Origin: Bacteroidota bacterium
Lineage (GTDB): Bacteria > Bacteroidota > Bacteroidia > 2-12-FULL-35-15
Length of the DNA stretch: 64,000 nt
Reading direction: 5' to 3'
Assembly (NCBI GenBank): GCA_947504725.1
Contig: CANNHN010000002.1
Coordinates: 372,001-436,000, forward strand
Numbering within the stretch: the stretch's first letter is position 1; each line of letters begins with the position of its first letter. The position numbers and the translations under genes are program-made. Positions 1 through 64,000 of the stretch are shown here, piece by piece. Under the pieces are notes generated by a model that saw nothing but the letters and a program-made list of their open reading frames with translations, had not been told where the DNA came from and did not search any database.

Positions 1-1287
1 AGAGCGTTTGAAATAAGCGATTTAGATGGGAAAGACTTGATAATAGCAGCAACAGGCGATAGAGCTATAAGTGAATTGATCCGAGCAGAAGCAACAAAGC
101 GAAAAATATTAATCAACGTTGCCGATACGCCAGATTTATGTGATTTCTATTTAGGGTCGATTGTACAAAAAGGAGATTTGAAAATCGCTATTTCTACAAA
201 TGGCAAATCGCCAACCCTTGCAAAACGTTTAAAGGAAGTCTTTAATGAAGCGTTACCTGATGATACTCAGCAAAGCATCGATAATCTTAATAAATTTCGC
301 AATCAATTAAAAGGAGATTTTACAAACAAGGTAAAAAAGCTAAACGAAGCTACTGCTGTGCTGATAGATCAAAAAGAAAATGTTAAGCAGCAGTTTAATA
401 AGCGAATTTTGTTTGTTTCTCTATATGCACTATCTGTTATTGCTTTAATGTTAGTTGGACATTTGTTTTTTACACTTGTCCCGCTAACAACCATTGGCAG
501 CTATTTTTCAAGTTTAGCATCAAGTGTTGACGCTACCATTTTACTTTATATTTTGGGTGGATTTGTTGCTCAAATGATTGATGGGGCATTGGGAATGGCA
601 TATGGAGTAAGCGTTACAACATTTTTATTGAGTTTGGGAATTCCTTCAATAACTCCAGCTGTGGCGAGTGCGAGTATGCATGCATCAGAAGTTTTTTCTA
701 CGGGAACATCTTCTTTAGTTTACATGCGTTATAAAAACGTCAACAATAAATTATTTAAAACTCTTTTAATCCCAGGAGCTTTAGGAGCAATAGCTGGTGC
801 CTTTGCAATTTCTTATATTAGTAAAGACTACGTTAATTATGTAAAGCCGTTCGTTTCGATTTACACTTTATTCTTGGGAGTATTAATTGTTCGTAAAGCA
901 TTAAACTTGCATATTAAAACTCGTAAAAAGTTTAAAAGGATTAAACCCGTTGCTTTAGTAGGCGGATTCCTTGACTCTGTTGGAGGTGGTGGTTGGGGTC
1001 CAATTGTTACAACAACTCTAATTGCCGGAGGAAGAAATTTTAAATATGCAATAGGTTCTTCGCATGTTGCCAAATTTTTTGTGGCACTTATAAGCACTGT
1101 TACATTTGTTTCAATTATAGGATTGAGCCATTGGCAAATTATTTTCGGATTAGTTATTGGAAGTATGATTGCTGCGCCCATTTCTATTTATGTATCAACA
1201 AAAATTTCAAACAAATGGGGATTAATTTTAGTTGGGATGCTTGTAATAATAGTTAGTTTTAAAACTTTAATTTTTGCTTTTTTATAA
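1..1287 (+). CDS. Precorrin-2 dehydrogenase-like domain fused to TSUP (TauE/SafE) permease, 5' partial
   Basis: The reading frame is open to the first base of the window (RAFEISDLDGKDLIIAATGD...), so the ORF-track TTG start at 37 is not real and the gene begins upstream. The N-terminal part matches the CysG/Met8 NAD-dependent precorrin-2 dehydrogenase/sirohydrochlorin ferrochelatase domain, including NVAD (position of the catalytic Asp) and AISTNGKSPTLAK. A short charged linker follows, then about eight membrane segments with the duplicated glycine-rich TSUP signatures (GGFVAQMIDGALGMAYG and GGFLDSVGGGGWGP). TSUP proteins move sulfite, sulfate or sulfonates. Siroheme is the cofactor of sulfite reductase and cysH follows directly, so a role in assimilatory sulfur metabolism is likely. 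The transported substrate is inferred from context. Confidence 0.85.
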   Translation, partial: RAFEISDLDGKDLIIAATGDRAISELIRAEATKRKILINVADTPDLCDFYLGSIVQKGDLKIAISTNGKSPTLAKRLKEVFNEALPDDTQQSIDNLNKFRNQLKGDFTNKVKKLNEATAVLIDQKENVKQQFNKRILFVSLYALSVIALMLVGHLFFTLVPLTTIGSYFSSLASSVDATILLYILGGFVAQMIDGALGMAYGVSVTTFLLSLGIPSITPAVASASMHASEVFSTGTSSLVYMRYKNVNNKLFKTLLIPGALGAIAGAFAISYISKDYVNYVKPFVSIYTLFLGVLIVRKALNLHIKTRKKFKRIKPVALVGGFLDSVGGGGWGPIVTTTLIAGGRNFKYAIGSSHVAKFFVALISTVTFVSIIGLSHWQIIFGLVIGSMIAAPISIYVSTKISNKWGLILVGMLVIIVSFKTLIFAFL

Positions 1288-1291
1288 TAAA

Positions 1292-1939
1292 ATGAATCTA
1301 GAAGAGCTAAATAAAAAGTATTTGTTGCTTAGTCCAGAAGATCGTATTCACGAGCTTTACAAAGATTTTGGTAAAGTATTGTTTACATCATCTTTTGGAA
1401 CAACTTCAGCTTTTTTATTGCATTTGTTTCATAAAGTAAAACCAAACGAAACCATTTATTTTTTAGACACTACCTATCATTTTAATGAAACGATTGAATA
1501 CAAAGAGAACTTGACTCAGCTGTTGAATTTGAAAGTAATAGATGTAAAGCCAGAAGTTTGGAAAAACAACTTTACGAATCAAGATAGAACGTGGAACTCT
1601 GACCCCGACTTGTGTTGCTCGATTAATAAAGTGGAACCAATTGAAAAGATAAAAGTGAATTTTGATGTCTGGGTATCTGGATTAATGACATCGCAAACTA
1701 CTCATCGTCAGAACTTAAAAGTGTTTGAACTGAAAGAAGACATTGTTAAGTTTTATCCATTGATAGATCAAAACGAAAAAATTGCTAAGGAATATATTGC
1801 TCAGCACAATCTCCCACAGCACCCCTTGCTTTCGCAAGGATACAGTTCTGTCGGCTGTTTTCACTGCACTGTGGCCGGCAAAGGGCGAAGCGGAAGATGG
1901 GTAAACAAATCAAAAACGGAGTGCGGATTGCATTTGTAA
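1292..1939 (+). CDS. cysH: Phosphoadenylyl/adenylyl-sulfate reductase
   Basis: This 215-residue protein reduces APS or PAPS to sulfite in sulfate assimilation. The ATG at 1292 is preferred over the TTG at 1274, which overlaps the upstream gene. Visible signatures are SSFGTTSAFLLHL (nucleotide-binding region), a CC pair (DLCCSINK), a later CFHC pair and the C-terminal ECGLHL catalytic cysteine motif. The CC...CxxC set is what APS-type reductases use to hold a [4Fe-4S] cluster, so APS is the likelier substrate. The start lies 5 nt after the siroheme/TSUP gene, indicating one operon. Confidence 0.92.
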   Translation: MNLEELNKKYLLLSPEDRIHELYKDFGKVLFTSSFGTTSAFLLHLFHKVKPNETIYFLDTTYHFNETIEYKENLTQLLNLKVIDVKPEVWKNNFTNQDRTWNSDPDLCCSINKVEPIEKIKVNFDVWVSGLMTSQTTHRQNLKVFELKEDIVKFYPLIDQNEKIAKEYIAQHNLPQHPLLSQGYSSVGCFHCTVAGKGRSGRWVNKSKTECGLHL

Positions 1940-1962
1940 AGGAATCAATTACTAATAAATAG

Positions 1963-1978
1963 CTCAATTTAGATTGAG
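1963..1978 (+). other. Small hairpin between cysH and hom
   Basis: CTCAAT-TTAG-ATTGAG is a perfect 6-bp stem with a 4-nt loop in the 98-nt cysH-hom spacer. It has no downstream T-run, so it is not a typical terminator. It could be a processing or attenuation element; function unknown. Confidence 0.35.
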
Positions 1979-2037
1979 TAACTATAAAGCAAAAACTATT
2001 TTCGCAACGAAAAAATTAAAAGAAAAGAATTAAGATT

Positions 2038-3243
2038 ATGGGAAACAAAAATATTACAATAGGATTATTTGGTTTTGGCTGCGTTGGACAAGGATTGTAC
2101 GATGTATTAAATCATTCGCAAGGACTTAAAGCTACGATTGAAAAAATATGTGTGAAAGACAAAAACAAAAAAAGAAAAATTGACGCAACTTTTTTTACAT
2201 ATGATAGAGAAGAAATTCTAAAACGCGACAACTTAAATGTAATTGTTGAGTTAATCGACAATGCAGACGAAGCTTTTTCTATCGTTAAGGATGCAATGAA
2301 CAATGGAGTTAGCGTGGTAACTGCGAACAAAAAGATGTTGGCAGAAAATTTCAAAGAATTATATGAACTACAAGAAAAAAACAATGTTGCGCTAATCTAT
2401 GAAGGCTCCGCTGGTGGAAGTATTCCCATCATCCGTAATCTGGAAGAATATTACGATAATGAGTTGTTGAGCAGTGTAAAAGGAATTTTAAATGGAACAT
2501 GTAATTACATTCTGACCCGTATGGAGTTGGAGAATAAAGATTACGGAGACGTTTTGAAAGATGCACAGTTAAATGGTTTCGCAGAAAGTGACCCATGGCT
2601 GGATGTCGCTGGATTTGATACTAAATTTAAAACATTATTATTAACAGTTCACGCTTTCGGAATTGTTTTAACACCAGATGATATTTTCAATACAGGAATT
2701 CAAAATGTGAGTTACGATGATATTTTGTATGCAAAACAAAGAGGTTTACGTATTAAGATGCTTGGTGTCTCACAAAAAGTAGGAGATAAATTCAGAGCGT
2801 ACTCCATTCCTCATTTCGTAGATAGAGAAAGTGAACTATTCAATGTTTTGTATGAATACAATGCGGTAGAAGTAGAAGGAGCGTTTTCTTGTAAACAAAC
2901 ATTTGTTGGAAAAGGAGCGGGCAGTCATCCGACTGGAAGTGCTGTATTATCAGACATTTCTGCATTAACATACGATTATAAATATGCGTACAAAAAGCTC
3001 AAAAAAGCATTGAGTGGGAACAATAAAATTGAAGATGGAATCAAACAAATCGAATACGATTTCCCAATCAAGTTATACATCCGTTTTCAAAACAGAGAAG
3101 AGCTCAAAGATCTAGAAATCCTTTCTATTGAAGAAGAATATAAGTCTACAAACACCAATTACATCATTGCGAATGTTAACTTCAATTCATTGTTCAATAT
3201 CTTTAACAAGAGAGAAAATAAGTTGTTTATCTGCGCAATTTAA
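2038..3243 (+). CDS. hom: Homoserine dehydrogenase
   Basis: This 401-residue monofunctional enzyme reduces aspartate semialdehyde to homoserine, the branch point to methionine and threonine. The N-terminus has the dinucleotide-binding GFGCVGQG motif. ANKKMLAEN, GSAGGSIPIIRNL and ILNGTCNYILTRM are family signatures, and DPWLDVAGFDTKFK contains the catalytic Asp/Lys region. No aspartokinase domain is fused to it. The last 60 residues could be a diverged ACT-like or family-specific tail. It follows the sulfur-assimilation genes, so it probably supplies homoserine for methionine synthesis alongside sulfide production. Confidence 0.93.
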   Translation: MGNKNITIGLFGFGCVGQGLYDVLNHSQGLKATIEKICVKDKNKKRKIDATFFTYDREEILKRDNLNVIVELIDNADEAFSIVKDAMNNGVSVVTANKKMLAENFKELYELQEKNNVALIYEGSAGGSIPIIRNLEEYYDNELLSSVKGILNGTCNYILTRMELENKDYGDVLKDAQLNGFAESDPWLDVAGFDTKFKTLLLTVHAFGIVLTPDDIFNTGIQNVSYDDILYAKQRGLRIKMLGVSQKVGDKFRAYSIPHFVDRESELFNVLYEYNAVEVEGAFSCKQTFVGKGAGSHPTGSAVLSDISALTYDYKYAYKKLKKALSGNNKIEDGIKQIEYDFPIKLYIRFQNREELKDLEILSIEEEYKSTNTNYIIANVNFNSLFNIFNKRENKLFICAI

Positions 3244-3267
3244 GATTATAGAGCCCCATTAGAAAAC

Positions 3268-3350
3268 GTCATCCCGTGCTGCGACACGGGATCTCTCGGA
3301 ATTGAGTAGTGTTATCATCCGGCAGATCCCGTGTCGTGGCACGGGATGAC
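3268..3350. repeat. Palindromic intergenic repeat pair (GTCATCCCGTG... type)
   Basis: Two 26-nt units (3268-3293 and 3325-3350) are reverse complements with 2 mismatches, and each is itself an imperfect palindrome (ATCCCGTG...CACGGGAT). The pair can fold into one long stem between hom and the TonB-receptor gene. A related copy lies at 25356-25383. It looks like a dispersed REP-type element and may also act as a transcript end for hom. Confidence 0.7.
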
Positions 3351-3435
3351 CGTAATCAGGATGGTCTCACCTCCTTGTAATCGTAACATTAACATTCGAT
3401 TGTCGAATGATCAAACCAACAAGTGCTTTAATTAG

Positions 3436-3443
3436 TACTTTTG
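3436..3443 (+). promoter_or_regulatory. -7 promoter box of the TonB-receptor gene
   Basis: TACTTTTG matches the Bacteroidota TAnnTTTG -7 element 22 nt before the GTG start. No TTTG -33 box is visible at the usual distance. Confidence 0.5.
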
Positions 3444-3465
3444 TTTTGAAACAATTGAATCCCCA

Positions 3466-5946
3466 GTGTTAGTTAAAAAAACGATATTCTTTAGTTGTCT
3501 TATTTTCTTTTCAGGAATCCTTGTGTCTCAAAACAAGCAATTCCCAGAAGGAGGAGGTCCTCCTGCAATTGGCAAAATTAAAGGAGTAATTGTTGATGAC
3601 AAAAACAAACAAGCAGTAGAGTTTGCAACAGTTGCTTTGTTTAAGCTAAAAGACTCTGCTTTGGCTGGTGGAATGGTTGCAGGTAGTAAAGGGGATTTTT
3701 TACTTTCTGAACTTCCTTTTGGGCGCTATTTCTTAAAAATAAATTTTATAGGTTACAAGCAATTTATAATTGATTCTATTTCTATTCGTCCGAAGCAAAT
3801 GGAAATTGATCTAGGTCAAATAAAATTGAAAAGCACTTCTGAGCAACTTACTGAAGTAGAAGTCACTTCTGAGAAAAGTACAATTCAGCTTGGAATCGAC
3901 AGAAAAATTTTCAATGTCGAAAAGAGTATTATTAGTGAAGGAGGTTCTGCAAGTGACGTTTTACAGAGTATTCCAAGTATCTCAGTTGACATTGATGGAA
4001 ACATTAGTATGCGTGGAAGCGGGAATGTAGTTGTATTAATTGACGGAAAACCATCCGGATTAACAGGCTCAAGCAGAGCTGCCATTTTGCAGCAAATTCC
4101 AGCTAGTAGTATCGAAAGTATTGAATTGATTACAAATCCTTCTGCAAAATATGACCCAGATGGGATGTCGGGAATCATTAATGTGATTACTAAAAAGAAT
4201 AAGCTGAATGGGTTTAATGGCTCCGTTACAGTTGGAGCAGGTACTGGAGATAAATACAATGCTGCTGCAACCATTAGCTATCGTAATTCAAAGGTGAATG
4301 TTTATGCTAATTATGGTTTTCGCTCTAATAATAGGACTGGTGGCGGAAATACTTATCGCCAGAATTTTTTAAGTGATACAACATTCTTTTTACGACAAGA
4401 TTTTAATTCGCTGAACAAAAGTATTTCTCACAATGTAAAAGGGGGAGTCGATTTTTATTTGAATGATAAAAATACAATTGGAGTATCAGTACTTTATAAT
4501 ATTGGAGATGATGCGAGCAACGAAGTGGTGAATTATTTTGAAGCAGATAATAATGATGTTACTTCAGCAAGTTATTCCCGAGACATAGTAACGAGTGATA
4601 CTCCAACCAACATCGATTACAATTTGAATTATAGAAAAACATTTACTAAACCCAAACAAGAATTGATTTTTGATGTTACTTATTCAGATGCTGCTGGAAC
4701 AAGAAATGAAAATTATACAGAAAGAAATTACACATTGAAATACGAACCGAAAAACACAACACCATTCAAACAAAAAACAGAAACGGTTTCTAAAAACAAC
4801 ATTATTACAGCTCAGTTAGACTATGTGCAACCACTAAAAAATAATATGAAGTGGGAGATGGGTGGCAAAACAACCTTGAGGACAATTGGAAGTGATTTTG
4901 CATCCAACATGTTTGATTATGTTTCCAAAGATTATTTTTTAGATACCATTACTAGCAACAATTTTGTTTATACGGAAGATGTGTATGCCGCATATTCTAC
5001 GCTTTCTGGTAACATTAAAAAATTTGGATATCAATTAGGATTGCGAGCCGAACAAGCAAACACAACTTCTAATCTAATTACTACGGAAGAAGAATTCACA
5101 AACAACTATTTTAAATTATTCCCTTCTCTTCATTTGTCCCAAAAATTAAAAAAAGAACAAGAGCTACAACTTAGTTATAGCAGAAGGATAAACAGACCCA
5201 ATACCAGAAATTTAAATCCCTTTAAAGAACTTTCAGATCCATATAATATTCGATATGGAAACCCTTACTTACAACCAGAGTTTATTAACTCCTACGAGTT
5301 GAGTTATATGAAATATTTTCCAAAAGGAGTATTAACCGCAACTGCATATTTTCGTCAAACAGATGGAGTTATTCAGAGATACAAAATTATTTCGGATAGC
5401 ACCATTTCGTATATCACCTTTATTAATCTAGATAAGTCTCAGTCGTACGGATTGGAGCTCATTATAAAATCAGACATTACTAAATGGTGGAACATTACAT
5501 TTAGTGCAAATGGTTTCCAAACAAAAATTGATGGAGGAGCACAAGCTGATTTACAAAATGAAAATTTAAGTTATATCGTCAAGTTGTTGTCTAACATGCG
5601 AGTTTGGAAAAATTTTGATATTCAGTTTACAGCCAACTATACTGGTCCGATGGCTACATTGCAAGGAGAAATGAAATCTCAATTTGTGATGGATTTAGGA
5701 TTGAAGAAAGAAATTTTCAAAAATGCGAGCTTAAGTTTAAACATTACAGATTTAACAGACGCCCGCAGATTTCAAATTGTAGGAAATAACGACCCCGCAT
5801 TTTATCAAGAGATGAATCGCAAACGAGAATCAAGAATCGCGACTTTAACATTCAACTACCGTTTTGGGAAAATGTCAGAAACAAGAAAATCTCGCCCTGA
5901 AAGACAAAACAACGGATTTGAAGGTGGTGGTGATATGGGCATGTAG
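3466..5946 (+). CDS. TonB-dependent receptor / outer-membrane beta-barrel family protein
   Basis: This 826-residue protein has a GTG start followed by a signal peptide (KKTIFFSCLIFFSGILVSQ). Residues about 35-130 form a carboxypeptidase-regulatory-like domain (GKIKGVIVDDKNKQAVEFATV). A plug domain follows (SDVLQSIPSISVDIDGNISMRGS, VLIDGKPSGL, IELITNPSAKYDPDGMSGIINVITKK), and the rest is a beta barrel rich in aromatic strands. It resembles the OMP_b-brl_3 group rather than the siderophore receptors. Its ligand cannot be told from the sequence. It ends 46 nt before the histidine-kinase start, but that gene has its own promoter-like box inside the spacer. Confidence 0.85.
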   Translation: MLVKKTIFFSCLIFFSGILVSQNKQFPEGGGPPAIGKIKGVIVDDKNKQAVEFATVALFKLKDSALAGGMVAGSKGDFLLSELPFGRYFLKINFIGYKQFIIDSISIRPKQMEIDLGQIKLKSTSEQLTEVEVTSEKSTIQLGIDRKIFNVEKSIISEGGSASDVLQSIPSISVDIDGNISMRGSGNVVVLIDGKPSGLTGSSRAAILQQIPASSIESIELITNPSAKYDPDGMSGIINVITKKNKLNGFNGSVTVGAGTGDKYNAAATISYRNSKVNVYANYGFRSNNRTGGGNTYRQNFLSDTTFFLRQDFNSLNKSISHNVKGGVDFYLNDKNTIGVSVLYNIGDDASNEVVNYFEADNNDVTSASYSRDIVTSDTPTNIDYNLNYRKTFTKPKQELIFDVTYSDAAGTRNENYTERNYTLKYEPKNTTPFKQKTETVSKNNIITAQLDYVQPLKNNMKWEMGGKTTLRTIGSDFASNMFDYVSKDYFLDTITSNNFVYTEDVYAAYSTLSGNIKKFGYQLGLRAEQANTTSNLITTEEEFTNNYFKLFPSLHLSQKLKKEQELQLSYSRRINRPNTRNLNPFKELSDPYNIRYGNPYLQPEFINSYELSYMKYFPKGVLTATAYFRQTDGVIQRYKIISDSTISYITFINLDKSQSYGLELIIKSDITKWWNITFSANGFQTKIDGGAQADLQNENLSYIVKLLSNMRVWKNFDIQFTANYTGPMATLQGEMKSQFVMDLGLKKEIFKNASLSLNITDLTDARRFQIVGNNDPAFYQEMNRKRESRIATLTFNYRFGKMSETRKSRPERQNNGFEGGGDMGM

Positions 5947-5980
5947 TTTTTTCTTTTTATTGCTCGTGTCAAAAATAAAT

Positions 5981-5988
5981 TATCTTCG
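5981..5988 (+). promoter_or_regulatory. -7 box (TATCTTCG) abutting the kinase start codon
   Basis: TATCTTCG differs at one position from TAnnTTTG and ends 4 nt before the ATG at 5993. Transcription would begin at or next to the A of the start codon, giving a leaderless mRNA. Confidence 0.5.
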
Positions 5989-5992
5989 TGCA

Positions 5993-8854
5993 ATGAAATT
6001 TCATCTTTTAGTCGTTGCATTCTTATTAAGTATCCAATCTCTTTTTGCTCAACAACCTGCCTATTTTTTTCTTGGAGAAAATGAATTTGAAGGCATTCAA
6101 ATCTATGATGTTATTCAAGACAATGAATTAAACTACTGGTTTGCCACAGATCAAGGTTTTTACAAATACAACAGTTATTCCTTTGAAAAAATTGATTGTG
6201 CAGAGATGAAGGGGTTATCTGCTTTCGGCTTTGTTAAGAATCATGATGGAGTTATTTTTTGTTACAACTTAAATAGTCAAATCATTAAAATAGAAAAAAG
6301 CAATTGCTCCATTTTTTATGAACTAAAAGATTCAGAAAGATCTAGCGATGTTTATCTCTCAATTACTACAAACAACTATTTACTGGTTTTGTCAAAAACA
6401 GCGTTGCTTTTTGACCACAAAGGCGAAAAAGTAAATATTGGATTCGCGCCACCAAATTATTATAGTTTCCCTTTTATTACAGAATCGGGAATAACGCTTT
6501 CTCACTTAGCAGACAGAGATTCTTTGTTTGTGCTCGAAAACAATAAAATTAGATTTGCTCCTCTGTTAGTCGAATCCGAGCAAATTGTTGGCGTACTTAC
6601 TTTTTTTAAATTGGACAAGTTGACCTATGCTATAAGTACAGCCACTAAAGAAATTTATTCTTTTAATGAAAAAACATTTCAATTAAAAAAAATTGTTGAT
6701 GGACCAACATTTAATAGCAAAGAGTTTTTACGGTTTTATAATGTAAATAACCAATTGTGGATAGCGGGAACAAGAACTGGGGTGAGTTATATTGAAAAAA
6801 TAATTGGAAACGTATTCCCAAAAGAATTGTATTCGGATTATTTGATTTCTGATGTATACAAGGATAGTGAAGGGAATATGTTGTTAAGCACTTTTAATCA
6901 TGGAGTGCTTGTTATTCCAAATTTTGATATTCCAGATGTTTTACCATCTCTTGATAACCAATCGGTGGTGAGCATTGAACAGGATAATGATTTTGGAATA
7001 TTGATGGGGACATTGCAAGGACAATTACTTTCGTTTAAAAATAATCAATATAAAGTACTATCAAATAGCGGAAGCAGACCTTTGCAGTCGTTGTTCAGTT
7101 GGCCCAATTTTCCTTATATCATATTTGATGATGGTCAGGTAAAAGCATACAATAAGAAAACAGGAAATATAGTAGTCGTCTTAGCCGGGTCATTAAAGGA
7201 TGCTACTTTGATGAATGAGGAAAGCGTTTGTTTGGCTCTCAATACCAGTATCTGTAAAATTACTATTGAAAGTAACGACTCATTTAAAAAGGAACTTTCT
7301 TCATCATTTAAAATTCGTACTTATTCAATAGAAAAGGCCCCATCAACAAACAGTCTTTTTGTTGCAACTTCCAGTGGACTAAAAATTTTAAAAGAAAATT
7401 TGTTTGTTGAAGATGCAAAGTTTATGAATGAAATAATGTTTGCTAATGATATTTCACTTGATTCGAAATCAGTTTATGTTTCTACAAAAAACAGAGGAAT
7501 TATCGTTTTTCAAGATGATGTAGCCATTCAACAAATTGTTACTAGACTAAACCAAAAAAACATTGAAATACACAAACTGATTGTTTATAAAAATAATCTT
7601 TATACCCTTTCATCAGAGGGGTTTGTTGTGTTTGATAAAAATGGCCAAGTTTTAATTCAATTAAATAAAGTGCAAGGTTTTTCTACCAATAGAATATTTG
7701 ATTTTGAAATTATTGACAATGAAATTTGGATCAGCCACTCAAATGGGATACAAAAATTAGCCATTTCACAATTAAAAAACAATACAGAAAAGCCCTTGCT
7801 TCGACTTGCGAAAATCGAGGTGAATGATTTTGAAATTGATGACATATCCAAGTTCAGTGAATTTGACAACGATCAAAGAAAATTCCGTTTCACTGTTTCT
7901 TCTCCAACTTTACGTAATAAAGAAAATATAAAATATCATTACAAACTTATTGGTTACGAAAACGAATGGGTAGTAGGAAATTATACAAATAACGAAATTC
8001 TTTACAATGCTCTAGGTCCAGGCAATTACACATTTGTAATTAAAGTAGAAAACCGAGGAAAATACAGCACCCCTATTTCATATTCTTTTTCAATTTTATC
8101 TCCAATCTATTTGAGATGGTGGTTTATTATTGGAATCGGTCTAATTGTAGTTTTTATTATCATTTTGATATATCAATATCAGCTCAATACCCAACGTAAA
8201 AAATCGGAAATGATTAACGAACTTAATCTTTCTAAGCTTACTGCAATTCAGTCTCAAATGAATCCCCATTTTATTTTTAATGCATTAAATTCAATTCAGG
8301 ATTTGGTCTTAAAAGGAGACATTGATAATTCATATACTTTCATTACAAAGTTTTCCAACTTAGTTAGACGAACATTAAATTATTCAGATAAAGATTTTGT
8401 TGATTTTGAACAAGAAATTAAATTGTTAGAATTGTATCTGTCTTTAGAAAAGCTCAGATTTAAAAAGGAGTTAGATTATACAATAACGATTGATAACAAA
8501 GCGGATATAATGATTCCACCATTGTTAGTACAACCATTTATTGAAAACGCACTGGTGCACGGGTTGCTTCACAAAGAAGGGAATAAAAAATTGTCAATTC
8601 ATTTTAGAATGGAAGAATCATTGGTTTGTATAATTGAAGACAATGGAGTTGGAAGGGAAAAGGCGAAAGCTATCAAAATCAGACAGCGTTCTGAACATGA
8701 ATCATTTTCTGGTAAAGCCATCCAAAAACGATTTGAAATACTTAGTAGTGTATTGAATAGTAGATTCGGATATGAATACGAAGATTTAGTTGAAAACGGA
8801 TTGCCATCAGGAACAAGAGTAACCTTGACAATACCAGTAAAACATAAATTTTAA
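5993..8854 (+). CDS. LytS-type sensor histidine kinase with propeller and Y_Y_Y domains
   Basis: The ORF track begins at 5864, but the ATG at 5993 gives a clean signal peptide (MKFHLLVVAFLLSIQSLFAQ) and 953 residues. The N-terminal ~590 residues form a periplasmic beta-propeller-like sensor, followed by a Y_Y_Y domain (KYHYKLIGYENEWVVGN, GPGNYTFVIKV). One membrane helix (WWFIIGIGLIVVFIIILI) follows at about 710-730. The cytoplasmic His_kinase domain has QMNPHFIFNALNS with the phospho-acceptor His, then an ATPase domain (PPLLVQPFIENALVHG, IIEDNGVGR). This family pairs with LytTR regulators, and such a gene follows 75 nt downstream, so the two form a two-component system. Confidence 0.9.
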   Translation: MKFHLLVVAFLLSIQSLFAQQPAYFFLGENEFEGIQIYDVIQDNELNYWFATDQGFYKYNSYSFEKIDCAEMKGLSAFGFVKNHDGVIFCYNLNSQIIKIEKSNCSIFYELKDSERSSDVYLSITTNNYLLVLSKTALLFDHKGEKVNIGFAPPNYYSFPFITESGITLSHLADRDSLFVLENNKIRFAPLLVESEQIVGVLTFFKLDKLTYAISTATKEIYSFNEKTFQLKKIVDGPTFNSKEFLRFYNVNNQLWIAGTRTGVSYIEKIIGNVFPKELYSDYLISDVYKDSEGNMLLSTFNHGVLVIPNFDIPDVLPSLDNQSVVSIEQDNDFGILMGTLQGQLLSFKNNQYKVLSNSGSRPLQSLFSWPNFPYIIFDDGQVKAYNKKTGNIVVVLAGSLKDATLMNEESVCLALNTSICKITIESNDSFKKELSSSFKIRTYSIEKAPSTNSLFVATSSGLKILKENLFVEDAKFMNEIMFANDISLDSKSVYVSTKNRGIIVFQDDVAIQQIVTRLNQKNIEIHKLIVYKNNLYTLSSEGFVVFDKNGQVLIQLNKVQGFSTNRIFDFEIIDNEIWISHSNGIQKLAISQLKNNTEKPLLRLAKIEVNDFEIDDISKFSEFDNDQRKFRFTVSSPTLRNKENIKYHYKLIGYENEWVVGNYTNNEILYNALGPGNYTFVIKVENRGKYSTPISYSFSILSPIYLRWWFIIGIGLIVVFIIILIYQYQLNTQRKKSEMINELNLSKLTAIQSQMNPHFIFNALNSIQDLVLKGDIDNSYTFITKFSNLVRRTLNYSDKDFVDFEQEIKLLELYLSLEKLRFKKELDYTITIDNKADIMIPPLLVQPFIENALVHGLLHKEGNKKLSIHFRMEESLVCIIEDNGVGREKAKAIKIRQRSEHESFSGKAIQKRFEILSSVLNSRFGYEYEDLVENGLPSGTRVTLTIPVKHKF

Positions 8855-8857
8855 GCT

Positions 8858-8887
8858 ATTCCTAAAAGAAATAGGTTGATTCCTAAA
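8858..8887 (+). promoter_or_regulatory. Candidate LytTR binding site (two 9-bp direct repeats)
   Basis: ATTCCTAAA occurs at 8858-8866 and again at 8879-8887, start-to-start 21 nt. LytTR-domain regulators are known to bind 9-bp direct repeats separated by 12-13 bp. The pair ends 30 nt before the -7 box of the LytTR gene, a sensible activator position and a sign of autoregulation. Confidence 0.6.
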
Positions 8888-8916
8888 TTTAACATAAGAA
8901 GAACAAAAATGTAAGT

Positions 8917-8924
8917 TAGCTTTG
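8917..8924 (+). promoter_or_regulatory. -7 box of the LytTR regulator gene
   Basis: TAGCTTTG fits TAnnTTTG and ends 5 nt before the ATG at 8930, so the transcript is probably leaderless. No -33 TTTG is obvious, consistent with dependence on an activator at 8858-8887. Confidence 0.6.
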
Positions 8925-8929
8925 TACGA

Positions 8930-9673
8930 ATGAATAAGATCAGAGCCATATTAGTAGATGATGAGGAAAGTGCGCGAGATGTGCTTCAAAACCTCTTGCT
9001 CCGGTTTTGTCCTGATGTTGAGCTGGTTGCTAAATGTGAAAATGTTTTGGATGCAGTGGAAGTTATCAAAAAAGAAAAACCAGATTTAGTGTTTTTAGAT
9101 ATTGAGATGCCTAATTATGCTGGATACGAATTGGTTAATTTTTTTCAAGAAATAGAATTCGAAATTATTTTTGTTACAGCGTATGATCAATATGCTGTTA
9201 GAGCATTTGAAACCGCAGCCATCGATTATTTGTTAAAACCAATTGACATCGAACGACTTAAAAGAGCCATCGTACGAGTTCAAACTCAACATAATTTAGA
9301 GCAACAAGCACAACGATTGTCATTGCTGAGCAATACACTTGAAAACAAGCAACTAAAAAGCATAGTAGTTAGTGATAAGGGGCAACAACATATTGTTCCA
9401 ATTGATACTATAATAGCAATTGAAGCTCAAGAATCTTATTCTTTTGTTCATACCATTGACAAAAAATATACGGTAAGCAAAAATCTAAAGCACTTCGAAA
9501 CCATTTTTTTGGATAATACTTCTTTCATCCGCGTTCATAAATCTTGGATTATTGCAAAAGAACATATTCTAAATTATTCAAAAACAGAACTTTCCATAAA
9601 CCTTTCTAACGGCCTAGTTGCTAAACTCTCGAAGTATAAAAAAGTTGAGTTTGAAGAAGCTGTAATGGCTTAA
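8930..9673 (+). CDS. LytR/AlgR-family response regulator (REC + LytTR)
   Basis: This 247-residue DNA-binding regulator has a receiver domain at 1-120 with acidic residues DDEE, phospho-acceptor Asp in LVFLDIEMP, and the conserved T/K pair (FVTAYDQ, LLKPIDIERL). A linker leads to a LytTR domain at about 145-245 (IDTIIAIEAQESYSFVHT, FIRVHKSWIIAKEHI). It is the evident partner of the kinase just upstream. Repeats before its own gene and before the next operon suggest that it regulates both. Confidence 0.93.
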   Translation: MNKIRAILVDDEESARDVLQNLLLRFCPDVELVAKCENVLDAVEVIKKEKPDLVFLDIEMPNYAGYELVNFFQEIEFEIIFVTAYDQYAVRAFETAAIDYLLKPIDIERLKRAIVRVQTQHNLEQQAQRLSLLSNTLENKQLKSIVVSDKGQQHIVPIDTIIAIEAQESYSFVHTIDKKYTVSKNLKHFETIFLDNTSFIRVHKSWIIAKEHILNYSKTELSINLSNGLVAKLSKYKKVEFEEAVMA

Positions 9674-9677
9674 GTCC

Positions 9678-9738
9678 ATTCCTAAACTATATTGGCTGTT
9701 ACTGAACTAAGTCAGTTTCTATAGCTATTCTAAGCTAT
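9678..9738 (+). promoter_or_regulatory. Regulatory region upstream of the glycine-rich secreted protein
   Basis: The LytTR 9-mer ATTCCTAAA recurs at 9678-9686, 58 nt before the start of the -7 box; the equivalent distance in the regulator's own promoter is 59 nt. Two inverted repeats follow: ACTGA-N6-TCAGT (9701-9716) and ATAGCT-N6-AGCTAT (9721-9738). The second repeat of the LytTR pair is not conserved here. Confidence 0.45.
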
Positions 9739-9743
9739 GTTTG
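9736..9743 (+). promoter_or_regulatory. -7 box of the glycine-rich protein operon
   Basis: TATGTTTG matches TAnnTTTG. Transcription from about 9748 would leave a leader of roughly 20 nt before the preferred ATG at 9770. Confidence 0.55.
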
Positions 9744-9769
9744 CCCCCGTATAAATGATACCGGGAATG

Positions 9770-11071
9770 AAACATACGATTATTATGGTAATTTTTGCTC
9801 TTGCACCGTTTGCTGCAAAAGCGCAAGAAAGTCAAAATATAGAGCTATCAAAATTAGCCTCTGGAAATTTCACAGTTAACAAAGTGGTTGAGAATGGAAG
9901 CAACTTCAAATTTGAAGTAGCAGCTAAACAATGGCCGATTAGCTTTAAGAAAGAAGGAGAAAACTATACTGAAGTAGTAGTAAACAGAGCTGGAATTATT
10001 GAAGAAAAATATCAAGCCGATTTACCAGGGTATCCAGCTTATTTTAAATCAGATGCTAGTGAAATTGTTGTGTCGGCAATCGATAAAAAAATCTACTATT
10101 ATACTTATAGCATAAAAACGGGAGCAAGTATTAAATATATCTTCTGTGATTCTAAGGTTAAAAGTTATGCAGATGAAAAAAGTACTTTAGATGAGTACAG
10201 AACTAAAATTAAAGAGCTTCAAACAACTACTCGTACTCAGCGAATAGAAGAGAATAATGCTGCACAAGCTAAACAAGAAGAAGAGAATACTCTAAAAGGT
10301 AAAACAATCAAATCTATCAATGTTGTTCCTGTAACGAAACCTACAGTAGTTGGCTTGTTAAGCATTATTGCTATTGGAGTTGAATTTACTTTGGATAACG
10401 GAAAAGTTTTAAAAACAAAAAACTTAGGTGGATTCACTCCTTACACCGATTTTGAAACAGAGGTTAGTGGTGGCGATTTTGCTGGTGGCGATTTTAAAGT
10501 TGCGGATGATAGCAGAAAAATTCCTGGTGATAAAATTGAAGTTACGGTTTGGTCAAAGTATGATGCTAAAAAAATAAAAGGTAAATATACTTGTCCAGCA
10601 AATTACAAAACGGATATCAATTACAATTTTGCAGGAAATTCTGGAGCTTCTGGAAGAGGCGGCACTGTTGGTTATACAATTAATGGAAAAAACGGTACTG
10701 ATGGAAAGAGTATAAATGTTTCCGTAACAGCAATGCAATTGGGTGGTGAGCAAGTAAATAAAATTGTGATTACTGATGCTTATTCAGGAAGTGTTATTAC
10801 AGAAGCTAAAATGAATACAAATTTTACTTTGAACATAAATGCAAATGGTGGAAACGGTGGAAGCGGCTCTGTAGATTTTGGAAATGGTGGAAGTGGAGGA
10901 GATGCTGGTAATGGAGGTAACGTTGTGGTTTCCGGAAGTGGTGCTTCGTCTTTGAAAATTTCTGTGACGAATAATGGTGGAACTGGCGGGGTAGGTGGAA
11001 AAGCAAAAACACAATCCTATTCTCCTGGAACGAACGGAAGAAATGGTAGTAAAGGAATATTCAGTAAGTAA
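9770..11071 (+). CDS. Secreted protein with glycine/asparagine-rich C-terminus, unknown function
   Basis: I do not recognise this family. The ATG at 9770 is preferred because it opens a signal peptide directly (MKHTIIMVIFALAPFAAKAQ); the ATG at 9755 would add five residues. The first ~300 residues are mixed and possibly beta-rich. The last ~130 hold glycine clusters (NGGNGGSGS, GNGGSGGDAGNGGN, NNGGTGGVGGKAK) that resemble repetitive structural surface proteins. No T9SS sorting domain is visible. It follows the LytTR regulator, shares its putative operator, and lies 48 nt before another secreted protein with which it is probably cotranscribed. Confidence 0.6.
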   Translation, partial: KHTIIMVIFALAPFAAKAQESQNIELSKLASGNFTVNKVVENGSNFKFEVAAKQWPISFKKEGENYTEVVVNRAGIIEEKYQADLPGYPAYFKSDASEIVVSAIDKKIYYYTYSIKTGASIKYIFCDSKVKSYADEKSTLDEYRTKIKELQTTTRTQRIEENNAAQAKQEEENTLKGKTIKSINVVPVTKPTVVGLLSIIAIGVEFTLDNGKVLKTKNLGGFTPYTDFETEVSGGDFAGGDFKVADDSRKIPGDKIEVTVWSKYDAKKIKGKYTCPANYKTDINYNFAGNSGASGRGGTVGYTINGKNGTDGKSINVSVTAMQLGGEQVNKIVITDAYSGSVITEAKMNTNFTLNINANGGNGGSGSVDFGNGGSGGDAGNGGNVVVSGSGASSLKISVTNNGGTGGVGGKAKTQSYSPGTNGRNGSKGIFSK

Positions 11072-11119
11072 ATAAATCAATACAATTAAATAGTTAACAA
11101 AAAACAAAAACAGATTACT

Positions 11120-12286
11120 ATGAAAAAAATGAAAATGATTCTAACAGTAGCATTGCTATTTGTTTATGGATTCCAAATGAATGCGCAAATAAAAGGAAAC
11201 TTTGATGCCTTTAATACTGAAAAAGATGAATTAGGCATTACTGGACAATATTTCGGGAAAGTAGATAAAAAATCATTCGGCTTTAGATTTGTGAAAGAAG
11301 CAGATGGAAAAATTGTAAATGAATTACATTATTTCGAAAAAAAGAAAAGTGCTGAGCCACAACTTAAATTATCAATGAAAGAAAGCTATTACAGCAAAAA
11401 CAAAGTAAAACTTTTTTATGCATGGGTTACATCAAGTGCTGCAGGATATGTAGAAGTTATAGAAGTTGAACCAGGAATTTTAGCACAAATCTCTCAATCT
11501 TCTGAAAGCGCTAATGGTGGTCCAGCTACTTTAGATGCTAAAAGAAAAGTGGTTGATGTTATGGCAAAAGACCAAGCGAAATTAGAGGCTTGGGATGTTG
11601 AAACGGCACAAGCAAAAGTGGATATGATTATCGCGTCATTAAACACTGAAAAATTAGAGAAAGAAAAAGCAGAATGGATGAAAAATGAAGCCTATGCAAA
11701 AAACGTGGATAAAGTAGTTTTTGCTGCACAATGGTACCACCTTCAAAAACAAGGTTACCCAGACAAGCTTGCAGTAAGTGGTGCAGACTTCAAAACTGAA
11801 TTGGACATGGCAGGAAACATGAATTTCATGGGATTCTTCAGCGTTCCTCCAAGTGTTAAATATCCAGGTCAACAAATCAACATTGAGTACGAAATGGGTG
11901 GCAAAAAAACAAACAGAGAAACATTAAGAAAAAAATCTGCTGCTTGGAGCAACATGGTGCCAATCATTGAAACTAAAAAATTCGAATACCGTCAATCACC
12001 TACAAGAGCTATTCGTGAATACAACCAATACCAAAGTCAATTTGTTCAAGATTATGCAGCTATTCAGTGTTTATATGATAACAAAGACAAATTAAAAGTT
12101 GGACAAACGTATGATTTTACAGTAAGAATTTATGCTCACCGCGATGGCGAAAACGGAGCTGTACTTGCTGAAGGAACTGTTAAATTAAAATACACTGAAA
12201 AAGCGAAAATTGCTTTCGAAGGAGATCCAACAAAACCACAAGAAAAAGGCATTTTTGCAACATTTGAAGATTTCTTAAACGAATAA
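11120..12286 (+). CDS. Secreted hypothetical protein
   Basis: This 388-residue protein has a signal peptide (MKKMKMILTVALLFVYGFQMNAQ) and no family I recognise. The mature part is charged, lysine- and glutamate-rich, with helical stretches (residues ~130-200), and ends in a beta-rich region. It has no membrane helix, lipobox or T9SS sorting domain, so a periplasmic location is plausible. It is probably cotranscribed with the glycine-rich protein, and the unit ends at a strong terminator. An envelope-related role in the LytTR regulon is inferred from context only. Confidence 0.6.
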   Translation: MKKMKMILTVALLFVYGFQMNAQIKGNFDAFNTEKDELGITGQYFGKVDKKSFGFRFVKEADGKIVNELHYFEKKKSAEPQLKLSMKESYYSKNKVKLFYAWVTSSAAGYVEVIEVEPGILAQISQSSESANGGPATLDAKRKVVDVMAKDQAKLEAWDVETAQAKVDMIIASLNTEKLEKEKAEWMKNEAYAKNVDKVVFAAQWYHLQKQGYPDKLAVSGADFKTELDMAGNMNFMGFFSVPPSVKYPGQQINIEYEMGGKKTNRETLRKKSAAWSNMVPIIETKKFEYRQSPTRAIREYNQYQSQFVQDYAAIQCLYDNKDKLKVGQTYDFTVRIYAHRDGENGAVLAEGTVKLKYTEKAKIAFEGDPTKPQEKGIFATFEDFLNE

Positions 12287-12342
12287 TAACATTATGTAAT
12301 TCAAATACTCTCTTTGCATTTTATGCAAGTTGAATTATATTA

Positions 12343-12374
12343 AAAATCCCCGCTGAATAGGCGGGGATTTTTTT
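12343..12374 (+). terminator. Rho-independent terminator
   Basis: A 9-bp GC-rich stem (AATCCCCGC / GCGGGGATT) with loop TGAATAG is followed by a T-run. It ends the 9770-12286 operon. Confidence 0.85.
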
Positions 12375-12465
12375 AATTTAACTTGACGGTTAACTGATTT
12401 AACTTTTCGATATGCTGGCTTTATTTGAAAAGACGCAGCAGTGAGTATAATCTGTTTCTTTCCTG

Positions 12466-13293
12466 TTATTTTTTTGTTATTTTGGTCCGTTGAACGACTT
12501 GTCCTTTAGTATTACTTAGTAAAAGGAAATATAAACCCGTTGGCTGGTTTGTTACATCAAAAGAGTTAGTGTTTTGCTTCTCAAGAATTATTTTTCCTGT
12601 TATATCAGTTAAAAGCACATTGTAATTGTTCGATAGATAAACAGTTTCTGTGGTGGGGTTAGGATAAACCGAAATATTATTTGTAAAAGACTCTTCAGGT
12701 GTCCCACTTGTTGGAGAAAGCACTAGAGAAAAATCATCTAGGCCAAACCAAAAATCACCATTGGTTGTAGGTTCAATCGTTAAATAGTTTCCTCCAATCG
12801 AAGCGGTAAACGATGCGGAGTAAAGTGTGTACGCAACGGTAGAGCCAAGTGGCACATTTACAGCTAAAGATCCGAAGTTGTTGGCTATATTTGAAATACC
12901 TACAGATAAAGATTCAGCAGCAACAGGATTTGAATTAGCCGCGTAAAATGTTAGATCATACGTTTGGCCTGCGACAATTGGAGTGGAAAGTCCAAAGCTG
13001 ATAGATTCAAACATACTAGGACCACTCAACCCAGCCATCACAATATGTGTGGTACCTGAGTTGGCTCCTCCTGCATAACAAAGTGAACTTACTCCAATGT
13101 CAATTCCATCAGTAGTTCCTCCATAGAAGGCGGTAATATTTGATAAACTCGAGGTAACAAATGATGCAGGCTCATTTGTATAACAGCCTGTAGCAAGTGC
13201 GTTAATCTCGAAACCAGGATTAAGAATAAGATTTTGAGCAATTGCACTGTTTGACATAATTGCAATTACAGTAATTAGTAATGTTTTTTTCAT
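12466..13293 (-). CDS. T9SS type A sorting domain-containing secreted protein
   Basis: This 275-residue protein begins with a signal peptide (MKKTLLITVIAIMSNSAIAQ). A jelly-roll, carbohydrate-binding-like module follows (NLILNPGFEIN...), ending in GDFWFGLDDFSLV, a pattern common in secreted Bacteroidota proteins with a PEP-CTERM-like beta sandwich. The last ~75 residues form the type A sorting domain (SVYPNPTTETVYL, LLTDITGKII, LPTGLYFL-like turn, KITKK end). It should cross the outer membrane by T9SS and be anchored or released. The ligand is unknown. Confidence 0.82.
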   Translation of the reverse strand: MKKTLLITVIAIMSNSAIAQNLILNPGFEINALATGCYTNEPASFVTSSLSNITAFYGGTTDGIDIGVSSLCYAGGANSGTTHIVMAGLSGPSMFESISFGLSTPIVAGQTYDLTFYAANSNPVAAESLSVGISNIANNFGSLAVNVPLGSTVAYTLYSASFTASIGGNYLTIEPTTNGDFWFGLDDFSLVLSPTSGTPEESFTNNISVYPNPTTETVYLSNNYNVLLTDITGKIILEKQNTNSFDVTNQPTGLYFLLLSNTKGQVVQRTKITKK

Positions 13294-13405
13294 GATTTTA
13301 GTATTGTTTATAGTTTACGAAGTTAATTATTATTAAAGAAGGCCGTACGGTTACCGCAAGCACAACATGTCATCCATCCCGAGGAGTACTCGATATTTTC
13401 GTTTA

Positions 13406-16400
13406 TTATACGCGCACACCAATCACCAACATATCATCAACTTGCTGCAACACACCTCTCCATTCTTCTATAGAACGGTCTAATGCAATTTGTTGTTGCT
13501 CCATCGACATGCTGCTCAAATTCATCAACATGGTTTTGAATTGTGCTAGTTTAAATTTCTTGCCATCCGGACCACCAAACTGATCAGCATACCCATCAGA
13601 GAAAATATAAATGGTGTCGCCTTTTTGTAATGGAACTGTGTGGTTTGTGTAGTTTTGAATTTGACCTTCGGTGTAACTTCCAATCGCAATGTTATCGGCT
13701 TTTATTTCAATCAATTCTTTTCCGCGTACAATAAATAGTGGGTTGTATGCTCCAGCATATTGCAATTCCATTGTTTTGAAATTAACTGTACACAATGCAA
13801 CGTCCATTCCATCACGCAATCTTGTATCTTCAGAAGTTTGATTTAATGTTTCGCTTACACCTTTGTTTAGTTTATCTAAAAACTTCGCAGGGATAATAAC
13901 TTTGCTTTCGTTTAATGCTTGCGTTAAAATGTTTGCACCCACAATACTCATGAATGCTCCTGGAACACCATGACCAGTACAATCAACAGCAGCAAACATA
14001 ATTTCATCTCCTCGTTTATCCAACCAATAAAAATCTCCACTCACAATATCTTTTGGTTTGGAGAATACAAATGAATTCTGGAAATAAGTTTTGATTACAT
14101 TTTCAGGTGGAAGAATTGCTTCTTGAATTCGTTTTGCGTAACGAATACTGTCTGTTATATCTTTGTTCTTTTCAGCAAGTTCTGCATTTTTAATTGCTAG
14201 CTCTTCTGTTCTTTCTTCAACTTTATCTTCTAATAATTTTTTCGCAACTTTTAATTTGCGTGTTCGCATTTTATCAAACACATACAATCCGAAAATTGCG
14301 AATAGGAATACCAAGACATAAAACACAGCAGTCTGCCAAAATGGTGGCGAGATATAAAATTTATATTCAGTTGCTCTGATGTTTCCGGTTCCATCGTTGT
14401 TAAATGCGCGAACTAAAAAGGTATAGGTTCCAGGAGGCAAGTTGGTATAAACAGCTTCATTTGCCGTTGTGAAGCCTGGTAACCAATCTTTATCAAATCC
14501 TTCGAGTTTGTACTGGTATTTTACTTTTTCAGGATTGTTTAAACTTACTCCCACAAAATTAAAAGTCAAATGATTTTCGTTGTATTTAAAATGCGCATCA
14601 TCTGGAAATTCAAAATCTTTCATAAACAATTTTAACCCAGTTATGAACGTAACCGGTTCAGTCGTATTTGGCTTATCTTCTTTTGGAGAATATCTTACAG
14701 CACCCATAATGCTTCCGTACCATAAGTTTCCTTCGGCATCCAAACAAACGGCATTTGGATTTGTCTCCACACCTAAAAATCCTTCTGCTTTTCCATAATG
14801 AATAAATGAAGAAGTTTTCTCTTCAAAACGGTCAATTCCTCTGCTGCTTCCAATCCAAATATGATTTTCTTTATCACAAATGATTGAGTAAGGAGAATCT
14901 GTTGTTAAACCTTCTTTTACTGTGAAATTGGTAAATACTTTTCCATCGTATTTGTACAAGCCTCCGCCATAAGCGGCAAACCACAAATTGTGATTTTTAT
15001 CTTCGTTGATACATAAAATAAATCGGTGACGCATTCCATCTTCTTCGTCAAACGATTTAAAACTTGAACCATTATACATTGATAAACTTCCGCCCAATGC
15101 TCCAAACCATAAATTGTTTTTCGAGTCTTTAAAAATTCGATATACGTTGTTTCCTCCTAATCCATCAGCTACAGAATAGGTTCTAAATTTTTTTGCAACA
15201 GGATCAAATTTGGAAGCACCTTCTTTTGTTCCGAACCATAAATTTCCTTCTTTATCATCACAGATTGCGTAAACCATATCGCCCGCTAATCCATCTGAAG
15301 TTGAATACGATTCAAATCGGTTGGATGATTTATTGAATTTGCATACACCTCCGAAACCCGTTCCAAACCATAAGTTTCCGTCTTTGTCTTCAAACGAAGA
15401 AAGAATGACATTGCTTGGTAATCCATCTTTTGTTGCATAATTTTGGATGGTGTGATTTTCTTTTTTGTTGATCGCAGAATAAGTAAAACTAATTTTAGAA
15501 ATTCCATCGTTAGTCCCCAACCAAATATTTCCATCTTTATCACACAAGGTTGTCCAAACCAAATTGTTTACAATCGCATCACCTTCATCATAAATTTGAA
15601 AACGTTCGCCACGGTATTGGTTTAATCCTATATCAGTTCCAATCCAAACAGCGCCTTCGCGATCTTGAAAAATGGTATTTACATTAAAATAATTTAATCC
15701 TTGCTTGGTATTATAATTATAAATGATGGCTTTAGAAAGAGCTTCTGTTCTTTCTTTTGAAAGATAAGGAGTAATTTTTGTCGCTCCACCTCCTGTTGTT
15801 CCAATCCAAACATTATGTGTTTTGTCTTCAAAAATAGTATTGATAAAATCAGATCCTATTCCATTACTAATATCAAAACGATTTCCTAATCCTTCAATTG
15901 TTTTAGCTGGTAATTTCACATTAAAATCATCTTTCACTATAAGAGCCATTGCCCCAGCATCAGCTGAGCCCACCCAAATTTCGTTGTAGTTGACCAATGC
16001 CAGTGTTGTAATTCTGTTACTGTGCAAGCCGTTTCCTGTATTCAAAATACTATAAGAAGAGGTAGAAGTTAAATTTGCTTTTGCATCATAAATAGTAATT
16101 CCAATATCGGTTGCAATCCAAACATTTCCTTTTTGATCTAAACAAATATCATAAACGTTATCACTACTCAGTCCGTCTTTTTTATTTATGGAAATCATAG
16201 TTTTGTTTGTCGGGTCGTAAACAAAAATTCCAGCTCCTTCGGTTGAAACCCAAAAACGTTGACTTGCATCTTGAATGATTGCAGTTACTGTTTTAAAACG
16301 GGTGTATTCTTCAAGATTTAAATTTTCAATTTTTTTAGTTTTGTTATTGTACATCGATACTCCTCCTGCCCAATGTCCCAACCAGATATTTCCCTTTTTA

Positions 16401-16681
16401 TCTTTATACATCGCTGTTACCCAATCTTCAGCTAATGAATCTTTTCGAGAGAATGTTTTAAATTCATGACCATTGTATTTGGTCAATCCCGAAAGGGTTC
16501 CAATCCACAAATTTCCATCGTCATCCTGCGCTAAGTCTTGTACTTGCGATTGCGACAACCCTTGCTCAACACCATAATAAATAAAACTGGTAGTTTGTGC
16601 AGAAAGTGTGCTGACAAAAAATATCAAGCATTGAAGAAGCAATGCAGAATATATAGAGTGATTTATTTTCATCGTTGCCAT
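13406..16681 (-). CDS. Propeller sensor with Y_Y_Y and SpoIIE-type PP2C phosphatase domain
   Basis: This 1091-residue membrane protein has a signal sequence, then about 12 two-component-regulator propeller repeats (DxxGNLWIGT, DKDGNLWFGT, DNVYDICLDQKGNVWIATD). A Y_Y_Y domain follows at about 677-767 (KYQYKLEGFDKDWLPG, LPPGTYTFLVRA). There is one membrane helix near 780-802, a coiled coil to ~850, and a SpoIIE/RsbU-type serine phosphatase domain (DIVSGDFYWLD, AAVDCTGHGVPGAFMS, DGMDVALC, IYIFSDGYADQFGG). The phosphatase metal ligands look intact. It probably turns an extracytoplasmic signal into dephosphorylation of an STAS-like antagonist, which is not in the window. Its ATG overlaps the upstream stop codon (TAATG). 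Confidence 0.9.
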   Translation of the reverse strand: MATMKINHSIYSALLLQCLIFFVSTLSAQTTSFIYYGVEQGLSQSQVQDLAQDDDGNLWIGTLSGLTKYNGHEFKTFSRKDSLAEDWVTAMYKDKKGNIWLGHWAGGVSMYNNKTKKIENLNLEEYTRFKTVTAIIQDASQRFWVSTEGAGIFVYDPTNKTMISINKKDGLSSDNVYDICLDQKGNVWIATDIGITIYDAKANLTSTSSYSILNTGNGLHSNRITTLALVNYNEIWVGSADAGAMALIVKDDFNVKLPAKTIEGLGNRFDISNGIGSDFINTIFEDKTHNVWIGTTGGGATKITPYLSKERTEALSKAIIYNYNTKQGLNYFNVNTIFQDREGAVWIGTDIGLNQYRGERFQIYDEGDAIVNNLVWTTLCDKDGNIWLGTNDGISKISFTYSAINKKENHTIQNYATKDGLPSNVILSSFEDKDGNLWFGTGFGGVCKFNKSSNRFESYSTSDGLAGDMVYAICDDKEGNLWFGTKEGASKFDPVAKKFRTYSVADGLGGNNVYRIFKDSKNNLWFGALGGSLSMYNGSSFKSFDEEDGMRHRFILCINEDKNHNLWFAAYGGGLYKYDGKVFTNFTVKEGLTTDSPYSIICDKENHIWIGSSRGIDRFEEKTSSFIHYGKAEGFLGVETNPNAVCLDAEGNLWYGSIMGAVRYSPKEDKPNTTEPVTFITGLKLFMKDFEFPDDAHFKYNENHLTFNFVGVSLNNPEKVKYQYKLEGFDKDWLPGFTTANEAVYTNLPPGTYTFLVRAFNNDGTGNIRATEYKFYISPPFWQTAVFYVLVFLFAIFGLYVFDKMRTRKLKVAKKLLEDKVEERTEELAIKNAELAEKNKDITDSIRYAKRIQEAILPPENVIKTYFQNSFVFSKPKDIVSGDFYWLDKRGDEIMFAAVDCTGHGVPGAFMSIVGANILTQALNESKVIIPAKFLDKLNKGVSETLNQTSEDTRLRDGMDVALCTVNFKTMELQYAGAYNPLFIVRGKELIEIKADNIAIGSYTEGQIQNYTNHTVPLQKGDTIYIFSDGYADQFGGPDGKKFKLAQFKTMLMNLSSMSMEQQQIALDRSIEEWRGVLQQVDDMLVIGVRV

Positions 16682-18033
16682 TATTTGTTTTGATAAGCTG
16701 AGAAAAATGCAATTTCTTTGTTGTAAACTAATTCGTCAATTTCAATATCATTTTTGTAGCAGTAAACAGTACCCCAGAAATAAGTTTCTTTTCTGTACGT
16801 ATCCATTTTTTTACCTTGCGTAACAGTTGTATTGCGAGTTGTTTTCACCATTCCTTCATCTACAGAAACAGCAAAGTTCGGACTCTCTTTTTGTTTGTAC
16901 CCTTTTACATCGGGCAATGTTTTTTGATTGCTTATTCTTACGGAGCGCTCAGCAAATGCAGCCGCTTCAACCAGTTTTCGTATTTCGTTATTTTTCTGTT
17001 GTTGATTAGCAAGCAATTCTTTTTTCTTTAATTTTTGTTCTTCTCGAAGTTTATCTGATTTTGCTTTTACATCGGCTTCGCTTCGCATTTGAGCAATAAC
17101 AGTATTGGTTTTTGCAACTTCTTTTTGTTTGCTATAAGCTTTTTGTTTTGCGACACGTTCGTTTTCAGCAACCATTTTTAAAAGGTCGTTTTCATAATTT
17201 GATTTTATTTCTTTGTTCTTTTTTGCCATTAAATTTTTTGCTTCTTTTTCACGTTGCAATCGAATCGCTTCGGTTTCCATCGATTGGTCAACTGGGACTT
17301 CTTTGTTGTTTCCTGCTTCTTTTAATCGAGCCAGTTCAGCCGCTCTTTCTTTGGCCTCAGCTATTAAACGTGCATCGTATGCAGCTTTTGCAATTGCATC
17401 TAATTTTATTTTTTCTTCAGCATCTTTTTTTGCTTTTTCAGCAGCTAATATTTTATCCTTTTCTGCTTTTTCTTTCGCAGCTTTTTCAGCAAGTATTCTG
17501 TTTATTTCTTCTTGAGATATTAATAGATCTTTAGTAAATTGAGCCAAATACGCTTCATCATCCATAAAGCCCTTTTTCCCATCATAAATTACTTTATTAA
17601 ATGGGTTTTTGTATTTGCTTATTCGAACAGAAGTATTTGTAGTTTCAAAAAATGGAACCTCTGTTACATAGAGTGGAAAAATGTTGTTTTTTTCTTTTGG
17701 TAATTTGCTTGTGTAAACCATCAAATGCATATCAACACAACCAGGATATGAAAATGCAATTTTATAATCGACTCCAAAGACTAATGAAAATGAAAATTTT
17801 CCATTTTTTCCTGTCTTTATTTTCTCCTGTTCAATTGTTCCATTGCGAAAGACAATTACTGTGGCGCCAGAAAGCGTTTTGCCATCTTTTGTGGTTTTTC
17901 CTTCAAATTCAAGCATCCCGGGCGCTTGTGCCGAAGCAAAGTTTGTACTTAAAGCAAAAAACGAGAACAGCAAGACCACCCCAATAAAGTGAGCTTTAAG
18001 TTTGTCGATAAAATTTGCAAATAAAACGGGCAT
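16681..18033 (-). CDS. Carboxypeptidase-regulatory-like coiled-coil protein coupled to the SpoIIE sensor
   Basis: This 450-residue protein has a leading hydrophobic signal/anchor (VVLLFSFFALSTNFASA). A beta-sandwich carboxypeptidase-regulatory-like domain spans about 40-125 (EFEGKTTKDGKTLSGATVIVFRNG). A long Lys/Glu/Ala-rich coiled coil covers about 170-370. A small folded C-terminal region closes it (ETYFWGTVYCYKNDIEIDELVYNKE). It is therefore probably periplasmic or anchored by its N-terminus. The stop overlaps the phosphatase start by one base (TAATG), so the two are translationally coupled and likely work together. The molecular role is unknown. Confidence 0.7.
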   Translation of the reverse strand: MPVLFANFIDKLKAHFIGVVLLFSFFALSTNFASAQAPGMLEFEGKTTKDGKTLSGATVIVFRNGTIEQEKIKTGKNGKFSFSLVFGVDYKIAFSYPGCVDMHLMVYTSKLPKEKNNIFPLYVTEVPFFETTNTSVRISKYKNPFNKVIYDGKKGFMDDEAYLAQFTKDLLISQEEINRILAEKAAKEKAEKDKILAAEKAKKDAEEKIKLDAIAKAAYDARLIAEAKERAAELARLKEAGNNKEVPVDQSMETEAIRLQREKEAKNLMAKKNKEIKSNYENDLLKMVAENERVAKQKAYSKQKEVAKTNTVIAQMRSEADVKAKSDKLREEQKLKKKELLANQQQKNNEIRKLVEAAAFAERSVRISNQKTLPDVKGYKQKESPNFAVSVDEGMVKTTRNTTVTQGKKMDTYRKETYFWGTVYCYKNDIEIDELVYNKEIAFFSAYQNK

Positions 18034-18054
18034 AAGGGTTCTTTTATCCGATAA

Positions 18055-18062
18055 CGAAAGTA
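18055..18062 (-). promoter_or_regulatory. -7 box of the coiled-coil/SpoIIE operon
   Basis: On the minus strand the sequence reads TACTTTCG, one mismatch from TAnnTTTG, 21 nt upstream of the ATG at 18033. Confidence 0.4.
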
Positions 18063-18101
18063 CGGATAATTATACGATTTTTCAAAGGCGATTCAACAAT
18101 A

Positions 18102-18533
18102 ATGAACAATGTTTTATTAGGTTTGTTAGCTGATAGTATACTGTTTATGGAAAACCGAACTAATCAATTAAAAAGCATTCGACCAGAAATTTCGATAGCA
18201 ATTGGCAACGTCTCTGCTAACGAACTTTTCCAGATGCAAACACTCCGTCCGATACTTAAATTTCAGAATGAGCTAATTCTTGCTGCGTTTAAAAATTATT
18301 TGGGCGATGTGCGGATTTCTTTCCACGAGATGACAGATGAAAAGAAAGACGATTGCATTCATCAGACGATTAAAAAAAATTTGGCTTTAAAATGTGTCAT
18401 GCTAGGATTCATCATAGGTCACTTTACCAGCGATGAACTGGTTTTCTATAGTCAGCAGAAATCTGAATTCAATAAACGGATGGTAGAATTGTTGATAAAG
18501 CGGATTTCAGATCAAAAAGAAAAACTATTCTAG
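18102..18533 (+). CDS. Hypothetical cytoplasmic protein
   Basis: This 143-residue protein belongs to no family I recognise. It lacks a signal peptide and membrane helices. It looks mostly alpha-helical with a well-formed codon pattern, and it is the only open frame between divergent and convergent neighbours. Its 3' end overlaps the convergent pseudouridine synthase gene by 9 bp. The only hints are hydrophobic helices (ALKCVMLGFIIGHFTSDELVFY) and a charged C-terminus. Confidence 0.6.
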   Translation: MNNVLLGLLADSILFMENRTNQLKSIRPEISIAIGNVSANELFQMQTLRPILKFQNELILAAFKNYLGDVRISFHEMTDEKKDDCIHQTIKKNLALKCVMLGFIIGHFTSDELVFYSQQKSEFNKRMVELLIKRISDQKEKLF

Positions 18534-19115
18534 TGGAATGTTTAACCGTTTATAAATAGCATCCCGTTTTAATTCACGCACTTCATTGGGCTGCATTTTT
18601 TCTAAACGAATGTCTTCAATAGCAATTCGGATTAATCGTAAGCATGGAAACCCAACACCTGCAGTCATTTTACGAACCTGATGAAATTTTCCTTCAGTTA
18701 ATGTTAATTCAATCCAGGATGTTGGTAACGACTCGCTGATTGGATGTCCACGAGGCGGAAGATTCTCCGGTTTTTTAACTTGTTTTGCTTTACATGTTTT
18801 TGTTAAGTAAGGACCCGCATCCAAAGCAATAGTAATACCCGCTTCTAATTGTTTGATAGCATCGTTGGTAACGATTCCCTGCAATTGCACCAAATAAACA
18901 CGTTTATGTTCGAACTCTGGTTTTAAAAGTCGGTAGTTTAAATTTTTATCGTTTGTTAAAATCAAAAGCCCTTCGCTGTTTTCATCCAAACGTCCCAATG
19001 GATATACATCTTTCGGAAATGTAAATCCCAGTTCGCCCAAACACTTTTTCTTTTTATGAGAAGAAGTGAATTGCGAAATCATTTTATACGGTTTGTAAAT
19101 GATGTAATAGTTCAC
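18525..19115 (-). CDS. RsuA/RluE-family rRNA pseudouridine synthase
   Basis: This 196-residue enzyme isomerises a uridine in rRNA to pseudouridine. The catalytic motif GRLDENSEGLLILTND holds the essential Asp, and KVYLVQLQG-like and EGKFHQVRKM segments match the RsuA/RluB/E/F family. There is no N-terminal S4 domain, and the length resembles RluE (23S U2457), so that target is the best guess. It starts with GTG 5 nt after a TACTTTTG box, suggesting a leaderless transcript. The LolA-like gene lies 17 nt upstream. Confidence 0.85.
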   Translation of the reverse strand: MNYYIIYKPYKMISQFTSSHKKKKCLGELGFTFPKDVYPLGRLDENSEGLLILTNDKNLNYRLLKPEFEHKRVYLVQLQGIVTNDAIKQLEAGITIALDAGPYLTKTCKAKQVKKPENLPPRGHPISESLPTSWIELTLTEGKFHQVRKMTAGVGFPCLRLIRIAIEDIRLEKMQPNEVRELKRDAIYKRLNIPLE

Positions 19116-19119
19116 AAGA

Positions 19120-19127
19120 CAAAAGTA
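19120..19127 (-). promoter_or_regulatory. -7 box abutting the GTG start of the pseudouridine synthase
   Basis: The minus strand reads TACTTTTG, then 4 nt, then GTG. The fit to TAnnTTTG is exact and the spacing predicts a leaderless mRNA. Confidence 0.5.
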
Positions 19128-19132
19128 GCAAT

Positions 19133-19831
19133 TTACTTTTTAAAGATGGAATCTGGAATCCCTTTGTTTATTTGGTAATTGGTAAGTATAATAAAAATCT
19201 GACCTTTTTTGTTGTCCTTCGTTTTATCCTCCTCTTTTGGTTTGTTATTTATATCGGCAGCAACACTTTTAGGAATTTTAAATTTTTTCACATCTACTGT
19301 AAATGTCATTTTATCAGGTAGGCCGAAAGCAATTTGTGTTCCATACACATACTCCGTAAGAATGGTTCCGTTTGATTTTGTAGTGAGTTGTGATTTTAAG
19401 ATAATGTTTTGTTTGGTGTCCACCCACAATTTCCCTAAAATCAAATCGCTTGTGTCTGCATTTGGAATAATGTTGATGATTATAGCCTGGGTTGTTCCAA
19501 TCATCTCTTTTCCTTGAATGATGGTGGAAAAGGAGTTTGTATCTGCCAGCATTTTGGATGCTTGGTCAAATCCCTGTCGCGGAACAATCGCAATGCTTTT
19601 GGATTCGACTTTAAATTTATCTTTTTGTTTAGAATACACTTTTGCATCAATTGGCATCATTCGAATAAATGGCATGTCTACTTTTACATGAATATTTACA
19701 GAATAATCTTTTGCCTTCTGAATTTTTGAATACACTTTATTTAAAATGGCATTGGCGTTTTCCTGCGCAGAAATTGACGAAGCAGAGAGGAAAAAGATGA
19801 ACAGAAGAAATGTACGTGTAACTGGGCTCAT
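19133..19831 (-). CDS. LolA-like outer-membrane lipoprotein carrier-fold protein
   Basis: This 232-residue protein has a signal peptide (TFLLFIFFLSASSISAQ). A beta-rich body starts with NAILNKVYSKIQKAKDYSVNIHVKVDMPF, typical of the LolA/LppX/DUF2092 fold. The start overlaps the upstream permease stop by 4 bp, so it is translationally coupled to an ABC transporter. A periplasmic partner that binds lipid or another hydrophobic ligand for that transporter is a reasonable inference. Sequence similarity to true LolA is weak. Confidence 0.6.
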   Translation of the reverse strand: MSPVTRTFLLFIFFLSASSISAQENANAILNKVYSKIQKAKDYSVNIHVKVDMPFIRMMPIDAKVYSKQKDKFKVESKSIAIVPRQGFDQASKMLADTNSFSTIIQGKEMIGTTQAIIINIIPNADTSDLILGKLWVDTKQNIILKSQLTTKSNGTILTEYVYGTQIAFGLPDKMTFTVDVKKFKIPKSVAADINNKPKEEDKTKDNKKGQIFIILTNYQINKGIPDSIFKK

Positions 19832-20670
19832 GATAAAATATCTTTTCTCTTAAATTTATAAACGGCAATAGCAAGTAACCCGATAATGTGCAAAACCAAA
19901 ATACATGTGGATTCAATAATTTTATCCATCGGCAATGGGTCTTCAAAAAAGTTGCGCCATGCCACCATGTGTGATGTAAATAGATAAGGTTGAATTTTTT
20001 GCAAAGAAGGAACATCCAGCGTGCCAATAATGGTAAACAGAATAATAATGGCCATTGTGGTAACTATTGGTCCGATCGAGTTTTCTGAAAAGCAGGAGAG
20101 GGTTAACGACAAAGTTGCAATCATCACCATGGATAGATAAGCAACAACAAATCCGCAAATAAAACGCCACGCTAAATCATGTTCTTGCAACACAATTAAA
20201 CCATCACTATTGAGAACCATTAAATCACCAGTTCCAAATAGCCATTTGCCCACAACCAATGCCATGAAGGCCATCCACAATAATATCACAAGGGTGTAAG
20301 CACAACCTGCAAGATATTTTGAAAATAAAATGCTGGTGCGTGAAATGGGTTTCGTTAAGAGTAAACGAATCGTTCCCATTGCGCCTTCACCCGAAATCAA
20401 ATCACCGGTTACCAAGGCAATAAGCAGTGGAACGTGAATGATAAGCATTTGTAAAATAATAAATGCAATGAGGTTGCCATTTAAAATATTTCCTTCAAAG
20501 GCAAGTGACTGTTCGAATGGTTGTGTTACAAATGAAATAAAACTCATGCCATCTGATTTCATCGCAAACAAAATAATCACAATGATGAGGGTGATGGCGC
20601 CAATGCCAATGTAGCTACGCGGTTTGGCTGCAATTTTAATAAATTCGTTATAGGTACTTTTCCAGAACAT
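19828..20670 (-). CDS. ABC-2 type transporter permease
   Basis: This 280-residue inner-membrane protein has six predicted helices and the usual ABC-2 layout: an N-terminal cytoplasmic segment (FWKSTYNEFIKIAAKPRSYIGI), a large extracytoplasmic loop, and LLLTKPISRTSILFSKYLAG. Its start overlaps the last base of the ATPase gene and its end overlaps the LolA-like gene by 4 bp (ATGA). The three genes form a tight exporter operon with an unknown substrate. Confidence 0.85.
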   Translation of the reverse strand: MFWKSTYNEFIKIAAKPRSYIGIGAITLIIVIILFAMKSDGMSFISFVTQPFEQSLAFEGNILNGNLIAFIILQMLIIHVPLLIALVTGDLISGEGAMGTIRLLLTKPISRTSILFSKYLAGCAYTLVILLWMAFMALVVGKWLFGTGDLMVLNSDGLIVLQEHDLAWRFICGFVVAYLSMVMIATLSLTLSCFSENSIGPIVTTMAIIILFTIIGTLDVPSLQKIQPYLFTSHMVAWRNFFEDPLPMDKIIESTCILVLHIIGLLAIAVYKFKRKDILS

Positions 20671-21590
20671 CAGGCGTTAATCAATTTTAAAAAGTAATCT
20701 TCCAGTTTTCGTTTAGCTTCAATCGAATACACATTTACTCCATTGTCGGCAAACAATTTATTTACGACCGGAATTTTTTCTTGCGAAATATGCAAATGCA
20801 ATGTGGTTGTTTCTGTCTTATCAACAAGTTCACTCATGGATGCATTTTGCAAGATGAGTTTTGCTTTTTCAAGGTTGTCAATCGTAAAAACGACAATCAA
20901 CTCTTGCGCATTCAACAAGTCTTTAACGGAGCCTTGCACAATGGTTTTACCTTTACTGATAATCACCATGCGGTTGGCAATTAATTCTATTTCAGAAAGA
21001 ATATGTGATGAAAGTAATACCGTTTTATTGCGTTCGTTTTTTAATTGAAGAATTAAATTTCGAATATCAATAATTCCTTGTGGATCCAAACCAGTTGTTG
21101 GTTCATCTAAAATAATTAATTCAGGGTCGTGAATGAGGGTTTGTGCAATGCCCAAGCGTTGTTTCATCCCGTGTGAAAAGCCACTTAGTTTATCTTTCTC
21201 TCTACCCTTTAACCCAACAAATTCAATAATTTCGTGAACTTTGCTTTTTGTTACATTCATTCCCGACAGTCGCGCAAAAATTTCAATATTTGTTTCTGCT
21301 GAAAGATATTTGTAGAAATCTGGTTTTTCTACGATACAACCGATCCGTTGTAAAATATAATTTCTGTCTTTAGCTAAATCTTTTCCAAAAAGCTTTAACT
21401 CGCCTCCACTCGGTTTAATCAGCGACAGCATGGTGCGGATGGTGGTGCTTTTCCCGGCACCATTCGGACCTAAAAATCCAAATACATCACCACGGTAAAC
21501 GTCAAAACTAACATCTTTCACTGCTTGGAATTTTCCAAAATTTTTTTCAAGGTGTTTAATTTCAACTATTTTTTCGTTGGTATCCGACAT
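20670..21590 (-). CDS. ABC transporter ATP-binding protein
   Basis: This 306-residue ATPase has Walker A GPNGAGKSTT, signature LSGFSHGMKQRLG, Walker B LIILDEPTTGLDP and the H-loop SSHIL. The C-terminal ~85 residues match the regulatory tail of CcmA/NatA-type exporters. It is first in the three-gene exporter operon and pairs with the ABC-2 permease. Confidence 0.93.
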   Translation of the reverse strand: MSDTNEKIVEIKHLEKNFGKFQAVKDVSFDVYRGDVFGFLGPNGAGKSTTIRTMLSLIKPSGGELKLFGKDLAKDRNYILQRIGCIVEKPDFYKYLSAETNIEIFARLSGMNVTKSKVHEIIEFVGLKGREKDKLSGFSHGMKQRLGIAQTLIHDPELIILDEPTTGLDPQGIIDIRNLILQLKNERNKTVLLSSHILSEIELIANRMVIISKGKTIVQGSVKDLLNAQELIVVFTIDNLEKAKLILQNASMSELVDKTETTTLHLHISQEKIPVVNKLFADNGVNVYSIEAKRKLEDYFLKLINA

Positions 21591-21613
21591 AAGAGCGGGG
21601 AGGAATTATAATG

Positions 21614-21621
21614 CAAAGTTA
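21614..21621 (-). promoter_or_regulatory. -7 box of the ABC exporter operon
   Basis: The minus strand reads TAACTTTG, an exact TAnnTTTG match 23 nt before the ATG at 21590. Confidence 0.5.
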
Positions 21622-21632
21622 GAGTTAAATTA

Positions 21633-22952
21633 CTACACCAGGATATTGCCGAGTGCATTTTTATAAGTATTTAACACTCTTTCGCGAGCAAATTTATGAT
21701 CCACTATTGGTTGTGGATAGGTAAGTTCTTCAAATTCGGGCACCCATTTTCGAATGTAGTTCAATTGTGGGTCGAAGCGCTTTGTTTGGGCATCCGGACT
21801 AAACACTCTAAAATAAGGAGCCGCATCACAACCAGAACTGGCAGCCCATTGCCAGCCTCCGTTGTTTGCAGATAAATCATAATCCATCAGTTTTTCTGCA
21901 AAATAAGCTTCCCCCCAACTCCAATCGATAAGCAAATGTTTTACTAAAAAACTAGCGACAATCATTCGCACTCGGTTGTGCATAAATCCTGTTGTGTTCA
22001 GTTCGCGCATTCCAGCATCTACAATCGGGTAACCGGTTTGTCCGTTACACCACGCTTCAAATTCCGTTTCATCATTTCTCCATGGAATGCGGTTGTATTG
22101 CTTTTTAAAAGAACCGTTTACTACATGCGGAAAATGGAAAAGGATTGTCATATAAAACTCACGCCAAATCAATTCGTTTAGCCATTGGTCGTTTAAGAGT
22201 TTTGCTTTTGCTGTGAGGTGGCGAATGCTAACAGTTCCAAAACGCAAATGAACACTTAAGCGGCTGGTTCCTTCAATCGCAGGAAAGTTCCGTTGCTCAT
22301 GGTAATTGGAAATAATCTTTTCGTTGAGTGTGGGTGCAACATACTTCATTCTACTTGGTTTAAATCCAATTTCAGTTAAAGTAGGAAAGCGGAAAGGCGA
22401 AGTTTTAATAAAATTTGAAAAATAATTTTTAGTTGCAAATGGTTTGATGTGCGTTTCGTTTAGACTGCTTTTCCATTTTTTCATATAAGGCGTGAAAATG
22501 GTATAGGGCAGTCCATCATCTTTTGTGATTTCATTTTTTTCAAAAATAACTTGATCTTTAAACGAATAAAAAGGAATGTTTTTTTGCTTTGCTAATTTTT
22601 CAATCCTACTATCTCGTTCAATTGCAGAAGGTTCATAATCATTATTGATATAGATATTTTTAATTGAATAAGTTTTGAGCAGTTTGGTGAAAATCTCCTG
22701 TGTGTTTCCATGAATAACAAGCAAGGAACTTCCAATTGCTACAAGTTTTTTTTGCAATTCAGTTAATACTAGATGTATAAATTCGACACGAGCATCTTCC
22801 TTATTCTCAAGTTTATTAAGAATATCTCTATCAAAAATAAATATGGGAAGAACCGCTTTGTTGTTTTTCAAAGCATTGAACAATCCTGCGTTATCTGAAA
22901 GGCGTAAATCTCGTCTAAACCAAAAGATGCTAATTTCCTCTTCAGATACCAT
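21633..22952 (-). CDS. phrB: Deoxyribodipyrimidine photolyase (class I CPD type)
   Basis: This 439-residue flavoenzyme repairs UV-induced cyclobutane pyrimidine dimers using blue light. The N-terminal Rossmann antenna domain opens with ISIFWFRRDLRLSDN. The FAD domain contains WLNELIWREFYM, HNRVRMIVASFLVKHLL, DWSWGEAYFAEKLMDYDLSANNGGWQW and the class I CPD signature SSGCDAAPYFRVFSP. It lies 34 nt after the ECF sigma gene and downstream of a CarH-like regulator. An inverted repeat shared with those genes ends directly before its ATG. Confidence 0.93.
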   Translation of the reverse strand: MVSEEEISIFWFRRDLRLSDNAGLFNALKNNKAVLPIFIFDRDILNKLENKEDARVEFIHLVLTELQKKLVAIGSSLLVIHGNTQEIFTKLLKTYSIKNIYINNDYEPSAIERDSRIEKLAKQKNIPFYSFKDQVIFEKNEITKDDGLPYTIFTPYMKKWKSSLNETHIKPFATKNYFSNFIKTSPFRFPTLTEIGFKPSRMKYVAPTLNEKIISNYHEQRNFPAIEGTSRLSVHLRFGTVSIRHLTAKAKLLNDQWLNELIWREFYMTILFHFPHVVNGSFKKQYNRIPWRNDETEFEAWCNGQTGYPIVDAGMRELNTTGFMHNRVRMIVASFLVKHLLIDWSWGEAYFAEKLMDYDLSANNGGWQWAASSGCDAAPYFRVFSPDAQTKRFDPQLNYIRKWVPEFEELTYPQPIVDHKFARERVLNTYKNALGNILV

Positions 22953-22953
22953 A

Positions 22954-22985
22954 TGTTTTAAAAAATTAAATTATTTTTTAAACAA
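22954..22985 (-). promoter_or_regulatory. Operator-like inverted repeat before photolyase
   Basis: On the transcribed strand the site reads TTGTTTAA-N16-TTAAAACA, with one half identical to the exact copies at 23506, 23568 and 39051. It ends one base before the photolyase ATG, a position that fits an operator better than a -35/-10 promoter. Confidence 0.5.
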
Positions 22986-22986
22986 A

Positions 22987-23499
22987 CTATCTTCCGATAG
23001 CATACTCTTTTAACTCCTGCATTAACCGTTTACGAGCTAAAAATATTCTGCTTTTTACAGTTCCGATTGGAATCTCTAATTCCTTTGCAATTTCTTGATA
23101 TTTATATCCATCGTTATAGCGGGTGAAAGGAATTTTATATTCATCCTCTAAATTATCAACAGCTTTTAAAATGTGTTTCAAGTTTATTTGTGAGTTTGCA
23201 TCTGGACTGTTGCTCCCTCTCAATGGTTTTACTAAAGACAAATCCTCTGTTTGTGTAATAATTTGACGTGTTTTGATAGATCTTCTATAAGAATTTATGA
23301 AGGTGTTTTTCAAGATTGTATACAACCATGCTTTTAAGTTCGTAGAATCCGCAAATTTATCACGATACTTTAAAGCTTTTAGAAAAGTTTCTTGAACCAA
23401 ATCTTGTGCTTCTTCAGAATTGGAAGTCAAACTATAAGCGAAATTTTTTAATGGTGTTCTCTGATTCACCAACTGTTGATTAAATTCTATTGCTGTCAT
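22987..23499 (-). CDS. ECF-type RNA polymerase sigma factor
   Basis: This 170-residue sigma factor starts at the ATG at 23499; the track's GTG at 23529 lies inside an upstream operator. Region 2 is clear (NSEEAQDLVQETFLKALKYRDKF, NLKAWLYTILKNTFINSYRR). Region 4 has the HTH (DEYKIPFTRYNDGYKYQEIAKELEIPIGTVKSRIFLARKRL). No anti-sigma gene is adjacent. It lies between a CarH/LitR-like regulator and photolyase, like light-induced ECF factors of other bacteria, so transcriptional control rather than an anti-sigma factor may set its activity. Confidence 0.92.
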   Translation of the reverse strand: MTAIEFNQQLVNQRTPLKNFAYSLTSNSEEAQDLVQETFLKALKYRDKFADSTNLKAWLYTILKNTFINSYRRSIKTRQIITQTEDLSLVKPLRGSNSPDANSQINLKHILKAVDNLEDEYKIPFTRYNDGYKYQEIAKELEIPIGTVKSRIFLARKRLMQELKEYAIGR

Positions 23500-23505
23500 A
23501 TTGTT

Positions 23506-23537
23506 TTGTTTAAGATTTATGTCTAACACTTAAACAA
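23506..23537 (-). promoter_or_regulatory. 32-bp inverted repeat, ECF-proximal copy
   Basis: TTGTTTAA (23506-23513) and TTAAACAA (23530-23537) are exact complements separated by 16 nt. The site ends 6 nt before the ECF start codon. A second exact copy lies 62 bp upstream, about six helical turns away. Confidence 0.65.
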
Positions 23538-23567
23538 AAGTAATCAAATATTCATTACAACCAAATA

Positions 23568-23599
23568 TTGTTTAATTAATTATTCAATAAATTAAACAA
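23568..23599 (-). promoter_or_regulatory. 32-bp inverted repeat, ECF-distal copy
   Basis: TTGTTTAA (23568-23575) and TTAAACAA (23592-23599) have the same 16-nt spacer. Read toward the gene, its first 15 nt (TTGTTTAATTTATTG) are identical to the fasciclin-gene site at 39051, including spacer bases, so the two sites are probably homologous. Confidence 0.7.
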
Positions 23600-23682
23600 T
23601 TTTAACATATTTGGAATTAAGCATCTGACAATCAACTTGTTACGATTTTATCAGAAAGCCGAGAAAGGTAAGAGGTTGAAAA

Positions 23683-24579
23683 CTAAGAAACTAGAGCAAT
23701 TAGCTCGGCAGGAGTTTTGAATATTTTTATGTTGGAAGGCAATGTTAATTCTCTTGAAATGATTTGATAGCCTGTCAATAATATCTTTTTAGTAGGAAAA
23801 GAATTTGCAAGCTGATTCACATAATCTTGCGTTGACTCCATTGCAAATGTGATTACACTTACAATGTAGTCCGAATTTTTAATTTCAACCACTTTTTGAA
23901 CATCAAGTAATGGAACAGATTGCCCTAAATAAGTTGGGACATGACCTCTTGATTTTAATAAATAAGTAAAATAAAGAAGACTAATTTCATGCAATTCACT
24001 CTCTGGAAGAAAAAGCAGGAATTTTTTTGAATCGATAGTCTCTGTAGTCACTTGTCCATCAATCGCGACAATCAGTTTTTGTCGGATTAGGTTTGTAATG
24101 AAATGTTCCTGTGCTGGATTGATACTACCCGTTTGCCACATCACACCAATTTTATGAAGAAAGGGATAAACCACTTCTTCAATTGTATGTGCAAACCCAT
24201 GTCTTAAAATCTGGTTGGAGATAATTTTTTCGAAACGCTGTTCGTCCATTTCTACCATCGAAATAATCAAACTGGTCACTTGTTCACATTCGTTGATTTC
24301 GCTGTCTACAATTTTTGATACTTCAGTTGCAATTTCAGTATTTGATAATTCAGCAATTTTAGAAATCTTGTATCCGTGATTGTTTAATAAACTAACATTT
24401 AAAATATTTTTGAGTTCTTCGTTACAATACCATCTAATATTTGTGTCGGTTCTGCTTGGTTTTAATATTCCATAGCGTTGCTCCCAAATGCGAAGCGTAT
24501 GAGCCTTTACACCTGAAAGTTTTTCTAAGTCTTTTATTGAAAATTTACAAACCATTACAGGCATTTCTTGTGTTAGCAT
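23683..24579 (-). CDS. CarH/LitR-like MerR regulator with B12-binding domain
   Basis: This 298-residue protein starts at the ATG at 24579 (the track's TTG adds three residues). A MerR HTH lies near residues 12-80 (FSIKDLEKLSGVKAHTLRIWEQRYGILKPSRT). A four-helix cap then contains W-x9-EH (WQTGSINPAQEH, near 146), the motif over the cobalamin upper face in CarH. A Rossmann B12-binding domain has SELHEIS, placing a His where the lower ligand sits. Known relatives hold adenosylcobalamin, repress in the dark and release DNA in light. ECF sigma and photolyase genes follow, supporting a light sensor. Confidence 0.85.
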   Translation of the reverse strand: MLTQEMPVMVCKFSIKDLEKLSGVKAHTLRIWEQRYGILKPSRTDTNIRWYCNEELKNILNVSLLNNHGYKISKIAELSNTEIATEVSKIVDSEINECEQVTSLIISMVEMDEQRFEKIISNQILRHGFAHTIEEVVYPFLHKIGVMWQTGSINPAQEHFITNLIRQKLIVAIDGQVTTETIDSKKFLLFLPESELHEISLLYFTYLLKSRGHVPTYLGQSVPLLDVQKVVEIKNSDYIVSVITFAMESTQDYVNQLANSFPTKKILLTGYQIISRELTLPSNIKIFKTPAELIALVS

Positions 24580-24623
24580 GCTTTTCAAACAAGCAAATTC
24601 AGATAATGTTTAAAAAAAAACAA

Positions 24624-25325
24624 TTATATGTACTCGCATTCAAATAAATCTGAAAAGTGTTTTATTAATTTTTCTTTTACTTCCTCTTCGTTTACTTTAT
24701 GCCCCAGTTCTTTATCCAATGAAGTTACAGCTTTATCAACGATTCCGCAAGGGATAATATTTCCAAAGTAATCCATGTTTATGTTTACATTCAACGCAAA
24801 TCCGTGCATGGTTACCCAACGACTTGCTCTTACGCCCATTGCACATATTTTACGGGCCTTCAGGGGGTTCTCTGCGTCCAGCCAAACACCGGTTTCACCT
24901 TCGCTTCTTCCTGCAACAATATTATATTCAGCCAAAGTACGAATGACCATTTCTTCCAGAAAACGTAAATATTTATGAATATCTGTAAAGAAATTATCTA
25001 AATCTAAAATAGGATAACCCACAATTTGCCCCGGACCATGATACGTAATATCGCCACCACGATTTATTTTATAATACGTTGCATTTTTCTCCTTGAGCTG
25101 ATTTTCGTTAATTAACAAATGCTCTTTGTCGCCCGTGTTTCCAAGTGTGTAAACGTGTGGATGCTCGCAGAATAATAAATAGTTATCAGTTAATTTTTGT
25201 TGATTGTCGGGAAAAGATCGATTATCAATTTTGGTTTTAACAATACCACTAAACAAATTTTCCTGGTAGTCCCAAGCTTCTTTGTAGTCGATTAAACCAA
25301 GATCAATGAATTTTACTTTTTGCAT
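24624..25325 (-). CDS. lipB: Lipoyl(octanoyl) transferase
   Basis: This 233-residue enzyme moves octanoyl from acyl carrier protein to lipoate-dependent enzymes, the first step of lipoate synthesis. Family motifs are EHPHVYTLGNTG, NRGGDITYHGPGQIVGYPI, ARKICAMGVRASRWVTMHGFALNVN (with the active-site Lys) and NIIPCGI (catalytic Cys). It is upstream of the CarH-like regulator with 44 nt between them, but the regulator probably has its own promoter. Confidence 0.94.
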   Translation of the reverse strand: MQKVKFIDLGLIDYKEAWDYQENLFSGIVKTKIDNRSFPDNQQKLTDNYLLFCEHPHVYTLGNTGDKEHLLINENQLKEKNATYYKINRGGDITYHGPGQIVGYPILDLDNFFTDIHKYLRFLEEMVIRTLAEYNIVAGRSEGETGVWLDAENPLKARKICAMGVRASRWVTMHGFALNVNINMDYFGNIIPCGIVDKAVTSLDKELGHKVNEEEVKEKLIKHFSDLFECEYI

Positions 25326-25355
25326 TCCCTTTTTTGATTAGCAACTTGACTAGCC

Positions 25356-25383
25356 GTCATGCCATGCCACGACACGGGATGAC
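25356..25383. repeat. Copy of the GTCATCCCGTG-type palindromic repeat
   Basis: The sequence is related to the pair at 3268-3350, sharing CCACGACACGGGAT and the GTCAT/ATGAC ends. It lies in the 86-nt gap between lipB and the sugar-phosphate isomerase gene. Confidence 0.6.
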
Positions 25384-25411
25384 ACTTACGATGGAGAATC
25401 GCCTCCGAAAT

Positions 25412-26395
25412 TTACAACTCCGATAATTTCGATTTCAAATGATTAATCACATTTACTTCCATCAAGTCGGCACCGCGCATTTCACCAAGGTGAATAGAAA
25501 TCCAATCTCCTAAGTGAATGAAATAAATCGATTTTTCAATGATTGAATTTCCTTTTGAATAAATTTCAGTTATCGAAGAAGCATATTTTTTAATAACTTC
25601 TTTGTTGATGTCTACACGAGCTAAATTACGTGAATACTCATCTTTATCAAGGAAAAATAAAACACTTAAGCTGTCGTTTTTCTCTGTCCAGCCCACCAAT
25701 TCGTTGTGATTCATTTCTGGCACAATGTGGTGCCAACAAAGCACTTTAGAGTTTTCGTTTAGTTGTTGTCGGAAACGAATGGCAATTCCTTCGTTATAAG
25801 TTGTTGCATAAATAACAGGAATTTTTCCTTTGATTTTTTCTGCAATATTTTTCGCTTCAGCAATAATTGCATTTTCTTCTGTGTCAATTAATTTTACAGA
25901 AGCTTCTAGTTCGGCCTTGTAATTAGTATTAATGATTTTATGAAATCCAAGGACAAAAAACAATTGAGTTAAAGAATACCCTAAACAAGAGCGGGGAGGC
26001 ATTCCCCCAGGAACAACAATACAATCAAAGTTTTTCGATTTGCAAGTTTCCAATACTTTTCCTGCAGAAGTAACGGCTACAATTTTTGCGTTTTTTGCCA
26101 TGGCCAACTCCATGCAATTCAGCGTTTCTTCCGTATTTCCTGAATAAGAGGAGATAATCACCAAGGTGTTTTCATTCACGTAAGCTGGAATAAAATAGCC
26201 TTTTGTTACATTGATAGGTGCATTTGCATTACCCACAACCAGCTCCGCAACAATGCTTCCGCCAATGCCAGAGCCACCCAAACCGCATATCAATACGTTT
26301 GAAATTTTGTTTGGAGAAACAGTCAATTTCGCACTGCTACCAATAGCAATGGCTTCTGTCAACTGTTTTGAAAAATTCGCTACTAATGTTTTCAT
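25412..26395 (-). CDS. Bifunctional phosphoglucose/phosphomannose isomerase (SIS family)
   Basis: This 327-residue protein has two SIS sugar-phosphate-binding domains. ICGLGGSGIGGSIVAELV and VIISSYSGNTEETLNCMELA mark the first. GGMPPRSCLGYSL and MNHNELVGW are typical of the dual-specificity PGI/PMI branch, which interconverts glucose-6-P or mannose-6-P with fructose-6-P. Its length fits that branch rather than classical PGI. It is divergent from lysS. Confidence 0.85.
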   Translation of the reverse strand: MKTLVANFSKQLTEAIAIGSSAKLTVSPNKISNVLICGLGGSGIGGSIVAELVVGNANAPINVTKGYFIPAYVNENTLVIISSYSGNTEETLNCMELAMAKNAKIVAVTSAGKVLETCKSKNFDCIVVPGGMPPRSCLGYSLTQLFFVLGFHKIINTNYKAELEASVKLIDTEENAIIAEAKNIAEKIKGKIPVIYATTYNEGIAIRFRQQLNENSKVLCWHHIVPEMNHNELVGWTEKNDSLSVLFFLDKDEYSRNLARVDINKEVIKKYASSITEIYSKGNSIIEKSIYFIHLGDWISIHLGEMRGADLMEVNVINHLKSKLSEL

Positions 26396-26493
26396 AGTCT
26401 AAAGGTCTTCAAGGGCTGTAAAAATACGAATTTCGGTTAAATAAATGCTTAAAAAAAGACAAATTAACGCATCCATTAAAGACCTATTGCGTG

Positions 26494-26501
26494 TATATTT
26501 G
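26494..26501 (+). promoter_or_regulatory. -7 box of lysS
   Basis: TATATTTG fits TAnnTTTG, 29 nt before the lysS ATG. Confidence 0.55.
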
Positions 26502-26530
26502 CACACTATAATAATATAACAAAAACAAAA

Positions 26531-28237
26531 ATGAGTAGCGAGTTAAGCGAACAAGAAGTATTGCGTAGAGCGAAATTAGAAGAGATTACCAAAATGGGAA
26601 TTGATGCGTATCCTGCTGCATTGGTGGAAATCAACGCTACAGCAAAAGGCATTTTGGAAAATTTTACTCCTGAAAAGGCAGATGAGTTTAAAAATATTAG
26701 CATTGCTGGTCGTGTGATGAGCAACCGTGATATGGGAAAGGCGTGTTTTGTGAGTTTGCAGGATGCAACTGGTCGTATTCAGGTTTATATTAAAAGAGAC
26801 GATATCGGGACTGAAGAAGACAGAAGCACATTCGATTTATTATTTAAAAAACATACCGATTTAGGAGATATTGTAGGAATTACAGGCTTTGTTTTCGTTA
26901 CCAAAGTTGGCGAAATTTCTATTCATGCAACATCTTTTAAAATGTTGAGCAAATCCTTACGACCATTGCCTTCTGTGAAGCGTGATGACGAAGGAAATGT
27001 GTTTGATGAAGTGACAGATCCTGAGTTTCGTTACCGCCAACGTTATGTCGATTTGATTGTAAATCCTTCTGTGAAAGAAACATTTATCAAACGCACGAAA
27101 ATGGTCAATACCATTCGTGATTTTTATAACGAGAAAGGATATTTAGAAGTAGACACTCCCGTTTTGCAAGCTATTCCAGGTGGTGCATCTGCTCGACCGT
27201 TTACTACGCATCACAACACTTTAAATATTCCGATGTATTTGCGTATTGCAAATGAATTGTATTTAAAACGATTAATCGTTGGTGGATTTGATGGTGTATA
27301 TGAATTCTCCCGCAACTTCCGTAACGAAGGAATGGACAGAACACATAATCCCGAATTTACTGTAATGGAATTGTACGTTGCCTACAAAGATTACAATTGG
27401 ATGATGGATGTAACAGAAGAGTTGTTGGAAAAAATCGCCATCAATGTTAATGGAACAACGGTTGTTCCTGTTGGAGATAAAATGATTGATTTCAAACGTC
27501 CGTTCAAACGCATTACCATGTTTGATTCCATTAAAGACTTTACAGGAATTGATATCAGTGGAATGGATGAAGCACAATTGCGTGATACTTGTAAAACATT
27601 ACACATTGACGTAGCAGACAATATTGGAAAAGGAAAATTGATTGATGAAATTTTCGGAGCGAAGTGCGAAGGAAATTATATTCAACCAACTTTTATTACT
27701 GATTATCCTGTGGAGATGAGTCCGCTTACAAAAAAACACCGCAGCAAACCAGGATTGGTTGAACGCTTTGAGTTGATGGTAAACGGGAAAGAATTAGCAA
27801 ACGCCTATTCAGAGTTGAACGATCCAATTGATCAACGTGAACGTTTTGAAGAACAAATTAAATTGATGGAACGCGGGGATGATGAAGCCATGTTTATCGA
27901 TCATGACTTTTTACGCGCACTGGAATATGGTATGCCACCAACTTCTGGAATTGGAATTGGAATCGACCGTTTGGCAATGATTATGACAAACAATGTTTCT
28001 ATTCAGGATGTTTTGTTTTTCCCTCAAATGAGACCCGAGGAAGTGAAGAAAGCAGTTGTGGTTTTAAGTGATGAAGAACAAAAAGTATTAGATGAAGTGA
28101 AAAAACAAAATCAGGCAACGGTTGCAACGGTTAGTGAAGCAACTGGAATTTCAAAAAATCAGTTGAATAAAATATTGGCTTCATTAACAGAGAAAAATGT
28201 TGTGAAGAGAGAAGGCCCGATTTTCGAATCCATTTAG
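26531..28237 (+). CDS. lysS: Lysyl-tRNA synthetase, class II
   Basis: This 568-residue enzyme charges tRNA-Lys. An OB-fold anticodon domain lies at about 50-170 (ISIAGRVMSNRDMGKACFVSLQDATGRIQVYI). The class II core follows: motif 1 around FLEVDTPVL-like YLEVDTPVLQ, motif 2 VYEFSRNFRNEGMDRTHNPEFT, motif 3 GIGIGIDRLAMIM. The last ~65 residues (EEQKVLDEVKKQNQATVATV...GISKNQLNKILASLTEKNVVKREG) go beyond the usual ~500-residue enzyme and look like a small winged helix. Three membrane/lipid genes follow closely. Confidence 0.95.
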   Translation: MSSELSEQEVLRRAKLEEITKMGIDAYPAALVEINATAKGILENFTPEKADEFKNISIAGRVMSNRDMGKACFVSLQDATGRIQVYIKRDDIGTEEDRSTFDLLFKKHTDLGDIVGITGFVFVTKVGEISIHATSFKMLSKSLRPLPSVKRDDEGNVFDEVTDPEFRYRQRYVDLIVNPSVKETFIKRTKMVNTIRDFYNEKGYLEVDTPVLQAIPGGASARPFTTHHNTLNIPMYLRIANELYLKRLIVGGFDGVYEFSRNFRNEGMDRTHNPEFTVMELYVAYKDYNWMMDVTEELLEKIAINVNGTTVVPVGDKMIDFKRPFKRITMFDSIKDFTGIDISGMDEAQLRDTCKTLHIDVADNIGKGKLIDEIFGAKCEGNYIQPTFITDYPVEMSPLTKKHRSKPGLVERFELMVNGKELANAYSELNDPIDQRERFEEQIKLMERGDDEAMFIDHDFLRALEYGMPPTSGIGIGIDRLAMIMTNNVSIQDVLFFPQMRPEEVKKAVVVLSDEEQKVLDEVKKQNQATVATVSEATGISKNQLNKILASLTEKNVVKREGPIFESI

Positions 28238-28256
28238 GTAAACTAAAAACCATTGC

Positions 28257-30500
28257 ATGTTGCTAATCCAACAAAAAGCAAAAGAGAATCATTTTATCTA
28301 CATCACCTTATTGCTGATTGTTGCAATTGTGGGTTACTGGCAAATTTCATTTTTGAAATATTCAGTAACACACGACATGATTAATTGCTGGATTCCTTGG
28401 CGACATTATATTTCCGAGTCTTTACAAAATGGTCTTTTTCCTTTCTGGGATCCATATCAACAACTCGGTTATCCCATTCACGCTGATTTGCAAGGACCAA
28501 CTTGGTATTTAGAATCTCTGATTTTAGGAAGCACCATAGGACAATCTAATTATGTTGTTCAATTGCTTTTTGTGTTCTATGCTTTTATGGCTGGAATGGG
28601 AATGTATTTTTTATCTCTTTGTTTTCACGAAAATAAAAATGTAGCATTCATAACAGGTGTGTGTTATATGTTAAGTGGGTTTTTTGTTGCACACGTTCAG
28701 CATTTTTATGCAGTGATTGGTGCAGCATGGTTGCCATTCATCATTTTGAATTATTATAAGATGCATACTACCAAATCGTATAAGTATGCGATTTATGCTT
28801 CTTTGTTTTTGTTTTTTAATCTTACAGGAGGGAATCACACGTTTACATTTATACTAGCGTATTTATTTCTTGCTATCGGAGGATATTTTATAATTAGTGC
28901 AATACGAGAGAAAAAGAAAGAAATTGTTTTTCAAATATTGAAGTTAAATGCATTTTTTGTTTTGTTAACCACCGCGCTTTCTTCTGTTGTATTTGTTGTG
29001 TTCTTTCAAGTTAAGCCCTACATCGATCGATTGAGTGGAATGGATTATAAAAGTGCAGCTGTAAATCCATTGTCGCCACAATCTCTACTTTCGTTAGTTG
29101 TTCCTTTTTCAACAGTCAACAGTGTTGATTTTTTTAATACGGATCAATCGATGTGTAATGTATACATTGGAATAATCATTTTGCCATTTATTATTTTAGC
29201 ACTTATCAAAAGTAAAACAGGAATTGAAAAAGTTTTATTGGGCTTTGCATTTGTATGTTTACTAGCATCATTTGGTTCATACATTCCTGTGCATAAAGCT
29301 TTATACAGCATTTTCCCTTTTATGAATTTGTTTCGTTTCCCAAGTTATTTCAGTTTGTTTTCTATATTGATTTTATTGGTGTTAGGAGGAAAGCAACTTG
29401 CATTTACACTTTCATCATTTGTAATCAGCAAAGACAAATTGGTAAAAATTATTTCAGTACTGGTTGGTGCCATACTAATTCTATTGATTGTTGCCGTTAT
29501 AAAAAACAATAGTGCATCCTTTTTCTTTTTCGCAGATTACGAAACGATTTTTGATTTTATACGAGCGGCAAATTTTTATCAAAACATTGTTTTGCAAGGA
29601 ACAATTCAGTTAGTATTATTGATAGGACTTTTAATTACGATTATAAAAGCAGCTGAAAAATATCGTTTAGTTATCATCACACTTTTTGTTGTTGTTGATA
29701 TGATAGCAGCAACACAATTGAATATTGCGTATGTAGGCTTTTCACAAACATCACCAAAAGAATTACATGATTATGTTGCTACATTGCCTAAAGGGTTTCC
29801 AATTCCAACAATGAATAATATTTCTGAAAACACTGAAGAGATTGGACAACATCATGGATTGTACCGAAACACAAGTGTTTTTCATAAACGCATTTCAGCA
29901 GATGTTTTTAATTCGTTTTGTTTTAAAAATCAAGCAATGATGTTGGATTCCTTGCGACCTCTTTACGATTCTATGTTGCACAATCCGGTAGTGTATTTTT
30001 CGGATAATGTTTTTTCTGAAGCAGAATTGAAAAATGAAAAAGTAGAAATTACTCATGAAACAATAGTTTTAGAAGCAGCTGATTTTTCTAAAGTAGTCGC
30101 TCAAATTATACCTACTCAAAATGATTCAAAAGAAGCAAAAATCATTTCTTATCAACCAGATAAAATTGTAATTGATGGGAACACAAAAACTGCAGAGCTT
30201 TTGACGCTTTTGCAAAGTCAATATCCAGGCTGGAAAGCATTTGTTGATGGAAAAGAAACGGAAATATTTCTTTCCAATTATATGACGATGTCGATTGTAT
30301 TTCCCAAAGGGAAACACATAGTAGAATTTGTATATAAAAACAAACCCGTGATCATTGGAGGAATTATTTCCTATTCTGTTTTTATAATTGTTATGATTGT
30401 ATTGAGCATCGTTTGGATAAGAGAAAATAAAAGATATTTAATGGTTGGATTCATTTGGTTAATTTTATTAGGGACTGCAGGGCATTATTTTTTGTATTAA
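28257..30500 (+). CDS. YfhO-like polytopic membrane protein
   Basis: This 747-residue protein has about 12 membrane helices and a C-terminal soluble region. The N-terminus (WIPWRHYISESLQNGLFPFWDPYQQLGYPIHAD) resembles the YfhO/GT-C superfamily, where an acidic residue in the first loop is catalytic. The C-terminal PGWKAFVDGKETEIFLSNYM and VVFPKGKHIVEFVYKN-like pattern is typical of YfhO. It may transfer sugars from lipid-linked donors to surface polymers. The start is 19 nt after lysS, suggesting readthrough. Confidence 0.7.
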   Translation: MLLIQQKAKENHFIYITLLLIVAIVGYWQISFLKYSVTHDMINCWIPWRHYISESLQNGLFPFWDPYQQLGYPIHADLQGPTWYLESLILGSTIGQSNYVVQLLFVFYAFMAGMGMYFLSLCFHENKNVAFITGVCYMLSGFFVAHVQHFYAVIGAAWLPFIILNYYKMHTTKSYKYAIYASLFLFFNLTGGNHTFTFILAYLFLAIGGYFIISAIREKKKEIVFQILKLNAFFVLLTTALSSVVFVVFFQVKPYIDRLSGMDYKSAAVNPLSPQSLLSLVVPFSTVNSVDFFNTDQSMCNVYIGIIILPFIILALIKSKTGIEKVLLGFAFVCLLASFGSYIPVHKALYSIFPFMNLFRFPSYFSLFSILILLVLGGKQLAFTLSSFVISKDKLVKIISVLVGAILILLIVAVIKNNSASFFFFADYETIFDFIRAANFYQNIVLQGTIQLVLLIGLLITIIKAAEKYRLVIITLFVVVDMIAATQLNIAYVGFSQTSPKELHDYVATLPKGFPIPTMNNISENTEEIGQHHGLYRNTSVFHKRISADVFNSFCFKNQAMMLDSLRPLYDSMLHNPVVYFSDNVFSEAELKNEKVEITHETIVLEAADFSKVVAQIIPTQNDSKEAKIISYQPDKIVIDGNTKTAELLTLLQSQYPGWKAFVDGKETEIFLSNYMTMSIVFPKGKHIVEFVYKNKPVIIGGIISYSVFIIVMIVLSIVWIRENKRYLMVGFIWLILLGTAGHYFLY

Positions 30501-30544
30501 TTCCCATAAAAAACATAAATTAGGACAATATTTAAAGACTACTC

Positions 30545-31543
30545 ATGAGTGAAACACATAAAATAGCTGTAATAGGAGGAGGAAGCTGGGCAACCGCAAT
30601 AGTAAAGATGCTTTGTAACAATGCAAAGGAAGTGCATTGGTGGGTTCGTAGTCAAGCAGTTGTTGATCATATCAATAAGTACAAACACAATCCTAATTAT
30701 TTAACATCCGTAGAATTTGAAACCTCTAAGTTGGTTTTGAGTCCTGATTTAAAAAGTGTGATTTCAAAAGCTGATATTTTAATTATGGCTGTTCCCTCAG
30801 CATTTTTGAAAGAAGCGTTAAAGGAATTAACCGATGTCGATTTTAAAAATAAAAAAGTATTTTCTGCAATTAAAGGAATTGTTCCAGAGCACAATTTGAT
30901 TGTGGGTGAATTTTTTAATACTCAATACAATATTCCTTTTGACGACATTGGCGTAATTACTGGCCCTTGTCACGCGGAAGAAGTGGCTATGGAAAAATTG
31001 TCGTACTTGACGATTGCTTCTCAAAATACAGCGAGTGCAATGTATGTGGCATCACAGCTTAATTGTCGTTATATCAAAACCACTGTTTCAGATGATATTT
31101 TTGGAACGGAGTTTTCAGCTGTTTTGAAAAACGTATTTGCCATCGCTAGTGGAATTTGTCACGGCTTAGGTTATGGAGATAATTTTCAAGCTGTTCTAAT
31201 TTCAAATGCTATTCAGGAAATAAAAGCATTTGTAGATGTGGTTCACCCAATTGATAGAGATATAAAAAGTTCAGCTTACCTTGGCGATTTGCTGGTTACG
31301 GCTTATTCGCAATTCAGTCGAAACAGAATGTTTGGCAACATGATTGGGAAAGGATATTCTGTTCGTTATGCCCAGTTAGAGATGAACATGGTTGCGGAGG
31401 GTTATTATGGCGTAAAATGCATTTATGAGATCAACAAAAAATACAAAGTGAACATGCCCATTACTGATGCTGTTTACAATATTGTATACGAAAAAATTTC
31501 CCCTGCAATTGAAATGAAATTGCTTACTGATAAATTATCTTAA
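30545..31543 (+). CDS. gpsA: Glycerol-3-phosphate dehydrogenase [NAD(P)+]
   Basis: This 332-residue enzyme makes sn-glycerol-3-phosphate for phospholipids. Motifs are GGGSWATAIVKML (dinucleotide site), ADILIMAVPSAFLKEAL, SAIKGIVPEHNLIVGEF, ITGPCHAEEVA, the catalytic lysine in FSAVLKNVFAIASGICHGLGYGDN, and the C-terminal YSVRYAQLEMNMVAEGYYGVK. It lies between two large membrane glycosyltransferase-like proteins in an apparent operon. Confidence 0.94.
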   Translation: MSETHKIAVIGGGSWATAIVKMLCNNAKEVHWWVRSQAVVDHINKYKHNPNYLTSVEFETSKLVLSPDLKSVISKADILIMAVPSAFLKEALKELTDVDFKNKKVFSAIKGIVPEHNLIVGEFFNTQYNIPFDDIGVITGPCHAEEVAMEKLSYLTIASQNTASAMYVASQLNCRYIKTTVSDDIFGTEFSAVLKNVFAIASGICHGLGYGDNFQAVLISNAIQEIKAFVDVVHPIDRDIKSSAYLGDLLVTAYSQFSRNRMFGNMIGKGYSVRYAQLEMNMVAEGYYGVKCIYEINKKYKVNMPITDAVYNIVYEKISPAIEMKLLTDKLS

Positions 31544-31555
31544 TTCTTTTTAAGA

Positions 31556-33559
31556 ATGAACTTCTCCAATAAAAAGTCAATACCGTTACTTGTATTGTTT
31601 CTTTTGGCACTAAGTTTATTGTTGTATCATACAACCGTTTTTCTTCCTCCTTCTTTCGCTCATGCCTGGACACAAAGCGAACGGTATGCCATTTCTTTAC
31701 AATTTCTAAATAATGGTTTTGATGTTTTTCACCCTGCTACGTTTAACTTACAAACAGTGGATGGAATCACACGGATGGATCTTCCGCTGAACGAATTTAT
31801 TGCTGCAATTCTGATGAAAATTTTCGGAACAACTTCTCCAGTTGTTTTTAGATTATATATGCTTTCTATAAGCATAATAGGACTAACATTTTTATACCTG
31901 CTTGCAAAAAAAATTACGGCATCCGATTTAAAATCCTCGATTGTTGTTGCTTTTGTTTTTCTTTCTCCTTTGTACACCTATTACCAGGTCGGTTTTATTC
32001 CTTGTGTTCCTGCAATTGCATTTGTATTTATTGCCTATTATTTTTTATACGCATATAAAACTGATCTAAAAAGAAAACACTTTTTCATTAGCATCTTTTT
32101 CTTTTTTCTGGCTGCAATAATTCGTTTCCCGTTTTTTGTATTTCTTCTTGGCTTGCTACTTCAACAGTTGTATTGTGCTTATAAAAACAAGAGACTTTTC
32201 CGTCACGAGCTGTTTGCGTTTCTGGCAGTCTTTGGTTTATTTATAAGCTACTATTTTTATAATGTTCATTTAGGCCGCCTCTATGGCAACATGTTCCTTG
32301 ATCGGTTCCTTCCTGCTAAAAGCTTTGGTGAACTTATTATAATTATAAAGTTCATTTACCAGCATTGGCTCTTTCAATATTTTAGTTTCTGGCATTATGT
32401 TTTGCTTTTCATTTCTCTTGTTTGCGCAGTGCTTGCTTATAGAAAAGGAAGATTGATAGAAAATAGAGCCATGTGGTTCAATTTGTTTATTGTGGGGAGT
32501 GGAACTGTGCTTTATTTTTTATTAATGGCTTGTCAGTATTTTGATCACGATTATTATTTTTTAGATTCAATTTTTGTCCCAGTAGTTTTGTTGTTCTTGT
32601 TTTCTATAAAAAATGTTTCGATCGAAAAGCAGAACCGGAATCTTGCTTTCTTCTTTGTCGCTTGCATATGCATGATGTTCATGTTTGGCGATTCCAGAAA
32701 AAATCAATTCGACAGATATTCGTATAATAATTTGGACAGATCTGAAATAACAAGGCGCAATTTCGAAGGGTCAGAACTTTTTTTGGATTCCATTGGAATT
32801 TCGAAAGATGCAAAAATGTTGGTGATTGATGCCTATTCTACAAATATTCCACTTTATATGATGAACAGAAAAGGGTATACAGTTTATCAAACGAATAGAG
32901 ATAATCCATTGGTTTTTTTATTTCAGAAAAAATGGGACTATTTAGTTATTCAAGATCAATTTTTATTTTCGGATGTTTTAAAATATTATCCAATTGTTGC
33001 TTCAGTGATTGAGCCTGTTGCTGGAAATGGGAGAATCAGCGTTTATAAAAGAAATAAGGAATTGAAGAAAAGATCTGTTGAAGAGTTGTTGCAATTGGAT
33101 AAGAAAAAATGTCTGATTGAGGAGACGAATGATTTTGAAGAAAAAAAAGCAGGACATTTTACCACTGCTGAAAACACCCGTAGTTCTGAATTCTATACTA
33201 CATATGCTGTTTTGGATTCAATTACAGAGTTTGGTGTTTCTTATCAAATAGGCGCAAACGAGTTAAAAAGCAACTATAATTTGTCGATAAGAAACTCGTT
33301 CAATTTTTTCTCTTACGATTTGTCAGGAATAAAAATAGTGGCTACTATTTCTAATGAAGGGAAGACAATATTCTATGAAAATTATTTGTTAAGTGATTAT
33401 TACAAAGGAACAGCACGAAAGACACAAAGGGGTGTTTTTTATTTTACTTTACCTGAATTCAGAAGTAAAAATGATATTTTATCAATTTATCTGTGGAACC
33501 CTAGTAAGAAAGAACTGGCATACGATAATTTTAAGATTTCTGTTTATAGTAGTCAGTAA
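31556..33559 (+). CDS. GT-C/ArnT-like polytopic glycosyltransferase
   Basis: This 667-residue protein has about 11 membrane helices. The first extracytoplasmic loop has HAWTQSERYAISLQFL and DGITRMDLPLNEFIAAIL, resembling the acidic loop of the PMT/ArnT (GT39/GT83) superfamily. A soluble beta-rich C-terminal region of about 250 residues follows. The donor would be a polyprenyl-linked sugar; the acceptor is unknown. It starts 12 nt after gpsA, and its 3' end overlaps convergent uvrC by 29 bp. Confidence 0.7.
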   Translation: MNFSNKKSIPLLVLFLLALSLLLYHTTVFLPPSFAHAWTQSERYAISLQFLNNGFDVFHPATFNLQTVDGITRMDLPLNEFIAAILMKIFGTTSPVVFRLYMLSISIIGLTFLYLLAKKITASDLKSSIVVAFVFLSPLYTYYQVGFIPCVPAIAFVFIAYYFLYAYKTDLKRKHFFISIFFFFLAAIIRFPFFVFLLGLLLQQLYCAYKNKRLFRHELFAFLAVFGLFISYYFYNVHLGRLYGNMFLDRFLPAKSFGELIIIIKFIYQHWLFQYFSFWHYVLLFISLVCAVLAYRKGRLIENRAMWFNLFIVGSGTVLYFLLMACQYFDHDYYFLDSIFVPVVLLFLFSIKNVSIEKQNRNLAFFFVACICMMFMFGDSRKNQFDRYSYNNLDRSEITRRNFEGSELFLDSIGISKDAKMLVIDAYSTNIPLYMMNRKGYTVYQTNRDNPLVFLFQKKWDYLVIQDQFLFSDVLKYYPIVASVIEPVAGNGRISVYKRNKELKKRSVEELLQLDKKKCLIEETNDFEEKKAGHFTTAENTRSSEFYTTYAVLDSITEFGVSYQIGANELKSNYNLSIRNSFNFFSYDLSGIKIVATISNEGKTIFYENYLLSDYYKGTARKTQRGVFYFTLPEFRSKNDILSIYLWNPSKKELAYDNFKISVYSSQ

Positions 33560-35336
33560 TCGTTTTTGCTTTAGATTTCCCTACAACACTTGCTATTTCT
33601 TCTTCAGTTGCTTCTTTTACCTTTTTAACAGATTTAAAATGAGACAATAATTTTTGAGCAGTTGTATCGCTTATTCCTTTTATTTCGGTCAGTTCTGTTT
33701 TTAAAGTTCCTTTGTCGCGCTTGTTTCGATGGTGGGTTATTCCAAAACGGTGTGCTTCATCTCTTATCTGTTGGATTATTTTTAATGATTCACTTCTTTT
33801 ATCCAAATACAATGGGATAGAATCTCCTGGAAAATAAATTTCTTCCAGTTTTTTAGCAATCCCGATGATGGCAACTTTTCCCTTTAACCCTAATTTATCT
33901 AAGCTTTCCAAAGCAGAACTTAATTGTCCTTTTCCACCATCTATCACAATCAACTGGGGCATCGATTGATTTTCTTCCAGCACTCTTTTGTATCTTCTGT
34001 ATATAATTTCTTCCATCGAAGCAAAATCATCGGGCCCTTCCACCGTTTTAATATTGAAATGACGATAATCTTTTTTGCTAGGTTTACAGTCTTTAAAAAC
34101 AGTCATGGCTGCAACAGGATAAGCTCCTTGAAAGTTAGAATTGTCAAAACATTCAATATGACGAGGCTCTTCCGTTAAGCGCAAATCTTTTTTCATTTGC
34201 TCCAAAATACGTTTTGTATGTCTCTCAGGGTCTATTAAATTTTCTTGTTTAATTTTTTCTCTTTTGTAATAGTTGACATTTCGTTCAGACAACTCGAGCA
34301 AATGTTTTTTATCACCACGTTGAGGAACTGTAAATTCGATTCCTGGAAATTCAGTTTCTATTTCAAAAGGAACAATTACTTCTTTGGCATCGCTGTGAAA
34401 ACGTTCCCGCAATTCAACGATAGAAAGCGCTAATAATTCTTGATTGCTTTCATCTAATTTCTTTTTTAGTTCTATAGTATGACCTTGAATAATTGAACCA
34501 TTAACAACTTTTAAGAAATTGACATAAGCCGTTTTTTCATCTGAAGTAATTGAAAATACATCTACGTTTGTAATGGTAGGACTAACGACTGTGGATTTAC
34601 TTTGAAATTTTTCCAAAGCATCAATTTTTTCTTTGATAACATGAGCTTTTTCAAACTCTAACTTTTCAACATGTTGATTTAGCAATGTTTTTAAATGTTT
34701 AGAAACAGTGCTGATATTTCCCTTTGTAATCTCTTTTATATTAGAAATAGTTTGATTGTATTCTTCTTCACTTTCATTGCCGATACACGGTGCTTTGCAA
34801 TTCCCGATGTGGTATTCCAAACACACTTTGAATTTCTTCGCTTTGACATTTTCTGTACTTAAGTTAAAATTACAATTCCGCAATTTAAAAAGTTGTTTTA
34901 TTAAATCTAAAACAGTGTGCATTACTTTAACCGAAGCATATGGACCAAAGTAGAGTGAGCCGTCCTTTACAATGTTACGAGTAGAAAAAACTCGTGGAAA
35001 GCGTTCATTCTTAATACAAATCCACGGATATGTTTTATCATCTTTTAATAAAACATTGTAGCGAGGCTGGTATTTTTTTATCAGATTATTTTCTAGAAGA
35101 AGCGCATCTAATTCGGTATCGACTATGATAAATTTAATGTCGACAATTTTTTTAACAAGTATTTTTGTTTTCCCATTTTCAGATTGATCTTTATTGAAAT
35201 AGGAGGAAACTCTTTTTTTAAGGTTTTTTGCTTTCCCAACATAGATAATCTTTCCATCAGCATCATAATATTGATACACGCCAGGGTTGTCTGGCATTGA
35301 TTTAACAAGAGCGTTGATGTGTTCTGATTTTTCCAC
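33531..35336 (-). CDS. uvrC: Excinuclease ABC subunit C
   Basis: This 601-residue nuclease makes both incisions in nucleotide excision repair. The N-terminal GIY-YIG domain is present (NPGVYQYYDADGKIIYVGKAKNLKKRVSSYF). Cysteines HIGNCKAPCIG, a UVR helix pair (LEFEKAHVIKEKIDALEKF), an RNase H-like domain (ECFDNSNFQGAYPVAAMTVF, LIVIDGGKGQLSSAL, RDEAHRFGITHHRNKR) and a C-terminal HhH2 (GISDTTAQKLLSHFKSVKKV) follow. The start is GTG, 9 nt after a TATATTTG box. Confidence 0.95.
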   Translation of the reverse strand: MEKSEHINALVKSMPDNPGVYQYYDADGKIIYVGKAKNLKKRVSSYFNKDQSENGKTKILVKKIVDIKFIIVDTELDALLLENNLIKKYQPRYNVLLKDDKTYPWICIKNERFPRVFSTRNIVKDGSLYFGPYASVKVMHTVLDLIKQLFKLRNCNFNLSTENVKAKKFKVCLEYHIGNCKAPCIGNESEEEYNQTISNIKEITKGNISTVSKHLKTLLNQHVEKLEFEKAHVIKEKIDALEKFQSKSTVVSPTITNVDVFSITSDEKTAYVNFLKVVNGSIIQGHTIELKKKLDESNQELLALSIVELRERFHSDAKEVIVPFEIETEFPGIEFTVPQRGDKKHLLELSERNVNYYKREKIKQENLIDPERHTKRILEQMKKDLRLTEEPRHIECFDNSNFQGAYPVAAMTVFKDCKPSKKDYRHFNIKTVEGPDDFASMEEIIYRRYKRVLEENQSMPQLIVIDGGKGQLSSALESLDKLGLKGKVAIIGIAKKLEEIYFPGDSIPLYLDKRSESLKIIQQIRDEAHRFGITHHRNKRDKGTLKTELTEIKGISDTTAQKLLSHFKSVKKVKEATEEEIASVVGKSKAKTITDYYKQKS

Positions 35337-35344
35337 GAATTACA

Positions 35345-35352
35345 CAAATATA
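35345..35352 (-). promoter_or_regulatory. -7 box of uvrC
   Basis: The minus strand reads TATATTTG, then 8 nt, then the GTG start. A leader of only about 3 nt is predicted. Confidence 0.5.
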
Positions 35353-35356
35353 AAAA

Positions 35357-35398
35357 CAAAAAACGTCCTTCCGTGTATATTCGGATAGGACGTTTTTT
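35357..35398 (-). terminator. Terminator after the T9SS protein gene
   Basis: A stem based on ACGTCCT/AGGACGT with flanking A- and T-runs lies between the 35413 gene end and the uvrC promoter. Confidence 0.75.
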
Positions 35399-35412
35399 AA
35401 ATAAAAAATTAA

Positions 35413-36327
35413 TTATTTGCTTAAAGTAATTTTTTTGGTGATCACTTGAGTATCTGTAATAAAACGAATAAAATAATTTCCGTTTGCGAATTTGGACAGA
35501 TCAATTGATTGTCTAGCATTGGAAGTTGTTTCTTTAGTTAAGATCACATTTCCGATAATATCAGAAACAGTGATTGTGATTTTTCCGGTCAAGTCATCTA
35601 AATCTGCAAAACATAGTCCTGTTGAAGGATTCGGATAAACTGAAGTAGAAGGTTTATTTTTTTCAGCAATTCCAGTTGCCAATGCAGAGCTACCAATAAA
35701 GTTCACATTGTCAATACTAAATGTTCCACCTGTTCCTTCTGCATTGTATGCATAAAAACGGAATGTAACAGGTGCGGAAAGATTCATGAAAGAAGCGCCT
35801 AAAACGATAATGTTTCTAGTTTGAACAGTTGTGATATCTCTTTTAAGAAAGAAAACATTTCCTGCTTGAACATCTACGTTTGTAGTTGGTAAACCATAAA
35901 CTGCGGTTAAGTTAGAAGCATAACCATCTAAACTAGAACGAACGCAGTAGGTTCTAACACCTGTTCCTGAACGTTCGAAATCAAATTTTATTGAATCACC
36001 CGTTATTGTATATCCTGCAGACGGAGTTAATGTAACTTCATAATATTCACCAAGATTAACAATGCCGGTCATTCCAGAATACAAAGTATCACCAGGGCCA
36101 CCAGTTGAACCCAATGCCCAATTTGAAAAATCAAATCGAAATGCTGCTAATGAATTTGGTGGAGTTCCAATTGCGGTAAAACTACCGCATGTTAATCCTG
36201 TTCCAACAGGAACAAAACTTGGGTCTGTTGTTCCTGATGTAGTTTTTACACTATCAAAAGTGTATAAAAGTTGTGCGTTTGCAATTCCCGAAAAAATAAT
36301 TGCAATAAAGAGTAGCGTTTTTTTCAT
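35413..36327 (-). CDS. T9SS type A sorting domain-containing secreted protein
   Basis: This 304-residue protein has a signal peptide (MKKTLLFIAIIFSGIANAQ). A jelly-roll-like region spans about 20-215 (FRFDFSNWALGS, VTFRFYAYNAEGTGGTFSIDNVNFIGS). The C-terminal sorting domain is SVYPNPSTGLCFADL ... ITVSDIIGNVILTK ... NGNYFIRFITDTQVITKKITL. It is expected to be exported to the cell surface by T9SS. It lies 15 nt after pth and may be partly cotranscribed. Function of the body unknown. Confidence 0.85.
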   Translation of the reverse strand: MKKTLLFIAIIFSGIANAQLLYTFDSVKTTSGTTDPSFVPVGTGLTCGSFTAIGTPPNSLAAFRFDFSNWALGSTGGPGDTLYSGMTGIVNLGEYYEVTLTPSAGYTITGDSIKFDFERSGTGVRTYCVRSSLDGYASNLTAVYGLPTTNVDVQAGNVFFLKRDITTVQTRNIIVLGASFMNLSAPVTFRFYAYNAEGTGGTFSIDNVNFIGSSALATGIAEKNKPSTSVYPNPSTGLCFADLDDLTGKITITVSDIIGNVILTKETTSNARQSIDLSKFANGNYFIRFITDTQVITKKITLSK

Positions 36328-36342
36328 GTTCGTAGTTTTTAA

Positions 36343-36909
36343 TTATTTATTGTTGTATGCACTCATCGTGCGTTGTAATCCTATAGTAGCAAAGCCTTGT
36401 ATCATTTCAATTGCAAGTTTTACTCTTGGTTCTAATCCTTTTTTTTCTTCATCATCCCATTTACCTAAAACGTAATCCACTTGTTTGCCTTTTGCGAATT
36501 CACTTCCAACTCCAAAACGTAATCGTGCATATTCAGAACTTGCTAATGTTTCTTGAATACTTTTTAATCCATTGTGTCCCCCATCACTTCCTTTTCCTTT
36601 CATTCGAACCGATCCGAAAGGCAAAGCTAAGTCATCTGTAATGATTAAAACATTTTCTTTTGCAATTTTCTCCGCTTGCATCCAATAGTTTACCGCTTTT
36701 CCACTCAGATTCATGTAAGTAGAAGGTTTTATTAAAAACAATGTTTTTCCTTTAAACTTATAAGTTGCAATAGAAGCGAGCTTGTCAACACCAAATTTGA
36801 AATTGTTTTCTTTTGCAATTGAATCCAAAATAGTGAATCCGATATTGTGTCGTGTATCTTCATACTCCTCTCCAATGTTTCCTAATCCAACAATTAAAAA
36901 TTTACTCAT
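36343..36909 (-). CDS. pth: Peptidyl-tRNA hydrolase
   Basis: This 188-residue enzyme recycles peptidyl-tRNA that drops off ribosomes. Motifs are LIVGLGNIGEEYEDTRHNIGFTI (with catalytic His), KPSTYMNLSGKAV, IITDDLALPFGSVRMKGKGSDGGHNGLKSI and YARLRFGVG. It follows prs and rplY, a common Bacteroidota order. The ATG is 5 nt after a TATTTTTG box, so it probably has its own leaderless promoter. Confidence 0.95.
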   Translation of the reverse strand: MSKFLIVGLGNIGEEYEDTRHNIGFTILDSIAKENNFKFGVDKLASIATYKFKGKTLFLIKPSTYMNLSGKAVNYWMQAEKIAKENVLIITDDLALPFGSVRMKGKGSDGGHNGLKSIQETLASSEYARLRFGVGSEFAKGKQVDYVLGKWDDEEKKGLEPRVKLAIEMIQGFATIGLQRTMSAYNNK

Positions 36910-36913
36910 ACAT

Positions 36914-36921
36914 CAAAAATA
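36914..36921 (-). promoter_or_regulatory. -7 box abutting the pth start codon
   Basis: The minus strand reads TATTTTTG-ATGT-ATG. The exact TAnnTTTG match 4 nt before the start predicts a leaderless mRNA. Confidence 0.5.
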
Positions 36922-36945
36922 CAAAATCCATCCAACTCGTAAAAA

Positions 36946-36986
36946 TAAAAATCCCGCTATCACGAAAGTTTCGGATGCGGGATTTT
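36946..36986 (-). terminator. Terminator after rplY
   Basis: A stem AAAATCCCGC / GCGGGATTTT with an inner extension lies between rplY and pth and separates their transcripts. Confidence 0.75.
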
Positions 36987-37001
36987 AATGTTAAGGAAGA
37001 A

Positions 37002-37634
37002 TTATTTTTTTGCAGCAGGCTTAGCGGCAGCAGCAGCAGGTGTAGCAGCAGCAGCAGCAGGTGCAGCAGTTTTTGTTTCTTCAACAGCAGCAGCACGCGT
37101 AACTTGAACGTTAACAACAGTAACGTTAGCAGCATTTAAAAATGTTAGTCCATCAAATTTCAAGTCACTAACTCGAACCAAATCACCGATTTCTAAGTTG
37201 TTGATAGCGATATCAATTGTATCAGGCATTTTTTCTACTAAACCTTTTACTTTTAATGTTTTTAATTTTTTATTCAATTTACCACCATTTCTAACTCCTG
37301 GAGAAGTTCCAGTTGTTTTTACTGGGATGCTCATTGTTACTGGTTTCCCAGCAATGATTTCTAAAAAATCAACATGTAAAAGATTGTCTTTTACACTGTG
37401 GAATTGTGCTTCTTGTAAGATAGCTTTGAATTTTTTTCCGTCAACGTCTAAGTCCACTGTATTTACGTGTGGAGTATAAATCAAGTCTTTAAAGTCTGCT
37501 TCTAACACAGAAAAGTGAACTTGTTCTTTACCTCCGTACAATACACATGGCACTCGCTTTGCATTTCTCAAAGCTGTTGCATCTGTTTTCCCTACGTTCG
37601 CTCTTGGCGAACCGCTAATAGATACTGATTTCAT
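37002..37634 (-). CDS. rplY: 50S ribosomal protein L25/general stress protein Ctc
   Basis: This 210-residue protein binds 5S rRNA. The N-terminal L25 beta barrel (ISGSPRANVGKTDATALRNAKRVPCVLYGG) is followed by the TL5/CTC C-terminal domain (HVDFLEIIAGKPVTMSIPV, LVEKMPDTIDIAINNLEIGDLV). The last ~35 residues are an Ala/Pro/Lys tail, a low-complexity extension common in Bacteroidota. Two competing hairpins in the spacer before its start may regulate it. Confidence 0.95.
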   Translation of the reverse strand: MKSVSISGSPRANVGKTDATALRNAKRVPCVLYGGKEQVHFSVLEADFKDLIYTPHVNTVDLDVDGKKFKAILQEAQFHSVKDNLLHVDFLEIIAGKPVTMSIPVKTTGTSPGVRNGGKLNKKLKTLKVKGLVEKMPDTIDIAINNLEIGDLVRVSDLKFDGLTFLNAANVTVVNVQVTRAAAVEETKTAAPAAAAATPAAAAAKPAAKK

Positions 37635-37653
37635 TTTGTTATTTTATTTGTTT

Positions 37654-37700
37654 GTTGATTGTTGCGCCAGCCAATCAACGTTTATATATAATTGGCGCAA
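37654..37700 (-). promoter_or_regulatory. Candidate L25 leader: two mutually exclusive hairpins in the prs-rplY spacer
   Basis: In the mRNA the order is A1 (TTGCGCCA), 13 nt, B1 (GTTGATTG), 2 nt, A2 (TGGCGCAA), immediately B2 (CAATCAAC), then 19 nt to the rplY ATG. A1/A2 and B1/B2 are perfect 8-bp complements that interleave. With no linker between A2 and B2 a full pseudoknot is sterically unlikely, so the two hairpins probably compete. There is no terminator T-run, so translational control is likelier. Confidence 0.5.
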
Positions 37701-37712
37701 TGTCTTTACTAT

Positions 37713-38648
37713 TTATGATACAATAAAATTGGAGCTGATGGATTCGAAGCTATGCACACTGTGCAATACTTTTCCGAATAATTCGGCAACCGATAGTACT
37801 TTAATTTTGCTAGATTGTTGAGTTAAAGGAATGGTATCTGTTACCACCAACTCTAAAATTCTTGATTTTTCAATGTTTTCGTAAGCCTTTCCGGAAAGAA
37901 CAGCATGTGTACAAACTGCTCTAACACTATTAGCGCCTCTATCCAACATCATGTCCGCTGCTTTTGTCAATGTTCCGCCAGTATCAATTAAGTCGTCCAC
38001 CAATACAATGTCTTTCCCTTCTACATCACCAATAACGGTCATACTCTCAATTACATTTGCTTTTGCACGTTGTTTGTAACAAATAACGATATCTGATTTC
38101 AAAAATTTTGCATAAGCATTCGCTCTTTTAGAGCCACCCATATCTGGTGCCGCCATCGTTAAATTTGGCAAATTCAATCCTTGTATATAAGGTAAAAAGA
38201 TAGAAGAAGCATATAAGTGATCAACAGGGAAATCGAAAAATCCTTGAATCTGATCTGCATGTAAGTCCATGGTAACAATGCGTGTAGCTCCTGCCGCAGA
38301 AAGCAAGTTCGCAACCATTTTAGCGCCAATAGCAACACGGGGTTGATCCTTACGATCCTGACGAGCATACCCAAAATAAGGTAAAACCGCGATAATTTGA
38401 TGAGCTGAAGCGCGTTTTGCCGCATCAATCATCAATAAAAGTTCAAATAAATTATCTACAGGAGGCATAGTGGACTGTATAATAAACACATCGCTTCCAC
38501 GCACAGTTTCTTCGTAAGAAGTCTGCATTTCCCCATCGCTAAAGCGAAGAAGAGAAACTTTACCCAATTCTTGTCCATACGTTTTAGCGATGTTTTCAGC
38601 TAAAGTGCGAGTGGTGGAGCCCGAGAATAATTTTACTTTATAGTTCAT
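37713..38648 (-). CDS. prs: Ribose-phosphate pyrophosphokinase
   Basis: This 311-residue enzyme makes PRPP from ribose-5-phosphate and ATP for nucleotide, His and Trp synthesis. Motifs are FSDGEMQTSYEETVRGSDVFIIQST, YFGYARQDRKDQPRVAIGAKMVANLL, MDLHADQIQGFF, the flexible loop with PDMGGSKRANAYAK, and the PRPP loop DDLIDTGGTL. It is first in a prs-rplY unit. Confidence 0.96.
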   Translation of the reverse strand: MNYKVKLFSGSTTRTLAENIAKTYGQELGKVSLLRFSDGEMQTSYEETVRGSDVFIIQSTMPPVDNLFELLLMIDAAKRASAHQIIAVLPYFGYARQDRKDQPRVAIGAKMVANLLSAAGATRIVTMDLHADQIQGFFDFPVDHLYASSIFLPYIQGLNLPNLTMAAPDMGGSKRANAYAKFLKSDIVICYKQRAKANVIESMTVIGDVEGKDIVLVDDLIDTGGTLTKAADMMLDRGANSVRAVCTHAVLSGKAYENIEKSRILELVVTDTIPLTQQSSKIKVLSVAELFGKVLHSVHSFESISSNFIVS

Positions 38649-38668
38649 TGCCTTTTTTATAAGGGTTG

Positions 38669-38699
38669 CAAATGTAGTAAAAAACGGACCTTTGACAAA
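38669..38699 (-). promoter_or_regulatory. Canonical Bacteroidota promoter of prs
   Basis: The minus strand has TTTG (38696-38699), a 19-nt spacer, and TACATTTG (38669-38676), matching the Bacteroidota TTTG-N19-TAnnTTTG housekeeping promoter. The leader to the ATG at 38648 is about 15 nt. Confidence 0.75.
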
Positions 38700-38782
38700 G
38701 AAAATTCATGGTTTTAGTCGTATTTTTTTGCTAATCCAAAACAAATCGATAGTTTTGCGTCCCGCTTTCCCAAATTATCAAT

Positions 38783-38862
38783 GCCCAGGTGGCGGAATTG
38801 GTAGACGCGCTGGTCTCAAACACCTGTGGGAAACCGTACCGGTTCGACTCCGGTCCTGGGTA
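38783..38862 (+). tRNA. tRNA-Leu (anticodon CAA)
   Basis: An 80-nt cloverleaf: acceptor GCCCAGG/CCTGGGT (G1-U72 wobble), D arm with GGCGGAATTGGTAGACGC, anticodon loop CTCAAAC giving CAA, a short class II variable arm, and T arm ACCGG-TTCGACT-CCGGT. CCA is not encoded. The anticodon stem has a U28-U42 mismatch. The 3' 55 nt recur at 42480-42534, making this the likely attachment site of the following accessory region. Confidence 0.93.
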
Positions 38863-38866
38863 CAAA
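38812..38866 (+). repeat. Left 55-nt direct repeat (tRNA-Leu 3' half)
   Basis: This runs from the anticodon stem to just past the discriminator base. It matches 42480-42534 at 53 of 55 positions by eye, with no gaps. Confidence 0.8.
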
Positions 38867-38903
38867 GCTCCAAAAAAAGGAAACTTTTTTTGGAGCTTTT
38901 TTT
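38864..38903 (+). terminator. Terminator after tRNA-Leu
   Basis: A long perfect stem AAAGCTCCAAAAAAAG / CTTTTTTTGGAGCTTT with a GAAA loop and T-run directly after the tRNA. Confidence 0.85.
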
Positions 38904-39050
38904 CTTTTCAAATTAAGGTATGGTGTTCAATTTCTTAATTTTTATCATTGCTTGAAATCATCCGAATCTTTCAAAAACGATTTTTAATTCTACTAAAACA
39001 GATAAAATTATCTTATTGATAAACAGTCGATTAGTTTTATATCGGCTATT

Positions 39051-39082
39051 TTGTTTAATTTATTGGCAATAAAGTTAAACAA
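39051..39082 (+). promoter_or_regulatory. 32-bp inverted repeat before the fasciclin gene
   Basis: TTGTTTAA (39051-39058) and TTAAACAA (39075-39082) are separated by 16 nt, exactly as at the two ECF-sigma sites; the first 15 nt match the 23568 copy as read toward the gene. It ends 49 nt before the ATG. Confidence 0.7.
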
Positions 39083-39131
39083 AAATTACGTTGTTGTGTT
39101 TACTAAATAAATCAACTAAAAAACAGAAAAA

Positions 39132-39644
39132 ATGAAAAAACAAATGAAATCAGGATTAGTAGCTGTAGCATTATTATTTGCAGGAGCTGTAAGTGCACAA
39201 TCATCAGATATAGTAGACGTAGCAATTAGTTCAAAAGATCACACGACACTAGTGGCAGCTGTTAAAGCAGCTGACTTAGTAACGACATTAAAAAGCAAAG
39301 GACCTTTTACAGTATTTGCACCTACAAACAGTGCATTTGACAAGTTGCCAAAAGGAACAGTTGAAAATTTATTGAAACCAGAAAACAAAGCCGATTTAGC
39401 GAAACTGCTTACATACCATGTTGTAGCAGGTAATTTAAAAGCAAGTGATGTTTTAGCAGCAATCAAGGCTGGAAACGGAAAAGCAGTTGTAAAAACTGTA
39501 CAAGGAGAAAACTTAACTGCTACTTTAGAAAACGGAAAAGTAGTTTTAACGGATGCTAAAGGTGGTAAGGCAACAGTAGTTGCAACGGATTTAGCAGCAA
39601 GTAATGGCGTAGTGCATGTTATTGATACTGTTGTAATGCCATAA
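39132..39644 (+). CDS. Fasciclin (FAS1) domain secreted protein
   Basis: This 170-residue protein has a signal peptide ([18 protein letters not shown]) and one FAS1 domain. Markers are [38 protein letters not shown] (H1), [14 protein letters not shown] and [15 protein letters not shown] (H2). FAS1 proteins are periplasmic or surface adhesion-like domains. Bacterial ones are often induced by light, singlet oxygen or sigma-factor stress pathways. The upstream operator-like repeat links it to the CarH/ECF/photolyase cluster. Confidence 0.9.
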
Positions 39645-39667
39645 TAATCGTAAAAGAAGTTTTTATG

Positions 39668-39701
39668 AAAGGTTGTTTTCGACAGAAGACAACCTTTTTT
39701 T
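39668..39701 (+). terminator. Terminator after the fasciclin gene
   Basis: A stem AAAGGTTGTTTTC / GAAGACAACCTTT (one mismatch) with a GACA loop and T7 run. Confidence 0.8.
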
Positions 39702-40003
39702 ATGTTAAGTAGGATTAATAGTTTCCGCCAATATTAAAAAGAATAGAAAAGCATAGTTTACATTAACAATTTAAACACAATAAAATAGCAGTTCTTTTAG
39801 TCCGATTCGATTTCTTCATAAATATTTTTTAATTAAATGAAACAAGCCAATTATCAGTATGCGATTTTTCTGCTCGTATTTCATTATATATCAAAATGAC
39901 GAATATTCTCTTGAATTGTGCAAACGCTAACTTCACGATTTTACTCAACAAAATGGAGAATTTTTTGTTTCAATAATTAGTATACTCAAAACCCAATAAC
40001 GAT
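39702..40003. other. Non-coding gap before the DUF2805 operon
   Basis: About 300 nt, very AT-rich, with no credible coding frame. A weak GTTTA...TTAAAC inverted element lies at about 39756-39776 but does not keep the 16-nt spacing of the operator family. Otherwise nothing is seen. Confidence 0.5.
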
Positions 40004-40035
40004 TTGTTAATTACATCAAATTTTTATTTACACAT
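40004..40035 (+). promoter_or_regulatory. Degenerate copy of the 32-bp operator motif
   Basis: TTGTTAAT-N16-TTACACAT keeps the spacing and 6 of 8 bases in each half of TTGTTTAA-N16-TTAAACAA. It abuts the ATG at 40036, as the photolyase site does. It is weak in isolation but supported by gene context. Confidence 0.35.
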
Positions 40036-40335
40036 ATGTTAGGAATTGAAAAACATTCACTCAAATTAACGAATTTCGATATAGATCGAATCATCGAAAT
40101 GGCTTGGGAAGACCGAACCCCGTTTGATGCCATTGAATATCAATTCGGACTTAACGAAGCTGCGGTAAAAGACATCATGAAAAACGGATTGAAATCGAGC
40201 AGTTATACATTATGGCGTAAGCGAGTACACAATTGCAAAACCAAACATGTTTCAAAAAGAATTGATGGCATAACGAGGTTTAAATGCAATTTACAACGAA
40301 ACATTTCAAACAATAAAATTTCCAAAAGAAGATGA
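40036..40335 (+). CDS. TIGR03643/DUF2805 family protein
   Basis: This 99-residue protein has the family core MAWEDRTPFDAIEYQFGLNEAAVKDIMKNGLKSSSYTLWRKRV, a helix-turn-helix-like fold, plus a basic tail ending RFKCNLQRN. The biochemical function is unknown. From memory, homologues often cluster with photolyase/cryptochrome-like, SDR and flavin reductase genes, and the last two follow here. The SDR start overlaps its stop by 4 bp (ATGA). Confidence 0.8.
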   Translation: MLGIEKHSLKLTNFDIDRIIEMAWEDRTPFDAIEYQFGLNEAAVKDIMKNGLKSSSYTLWRKRVHNCKTKHVSKRIDGITRFKCNLQRNISNNKISKRR

Positions 40336-41021
40336 GCAAAACATTTTTATTTGCTGGGGCCTCTAGCATAATTGCAAAAGAGGCCGCTAATTTACTAAAG
40401 CAAAAAGGACATCGAGTAATTGGCATAAGTACAAAAGATCGTCATGCATTGTATGACGAATTTTATAAAATTGAAAAGTATGATTTTGGGGCATTCCCTG
40501 AAATTGCAGATTCGATAGATGGTCTCGTGTATTTTCCGGGGACAATTAATCTTAAACCTTTTGGTCGATTAACACAGGCGGAATTTACAACCGATTTTCA
40601 AATAAATAGTTTAGGTGCAGTAGCTTTAACGCAAGCCTATTTAAACAATGTAAAAAAGTCGCCAAATGGTTCTATTGTGTTTTTAAGTTCAGTAGCAGCT
40701 AGTATCGGCCTACCATTTCATTCTTCTATAGCAATGGCTAAAGGTGCAATAGAAGGACTTACAAAAGCTTTAGCAGCAGAATTTGCTCCATCAATTAGGG
40801 TTAATTGCGTTGCACCTTCACTTGTAAATACACCAATGGGGGATAAATTTATTAATACTCCAGAAAAAATGGAGCTTATGAAAAAAAGAAACCCCCTTCA
40901 AAAAGTTGGCAATCCTATTGATGTTGCGAATGCTATCGTGTATTTATTATCTGAAGAATCTTCTTGGGTGACTGGCCAGATTTTAGCGGTTGATGGAGGA
41001 ATGAGTAAAATAAAAAACTAA
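40332..41021 (+). CDS. Short-chain dehydrogenase/reductase
   Basis: This 229-residue SDR has cofactor site AGASSIIAKEAANLL, NNxG-equivalent LVYFPGTI, catalytic Ser in VFLSSVAASIGLP, and C-terminal SSWVTGQILAVDGGM. At the YxxxK site the sequence reads SSIAMAKGAIEG, so the usual Tyr is replaced (SIAMAK) while the Lys is kept. This is unusual and could alter or abolish classical SDR catalysis. It is translationally coupled to DUF2805 and lies 7 nt before the flavin reductase gene. Confidence 0.85.
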   Translation: MSKTFLFAGASSIIAKEAANLLKQKGHRVIGISTKDRHALYDEFYKIEKYDFGAFPEIADSIDGLVYFPGTINLKPFGRLTQAEFTTDFQINSLGAVALTQAYLNNVKKSPNGSIVFLSSVAASIGLPFHSSIAMAKGAIEGLTKALAAEFAPSIRVNCVAPSLVNTPMGDKFINTPEKMELMKKRNPLQKVGNPIDVANAIVYLLSEESSWVTGQILAVDGGMSKIKN

Positions 41022-41028
41022 TTTTTAT

Positions 41029-41682
41029 ATGGAGACACATCTTACGCACAACGATTTAATGGCCATGGAAAAAAGGCTAAGAGGCAATTTGATTAATTCC
41101 GCAGGTGGTTTTAAAAGTGTTTCTTTGATTGGCACTGCGGATAAAAAAAAGCAATCGAACCTCGCCATTTTTAGTTCTATTGTTCATATAGGCGCCTCTC
41201 CACCACTCATTGCTTTTATTGTAAGACCAGATTCTGTTGAACGGAATACGCTAGAGAATATTCTTGAAACGGGGTATTACACGATAAACCACCTGAACGA
41301 GAGCAATTATGAAAAAGGGCACCAAACATCAGCTCGATACCCTAAAGAAATTTCTGAATTTGATGAGGTTGGATTAAAAAGTGTTTATAAAGATGGTTTT
41401 TTAGCCCCTTATGTGGAAGAAAGCAATATCCAACTTGGAATCCAATTTAAGGAGCGAATAGATCTTGTTATTAACGGGACTGTTTTAATTATTGGACAAA
41501 TTCAACATCTGTATTTTCCAAAAGGTTGCTTATGTGAAGATGCGTTTTTGGATCTTGAAAAAGCAAATTCGATTACTTGCTCTGGTCTTGACAGTTATCA
41601 TAAAACGATCCGAATGAATAGATTGAGTTATGCAAAACCAAATCAAAAAATCGAAGTTGTAAAAATGAAATATTGTGAATAA
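41029..41682 (+). CDS. Flavin reductase-like FMN-binding protein
   Basis: This 217-residue protein has the flavin reductase-like (split-barrel) fold: SAGGFKSVSLIGTADKKKQSNLAIFSSIVHIGASPPLIAFIVRPD, then YYTINHLNESNYEKGHQTSARYPKEISEFDEVGL. Such proteins bind FMN and can supply reduced flavin or act as oxidoreductases. It is third in the DUF2805-SDR-flavin reductase operon, a plausible source of reduced flavin in a light or oxidative-stress response. Confidence 0.85.
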   Translation: METHLTHNDLMAMEKRLRGNLINSAGGFKSVSLIGTADKKKQSNLAIFSSIVHIGASPPLIAFIVRPDSVERNTLENILETGYYTINHLNESNYEKGHQTSARYPKEISEFDEVGLKSVYKDGFLAPYVEESNIQLGIQFKERIDLVINGTVLIIGQIQHLYFPKGCLCEDAFLDLEKANSITCSGLDSYHKTIRMNRLSYAKPNQKIEVVKMKYCE

Positions 41683-41707
41683 ATCATTTGAAAAAGGGAA
41701 TGCCTAT

Positions 41708-41800
41708 TTAGTTCTTGTCTTGCTGCTTAATGGATAGGTAAAATCCAATTCCAAATAATAAGCTTATAAGGCCTGCAAAATATGGTATTATATCAGTCAT
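41708..41800 (-). CDS. Small membrane protein, 30 aa
   Basis: The ORF ATG..TAA encodes MTDIIPYFAGLISLLFGIGF... with one hydrophobic helix and a short basic tail (YLSIKQQDKN). It is too short for the ORF track. It begins 1 nt after the stop of the 58-aa ORF upstream, as expected of a translationally coupled pair. No family recognised; it may be a small accessory subunit. Confidence 0.55.
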   Translation of the reverse strand: MTDIIPYFAGLISLLFGIGFYLSIKQQDKN

Positions 41801-41801
41801 T

Positions 41802-41978
41802 TTATTTATTTTGAATTAGTTTTAAATAAATTCCGAATGCTAGAATAGAAGGAACCCAAATTCCTATAAATGTGGCATCACTTGTATTTCCCTGAAAATA
41901 TAAAATTTCTGAAAAAATTAGTGAAAGGATAGCTGCTATAAATAGAAGCTTATCTGCTAGAGTAAATTTGTTAAACAT
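41802..41978 (-). CDS. Small membrane protein, 58 aa
   Basis: The ORF encodes MFNKFTLADKLLFIAAILSL... with two hydrophobic helices separated by a short polar turn (FQGNTSDATF), then GIWVPSILAFGIYLKLIQNK. The codon pattern and tight coupling to the 30-aa ORF downstream support a real gene. The GIWVPSIL phrase looks like a conserved small-protein signature in Bacteroidota, but I cannot name a family. It lies inside the tRNA-bounded region. Confidence 0.6.
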   Translation of the reverse strand: MFNKFTLADKLLFIAAILSLIFSEILYFQGNTSDATFIGIWVPSILAFGIYLKLIQNK

Positions 41979-42127
41979 TTTTTATTTTATATTATAGTTA
42001 CTTTATCTAAACAAACCAAGTTTCAAATAGTTTAAACTACATAAAAAATAAAGTGGATTAATGAATAAATAGCTCATTTTGAGTGCTATATAGTAGCTTG
42101 ACGTTATTAAATAATAATACAATACTT
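41979..42127. other. AT-rich gap
   Basis: This is the likely promoter region of the small membrane-protein pair (minus strand). It contains the perfect palindrome AGTTTAAACT near 42029 and a lone TTGTTTAG half-site without a partner. No coding signal. Confidence 0.3.
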
Positions 42128-42274
42128 ATGAAATACCAAAATGCAATAGGGCGAGATTTAAAGTACTCAAAGCAACGTTCTCGAAAATTAAATGATTTGT
42201 TAGCGAACTATTCAATCATCCCGAAAAAGTCAAGAACCTTTTTACTAATTACTTTGTCACAAATTATTAGAATA
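42128..42274 (+). pseudogene. Remnant of a Dps-like ferritin gene (N-terminus only)
   Basis: MKYQNAIGRDLKYSKQRSRKLNDLLANYSI resembles the first ~30 residues of Bacteroidota Dps (pattern IGLD...SKELAxKLNDLLANYxIFYQN). After that the frame loses similarity and stops after 48 residues. No ferroxidase residues or dimer helices follow. A short open stretch in another frame (about 42309-42446) is not recognisable Dps. Dps would suit an oxidative-stress island. Assigned by pattern memory only. Confidence 0.4.
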
Positions 42275-42479
42275 TAGAAATACCACTGAAACACCAGGTC
42301 AAGTATAATTTTATTATTCTACTTCACTCGATGGTCTTACTATTACCTTAGCAAGGAGAATTGAAACTCACATTTTAAAGTTGAAAACCAAAACGTATTT
42401 GACCAATCTTAAAAAGCATCCTGAAATTGCTCAAAACTTACAATGAAGTATTTTTAAAGCTGCTACCCCGATAGCAATC

Positions 42480-42534
42480 GGTCTCAAACACCTGTGGGAA
42501 ACCTTCCCGGTTCGACTCCGGTCCTGGGTACAAA
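42480..42534 (+). repeat. Right 55-nt direct repeat (displaced tRNA-Leu 3' half)
   Basis: This matches 38812-38866 at 53/55 positions. No tRNA 5' half precedes it. One difference breaks the first T-stem pair (C against T), so it is not a working tRNA. It is followed by its own terminator, as expected if this was the original tRNA 3' end before insertion of the 3.6-kb segment. Confidence 0.8.
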
Positions 42535-42559
42535 ACCTCTCAGAAGTAAGGTTTTTTTT
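42532..42559 (+). terminator. Terminator after the displaced tRNA 3' end
   Basis: AAACCT-N10-AGGTTT followed by a T-run. It occupies the same relative position as the terminator after intact tRNA-Leu but differs in sequence. Confidence 0.55.
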
Positions 42560-42587
42560 ATTTAGTCTAATTCAAGTCTCTATATCT

Positions 42588-42606
42588 ATTACTTTGAACA
42601 AGTAAT
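42588..42606. other. Hairpin in the gap before the T9SS gene
   Basis: ATTACTT-TGAAC-AAGTAAT is a perfect 7-bp stem. A second AT-rich inverted repeat (CAATTA...TAATTG) lies about 40 nt further on. The 42535-42746 gap holds nothing else apart from a weak GACATTTG promoter-like box near 42714. Confidence 0.3.
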
Positions 42607-42746
42607 AAATTAGTCAATTTAGTTCATATTTAATATACAATTATTAAATTTTATTAATTGTGAATAGGTAAGAAATATGAAATTATATTTTTTATTCTGG
42701 AATTAATCAGCGGACATTTGTTTCATAATAATTAAAAACAAAATTT

Positions 42747-44510
42747 ATGAAAACTCAAATTCAAAAAATTCTAATCGTACTTGCAATAGCATTGTCGGTT
42801 AATTCAAAAGCACAAACAACAGTAGATCTAGTTTATGTGTTTGATTCAACAATAGTGACTAGTTGTTCTACGCCATACGCTATAGATCTTTCAGTTTTCG
42901 GTTATGCAACAGGATATACTGCAGGTCTTGACATAATTGACTTGCATTGTTTTTGGGGAGATGGCACAGACAGTATAGCTGCAGCAAATATTACAAGCTC
43001 ATTCCCAGACTATTTCCAATCATACGGAATACCGCATACTTATTATTCTCCAGGAATTTATACTGTGATGATTGTAGCTTCTGGCCCAGATGGGACGGAT
43101 GATACAATGTACAATCCTCCGATTATAGTAGGTTCGGGATGTACAACTGTTGATGGATATTGCTATACTGATAATAATAGTAATTGTTTATTTGACTCTG
43201 GGGATGATACATTGGCTGGTCAAGCAATTAACATTACTGATGCTTCTGGAAACGTTTTCGGTTATAGTTATACAAACTCTAGTGGTTATTATTCAACGTC
43301 AATTCCATCAGGGTTTACAGGATTACAAATTTCTCCTTCCCCTTCTATTTATGCAACTATTTGTCCAGCATCTGGATTCTATACATTTAATTCAACAGGA
43401 AGTAGTTTAAGTTTTGATTTTGGTGTTGTTTGTTCTGCTTCGTCATACGATTTATATGCCTCACACAGCTTTAGTGGTGTTGGAGCCCCAGGAAGTAACG
43501 CAAGTCTGTCATTTTATGCTGGAGTTTATTCTTGTACAACAAGTCCATCAGTTATTACACTTACGTTAGATCCAAATGTAAGCTATGTAAATATGATTAC
43601 TGGGCCCATCCCAACATCTGTCGTTGGAAATGTTTTAACATGGAATACTTCAATGTCTTCTTCCCTTTATTGGTCTATGGGTTTTTATGCGAACATAAAC
43701 ATTTTAACAAATACTACTGCAACTATTATGAGTTCAGCTTGCTTCAATGTTAGCATTTCTCCTACATCATCTGATTTGAATCCAACCAACAATAGCCATA
43801 CTTGGTGCTTACTTATCGGAGGTCCATACGACCCAAACAGCAAAGAAGTAAGTCCTGCGGGAATTGGTGCAACTGGAGATATTGCTCCAAATTCAGAACT
43901 TACGTATACTGTAAATTTTCAAAACACTGGAACCGCTCCTGCAATAAATGTTTATGTGATGGATACGATTAGCAATAATTTAGACATGTCTACTTTTCAA
44001 ATTGTAGCAAGTAGTCATGCAATGAATCCATATTTTTATGAAGGAAACATTATCCGTTTTGATTACCCAAACATTATGCTTCCTGATAGTAATGCAAATG
44101 AAGCATTGTCACATGGATGGGTTGTGTATAAAATAAAAACAAAGAGTGGTTTAACAAATGGAACGCAGATAAAAAACACAGGACATATTTTCTTTGATTA
44201 TAATTCTGCAATTGTAACTAATACAACACTCAATACAATTAATACGGCATTAAGCGTTTCGGAAAATCACAACGAGCTATCAACATTAATTTATCCGAAC
44301 CCAGCACAAAATCAATTTACAGTTGAATTTGGAGAAGAGGTGAGTGGCTTACTTTCTGTTGTGGATATTTCTGGTCGTGTTGTTAAAACTATCAGCATAA
44401 ATAAAACAAATAGTGTTTTTGTAAATACAGATGATTTTAGCTCTGGGCTTTACGGATTAATGATGCCAGGAGTAAAATTGAAACAAAATAGAGTGCAAAT
44501 TATAAAATAG
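42747..44510 (+). CDS. T9SS-exported surface protein with DUF11-like conserved repeat domain
   Basis: This 587-residue protein has a signal peptide (IQKILIVLAIALSVNSKAQ). A region rich in Thr/Ser/Tyr and Cys holds an SdrD/CNA-like motif (GYCYTDNNSNCLFDSGDDTLAGQAINI). A conserved domain common before T9SS tails follows (GGPYDPNSKEVSPAG, GAPNSELTYTVNFQNTGTAPAINVYVMDTI, GHIFFDYNSAIVTNTTLNTI). The sorting domain is LIYPNPAQNQFTVEF ... VVDISGRVVKTI ... SSGLYGLMM. A role in surface adhesion or structure is inferred. Confidence 0.85.
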   Translation: MKTQIQKILIVLAIALSVNSKAQTTVDLVYVFDSTIVTSCSTPYAIDLSVFGYATGYTAGLDIIDLHCFWGDGTDSIAAANITSSFPDYFQSYGIPHTYYSPGIYTVMIVASGPDGTDDTMYNPPIIVGSGCTTVDGYCYTDNNSNCLFDSGDDTLAGQAINITDASGNVFGYSYTNSSGYYSTSIPSGFTGLQISPSPSIYATICPASGFYTFNSTGSSLSFDFGVVCSASSYDLYASHSFSGVGAPGSNASLSFYAGVYSCTTSPSVITLTLDPNVSYVNMITGPIPTSVVGNVLTWNTSMSSSLYWSMGFYANINILTNTTATIMSSACFNVSISPTSSDLNPTNNSHTWCLLIGGPYDPNSKEVSPAGIGATGDIAPNSELTYTVNFQNTGTAPAINVYVMDTISNNLDMSTFQIVASSHAMNPYFYEGNIIRFDYPNIMLPDSNANEALSHGWVVYKIKTKSGLTNGTQIKNTGHIFFDYNSAIVTNTTLNTINTALSVSENHNELSTLIYPNPAQNQFTVEFGEEVSGLLSVVDISGRVVKTISINKTNSVFVNTDDFSSGLYGLMMPGVKLKQNRVQIIK

Positions 44511-44526
44511 AGAATTTTTTTTAAAT

Positions 44527-44560
44527 AAAAAGACCCGACAGTATCTGTTGGGTCTTTTTA
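44527..44560 (+). terminator. Terminator after the surface-protein gene
   Basis: A stem AAAAAGACCCgACAG / CTGTtGGGTCTTTTT with one mismatch and a terminal T-run. Confidence 0.85.
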
Positions 44561-44562
44561 TT

Positions 44563-44570
44563 TACCTTTA
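44563..44570 (+). promoter_or_regulatory. -7-like box before the dCMP deaminase gene
   Basis: TACCTTTA, one mismatch from TAnnTTTG, 22 nt before the ATG. Confidence 0.35.
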
Positions 44571-44592
44571 CATCCTACCTGAAAAAAAATAG

Positions 44593-45063
44593 ATGAGCAA
44601 ACCGAGTTTTGATGAAATTTATATGGAGTTGGCAGAAAATCTTGCCAAACGTTCTCATTGTGTAAAGGCGCAAGTTGGTGCTGTGCTCACAAAAGATACA
44701 CGCATTGTTTCTTTGGGATATAATGGTCCGCCTGCTGGAACACACAACTGTGACCTTGAGTGGCCAAAAGATGGTTGTCCACGTGATAGCAAAGGAAGTT
44801 GTTCCTTAGCGTTGCATGCCGAACAAAATGCTATTCTTTATGCCTCAAAAAACAATGTAGTAATGGAAGGGTCAACCTTGTATGTGACGCTTTCTCCATG
44901 CATTTCATGTGCGCGTGTAATTTATACTATGGGCATAAAAAAAGTGTTTTATTTGAATTCATATGCTGATTTCAAAGGTTTAAAAAGCGATGAAGGGGTT
45001 GATTTCCTTCAAAAATTTGGGGTAGAAGTTGTTCGTTATGCCAAAAAAGTTTCTGCAATTTAA
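44593..45063 (+). CDS. dCMP deaminase (ComEB-like)
   Basis: This 156-residue zinc enzyme deaminates dCMP to dUMP for dTMP synthesis. The zinc site is complete: HAEQNAILYA (His and catalytic Glu) and PCISCARVIYTMG (two Cys). KRSHCVKAQVGAVLTKDTRIVSLGYNGPPAG is typical of the dCMP deaminase/ComEB group. An extra Cys/His-containing insert (THNCDLEWPKDGCPRDSKGSC) is common in the group and may bind a second zinc. ctpA follows 12 nt later. Confidence 0.92.
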   Translation: MSKPSFDEIYMELAENLAKRSHCVKAQVGAVLTKDTRIVSLGYNGPPAGTHNCDLEWPKDGCPRDSKGSCSLALHAEQNAILYASKNNVVMEGSTLYVTLSPCISCARVIYTMGIKKVFYLNSYADFKGLKSDEGVDFLQKFGVEVVRYAKKVSAI

Positions 45064-45075
45064 TTTCAAACATCA

Positions 45076-46677
45076 ATGAATCGCCCCAAATTTTATATTT
45101 ATCTTCCTATCGTTTTTGCCTTGGTTCTTATTCTAGGAATCTTTATTGGCAGTACTTTCGGACTTAAGAAATCAAATGGAAGTATTTCTCTTGATAGTGG
45201 CGATCAATACAATAAGATAGATCAAATTTTAAGATATGTTGAAGATCAATACGTAGATACAATCAAAACAAAAGACCTAGTAGAAAAAACAATCATCTCT
45301 TTGTTGGCCAATCTCGATCCACACTCTAGTTACATTTCTGCTGAAGAACTACTTACTAGTAATGAACCTTTACAAGGAAACTTCGAAGGGATTGGAGTGG
45401 AATTTAATATTGTGGATGATACCATTCGAGTAATTTCTGCTATTGCTGCCGGCCCATCCGAAGCAGTTGGCGTTCAAGCAGGAGATAAAATTATTAAAGT
45501 AAACGGAAAAGTAGTTGCCGGAAAAAAAATCACAAATAAACAGGTGATGGAGAACTTAAAAGGCAAAGGTGGAACAAAAGTAAAAGTAAGTATCATGAGA
45601 AGAGGAAAGGCGGGCTTGCTTGATTTCAATATTACTCGCGGAACAATCCCAATTTATAGTATTGATGTTTCGTATATGCTGAATTCAAAAACGGGATATA
45701 TTAAAATCAGCAGATTTGGTGCAACAACCTATGACGAATATATGCTTGCTTTTGAAAAGCTAAAACTACAAGGCATGCAGCAGTTAGTTGTTGACTTACG
45801 AGGTAATGGTGGCGGATACTTAAATACAGCGGTTGATATAGCGGATGAATTTTTAAGCAATGGGAAGGGAATTGTATACACAGCCGGGAAAGCTCGTCCT
45901 CGCAAAGATTATACAGCAACAAAGAAAGGAGAATTTGAAAATGGTAAATTGGTTGTATTGATTGATGATGGCTCTGCTTCAGCAAGTGAAATTTTAGCTG
46001 GCGCTCTGCAGGATAATGATCGGGCAACAATTATTGGTAGAAGATCTTTTGGAAAAGGATTGGTGCAAGAACAAAGTGAATTTTCTGATAGTTCTGCGAT
46101 TCGATTAACCATTGCGCGTTACTATACTCCAACGGGAAGATGTATTCAAAAGTCGTATGCAAATGGAGTTGATGCTTATTACGAAGAAGAGATGAATCGT
46201 TTTGCAAATGGAGAATTAGGAAATGCGGACAGTATAAAGATTAATGACTCTATAAAGTTTACTACTCCTGCAGGAAAAGTTGTGTATGGTGGCGGTGGAA
46301 TTGTTCCTGATGTATTTGTTGCATTAGATACAGTTGGACGTACTCTTTACTTAAGTGAATTGGTCTACTCTGGTGTGTTAAACGATTTTGCTTTTGAATA
46401 TTCAGATAAAGAGCGTAACAAGTTAAAAGCATTTAAGTCGGTTGATAATTTTAATAAGTCGTTTTCTATTTCGCCTACATTGTTTAATGAATTAGTTGTT
46501 TACGCGGATAAAAATAAAATCAAAAGAAATCAAACAGAGATAAAAATGTCTGAGTCGATAATTAAAAATCAGCTAAAAGCGTTAATTGCACGAAACATTT
46601 TTAATGGAGAAGGTTATTATCAAGTGATACAAAGTCAGGATAATGTTTTGAAGAAGGCCGTTGAATTAATGAAATAA
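45076..46677 (+). CDS. C-terminal processing peptidase, S41 family
   Basis: This 533-residue periplasmic protease has an N-terminal membrane anchor (YIYLPIVFALVLILGIFIGSTFG), a PDZ domain (about 85-175, GIGVEFNIVDDTIRVISAIAAGPSEAVGVQAGDKIIKVNG) and the S41 catalytic domain (VVDLRGNGGGYLNTAVDIADEF). The nucleophile Ser is in DDGSASASEILAGALQDN and the Lys in GRRSFGKGLVQE. Such CtpA/Prc proteases trim or degrade envelope proteins. Cotranscription with the deaminase gene is likely from the 12-nt spacing. Confidence 0.93.
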   Translation: MNRPKFYIYLPIVFALVLILGIFIGSTFGLKKSNGSISLDSGDQYNKIDQILRYVEDQYVDTIKTKDLVEKTIISLLANLDPHSSYISAEELLTSNEPLQGNFEGIGVEFNIVDDTIRVISAIAAGPSEAVGVQAGDKIIKVNGKVVAGKKITNKQVMENLKGKGGTKVKVSIMRRGKAGLLDFNITRGTIPIYSIDVSYMLNSKTGYIKISRFGATTYDEYMLAFEKLKLQGMQQLVVDLRGNGGGYLNTAVDIADEFLSNGKGIVYTAGKARPRKDYTATKKGEFENGKLVVLIDDGSASASEILAGALQDNDRATIIGRRSFGKGLVQEQSEFSDSSAIRLTIARYYTPTGRCIQKSYANGVDAYYEEEMNRFANGELGNADSIKINDSIKFTTPAGKVVYGGGGIVPDVFVALDTVGRTLYLSELVYSGVLNDFAFEYSDKERNKLKAFKSVDNFNKSFSISPTLFNELVVYADKNKIKRNQTEIKMSESIIKNQLKALIARNIFNGEGYYQVIQSQDNVLKKAVELMK

Positions 46678-46727
46678 CGCATCAATAATGTCTGCATCAA
46701 CGCAGATCGGTCGGGGCGACAATAAAT

Positions 46728-46766
46728 AAAAAAGCCTCTCAAACAATATGTTTGAGAGGCTTTTTT
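46728..46766. terminator. Bidirectional terminator
   Basis: A perfect 17-bp stem (AAAAAAGCCTCTCAAAC and complement) with a 5-nt loop, A-run on one side and T-run on the other. It serves ctpA (+) and the small lipoprotein gene (-). Confidence 0.9.
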
Positions 46767-46780
46767 AATGTAATAACTGA

Positions 46781-46987
46781 TTAGTGAGCAGCAGCTGTTG
46801 AATCAGGAGCCGTAGCTGTAGAATCAGGAGCAACTTCAGTAGTTACAGCAGCGCTAGCAGCGTTGAACAAAGAGTCCATTTTTGCTTTTGCTTCTGCTTC
46901 CATTTTAGCAGCTTCTTCTGCAGACGGTCCGCAAGAAACGATGCTTAATGCACCTGCTACGAACAATAAAGAAAATAATTTTTTCAT
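46781..46987 (-). CDS. Small Ala-rich lipoprotein
   Basis: The true start is the ATG at 46987 (MKKLFSLLFVAGALSIVSCG), giving 68 residues. The ORF-track start at 47032 falls over the promoter. SIVSC is a lipobox with Cys for lipid attachment. The mature part is short, acidic and Ala-rich (EEAAKMEAEAKAKMDSL..., APDSTATAPDSTAAAH). Small lipoproteins of this type are common in Bacteroidota; function unknown. Confidence 0.75.
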   Translation of the reverse strand: MKKLFSLLFVAGALSIVSCGPSAEEAAKMEAEAKAKMDSLFNAASAAVTTEVAPDSTATAPDSTAAAH

Positions 46988-47029
46988 TTTGGTTTGTTTT
47001 GTTTTTTGATTAATACTAGTATCTAAGCG

Positions 47030-47037
47030 CAAAGGTA
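47030..47037 (-). promoter_or_regulatory. -7 box of the small lipoprotein gene
   Basis: The minus strand reads TACCTTTG, an exact TAnnTTTG match 42 nt before the ATG. Confidence 0.6.
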
Positions 47038-47276
47038 GCTAAAATTCTATATTAGCAAAATGTTATATTCATCTAAAGCACAATTATTTAAACAATGGAT
47101 TGTTAATACCGAAGAGCACATTCAATAAATAGCCCAATAATATTGGACTATTATGACTGTAGCATCGGCATTATTCGGAATAAAATGGAGATAAAAAAGG
47201 ATATAAATTTGGAATAAGAACCCTAAAAACAATGATTCTTTAATAGATTTTTGCCCAAAACAGACTTAAATATCTT

Positions 47277-47284
47277 TATCTTTA
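47277..47284 (+). promoter_or_regulatory. -7-like box of the superoxide dismutase gene
   Basis: TATCTTTA, one mismatch from TAnnTTTG, with TTTG at 47250-47253 as a possible -33 box (23-nt spacer). The leader is about 36 nt. The rest of the 47038-47324 gap has a small AATAGcCCAAT / ATTGGaCTATT hairpin near 47124-47148 and no coding frame. Confidence 0.4.
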
Positions 47285-47324
47285 CGACTCAATTTATAAA
47301 AATTAACCTCTAAAAACATATACT

Positions 47325-47930
47325 ATGGCTTTCGAATTACCTAAATTACCTTATGCATATACTGCTTTAGAGCCTCATATTGATGCTCAAACAATGGAGA
47401 TACATCATTCAAAACATCATCAAGCATATGTAACCAACCTAAATGCAGCTATTGCTGGGTCGGATACTGAGAAATTAAGCATTGAAGAAATTTGCAAAAA
47501 CATCTCTAAATACCCTATGCCTGTTCGAAACAATGGTGGCGGACATTTTAACCACTCACTTTTTTGGTCGGTAATGGCTCCAAATGCAGGCGGTGAACCA
47601 ACGGGAGATTTAGCAGCTGCTATTACGAGTGCTTTTGGGTCATTTGCTGATTTTAAAACACAATTTGCTGCGGCCGGAACGACTAGATTTGGTTCGGGTT
47701 GGGCTTGGCTAATTGTAAAAGATGGCAAATTGGCTATTTCTTCAACACCAAATCAGGATAACCCTTTAATGGATGTTGCTGAGGTGAAAGGCATACCTGT
47801 TTTAGGTATGGATGTTTGGGAACATGCTTATTATTTGAAATATCAAAACAAACGCCCCGATTACATTGCAGCTTTTTGGAATGTTGTGAATTGGGCGGAG
47901 GTTGCTAAACGCTTTGAGTCAGCAAAATAA
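47325..47930 (+). CDS. Superoxide dismutase, Fe/Mn family
   Basis: This 201-residue enzyme removes superoxide. The metal ligands are visible: His in [10 protein letters not shown], His in [13 protein letters not shown], and Asp/His in [23 protein letters not shown] and [14 protein letters not shown] are family signatures. There is no signal peptide, so it is cytoplasmic. Fe versus Mn preference cannot be fixed from sequence alone. Confidence 0.95.
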
Positions 47931-47946
47931 ATAAAAGATAAATTTT

Positions 47947-47977
47947 AAAGGGGATGCATTTAAACATCCCCTTTTTT
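47947..47977 (+). terminator. Terminator after the superoxide dismutase gene
   Basis: A stem AAAGGGGATG / CATCCCCTTT with loop CATTTAAA-type sequence and a T-run. Confidence 0.85.
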
Positions 47978-47990
47978 ATTCCTAATTGAT

Positions 47991-48410
47991 TTGAATTCTA
48001 AAAAAACAATTTTTCTTTTTTCTTTTCTTTTTTGTTTTTGCTTTTCGACAATTGCAGAGGTAAATAAAGTGGAAATTGATTTTTCTAGAATGGTTCTCTC
48101 TGAACTATCCGATACAGTTTTTTTGAAAGTAGATCAAGCAGTAGCTGATTCAATCGTAAAAAGTATAAATAACAAAGAGCATAAAAAGAAAAAATTTATT
48201 TCAGCACTTTTTGCATTCCCATTTCCTTTAGGATTTATGGGAGGTCACAGAGTAATGTTAGGAACAAAGCCTTGGGTTCCCGTTGTGTATGTTGCAACTT
48301 TTGGAGGTTGTTTTGGAGTGCTTCCACTGATAGATTTTTTTGTGATAATATTTAGTAAAGACATTGAACAATATGAAAACAATCCCAATATTTTTATGTG
48401 GTTGAAATAG
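47991..48410 (+). CDS. Hypothetical membrane protein, TM2-like
   Basis: This 139-residue ORF needs a TTG start, supported by a signal peptide directly after it (KKTIFLFSFLFCFCFSTIA). A linker precedes two membrane helices (FISALFAFPFPLGFMGGHRVMLG and VVYVATFGGCFGVLPLIDFFVII). The GxxGGHR...VLPLIDFF arrangement resembles TM2-domain proteins, with HR in the loop. It starts only 14 nt after the preceding terminator, leaving little room for a promoter. Function unknown. Confidence 0.55.
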   Translation: MNSKKTIFLFSFLFCFCFSTIAEVNKVEIDFSRMVLSELSDTVFLKVDQAVADSIVKSINNKEHKKKKFISALFAFPFPLGFMGGHRVMLGTKPWVPVVYVATFGGCFGVLPLIDFFVIIFSKDIEQYENNPNIFMWLK

Positions 48411-48475
48411 TACTTCGATAGAATCTGGGTTAAGGCAGATACTGCCGAAAGCGCAATTCGTTTAAATTCTTAAAT

Positions 48476-49051
48476 ATGAAAGTCGGTTTATTCTTCGGTT
48501 CGTTTAATCCTATCCATGTTGGACATATGGTTATTGCTAATCATATGCTCGCTTACTCCGATTTAGATCGAATATGGTTTGTGGTATCACCACACAATCC
48601 ATTGAAAGAAAAAACTTCTTTACTTCATGAAAGTCAACGTTTGCAGATGGTAACACTTGCTATTGGCGATAATACTAAAATGAAAGCAAGCAATATCGAA
48701 TTTAAATTACCACAGCCTTCTTATACAATCAATACGCTTACATATTTAAAAGAGAAACATCCTTCTAATGAGTTTGCGCTCATAATGGGGAGCGACAACT
48801 TGGAAGGGTTTCACAAATGGAAAAACCATGAAGAAATTTTGAAGAATTATGAGTTATATGTTTATCCTCGTCCGAAAATAAAAGGTTCTGAACTCTATAC
48901 CCATAAAAGCGTTAAGATGATTCACGCTCCGTTGATGGAGATTTCCTCTACATCTATCCGAAATGCAATAAAAGAAAAAAAAGACGTTCGCTATTTTGTA
49001 GCTCCAGCAGTTTGGGAATACATGAGAGAGATGCATTTTTACGAGAAATAA
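48476..49051 (+). CDS. nadD: Nicotinate-nucleotide adenylyltransferase
   Basis: This 191-residue enzyme adenylates nicotinate mononucleotide in NAD synthesis. The nucleotidyltransferase HxGH motif is in GLFFGSFNPIHVGHMVIANHML; VSPHNPLKEK, ALIMGSDNLEGFHKW and the C-terminal SSTSIRNAIKEKKDVRYFVAPAVWEYM complete the family pattern. No neighbours share the pathway, apart from 3-hydroxyanthranilate dioxygenase 12 kb away. Confidence 0.95.
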   Translation: MKVGLFFGSFNPIHVGHMVIANHMLAYSDLDRIWFVVSPHNPLKEKTSLLHESQRLQMVTLAIGDNTKMKASNIEFKLPQPSYTINTLTYLKEKHPSNEFALIMGSDNLEGFHKWKNHEEILKNYELYVYPRPKIKGSELYTHKSVKMIHAPLMEISSTSIRNAIKEKKDVRYFVAPAVWEYMREMHFYEK

Positions 49052-49141
49052 TTTCTAAGGATCGAGGTTTCGATTTTCTTGTGTATTAATTCTTCAAAGT
49101 CTATAAAGATGAAAGGATACTTTAAAAACAAGTGAAATTAA

Positions 49142-49171
49142 AAACGTCCCTTCATTTCTGAAGAGACGTTT
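49142..49171 (-). terminator. Terminator after the 121-aa hypothetical gene
   Basis: A stem AAACGTC(C)CTTC / GAAG(A)GACGTTT with a T-run on the minus strand. Confidence 0.65.
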
Positions 49172-49197
49172 CAATTTAAAAGTTTTAATTACAGCTC

Positions 49198-49563
49198 CTA
49201 GTTTGAAGAACCCAAATCGAATTTTAATGCATCTTCAAAGGCCATTTCTGTATCGCCTTCAGCAACAATACCATTCCCAATAGTTAAACCGGTTTCTTTT
49301 GGAGATAACACCTTTTTGTTCGCTTTGATACTAGCAACAGATGTAACATTTTGTCCGTTTAACTCCAGTTTAAGTTCTTTTAAACACATACCTAAAGCAA
49401 TTGCTTTTGAAGTATTTGTTATAATAAACTCAATATCAAAATCATCAACTGATTTTGATTTAATGGTAATGTCAATTTTGTTTTCAATGCAATATTCAAT
49501 CAATGTAGAAATGTTTTTTTTCTTCACTGTAACGGTTGGGGTGGCTTCGTTCATAAAACTCAT
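49198..49563 (-). CDS. Hypothetical protein
   Basis: This 121-residue protein belongs to no family I recognise. It is acidic, with no signal peptide or membrane helix. It opens with a helix (VKKKNISTLIEYCIENKIDITIK) and continues with beta-rich sequence (FDIEFIITNTSKAIALGMCLKELKLELNG). It stands alone with its own terminator. The AT-rich upstream region (49564-49803) contains several similar short phrases (GACAAAAAGATG, GACGAAAAAACATC, AACGATG) that may be binding sites. Confidence 0.55.
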   Translation of the reverse strand: MSFMNEATPTVTVKKKNISTLIEYCIENKIDITIKSKSVDDFDIEFIITNTSKAIALGMCLKELKLELNGQNVTSVASIKANKKVLSPKETGLTIGNGIVAEGDTEMAFEDALKFDLGSSN

Positions 49564-49803
49564 GGCAAAATTTTTAAATCGTTTAATTAATTGTTTTAAT
49601 AACCACCATAAAGTTAAGTCTTTAATAAGGTAAAAGGAAGTGGAAACTATGAACAGGTTTGGATGGAATTGTTCATTAATTGTTCAAAACGAAAAGGGGG
49701 ATAAATGATGGCAAAACCGACAAAAAGATGTCAATTTTGAGTTAAAATGACGAAAAAACATCAAAAAACGATGAAAATCGGCAAAATTGGAGGTATTAAA
49801 AAC

Positions 49804-50499
49804 TTAGTTTTTAACCATGCTTAACAACGAATCAAAGATCCAGCGACCATCAATGTTGCTTAATTCTCCATCTGTTGCTCTTTCTGGATGTGGCATCATG
49901 CCAAAAACGTTTTTGCCAGCGTTACACACTCCAGCAATATTTTCAGTAGCACCGTTTGGATTTGCGCCATCAGTTACATCTCCATTTTCATCGCAATAGC
50001 GGAAAATGATTTGTCCGTTTGCGTTTAGCTGTTTAATGGTTTCAGCATCTGCATAATATTTTCCTTCACCATGAGCGATAGGAATTTTTAGTGCTTTTTC
50101 AAGAGGAACTTCAGAAGTAATTAAAGTGGAATTGTTTTCTGCTTTAATAAAAACGTTTTTACAAATGAATTTGCGATCATTATTGTGCAAAAGGGCTCCC
50201 GGAACTAATCCTGCTTCACACAAAATTTGAAATCCATTGCAAACGCCTAATACATAACCGCCTTTATTGGCAAACTCAATTACTTTTTCCATAATAGGGG
50301 AAAAACGAGCTATTGCGCCAGAACGTAAGTAATCACCGTATGAGAAGCCACCAGGAAGCACAATAAAATCACACCCTTTCAAGTCTGTATCTTTGTGCCA
50401 TAATTCAACTACCTCTTGTCCCATCAAATCTCTCAATACATAAATCATATCTTGATCACAGTTTGATCCAGGGAAAATAACAACTCCAAATTTGCTCAT
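49804..50499 (-). CDS. purQ: Phosphoribosylformylglycinamidine synthase, glutaminase subunit
   Basis: This 231-residue class I glutamine amidotransferase supplies ammonia for purine step 4. The nucleophile Cys is in GYVLGVCNGFQILCEAG, and the His/Glu pair in GMMPHPERATD. KFGVVIFPGSNCDQDM and FIVLPGGFSYGDYLRSG are PurQ-specific. A separate PurQ implies that this organism uses the three-part PurSQL system rather than a single large PurL. A 15-nt palindrome lies in its leader. Confidence 0.95.
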   Translation of the reverse strand: MSKFGVVIFPGSNCDQDMIYVLRDLMGQEVVELWHKDTDLKGCDFIVLPGGFSYGDYLRSGAIARFSPIMEKVIEFANKGGYVLGVCNGFQILCEAGLVPGALLHNNDRKFICKNVFIKAENNSTLITSEVPLEKALKIPIAHGEGKYYADAETIKQLNANGQIIFRYCDENGDVTDGANPNGATENIAGVCNAGKNVFGMMPHPERATDGELSNIDGRWIFDSLLSMVKN

Positions 50500-50515
50500 A
50501 ATGCTTGCTTAAGTC

Positions 50516-50530
50516 CCGATAACATATCGG
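50516..50530 (-). promoter_or_regulatory. Palindrome in the purQ leader
   Basis: CCGATA-ACA-TATCGG is a perfect 6-bp inverted repeat between the -7 box and the purQ start. It could be a hairpin or a repressor operator; no matching site is seen before purD. Confidence 0.35.
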
Positions 50531-50540
50531 TGGTGAACTG

Positions 50541-50548
50541 CAAATTTA
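50541..50548 (-). promoter_or_regulatory. -7 box of purQ
   Basis: The minus strand reads TAAATTTG, an exact TAnnTTTG match 41 nt before the ATG. Confidence 0.5.
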
Positions 50549-50597
50549 GAAATAAAACAAGTGTAATGATGTGTTCTTGATAGAATGTTCAAAAAAT

Positions 50598-51572
50598 CTA
50601 AAAAAGTAAATTAACGAACAAGGAAGAAAGCAGGAGAAGAAACAGAAATTCGGCCCACCAGCCTTTTTTAATATGAGTGAAATAGTTAGCACAAAACACT
50701 GCTGAAGGGATTGCTAAAGCTGAAAAATATCTGGTTGAGATTTCGGGCGCTAACAAAATGGAAAAAGCGGAAAAGAATAAAAACCAAACCAATAAAATGA
50801 TTGATTTTTTTGTTCGTTGAGAACCAATCCCTACACCTAAAATGATTTTTACTATCGAAACAAAAATCACCAACCATCCAATGCCAAGCATAAAATAGAA
50901 TGTTTTGGGTAAATCGATTACAGGTGTTTCTTTTATAAATGAATAAAACACTTTATCGAAAAACAGGTAGTCCAAGCGATCGTACCAAAAATAATATATA
51001 GCAACAAAGATGTATGGAATGAAAGCTCCTATGAACGAAATAACCCACTCTCTCCAATTAAAGGGCCGCAAAAGAACAAAAGCAACGCCCAAAAGAGGTA
51101 AAAAAACTACAAATGGGAAATAGAATAAAGTTCCTATGGAAATTAATAAACCAGCATCAAATGCTTCTGAAAAAGCTTTGTCTTTCCGATATGCACTTAA
51201 TAATCGATGTAATGCAAATAAAATAAATAAGTTTCCGAAAAGCAACGGGTGAAGGGTTAACATTGCATTATTGTTGCTCATAAAGACGATATAAAATAGA
51301 GCAGGCAAATAGTTCTGCTTTTCCAACACCTCGTTTTCGTTGACAATAAAATTTAGTAAAAAAGCTTCTCCAATAATGAGTAAAAGGCCTATTGTGGTGG
51401 ATAACCAAGGAATATTTGCAAAAATCCCTCCAATTAATTCATATAACGGCATCGCATGTTTAATAGGAAGAACAAAGGGGTTTATAAACCCAAACACCCA
51501 TATTACAATAGCAATTAGGGGCAAAAAGAGTAATGCAGAGGCATTGTTGGATTTGAAAAACCGTATAATCAT
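50598..51572 (-). CDS. DUF6427-like polytopic membrane protein
   Basis: This 324-residue protein has eight or nine predicted membrane helices. The N-terminus MIIRFFKSNNASALLFLPLIAIVIWVFGF and the central NNNAMLTLHPLLFGNLFILFALHRLL match my memory of the Bacteroidota family DUF6427. Biochemical function unknown. It lies between purQ and a divergent 61-residue DUF6341-like gene; these two families are often neighbours. Confidence 0.6.
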   Translation of the reverse strand: MIIRFFKSNNASALLFLPLIAIVIWVFGFINPFVLPIKHAMPLYELIGGIFANIPWLSTTIGLLLIIGEAFLLNFIVNENEVLEKQNYLPALFYIVFMSNNNAMLTLHPLLFGNLFILFALHRLLSAYRKDKAFSEAFDAGLLISIGTLFYFPFVVFLPLLGVAFVLLRPFNWREWVISFIGAFIPYIFVAIYYFWYDRLDYLFFDKVFYSFIKETPVIDLPKTFYFMLGIGWLVIFVSIVKIILGVGIGSQRTKKSIILLVWFLFFSAFSILLAPEISTRYFSALAIPSAVFCANYFTHIKKGWWAEFLFLLLLSSLFVNLLF

Positions 51573-51625
51573 AATTTCAGATGCTAAATTTAGCTTAAAA
51601 AATTATTGATTTTGAATAAAATTTG

Positions 51626-51633
51626 TACATTTG
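51626..51633 (+). promoter_or_regulatory. -7 box of the 61-aa protein gene
   Basis: TACATTTG, an exact match to TAnnTTTG, 25 nt before the ATG. Confidence 0.6.
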
Positions 51634-51658
51634 AGGACAATAAATTAAACATTCTATT

Positions 51659-51844
51659 ATGACTTGGACAGATATTTTTAACGGATTAGGTAGTTTTTTT
51701 CAATGGACGTTTTCGTTCATGGAAGGATTAGGTAACGGACCAAATGTATTATTCTGGATAATTATATGTAGCCTAATTTTAGTTTGGTTGCGCATGCAAG
51801 CAAATTTTAATAAGGAAGCAAAAGCAAAAGGCACAATTAAGTAA
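51659..51844 (+). CDS. DUF6341-like small membrane protein
   Basis: This 61-residue protein (MTWTDIFNGLGSFFQWTFSFMEGL...) has an amphipathic N-terminal segment, one membrane helix (VLFWIIICSLILVWLRM) and a basic tail. It has a good promoter and its own terminator, so it is clearly expressed as a small gene. It resembles the small uncharacterised DUF6341 family often found beside DUF6427. Confidence 0.65.
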   Translation: MTWTDIFNGLGSFFQWTFSFMEGLGNGPNVLFWIIICSLILVWLRMQANFNKEAKAKGTIK

Positions 51845-51858
51845 GACATACTTTTATA

Positions 51859-51899
51859 AAAAAAAGCCCTTCCGATAAATCATCGGGAGGGCTTTTTTT
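51859..51899. terminator. Bidirectional terminator
   Basis: A stem AAAAAAAGCCCTtCCGAT / ATCGGgAGGGCTTTTTTT with a 5-nt loop. It serves the 61-aa gene (+) and purD (-). Confidence 0.9.
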
Positions 51900-51911
51900 G
51901 TTTAAATGCTC

Positions 51912-53198
51912 TTACTTATAATACACTTCTAAATCTTTTCCTATATCTCTTCTATAATATTTTCCTTTGTACTGAATGCGGTCTGCATTTGCGAAAGATT
52001 TTTTTAATGCTTCTTCCATTGTGTTTCCGAAAGATGTGATTGCAATTACGCGCCCTCCGTTTGTAACAACATCATTCCCATTTTGTTTTGTGCCAGCATG
52101 AAACGCCAGACTTCCTTCCACCAATTCAAATCCTGTCATTACATCTCCTTTGTTATATTCTTCAGGATAACCGCCAGCAACCATCATTACCGTTGTTGCA
52201 AACCGCTCGTCTACTTCAAATGTTTTTTCATTTAAATTTCCATTGGCAACGCCTTCAAACAAATCCAATAAATCTGATTTGATTCTTGGGATAACAGATT
52301 CCGTTTCTGGATCACCCATTCTCACGTTGTACTCAATCACTTTTGGATCTCCGTTATCATTCATCAATCCGATAAAAATAAATCCTTTGTAAACGATTCC
52401 TTCTTTCTTTAATCCGTTGATAGTTGGAATAATTACTCGGTCTTCAACCTTTTTAATGAATGCTTCATTCGCAAACGGAACAGGAGAAATCGCGCCCATT
52501 CCGCCAGTATTTAAACCTTTGTCGCCTTCACCAATACGTTTGTAATCTTTTGCTGCTGGTAATATTTTATAAGAGTTTCCATCTGTTAAAACAAAAACAG
52601 AAAGTTCAATTCCTTTTAAAAATTCTTCAATGACTACTTTTGCAGATGCAGCACCAAATTTTGCATGGGCTAACATTTCGGTCAATTCTGTTTTCGCATC
52701 TTCTAATGTTGTTGGAATTACAACACCTTTCCCTGCAGCCAACCCATCTGCTTTTAAAACATACGGTGGTTCTAATGTTTCTAAAAATTTTAATCCTTCT
52801 GCTAACGTATCTTTTGTAAATGTTTCGTAACGTGCAGTTGGAATGCCGTGACGAATCATGAATTTTTTTGAATAATCTTTGCTGCCTTCCAATTCAGCTC
52901 CGGCCTTTTGCGGACCGATTACTGAAATGTTTTTTAATTGAGCATCTGCTTGAAAGAAATCGTAAATGCCTTTTACTAATGGATCTTCCGGACCAACAAC
53001 AACCATATTAATAGCATTCTCCAAAACAAATTTTTTGATGGCTTCAAAATCGTTCACAGAAATGTCAACATTTGTGCCAACAGAAGCTGTTCCTGCATTG
53101 CCCGGAGCAATGTATAGTTTTCCTAATTTTTTACTTTGTGCTAATTTCCATGCAAATGCATGTTCACGCCCGCCTGATCCTAAAATTAAAATGGTCAT
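51912..53198 (-). CDS. purD: Phosphoribosylamine-glycine ligase
   Basis: This 428-residue ATP-grasp enzyme performs purine step 2. The N-terminal LILGSGGREHAFAWKLAQS is diagnostic. VVVGPEDPLVKGI, PYVLKADGLAAGKGVVIP, GLNTGGMGAISP and IEYNVRMGDPETE cover the ATP-grasp and metal sites. It is 2 kb from purQ but in its own transcript. Confidence 0.96.
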   Translation of the reverse strand: MTILILGSGGREHAFAWKLAQSKKLGKLYIAPGNAGTASVGTNVDISVNDFEAIKKFVLENAINMVVVGPEDPLVKGIYDFFQADAQLKNISVIGPQKAGAELEGSKDYSKKFMIRHGIPTARYETFTKDTLAEGLKFLETLEPPYVLKADGLAAGKGVVIPTTLEDAKTELTEMLAHAKFGAASAKVVIEEFLKGIELSVFVLTDGNSYKILPAAKDYKRIGEGDKGLNTGGMGAISPVPFANEAFIKKVEDRVIIPTINGLKKEGIVYKGFIFIGLMNDNGDPKVIEYNVRMGDPETESVIPRIKSDLLDLFEGVANGNLNEKTFEVDERFATTVMMVAGGYPEEYNKGDVMTGFELVEGSLAFHAGTKQNGNDVVTNGGRVIAITSFGNTMEEALKKSFANADRIQYKGKYYRRDIGKDLEVYYK

Positions 53199-53230
53199 TT
53201 GTAATTATTTGTACAAAGAAACGAAATTTT

Positions 53231-53328
53231 TCACCACTAAGGCACTAAGGTCACTAAGTCATACTAAGATTTTATTTCGGAGCGCTTCCCCTCTCCTTGA
53301 GCAAGGAGAGGGGCTAGGGGTGAGGTCT
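53231..53328. repeat. Two dispersed Bacteroidota intergenic repeats
   Basis: The first part has short tandem CACTAAGG(C/T) units (ACCACTAAGGCACTAAGG). The second (about 53287-53323) is a palindrome built on CCCCTCTCCTTG-AGCAAGGAGAGGGG with a GCTAGGGGTGAGG tail. Both are of types I know from other Bacteroidota genomes. They sit between divergent purD and pgeF. Confidence 0.65.
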
Positions 53329-53335
53329 TTTGGAT

Positions 53336-53343
53336 TATCTTTG
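53336..53343 (+). promoter_or_regulatory. -7 box abutting the pgeF start
   Basis: TATCTTTG, then TAAT, then ATG at 53348. An exact TAnnTTTG match with 4-nt spacing predicts a leaderless mRNA. Confidence 0.6.
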
Positions 53344-53347
53344 TAAT

Positions 53348-54106
53348 ATGATTCTTCAACCCAAAATATTCGACTCATCCAAAGTAATTGCAGCACAAAG
53401 CACTCGCTTGGGCGGAGTAAGTTCAGAACCGTTTGATTCTATGAATTTGGGATTATCTGTAAATGACGATGAGCAAAATGTATGGAAGAACAGAGCATTA
53501 TTTTTTGGAAAATTGGGAATTGAATTGTCAAATGTATCCAGATGTTATCAAGTGCATGGCACTGATGTGTTAGTTGTAAAAGAGCCTGTAACCAATGAAA
53601 AATACGATGCACAAATTACAAATGTGCCAAATGTATACTTAGCAGTTTCGGTTGCCGATTGTACACCCATTTTAATTCACGATGAAAAAAATGATGCTGT
53701 GGCAGCCATTCATGCAGGTTGGCGAGGCACAGTTGGAAAAATTGTTTCCAACGCATTGCAATTAATGAAAGAAAACTACGGGACAGAAGGGAAAGATTGT
53801 AAAGCATTTATCGGAGCTTGCATCTCTTACGAAAATTTTGAAGTTGGTGATGAGGTGGCAGCAAATTTTGATTCATCCTTAAAACGATTTGATTCACAAA
53901 AACAAAAATGGTTTGTGAATTTGAAAAAAGCAAATCAAAAACAATTGCTTGATTTTGGAGTATTGGAAAACAATATTGAAATCTCTGATTATTGTACCGT
54001 AGAAAACAACAACACCTTTTTCTCTCATCGGAAAGAAAAAGGTGTTACGGGTAGAATGATGGCCGTGATTGGGATTACAAAGGAATATTCCCGTGCTTCT
54101 TCTTAG
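53348..54106 (+). CDS. pgeF: Peptidoglycan editing factor PgeF (YfiH/laccase-domain)
   Basis: This 252-residue member of the multicopper-polyphenol-oxidase-like (YfiH/PgeF) family edits mis-incorporated peptidoglycan precursors. The start at 53348 ([13 protein letters not shown]) is chosen because the track start lies in the promoter. Metal/active-site residues are in [44 protein letters not shown] and [11 protein letters not shown]. Its 3' end overlaps the convergent carboxylase gene by 32 bp. Confidence 0.9.
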
Positions 54107-55595
54107 GCAATTTCGCTACTTTATTCTTCAGCATATCAAATGCTTTGATTAATTTTTCTCTCGTATCTTCTGGTTTGATTACTTCATCCACATAACCTCT
54201 TTCTGCTGCACGGTATGGATTTGCAAAGTGTTCGATGTAATCTTCTTCTTTCTTTTTTAAATCTGCAGCACCTTTGAAAATAATTTCTACTGCACCTTTA
54301 GCGCCCATTACTGCAATTTCGGCTGATGGCCAAGCGTAATTCATATCGGCACCAATGTGTTTGCTGTTCATTACATCATAAGCTCCACCGTATGCTTTTC
54401 TAGTAATTACAGTAACACGTGGAACAGTTGCTTCGCAGAATGCATACAACAATTTCGCTCCGTTAGTGATAATACCATGCCATTCCTGATCTGTCCCCGG
54501 TAAGAATCCTGGAACGTCTTCAAATACCAATAATGGAATATTAAAACTATCGCAGAAACGTACAAAACGTGCAGCTTTGGTAGATGAATTGATATCAAGC
54601 ACTCCAGCTAAAAATGCTGGTTGGTTCGCAACAATTCCAATGCTTTTTCCTGCTAATCTGGCAAAACCTACAACAATGTTTTCTGCAAAATTTTTGTGCA
54701 CTTCTAAAAAGGAATCTGCATCAATCACGCCATTAATCACATCTCGCATATCATATGGTTGATTCGGATTTTCTGGAATGATGTTGTTTAAGTCTGGACG
54801 TTTTTCATTCCCATTGCTTTCGTAAGCAACACTTGGTGCATCGTCTTCACAATTTTGTGGCATATAGCTCAACAATGCTTTGATGTTGTTTATACATTCA
54901 ATTTCATTCGCACAAGAAAAATGTGTTACTCCTGATTTTGTTGAATGTGTAGATGCTCCACCCAATTCTTCTGATGTTACTTCTTCATGTGTAACAGTTT
55001 TTACAACGTTCGGACCTGTCACAAACATATAGGAAGTGTTTTCCACCATCATGATAAAATCGGTAATGGCCGGAGAATAAACAGCGCCACCAGCGCATGG
55101 CCCCATGATTGCAGATAGTTGCGGAACAACTCCTGATGCTAAAGTATTTCTGTAAAAGATATCGGCATAACCGCCCAATGAAACAACGCCTTCTTGAATA
55201 CGTGCCCCACCGCTATCGTTCAACCCGATAACTGGTGCTCCGTTTTGCATTGCAAGGTCCATGATTTTGCAAATTTTTTCTGCATGTGTTTCAGACAAAG
55301 AACCTCCAAACACAGTAAAATCCTGAGAAAAAACATAAGTTAATCGGCCATTTATTTTTCCGTAACCAGTGACAACTCCATCACCCAAATATTTTTCACG
55401 CTCTAAGCCAAACTCTGTAGAACGGTGTGTTACCAGCATTCCAATTTCTTCAAACGTGCCTTCGTCCATCAAAAAATGAAGTCGCTCACGAGCAGTTAAT
55501 TTACCTTTTTTATGTTGTGATTCTATACGTTTTGCGCCACCACCTAATTGTGCTTCGGCTATTTTTTTTTCTAAGTCTTGTATTTTATTCTTCAT
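54075..55595 (-). CDS. Acyl-CoA carboxylase carboxyltransferase (beta) subunit
   Basis: This 506-residue carboxyltransferase matches propionyl-CoA carboxylase beta (PccB) and methylmalonyl-CoA decarboxylase alpha. Motifs are [67 protein letters not shown] and the second-half [14 protein letters not shown] and [15 protein letters not shown]. It needs biotin carboxylase and carrier proteins, which are not in the window. Propionyl-CoA carboxylation to methylmalonyl-CoA is the likeliest role. It is divergent from an Lrp-family gene that may regulate it. Confidence 0.88.
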
Positions 55596-55628
55596 GACAA
55601 AATTGTATTCGTAGGGTTATAAGAGTAT

Positions 55629-55636
55629 CAAAAGTA
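55629..55636 (-). promoter_or_regulatory. -7 box of the carboxylase beta gene
   Basis: The minus strand reads TACTTTTG, an exact match, 33 nt before the ATG at 55595. Confidence 0.5.
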
Positions 55637-55666
55637 GCAAAAATTATAGGTTCTTTTTTATTTTTT

Positions 55667-55674
55667 TAACTTTG
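55667..55674 (+). promoter_or_regulatory. -7 box of the Lrp-family gene
   Basis: TAACTTTG, an exact match, 17 nt before the ATG. It lies 30 bp from the divergent carboxylase promoter, so one bound regulator could control both. Confidence 0.5.
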
Positions 55675-55691
55675 ATTAAATTCCACATTAT

Positions 55692-56162
55692 ATGAGCCAC
55701 AATCTCGATAAAATAGATTTAAAAATTCTTAAGATTCTTCAGGAGAATGCAAAGATTACCAATTTGCAATTATCTGCCGAGATTGGTCTTTCGCCTGCGC
55801 CAACTTTGGAGCGCGTAAAAAAATTGGAGAATGCAAAATTCATTAAAGGGTATTATACTGAAGTAAATGAAGAGGCTTTGGGAGTTGGGATTAAAGCGAT
55901 TATTCAAATTACACTTACTCGACAAATTGAAAATGCGATTGCCAATTTCAAAAAGGAAATCAATAAAATTCCAGAGATTATGGAATGCTATCAAGTAACG
56001 GGAAGTGCTGATTATATTTTGATAGTGATGCTGAAAGATATTCGAGATTTTGAAATGCTGATTAGCACCCGCTTAAGTAAAATGGAGGAAATCGGACAAA
56101 TGCAAACCATGATGATTCTTTCGAAAGTGAAAGACTCGAAAGTTTTACCATTAAATTACTAA
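55692..56162 (+). CDS. Lrp/AsnC-family transcriptional regulator
   Basis: This 156-residue protein has an N-terminal winged HTH (IDLKILKILQENAKITNLQLSAEIGLSPAPTLERVKKLE) and a C-terminal RAM/AsnC effector domain (IPEIMECYQVTGSADYILIVMLKDIRDFEML). Members sense amino acids and assemble as octamers. The shared divergent promoter region suggests that it may regulate the acyl-CoA carboxylase gene, for example in branched-chain amino-acid breakdown. Confidence 0.93.
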   Translation: MSHNLDKIDLKILKILQENAKITNLQLSAEIGLSPAPTLERVKKLENAKFIKGYYTEVNEEALGVGIKAIIQITLTRQIENAIANFKKEINKIPEIMECYQVTGSADYILIVMLKDIRDFEMLISTRLSKMEEIGQMQTMMILSKVKDSKVLPLNY

Positions 56163-56169
56163 ACATTCA

Positions 56170-56200
56170 CTCTCCGTCATCCTGAGCGGAGTCGAAGGAA
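56170..56200. repeat. Dispersed repeat (GTCATCCTGAGCGGAGTCGAAGG type)
   Basis: The 49-nt gap between the Lrp gene and the MmcQ-like gene holds a copy of a repeat very common between genes in Bacteroidota genomes. Confidence 0.6.
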
Positions 56201-56211
56201 AGGAGAAGAAA

Positions 56212-56571
56212 ATGAACATCGAAGAACTCAGAGATTATTGTATTTCCAAAAAAGGTGTGGAAGAAACATTGCCTTTTGGTCCGGATACTCTTGTGTTTAA
56301 AGTGATGGGGAAAGCATTTTTACTTACTGGTTTTAATTCATCTCCTTTGCAATTCAATGTTAAATGCGATCCCGAAAAAGCCATCGAGTTCAGAGAACAA
56401 TTCCCCTGTGTTTTACCCGGTTATCATATGAATAAAAAGCATTGGAACACCATTTTAGCCGATGGGTCCGTAAGTAACAAACAGCTAAAAGAATGGATTA
56501 CCGATTCCTATACTCTTGTAATTTCAGGGCTTCCTAAAATCCAACAGAAAAAATTTGCTTCATTGAAATAA
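56212..56571 (+). CDS. MmcQ/YjbR-family protein
   Basis: This 119-residue protein has the family pattern from start to end: LRDYCISKKGVEETLPFGPDTLVFKVMGKAFLL, PLQFNVKCDPEKAIEFREQF, GYHMNKKHWNTI and TDSYTLVISGLPK. The CyaY-like fold is thought to bind DNA in some members. The precise role is unknown. Confidence 0.88.
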   Translation: MNIEELRDYCISKKGVEETLPFGPDTLVFKVMGKAFLLTGFNSSPLQFNVKCDPEKAIEFREQFPCVLPGYHMNKKHWNTILADGSVSNKQLKEWITDSYTLVISGLPKIQQKKFASLK

Positions 56572-56592
56572 TCGAATAGCTTATTTATTGAG

Positions 56593-56600
56593 TACTTTTG
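56593..56600 (+). promoter_or_regulatory. -7 box of the DUF502 gene
   Basis: TACTTTTG, an exact match, 21 nt before the ATG at 56622. The track's TTG start at 56598 would overlap it. Confidence 0.55.
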
Positions 56601-56621
56601 CAGAACCATATAAACATTCAA

Positions 56622-57206
56622 ATGAAAAAGATTTTAATTTATTTCGTTCAAGGGCTAATCATTACTGTTCCTGTTGCAATTACAGGATATGTAATTTATA
56701 AAATCATTTCTGTGATAGGCAATTTTGTTCAGATGTTCGGAACAATAGTTAGTCCAATTGTCGATCCGTTTATAGTTATTGCAATTACATTGGGACTAAT
56801 TTTTTTAATGGGATTGTTGGGCTCTTCAATAATTTTGCGACCATTATTTGCAATGTTTGACCATGCAATGGAACACACTCCTGTTGTAAAAACGGTTTAT
56901 TCCTCCATTAAAGATTTTTTATCAGCATTCGTAGGCAGTAAAAAAAGATTTAACAAACCAGTATTGGTTACGATAAATAAGGAGAACAACATTCAACAGT
57001 TAGGGTTTATTACACAGGAGGATTTGAGTGAATTAAATATTTCGAAAGGCACTATGGCGGTATATGTTCCTCTTTCATATTCGTTTTCAGGGAATCTTCT
57101 AATTGTCCCGGTTGACCATATTGCATATGTGGACGCTTCCTCAGCAGAGGTAATGAAATTCATTGTTTCGGGGGGTGTTACAGACATTGATGATGATGAA
57201 AAATAA
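56622..57206 (+). CDS. DUF502 family membrane protein
   Basis: This 194-residue protein, read from the ATG at 56622 (MKKILIYFVQGLIITVPVAITG), has two N-terminal membrane helices. The second is FIVIAITLGLIFLMGLLGSSII. The family motif HTPVVKTVYSSIKDFLSAF and a soluble beta-rich C-terminus (MAVYVPLSYSFSGNLLIVPVDHI) follow. DUF502 is widespread and uncharacterised. Confidence 0.88.
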   Translation: MKKILIYFVQGLIITVPVAITGYVIYKIISVIGNFVQMFGTIVSPIVDPFIVIAITLGLIFLMGLLGSSIILRPLFAMFDHAMEHTPVVKTVYSSIKDFLSAFVGSKKRFNKPVLVTINKENNIQQLGFITQEDLSELNISKGTMAVYVPLSYSFSGNLLIVPVDHIAYVDASSAEVMKFIVSGGVTDIDDDEK

Positions 57207-57277
57207 TTTTCTTCGATAGCTTTAGTTTTTGGAAGGATTATTGTATCTTGTAGATTCAAATCGAAAAACTATAAGAT

Positions 57278-57946
57278 ATGAACAGAATATTTACATTGGC
57301 TTTTGCATTTACTCTTGCACTATCAGCCTCAGCACAAAAAATAAAAGTTAAGCAGTCTAACGAAAATATTGGTGGCGGAAGTCACAATGCGTTGACAGTT
57401 ACTTTATATGGAATTAATCCTTCGGATGCAGAAGACGCTTTTCGTTCGTTCATGAAAAAATACGATGGTAAACGTTCTACTAAGGACGGAGCTATTTTTG
57501 TTGACCATGCAACAATAAAAGAATTTGGAAACAATACCATAGATATTTATGGAAAAGCACAAGGAAAAAAAGGAGATCCCGAAATTACTTTTGTTGTTGC
57601 ATTTGATTTAGGTGGAGCGTTCTTAAATTCTGGTGATCATAAAACGCAATACAATGAGGCAGAAAAAATTGTAAAAGAATTTGCAATAAAAGCTACAAAA
57701 GACGCAATTGAAGACAAGTTAAAGGCGGCTCAAAAAATCCAATCAAACTTTGAAGACGAACAAAAATCATTGGAAAAAGATAAAAAGAGTAAAGAAGACG
57801 ACATCGAAGATTACAAAAAGAAAATCAAAAAAGCAGAAGATGACATTGTAAAAAACAAAGCTGACCAAGACAAGAAAAAAGGAGAGATAGAAGCACAGAA
57901 AAAAGTGGTTGGAGAAATTGACAAACAATTAAAATCGGTAGAATAG
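57278..57946 (+). CDS. Secreted protein with C-terminal coiled coil
   Basis: This 222-residue protein has a signal peptide (MNRIFTLAFAFTLALSASAQ). A small alpha/beta domain spans about 25-125 (GGGSHNALTVTLYGINPSDAEDAFRSFMKKYDGK). A highly charged Lys/Glu/Asp coiled coil covers about 140-222. No family recognised. A periplasmic structural role is possible. It stands alone with its own terminator. Confidence 0.65.
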   Translation: MNRIFTLAFAFTLALSASAQKIKVKQSNENIGGGSHNALTVTLYGINPSDAEDAFRSFMKKYDGKRSTKDGAIFVDHATIKEFGNNTIDIYGKAQGKKGDPEITFVVAFDLGGAFLNSGDHKTQYNEAEKIVKEFAIKATKDAIEDKLKAAQKIQSNFEDEQKSLEKDKKSKEDDIEDYKKKIKKAEDDIVKNKADQDKKKGEIEAQKKVVGEIDKQLKSVE

Positions 57947-57979
57947 AAAGTATCAAGTAGCAGGTATAAAGTATTAAGA

Positions 57980-58013
57980 CAAAAGCCCTTCCTTATATTG
58001 GAGGGGCTTTTTT
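57980..58013. terminator. Bidirectional terminator
   Basis: A stem AAAAGCCCtTCC / GGAgGGGCTTTT with a 7-nt loop and T-run. It serves the coiled-coil gene (+) and dprA (-). Confidence 0.85.
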
Positions 58014-58022
58014 ATACAGTAG

Positions 58023-59120
58023 TTAATTCAGTCTGTATCTCTTTCCTGGCAAGGATTTCACAATTCCAGAAAACTCCAAAGTGAGCAATAAAGATGAGAC
58101 TTTGCTCATTGGCATTTTCGCAAAAAGACAAATGTCATCCACATTCACACTTTCTTTTTCTTTTAAAAGATTCACAAGAATTTCTTCTTCGGGTTTTAAT
58201 TCGACAAACAATTGTTTTTGTATAGGAGCATTTTTTAATTTTTGTTCCCAGCCCATAATGTAAATAATATCAGCAGCCGATTGAATCAAAGCCGCCTTAT
58301 TTTGTTTAATCAAATTATTGCAACCAACAGAGCATTCATCATTTACCCGACCAGGAAAAGCAAAAACATCTCGGTTATAACTATTAGCAATATCAGCAGT
58401 AATTAAAGACCCGCCACCAACTTTCGACTCAACAACAATTGTTGCATCCGACATTCCTGCAACAATTCTATTTCTTCTAGGGAAATTTTCTCGATCAGGA
58501 ATTGTTCCACTTGTAAAATCGCTTAACCAACCACCGTTTTCCAACATCTTTTCTGCATAAGTTCTGTGAACAGCAGGATAAATTTTATCTAAGCCATGGC
58601 CTAATCCACAAACAGTTGTCAGGTTGTTATCCATTGCTGCTTTGTGTGCACAAATATCTATACCATATGCCAAACCACTTACGATAATTGGATTATATGG
58701 AGCCAAATCAGCAATTAGTTTTTCACATATTTGTTTCCCATAATCTGTAGCTTCTCGCGTTCCAATGATGCTTATTACCTTTTCGGAATTCAAATTTGCT
58801 TTTCCTTTAAAGTAAAGCATAACGGGACTATCTTCACAATGGGTTAATCGTTTTGGATATTCTTTATCTAAATAAAAAAGAGGAGTAATTTTATTTTTTT
58901 CAATAAATTTTATTTCTTCATCAACCCTTTCAAATACCTTTTGTGTTAATACGGCTTTTGCATTTGCTTCTCCAATTCCTGGTATTTTTTCCAGTCCTGC
59001 TTTTTTTTCCGAAAAAACCGCTTCCGCGCTCCCACAGTATGAAATAAGTCGTTTTGCTCTCATATCTCCGATGTGGGGAATAAGGCTGATCGCAATTTTA
59101 TATTTCAAATTTTCGTCCAT
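58023..59120 (-). CDS. dprA: DNA-processing protein DprA
   Basis: This 365-residue protein loads RecA on incoming single-stranded DNA during natural transformation. An N-terminal HhH region (IPGIGEANAKAVL), the Rossmann-like DprA core (KVISIIGTREATDYGKQICEKLI, VSGLAYGIDICAHKAAM, TVCGLGHGLDKIYPAVHRTYAEKML, RNRIVAGMSDATIVVESKVGGGSLITADIANSYNRDVFAFPG) and a C-terminal winged-helix region are visible. No com genes lie nearby. Confidence 0.95.
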   Translation of the reverse strand: MDENLKYKIAISLIPHIGDMRAKRLISYCGSAEAVFSEKKAGLEKIPGIGEANAKAVLTQKVFERVDEEIKFIEKNKITPLFYLDKEYPKRLTHCEDSPVMLYFKGKANLNSEKVISIIGTREATDYGKQICEKLIADLAPYNPIIVSGLAYGIDICAHKAAMDNNLTTVCGLGHGLDKIYPAVHRTYAEKMLENGGWLSDFTSGTIPDRENFPRRNRIVAGMSDATIVVESKVGGGSLITADIANSYNRDVFAFPGRVNDECSVGCNNLIKQNKAALIQSAADIIYIMGWEQKLKNAPIQKQLFVELKPEEEILVNLLKEKESVNVDDICLFAKMPMSKVSSLLLTLEFSGIVKSLPGKRYRLN

Positions 59121-59272
59121 AATTTTTAATTTGTATATTGCACTGTACTATAATAGTTCCATAGGAATTCCTTCGGAACAAAGCTATTAAATTATAAATG
59201 TGTTATTCGTTTTGTGGTTTATTATGTTGCAATTGCTACAAAATTTAGCATTTAGAAAAGGAATTATATAAA

Positions 59273-61573
59273 ATGAAAAAAATACTTACTCCACTTTTTT
59301 TTATTCAATTTGCAGCATCTGTATTTGGACAAGAAGCCTATATAAAGGGAAGAATTTCAGATTCACAAACGAAGGAAACCATTATTGGTGCTTCTGTTGT
59401 TGTGGATGATACGGCAGGAACAGTAACCGATATTAACGGATATTATTTTTTTAAGACTTCAGAAGGGAAACATAAAGTTGAATTCAAATCATTAGAATTT
59501 AAAAGTCTATTGATGATGATTGACATTAAGGCAAACGATACTCTCTCCAACGATGTTGTTTTGGTGGGTGATTCAAAACAGCTTGGAATTGTTGTAGTAT
59601 CAGCTGGAAAATTCGAACAAAATTTAAGTGAAGTTACCGTTTCGATGGAAGTATTAAAACCATCTTTAATTGAAAATAAAAGTTTGCAATCCATTGAAAA
59701 TGCAGTTGACCAAGTGCCGGGAGTAAATGTGATTGATGGACAAGCAAACATAAGAGGTGGAGCAGGTTTTAGTTACGGAGCAGGAAGTAGAGTTTTAGTA
59801 ATGGTAGATGAAATGCCAATGCTTACTGCAGATGCGGGTGATGTGAAGTGGACATTTCTTCCAGTTGAAAATTGCGAACAAATAGAAGTTATTAAAGGCG
59901 CTTCATCTGCATTATTTGGCTCATCTGCAATGAATGGAGTTATTAATTTTAGAACAGCTTACGCTAAAGATGAACCTGAAACGAAGATCCATTTCTATGG
60001 AGGATATTATGATAATCCGAGACGAAAAGAAATGATTTGGTGGCAAGATGGAAATCCAACGTATGGTGGAATGAATTTTTATCATGCGCAAAAAATAAAA
60101 CAATTTGATATCGTAGTTGGTGGAAATTTATACGATGATGATGGATATCGTTATTTGGAAACAGAACAACGCTATCGTGTAAATACAAACTTGCGTTATC
60201 GTTTTAAAGGGAAATTGCAAGGGTTACAAATTGGAGTAAATGCAAATACGATTAGAACAAAAGGTGGGTTGTTCTTAATATGGCAAGATGCAGACTCTGG
60301 GGCCTGGAAACCGACTGGTGGCAACTTAAGCCACTACACAACCTACCGGACAAACATAGATCCATTTGTTTCCTACACCACAAAAAATAATTCTCGCCAT
60401 ACTTTGAGAGGACGTTTTTTTAGAACCATTAATACAAATGATACTGATCAAGAATCTACAGGAGATGTTTATTATTCTGAATACCAATTTCAAAAACGTT
60501 TTGATAATGGATTAACTTGGACATTGGGTGCCGTTTTGAATTACAACGAAGTACATTCTGGTCCATTATACGGAACACATTTTAGTACAAACACATCTTT
60601 ATTTACTCAGGTAGATAAAAAGTGGAAAAAATTGAATCTTTCTTTTGGTGTTAGGGGAGAATATTTTAAAACAGATTCAGTGGAAACGCAAGAAGATGTT
60701 TACTTGTTATTAGATGAATCAAAACCAATTGCTAAAAACTCGAAAGTAAAACCAGTTTTTCGTGCAGGAGCAAATTATCATTTGTTTAAAGCAACTTATG
60801 TGAGAGCATCGTTTGGACAAGGATTTAGATTCCCTTCTGTTGCGGAGAGATACATTAAAACAAGTGCGAGTGGGTTAGATATTTATCCAAATGATAGTTT
60901 GAGTCCAGAAAGTGGATGGAGTAGTGAAATTGGTTTTAAGCAGGGCTTAAAAGTTGGGCAATGGAAAGGATATTTTGATGTTGCTCTTTTTTGGACAGAG
61001 TATCGTAACATGATGGAGTTTACATTTGGATTGTACGGGGCGTTTGTTCCTCCAACATACGGAATTGGTTTTCAATCTCAAAATATTGGAAATACAAGAA
61101 TCAAAGGCGTTGATGTTTCTCTTTTAGGCTCAGGAAAAATGGGTCCAATTGATGTTACAATGTTACTGGGATATACTTATGTTGATGCTATTCAAACAGA
61201 TTTTGATTTAGCTCGAGATTCTGCATATGGTACATCCAAAAATAATTTATTGAAATACCGTTACAAACATTCTGGAAAAGGAGACATTGAGTTGGGGTAT
61301 AAAAAAATTACCGCGGGATTGAGTTTACGTGCTAACAGTTTTATGGAAAATATCGATTCTTATTTTGTTGTATTTTTTCCCGGTATGACAGAATATCGCG
61401 AAGCACATCATAAGGGAGATTATATTTTTGATTCCCGAGTAGCCTACCAAGTTCATAAAAATGCAAAAATATCTTTTATTGTAAACAACATGTTTAATCG
61501 CGAGGTGATGGGAAGACCTATGGATATTCAACCCCCGAGAGTATATGTTCTTCAGTTAACACTTAAATTTTAA
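59273..61573 (+). CDS. TonB-dependent receptor
   Basis: This 766-residue outer-membrane transporter has a signal peptide (KKILTPLFFIQFAASVFGQ). A carboxypeptidase-regulatory-like domain spans about 22-105 (AYIKGRISDSQTKETIIGASVVV). A plug follows (VDQVPGVNVIDGQANIRGGAGFS, VLVMVDEMPMLTADAG, IEVIKGASSALFGSSAMNGVINFRT), then a long beta barrel ending in VYVLQLTLKF with the terminal aromatic residue. The layout is that of active, energy-coupled receptors. The substrate is unknown. It is followed 12 nt later by 3-hydroxyanthranilate dioxygenase. Confidence 0.9.
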   Translation: MKKILTPLFFIQFAASVFGQEAYIKGRISDSQTKETIIGASVVVDDTAGTVTDINGYYFFKTSEGKHKVEFKSLEFKSLLMMIDIKANDTLSNDVVLVGDSKQLGIVVVSAGKFEQNLSEVTVSMEVLKPSLIENKSLQSIENAVDQVPGVNVIDGQANIRGGAGFSYGAGSRVLVMVDEMPMLTADAGDVKWTFLPVENCEQIEVIKGASSALFGSSAMNGVINFRTAYAKDEPETKIHFYGGYYDNPRRKEMIWWQDGNPTYGGMNFYHAQKIKQFDIVVGGNLYDDDGYRYLETEQRYRVNTNLRYRFKGKLQGLQIGVNANTIRTKGGLFLIWQDADSGAWKPTGGNLSHYTTYRTNIDPFVSYTTKNNSRHTLRGRFFRTINTNDTDQESTGDVYYSEYQFQKRFDNGLTWTLGAVLNYNEVHSGPLYGTHFSTNTSLFTQVDKKWKKLNLSFGVRGEYFKTDSVETQEDVYLLLDESKPIAKNSKVKPVFRAGANYHLFKATYVRASFGQGFRFPSVAERYIKTSASGLDIYPNDSLSPESGWSSEIGFKQGLKVGQWKGYFDVALFWTEYRNMMEFTFGLYGAFVPPTYGIGFQSQNIGNTRIKGVDVSLLGSGKMGPIDVTMLLGYTYVDAIQTDFDLARDSAYGTSKNNLLKYRYKHSGKGDIELGYKKITAGLSLRANSFMENIDSYFVVFFPGMTEYREAHHKGDYIFDSRVAYQVHKNAKISFIVNNMFNREVMGRPMDIQPPRVYVLQLTLKF

Positions 61574-61585
61574 AATAGTTATATT

Positions 61586-62122
61586 ATGATTATACGTCCT
61601 TTTAGTTTCAAAAAATGGATTGACGACAATCGTCATCTTTTAAAACCACCCGTAAATAACAAAGTTGTTTATGAGGACACTGAATTTATTATCATGGTAG
61701 TTGGCGGCCCCAATGCACGAAAAGATTATCACTTTAATGAAAGTGAAGAATTTTTTTATCAATTGGAAGGCGATATTGTTGTTAAAATTCAGGAAAATGG
61801 GAAAGCTGTAGATGTTCCTATTAAGGAAGGAGAAATATTTTTATTGCCTCCATGCGTTCCTCATAATCCAGGAAGACCAGCTAACACGGTTGGACTAGTT
61901 ATTGAAAGAAAACGTAGAGAAGGCGAACAAGATGGTTTGATGTGGTTCTGCGAAAAATGTAACGAACCATTGTTTGTAAAGAAGTTTAAGCTTACAAACA
62001 TCATGACACAGTTTCAAGAAACGTTTGCTCATTTTTATGGAAGCGAAGATTTGCGTACTTGTAAAAAATGTGGTCATGTGATGGAACCACCGGTAGCGGT
62101 TAAGCAGGAGAGTTCACATTAA
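61586..62122 (+). CDS. nbaC: 3-hydroxyanthranilate 3,4-dioxygenase
   Basis: This 178-residue cupin opens the ring of 3-hydroxyanthranilate in tryptophan degradation, giving the precursor of quinolinate. Iron ligands are in DYHFNESEEFFYQLEG (His, Glu) and LLPPCVPHNPGRP (His). The bacterial-type C-terminal rubredoxin-like site is complete (CEKC ... CKKC). No other kynurenine-pathway gene is in the window. It lies 12 nt after a TonB receptor gene, so the two may be cotranscribed. Confidence 0.93.
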   Translation: MIIRPFSFKKWIDDNRHLLKPPVNNKVVYEDTEFIIMVVGGPNARKDYHFNESEEFFYQLEGDIVVKIQENGKAVDVPIKEGEIFLLPPCVPHNPGRPANTVGLVIERKRREGEQDGLMWFCEKCNEPLFVKKFKLTNIMTQFQETFAHFYGSEDLRTCKKCGHVMEPPVAVKQESSH

Positions 62123-62143
62123 TACTCCAACTTTGTAAAGCTC

Positions 62144-62172
62144 CAGCTCTTAGTATTAAATATTAAGAGCTG
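62144..62172 (+). terminator. Probable terminator after the dioxygenase gene
   Basis: A 9-bp stem CAGCTCTTA / TAAGAGCTG with an AT loop. The following T-rich run is interrupted. Confidence 0.5.
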
Positions 62173-62194
62173 ATTGTTTTATATGATGGAATTC

Positions 62195-62719
62195 CTAGCT
62201 GTTTATCCCTTTCGATATCAATGCTCCTTCAACAGCACTTACTCCACCAGAGAAAGGACTCCCTTTTACAAGCAATAGCTTGTTTTTATTCCACTTTAAA
62301 ATCAATGCTGGTGAACTGGAACCCAATTGCATCTTGCGGTCGAGTATTACATCATTAAGTGAGCATAAAATAGTTTCTTCTGAATCAAGCAAATTATTAG
62401 TAGTAAAATCGATTACACATATTTGTTTTAATTCATCAAAAGGCAGGTTGTTTATTTTTTTTCTGTAACGTAAAACGCTCCAAAATACTGCAATGAATGT
62501 AACTCCTAATGCTGTTAATAGGATTGCAGCAAAGGGAATTGCCCCATGAGGGTTTTTGAAAAGGAACAATTGTAAAACGCCATTTGCAATAAAAAGAAAT
62601 GCGAGAAGACCAGTTACAAACAAAAATGTGCTTGTCCACTGTGCCGGCTTTTTAGTAATATATAATTTATTTCCGCTGTCATAAATGACAGTTCCAGATG
62701 ATTCTGCAAGTTTTATCAT
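62195..62719 (-). CDS. Hypothetical membrane protein
   Basis: This 174-residue protein, read from the ATG at 62719 (MIKLAESSGTVIYDSG), has two central membrane helices (TSTFLFVTGLLAFLFIANGVLQLFLF and IPFAAILLTALGVTFIAVFWSVL) flanked by beta-rich soluble ends. The C-terminus (SSPALILKWNKNKLLLVKGSPFSGGVSAVEG) is tidy and conserved-looking. No family recognised. It is downstream of the RDD gene and probably in the same operon. Confidence 0.6.
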   Translation of the reverse strand: MIKLAESSGTVIYDSGNKLYITKKPAQWTSTFLFVTGLLAFLFIANGVLQLFLFKNPHGAIPFAAILLTALGVTFIAVFWSVLRYRKKINNLPFDELKQICVIDFTTNNLLDSEETILCSLNDVILDRKMQLGSSSPALILKWNKNKLLLVKGSPFSGGVSAVEGALISKGINS

Positions 62720-62758
62720 AATTGGAGTAGTTGATTTAATGTACAAGTAATAAATGTG

Positions 62759-63331
62759 TTAATGAAGCTCGTTTTCTGCGTTCAATTCTTTCAATCTATT
62801 TTTTATCTCTTCATATTCTTTTTTCTGAAGAACATAGGTGTTGCTCCATTTGTCGTGCCAACCTTGGTTGCTATCACTAAAACAAGAAAACGCCTCAAAT
62901 GGAACAAGTCGGATAATAGTTCGTGTTAAGGCTTCAGTTGCATTAAGTTTTTCTCCGTGTTCATTTACAACTATTGTCCCAGTGACCCATTTTCCTGGTG
63001 TTTTTTGAAATTTATATTCAAAGAAAAAATAGTACGATGGATACAGTATCAGCCCGAAAATGGAGCCATAAAAATTGTATGTAAGTGCTGCAATTTCATC
63101 TTGAGCAGTAGCAATAATAAGCAAACCTAATACAAATTGAATCGGGAGAAAAAGAAGTTGCATGCAAATAACATCAATAAAAAGATGTCCAATTCTTCTT
63201 CCTGTGTCCACACATTTTAATTTTTTATTAGCAATGTACTTTTCTCGATCTCTTACTCTGTTTCCTAGAACATCTTTTTTATGCACTGTCCGAAACATCT
63301 CAACAGGAATTTTATCAATAGGTGTTTTCAT
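62759..63331 (-). CDS. RDD family membrane protein
   Basis: This 190-residue protein has the RDD pattern: CVDTGRRIGHLFIDVICMQLLFLPIQFVLGLLII, then YPSYYFFFEYKFQKTPGKWVTGTIVVNEHGEKLNATEALTRTIIRLVPFEAFS. It has three membrane helices with the characteristic Arg and Asp residues. RDD proteins are of uncertain function; some affect ion transport. Confidence 0.82.
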   Translation of the reverse strand: MKTPIDKIPVEMFRTVHKKDVLGNRVRDREKYIANKKLKCVDTGRRIGHLFIDVICMQLLFLPIQFVLGLLIIATAQDEIAALTYNFYGSIFGLILYPSYYFFFEYKFQKTPGKWVTGTIVVNEHGEKLNATEALTRTIIRLVPFEAFSCFSDSNQGWHDKWSNTYVLQKKEYEEIKNRLKELNAENELH

Positions 63332-63342
63332 AAGTATAAAAA

Positions 63343-63375
63343 AAATGCTTCACGGTCATGTGAAGCATTTTGAGT
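63343..63375 (-). terminator. Terminator after glmS
   Basis: A perfect stem AAAATGCTTCAC / GTGAAGCATTTT with a short loop between the glmS end and the RDD start. Confidence 0.75.
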
Positions 63376-63389
63376 TTTAATTTTTTATT

Positions 63390-64000
63390 TTACTCAACAG
63401 TTACCGATTTCGCTAGATTCCTAGGTTGATCCACATTGCAACCACGCATTACAGCGATATGGTATGAAAGCAATTGCAATGGAACTACTGAAACCAACGG
63501 AACTAATATTTCATCCGTTTCCGGAATTTCAATAAAGTAGTCAGCCATCTCTTTCACTTGAGAGTCACCTTCTGTAATTATTGCAATAATTTTTCCTTTA
63601 CGAGCTTTTACTTCTTGAATATTACTAACTACTTTTTCGTAAGATGTTCCTTTTGTTGCAATCACAAAAACGGGCATCTCTTCATCTATCAATGCAATTG
63701 GTCCGTGTTTCATTTCTGCTGCAGGATACCCTTCAGCATGGATGTATGAAATTTCTTTTAATTTCAATGCACCTTCTAAAGCAACAGGGAATGAGTATCC
63801 ACGACCTAAATACAATGCGTTGTTTACATTTTTATAAATGTCGGCAATGTATTTTATTTTATCATTTGTTTGTAATACACGTTCTACTTTTGCAGGAATT
63901 GCTTCTAACTCACTCAACAATTGATGAAAACGAGAAGAAGAAATTGTTCCTTTGCGATGTGCAATTCTTAATGCCATCAATGTAAGTACTGTAATTTGTG
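63390..64000 (-). CDS. glmS: Glutamine-fructose-6-phosphate aminotransferase, C-terminal part (5' truncated by window)
   Basis: The frame stays open beyond 63980 to the window edge (...QITVLTLMALRIAHRKG), so the gene begins outside. The visible ~203 residues are the second half of the SIS isomerase domain: ALYLGRGYSFPVALEGALKLKEISYIHAEGYPAAEMKHGPIALIDEEMPV, and the C-terminal DQPRNLAKSVTVE that closes the active site. GlmS makes glucosamine-6-phosphate for peptidoglycan and LPS. Confidence 0.95.
   Translation of the reverse strand, partial: QITVLTLMALRIAHRKGTISSSRFHQLLSELEAIPAKVERVLQTNDKIKYIADIYKNVNNALYLGRGYSFPVALEGALKLKEISYIHAEGYPAAEMKHGPIALIDEEMPVFVIATKGTSYEKVVSNIQEVKARKGKIIAIITEGDSQVKEMADYFIEIPETDEILVPLVSVVPLQLLSYHIAVMRGCNVDQPRNLAKSVTVE

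Follow-up and report, generated by a model that had tools for sequence, protein, structure and literature searches.

Autoregulation by L25 has been described only for relatives of E. coli (gammaproteobacteria) that carry a one-domain bL25, with a hairpin as the operator. A 2024 review finds these L25 leader features confined to species with a short bL25 (PMC10931766). The E. coli rplY leader (Aseev, Bylinkina and Boni 2015), as it is portrayed in PMC10931766 and PMC7247131, takes the form of an irregular hairpin and has a weak GAGA Shine-Dalgarno sequence. Within Bacteroidota, Eckert and Weinberg 2020 describe leaders for L13, S4, S15 and S16, and their Table 1 has none for L25 (PMC7247131).

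Here we consider the spacer between prs and rplY in a stretch of Bacteroidota DNA of 64,000 nucleotides, the whole of which we call the window. Like the E. coli rplY leader in those accounts, it is a structured piece of mRNA directly ahead of rplY, and translational repression by L25 is presumed for it. It departs from that portrayal in being a predicted pseudoknot, in being A-rich with no Shine-Dalgarno sequence, in preceding the gene of a two-domain bL25 (TL5_C), in lying behind prs and in belonging to another phylum. None of the marks of the enterobacterial L25 leader (irregular hairpin, weak GAGA Shine-Dalgarno, short bL25) is seen in the window element. With the leaders of Eckert and Weinberg (PMC7247131) it shares the phylum, a definition by covariation and a place beside a ribosomal-protein gene, but the genes and the structures are different. 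No Rfam 15 family reaches its gathering score over the element in the window or 17 relatives, and loose thresholds give chance matches only. The literature searched, with subscription papers mostly outside it, holds no other report of an L25 leader in Bacteroidota. The initial annotation of this locus knew of none in the phylum either, and that agrees with both searches. We argue that the element is very probably a previously undescribed L25 leader in Bacteroidota, of the known ribosomal-protein-leader kind.

In the E. coli rpsO (S15) leader, a pseudoknot next to the start codon lets a ribosomal protein regulate the translation of its own message. Its sequence and its protein are unrelated to those considered here. 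The rpsO pseudoknot overlaps the ribosome binding site, whereas the present element ends about 20 nt upstream.

The prs-rplY spacer

The locus lies on the minus strand, and its features are given in the direction of reading.

37713..38648 (-): prs, ribose-phosphate pyrophosphokinase, upstream in the presumed operon (Pfam and NCBIfam)
37635..37712 (-): prs-rplY spacer, 78 nt, which houses the putative leader
37693..37700 (-): A1, 5' strand of stem A, TTGCGCCA
37680..37692 (-): L1, AU-rich loop, 13 nt (13-19 nt in the family)
37672..37679 (-): B1, 5' strand of stem B, GTTGATTG
37670..37671 (-): L2, 2-nt linker GC (1-4 nt in the family), predicted bridge over the deep groove of stem A
37662..37669 (-): A2, 3' strand of stem A, TGGCGCAA
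37654..37661 (-): B2, 3' strand of stem B, CAATCAAC, which abuts A2 (L3 of 0 nt)
37635..37653 (-): 19-nt initiation region, A-rich and unstructured, with no Shine-Dalgarno sequence
37002..37634 (-): rplY, two-domain bL25 with Ribosomal_L25p and TL5 C-terminal domain (Pfam and NCBIfam)
36343..36909 (-): pth, peptidyl-tRNA hydrolase, next downstream gene (Pfam and NCBIfam)

Presumably rplY is co-transcribed behind prs. In the RNA sense the spacer runs ATAGTAAAGACA, A1 TTGCGCCA, ATTATATATAAAC, B1 GTTGATTG, GC, A2 TGGCGCAA, B2 CAATCAAC, AAACAAATAAAATAACAAA and then the ATG. The arms thus stand in the order A1-B1-A2-B2. Both stems are perfect over 8 bp, the whole element is about 47 nt long in the window, and B2 ends 19 nt before the ATG of rplY. 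These arms, their coordinates and the 19-nt distance had been given in the initial annotation, and all are exact on re-reading the spacer. It had also called the arrangement unlikely by chance. The interleaved pair scores higher than any of 60 dinucleotide-shuffled spacers (z 3.2), and the comparison with other genomes excludes chance.

Minimum-energy folding of the window spacer gives stem A only and is unremarkable (z -1.3). That stem B is missing there is expected, since minimum-energy programs have no means of representing pseudoknots. RNAalifold applied to the family spacers also gives stem A only, pseudoknots being outside its scope. Comparing spacers reveals stems that ordinary nested folding misses. 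An intrinsic terminator of prs was considered for this spacer and rejected: there is no U-tract, the tail is A-rich, and no terminator-like site is found on the minus strand.

Conservation and covariation

The window's family comprises 36 genomes, 34 of which have a match to rplY, and this set was not chosen by the pattern. Among the genomes compared, the window's order consists of this family and genus only. In 34 of the 34 genomes with an rplY match, prs lies upstream and the spacer has the layout A1-L1-B1-L2-A2-L3-B2. Across these 34 genomes stem A ranges from 5 to 9 bp and stem B from 5 to 10 bp, while L1 is 13-19 nt, L2 1-4 nt and L3 0-2 nt. The letters of both stems vary. Stem A changes from TTGCGCC/GGCGCAA to TTGCACC/GGTGCAA, TTACATCC/GGATGTAA or TGTGCC/GGCACG. 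Stem B changes from GTTGATTG/CAATCAAC to GTTGACTG/CAGTCAAC, GCTGTTTG/CAAACAGC or TTTGATTG/CAATCAAA.

The whole family spacers were aligned with MAFFT by sequence only, and in this alignment 89.1% of the cells are paired. Double (compensatory) changes occur in 12 of the 16 pairs, and a core alignment is similar. All five measures lie above those of 500 of 500 shuffles of the MAFFT alignment. If the partner is slid by 1-3 columns, pairing falls to 30-54%. We also used a null that respects phylogeny, with alignments simulated on a tree of the flanking coding DNA and the substitutions on each branch kept. Column pairs were scored by an APC-corrected G statistic, in a purpose-written test that resembles R-scape. 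Tested within the set of 16 predicted pairs, four reach significance, one in stem A (E 8e-5) and three in stem B (E 0.002, 0.005 and 0.02), so both helices are represented. Predicted pairs make up four of the five top-scoring column pairs among 3403. The initial annotation had proposed a covariance analysis, and had said that its reading would fall if homologous spacers lacked compensatory changes or if close relatives had an absent or unstructured spacer. It withstood this: 12 of 16 pairs are doubly changed, four are significant in the R-scape-like test and both stems are present in all 34 family genomes.

One can imagine that these are overlapping inverted repeats acting at the level of DNA, either as an operator or as the remains of an insertion. 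The sequence does consist of two inverted repeats. However, the interleaved arms stay complementary although their letters change, which is not expected of operators, and there is a single copy per genome. We consider this explanation the most improbable of those discussed here, to the point of being nearly negligible.

Proposed coexistence of the two stems

The initial annotation proposed a structured leader at rplY, and the covariation upholds a conserved RNA structure tied to this gene. It went on to argue that the zero linker between A2 and B2 favours alternative hairpins instead of a pseudoknot. We think this is probably wrong, since the stems share no nucleotide, the linkers are constrained and the geometry permits both stems. 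The geometry was modelled on idealised A-RNA phosphate positions. Classical H-type stacking with an L3 of 0 nt would need L3 to span 30-37 A, and on that stacking the argument for alternative hairpins would be sound. If A2 and B2 instead form a continuous strand, L2 has only the deep groove of stem A to cross, a distance of 10-12 A for 6-8 bp, and L1 with its 13-19 nt spans 42-48 A. The model relies on the polarity of the deep groove, and continuous stacking of this type is known from kissing loops. In the 3'-stacked helices of kissing loops the loop is almost fully paired and stacked 3', and few nucleotides bridge the deep groove. Our model has the same near-complete loop pairing, 3' stacking and short deep-groove bridge. 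It differs in being intramolecular, with a long L1 that joins the partner strand to the hairpin.

The best reading is therefore a compact pseudoknot in which we infer that stems A and B coexist. Hairpin B would hold A2 in its loop, and A2 would pair with the upstream strand A1. A2 and B2 would stack as one continuous strand, and L2 (1-4 nt) would bridge the deep groove of a stem A of 5-9 bp. Coexistence is the simpler reading because no base is shared, both stems are in every family genome and the linkers are within limits. The other route would be a switch, in which hairpins A and B exclude each other and one permits rplY translation while the other blocks it, the choice perhaps falling to a ligand. 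The stand-alone energies of the two stems are similar (median -7.8 and -7.5 kcal/mol) and only stem A appears in minimum-energy folding, as a switch might have it. Yet with no nucleotide in common, topology alone would have to make the stems compete. An L2 of 1-4 nt and an L3 of 0-2 nt over 34 genomes are what a joint fold would require, and A-form geometry allows both stems at once. We regard a switch as improbable, roughly one chance in eight.

Position and copy number

The element is single copy. Its best match adjoins rplY in 33 of the 36 family genomes, matches elsewhere in these genomes are weak (E at least 0.002), and it stands at no other gene in the 36 family genomes scanned. B2 lies 14-26 nt from the ATG in 29 of 34 family genomes. 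In five family genomes an extra hairpin puts the pseudoknot 46-51 nt from the ATG. The five are L004, L010, L011, L012 and L014. Their extra hairpin is GC-rich, some 25-30 nt long (e.g. CCCACCTTCGCTAAAGCTTCGGTGGG), and separates the pseudoknot from the start of rplY. A similar hairpin precedes the pseudoknot in L023. By its looks the extra hairpin is a palindromic mobile repeat or an additional stem. Between the prs stop and A1 the family genomes have 6-106 nt, and with so variable a spacing a frameshift or readthrough signal of prs was set aside.

The element has been seen only where prs and rplY are adjacent and co-directional. This raises the question of an operon-internal element with no ligand, which would protect or punctuate the prs-rplY message and set the ratio of the proteins as a nuclease barrier, a processing site or an aid to re-initiation after prs. 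Such a role would explain why the element always lies between the two genes, why A1 is often within about 15 nt of the prs stop and why it is missing where rplY stands apart from prs. Against this, its distance from the rplY start varies less than that from the prs stop, and so elaborate a covarying pseudoknot is more typical of protein or ligand binding. We judge the operon-internal role unlikely, although it is the strongest of the competing explanations. Separation of the two genes does not decide the matter. In f16 (L043, L051, L052 and L054; also L215-L219) prs and rplY are apart and the element is at neither gene, so gene separation gives no assignment to rplY.

Because the neighbouring gene prs makes PRPP, the ligand could instead be a prs-linked metabolite or protein, such as PRPP or purine nucleotides. 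The element would then be riboswitch-like and would tie the ribosome parts to nucleotide supply. Several small riboswitches are pseudoknots too. However, the element is downstream of prs and not ahead of it. Riboswitches usually recur at several genes, and scanning the family genomes revealed this element at no gene besides rplY. Beyond short A-rich linkers no strictly conserved unpaired core was seen. We consider a riboswitch-like role very unlikely, well behind the switch and the operon-internal role.

Other Bacteroidia

The same plan in other letters is found upstream of rplY in further Bacteroidia families and in named records. A1 lies near the prs stop and is usually CYCGY. The hairpin loop opens with AA and then RCGRG, and the RCGRG strand abuts the 3' arm of the hairpin. 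Linkers in these families have a median L2 of 2 and a median L3 of 0. In f39 the element is in 12 of the 12 genomes fetched, L055 among them by eye only. It is also in single or several genomes of f6, f26, f28, f35, f36 and f11, where the shuffle test supports some cases only weakly. Many lineages within the class are without it. Among the other-family loci compared, it is absent where the spacer is shorter than about 45 nt and at rplY without prs upstream.

We assembled 34 non-family sequences, which were picked since the pattern was visible in them and whose tree was built from the same alignment. With that selection, stem A is paired in 99.4% of the cells and stem B in 83%, and 76 cells are doubly changed vs 25 in shuffles. 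Under the phylogeny-aware null the eight strongest of 1653 column pairs in this set are all predicted pairs. The further high column pairs 40-61, 36-65 and 35-66 lengthen stem B and outline a further, outer stem. A covariance model was also built from the non-family version; too weak for whole genomes, it has matches in 7 of 296 genomes, each of them immediately before rplY.

In bins of Bacteroidales and related groups, rplY has no prs ahead of it. There a promoter-like TATCTTTGC/TACTTTTGC lies directly upstream and there is no leader (L162, L163, L173, L174, L176, L182, L190, L200, L202, L204, L206 and L208-L212). This suggests that the leader is lost when rplY gains its own promoter. The named family records are metagenome-assembled genomes, for example Bacteroidetes bacterium RIFCSPLOWO2_12_FULL_35_15 (L140). 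The carrier L187, labelled Sphingobacterium thalpophilum, is a metagenome bin; its label may be wrong, or the contig may be mis-binned.

Probable autogenous control by bL25

Taken as a whole, the analysis points to a real and widely kept RNA structure with L25 as its probable ligand. We presume that rplY is the regulated gene and bL25 the ligand. Our main reading, to which we give a probability of about 0.6, is that the leader would be a cis-acting pseudoknot of the rplY mRNA for autogenous translational control by bL25. We favour autogenous control because other ribosomal-protein leaders act so and because of the criterion of Eckert and Weinberg, with rplY as the sole downstream ribosomal-protein gene (PMC7247131). 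The structure in the 5' region of this ribosomal-protein gene is backed by covariation, as in leaders of this kind, and it is consistently upstream of rplY and not elsewhere (33 of 36 genomes and 7 of 7 other-family matches). Likeness to 5S rRNA is common but not required in such leaders. There is no sequence similarity between the spacer and the organism's 5S rRNA, as 285 of 300 shuffles score as high.

A mechanism can be sketched. Free bL25, by itself or together with its 5S RNP, would bind and stabilise the pseudoknot. Once stabilised, the pseudoknot at about -20 would hinder 30S loading on the A-rich initiation region. Output of L25 would thereby track available 5S rRNA. We lean somewhat towards a class of L25 leader that is new and particular to the phylum: a 3'-stacked pseudoknot that two-domain bL25 (or the 5S RNP) would read and that evolved independently of the enterobacterial hairpin. 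If this is true, it would be a second, independent solution to the L25 leader, in a phylum that largely initiates without Shine-Dalgarno sequences. The two-domain L25/Ctc is poorly understood, and it would gain an autogenous RNA target that is not copied from 5S rRNA. At about 47 nt the element is small enough for binding and structure to be directly testable.

The surroundings also hold tRNA genes. One lies at 38783-38862 (+) of the window, upstream of prs and on the opposite strand, and tRNA genes are also present in many of the prs-rplY loci of relatives scanned against Rfam.
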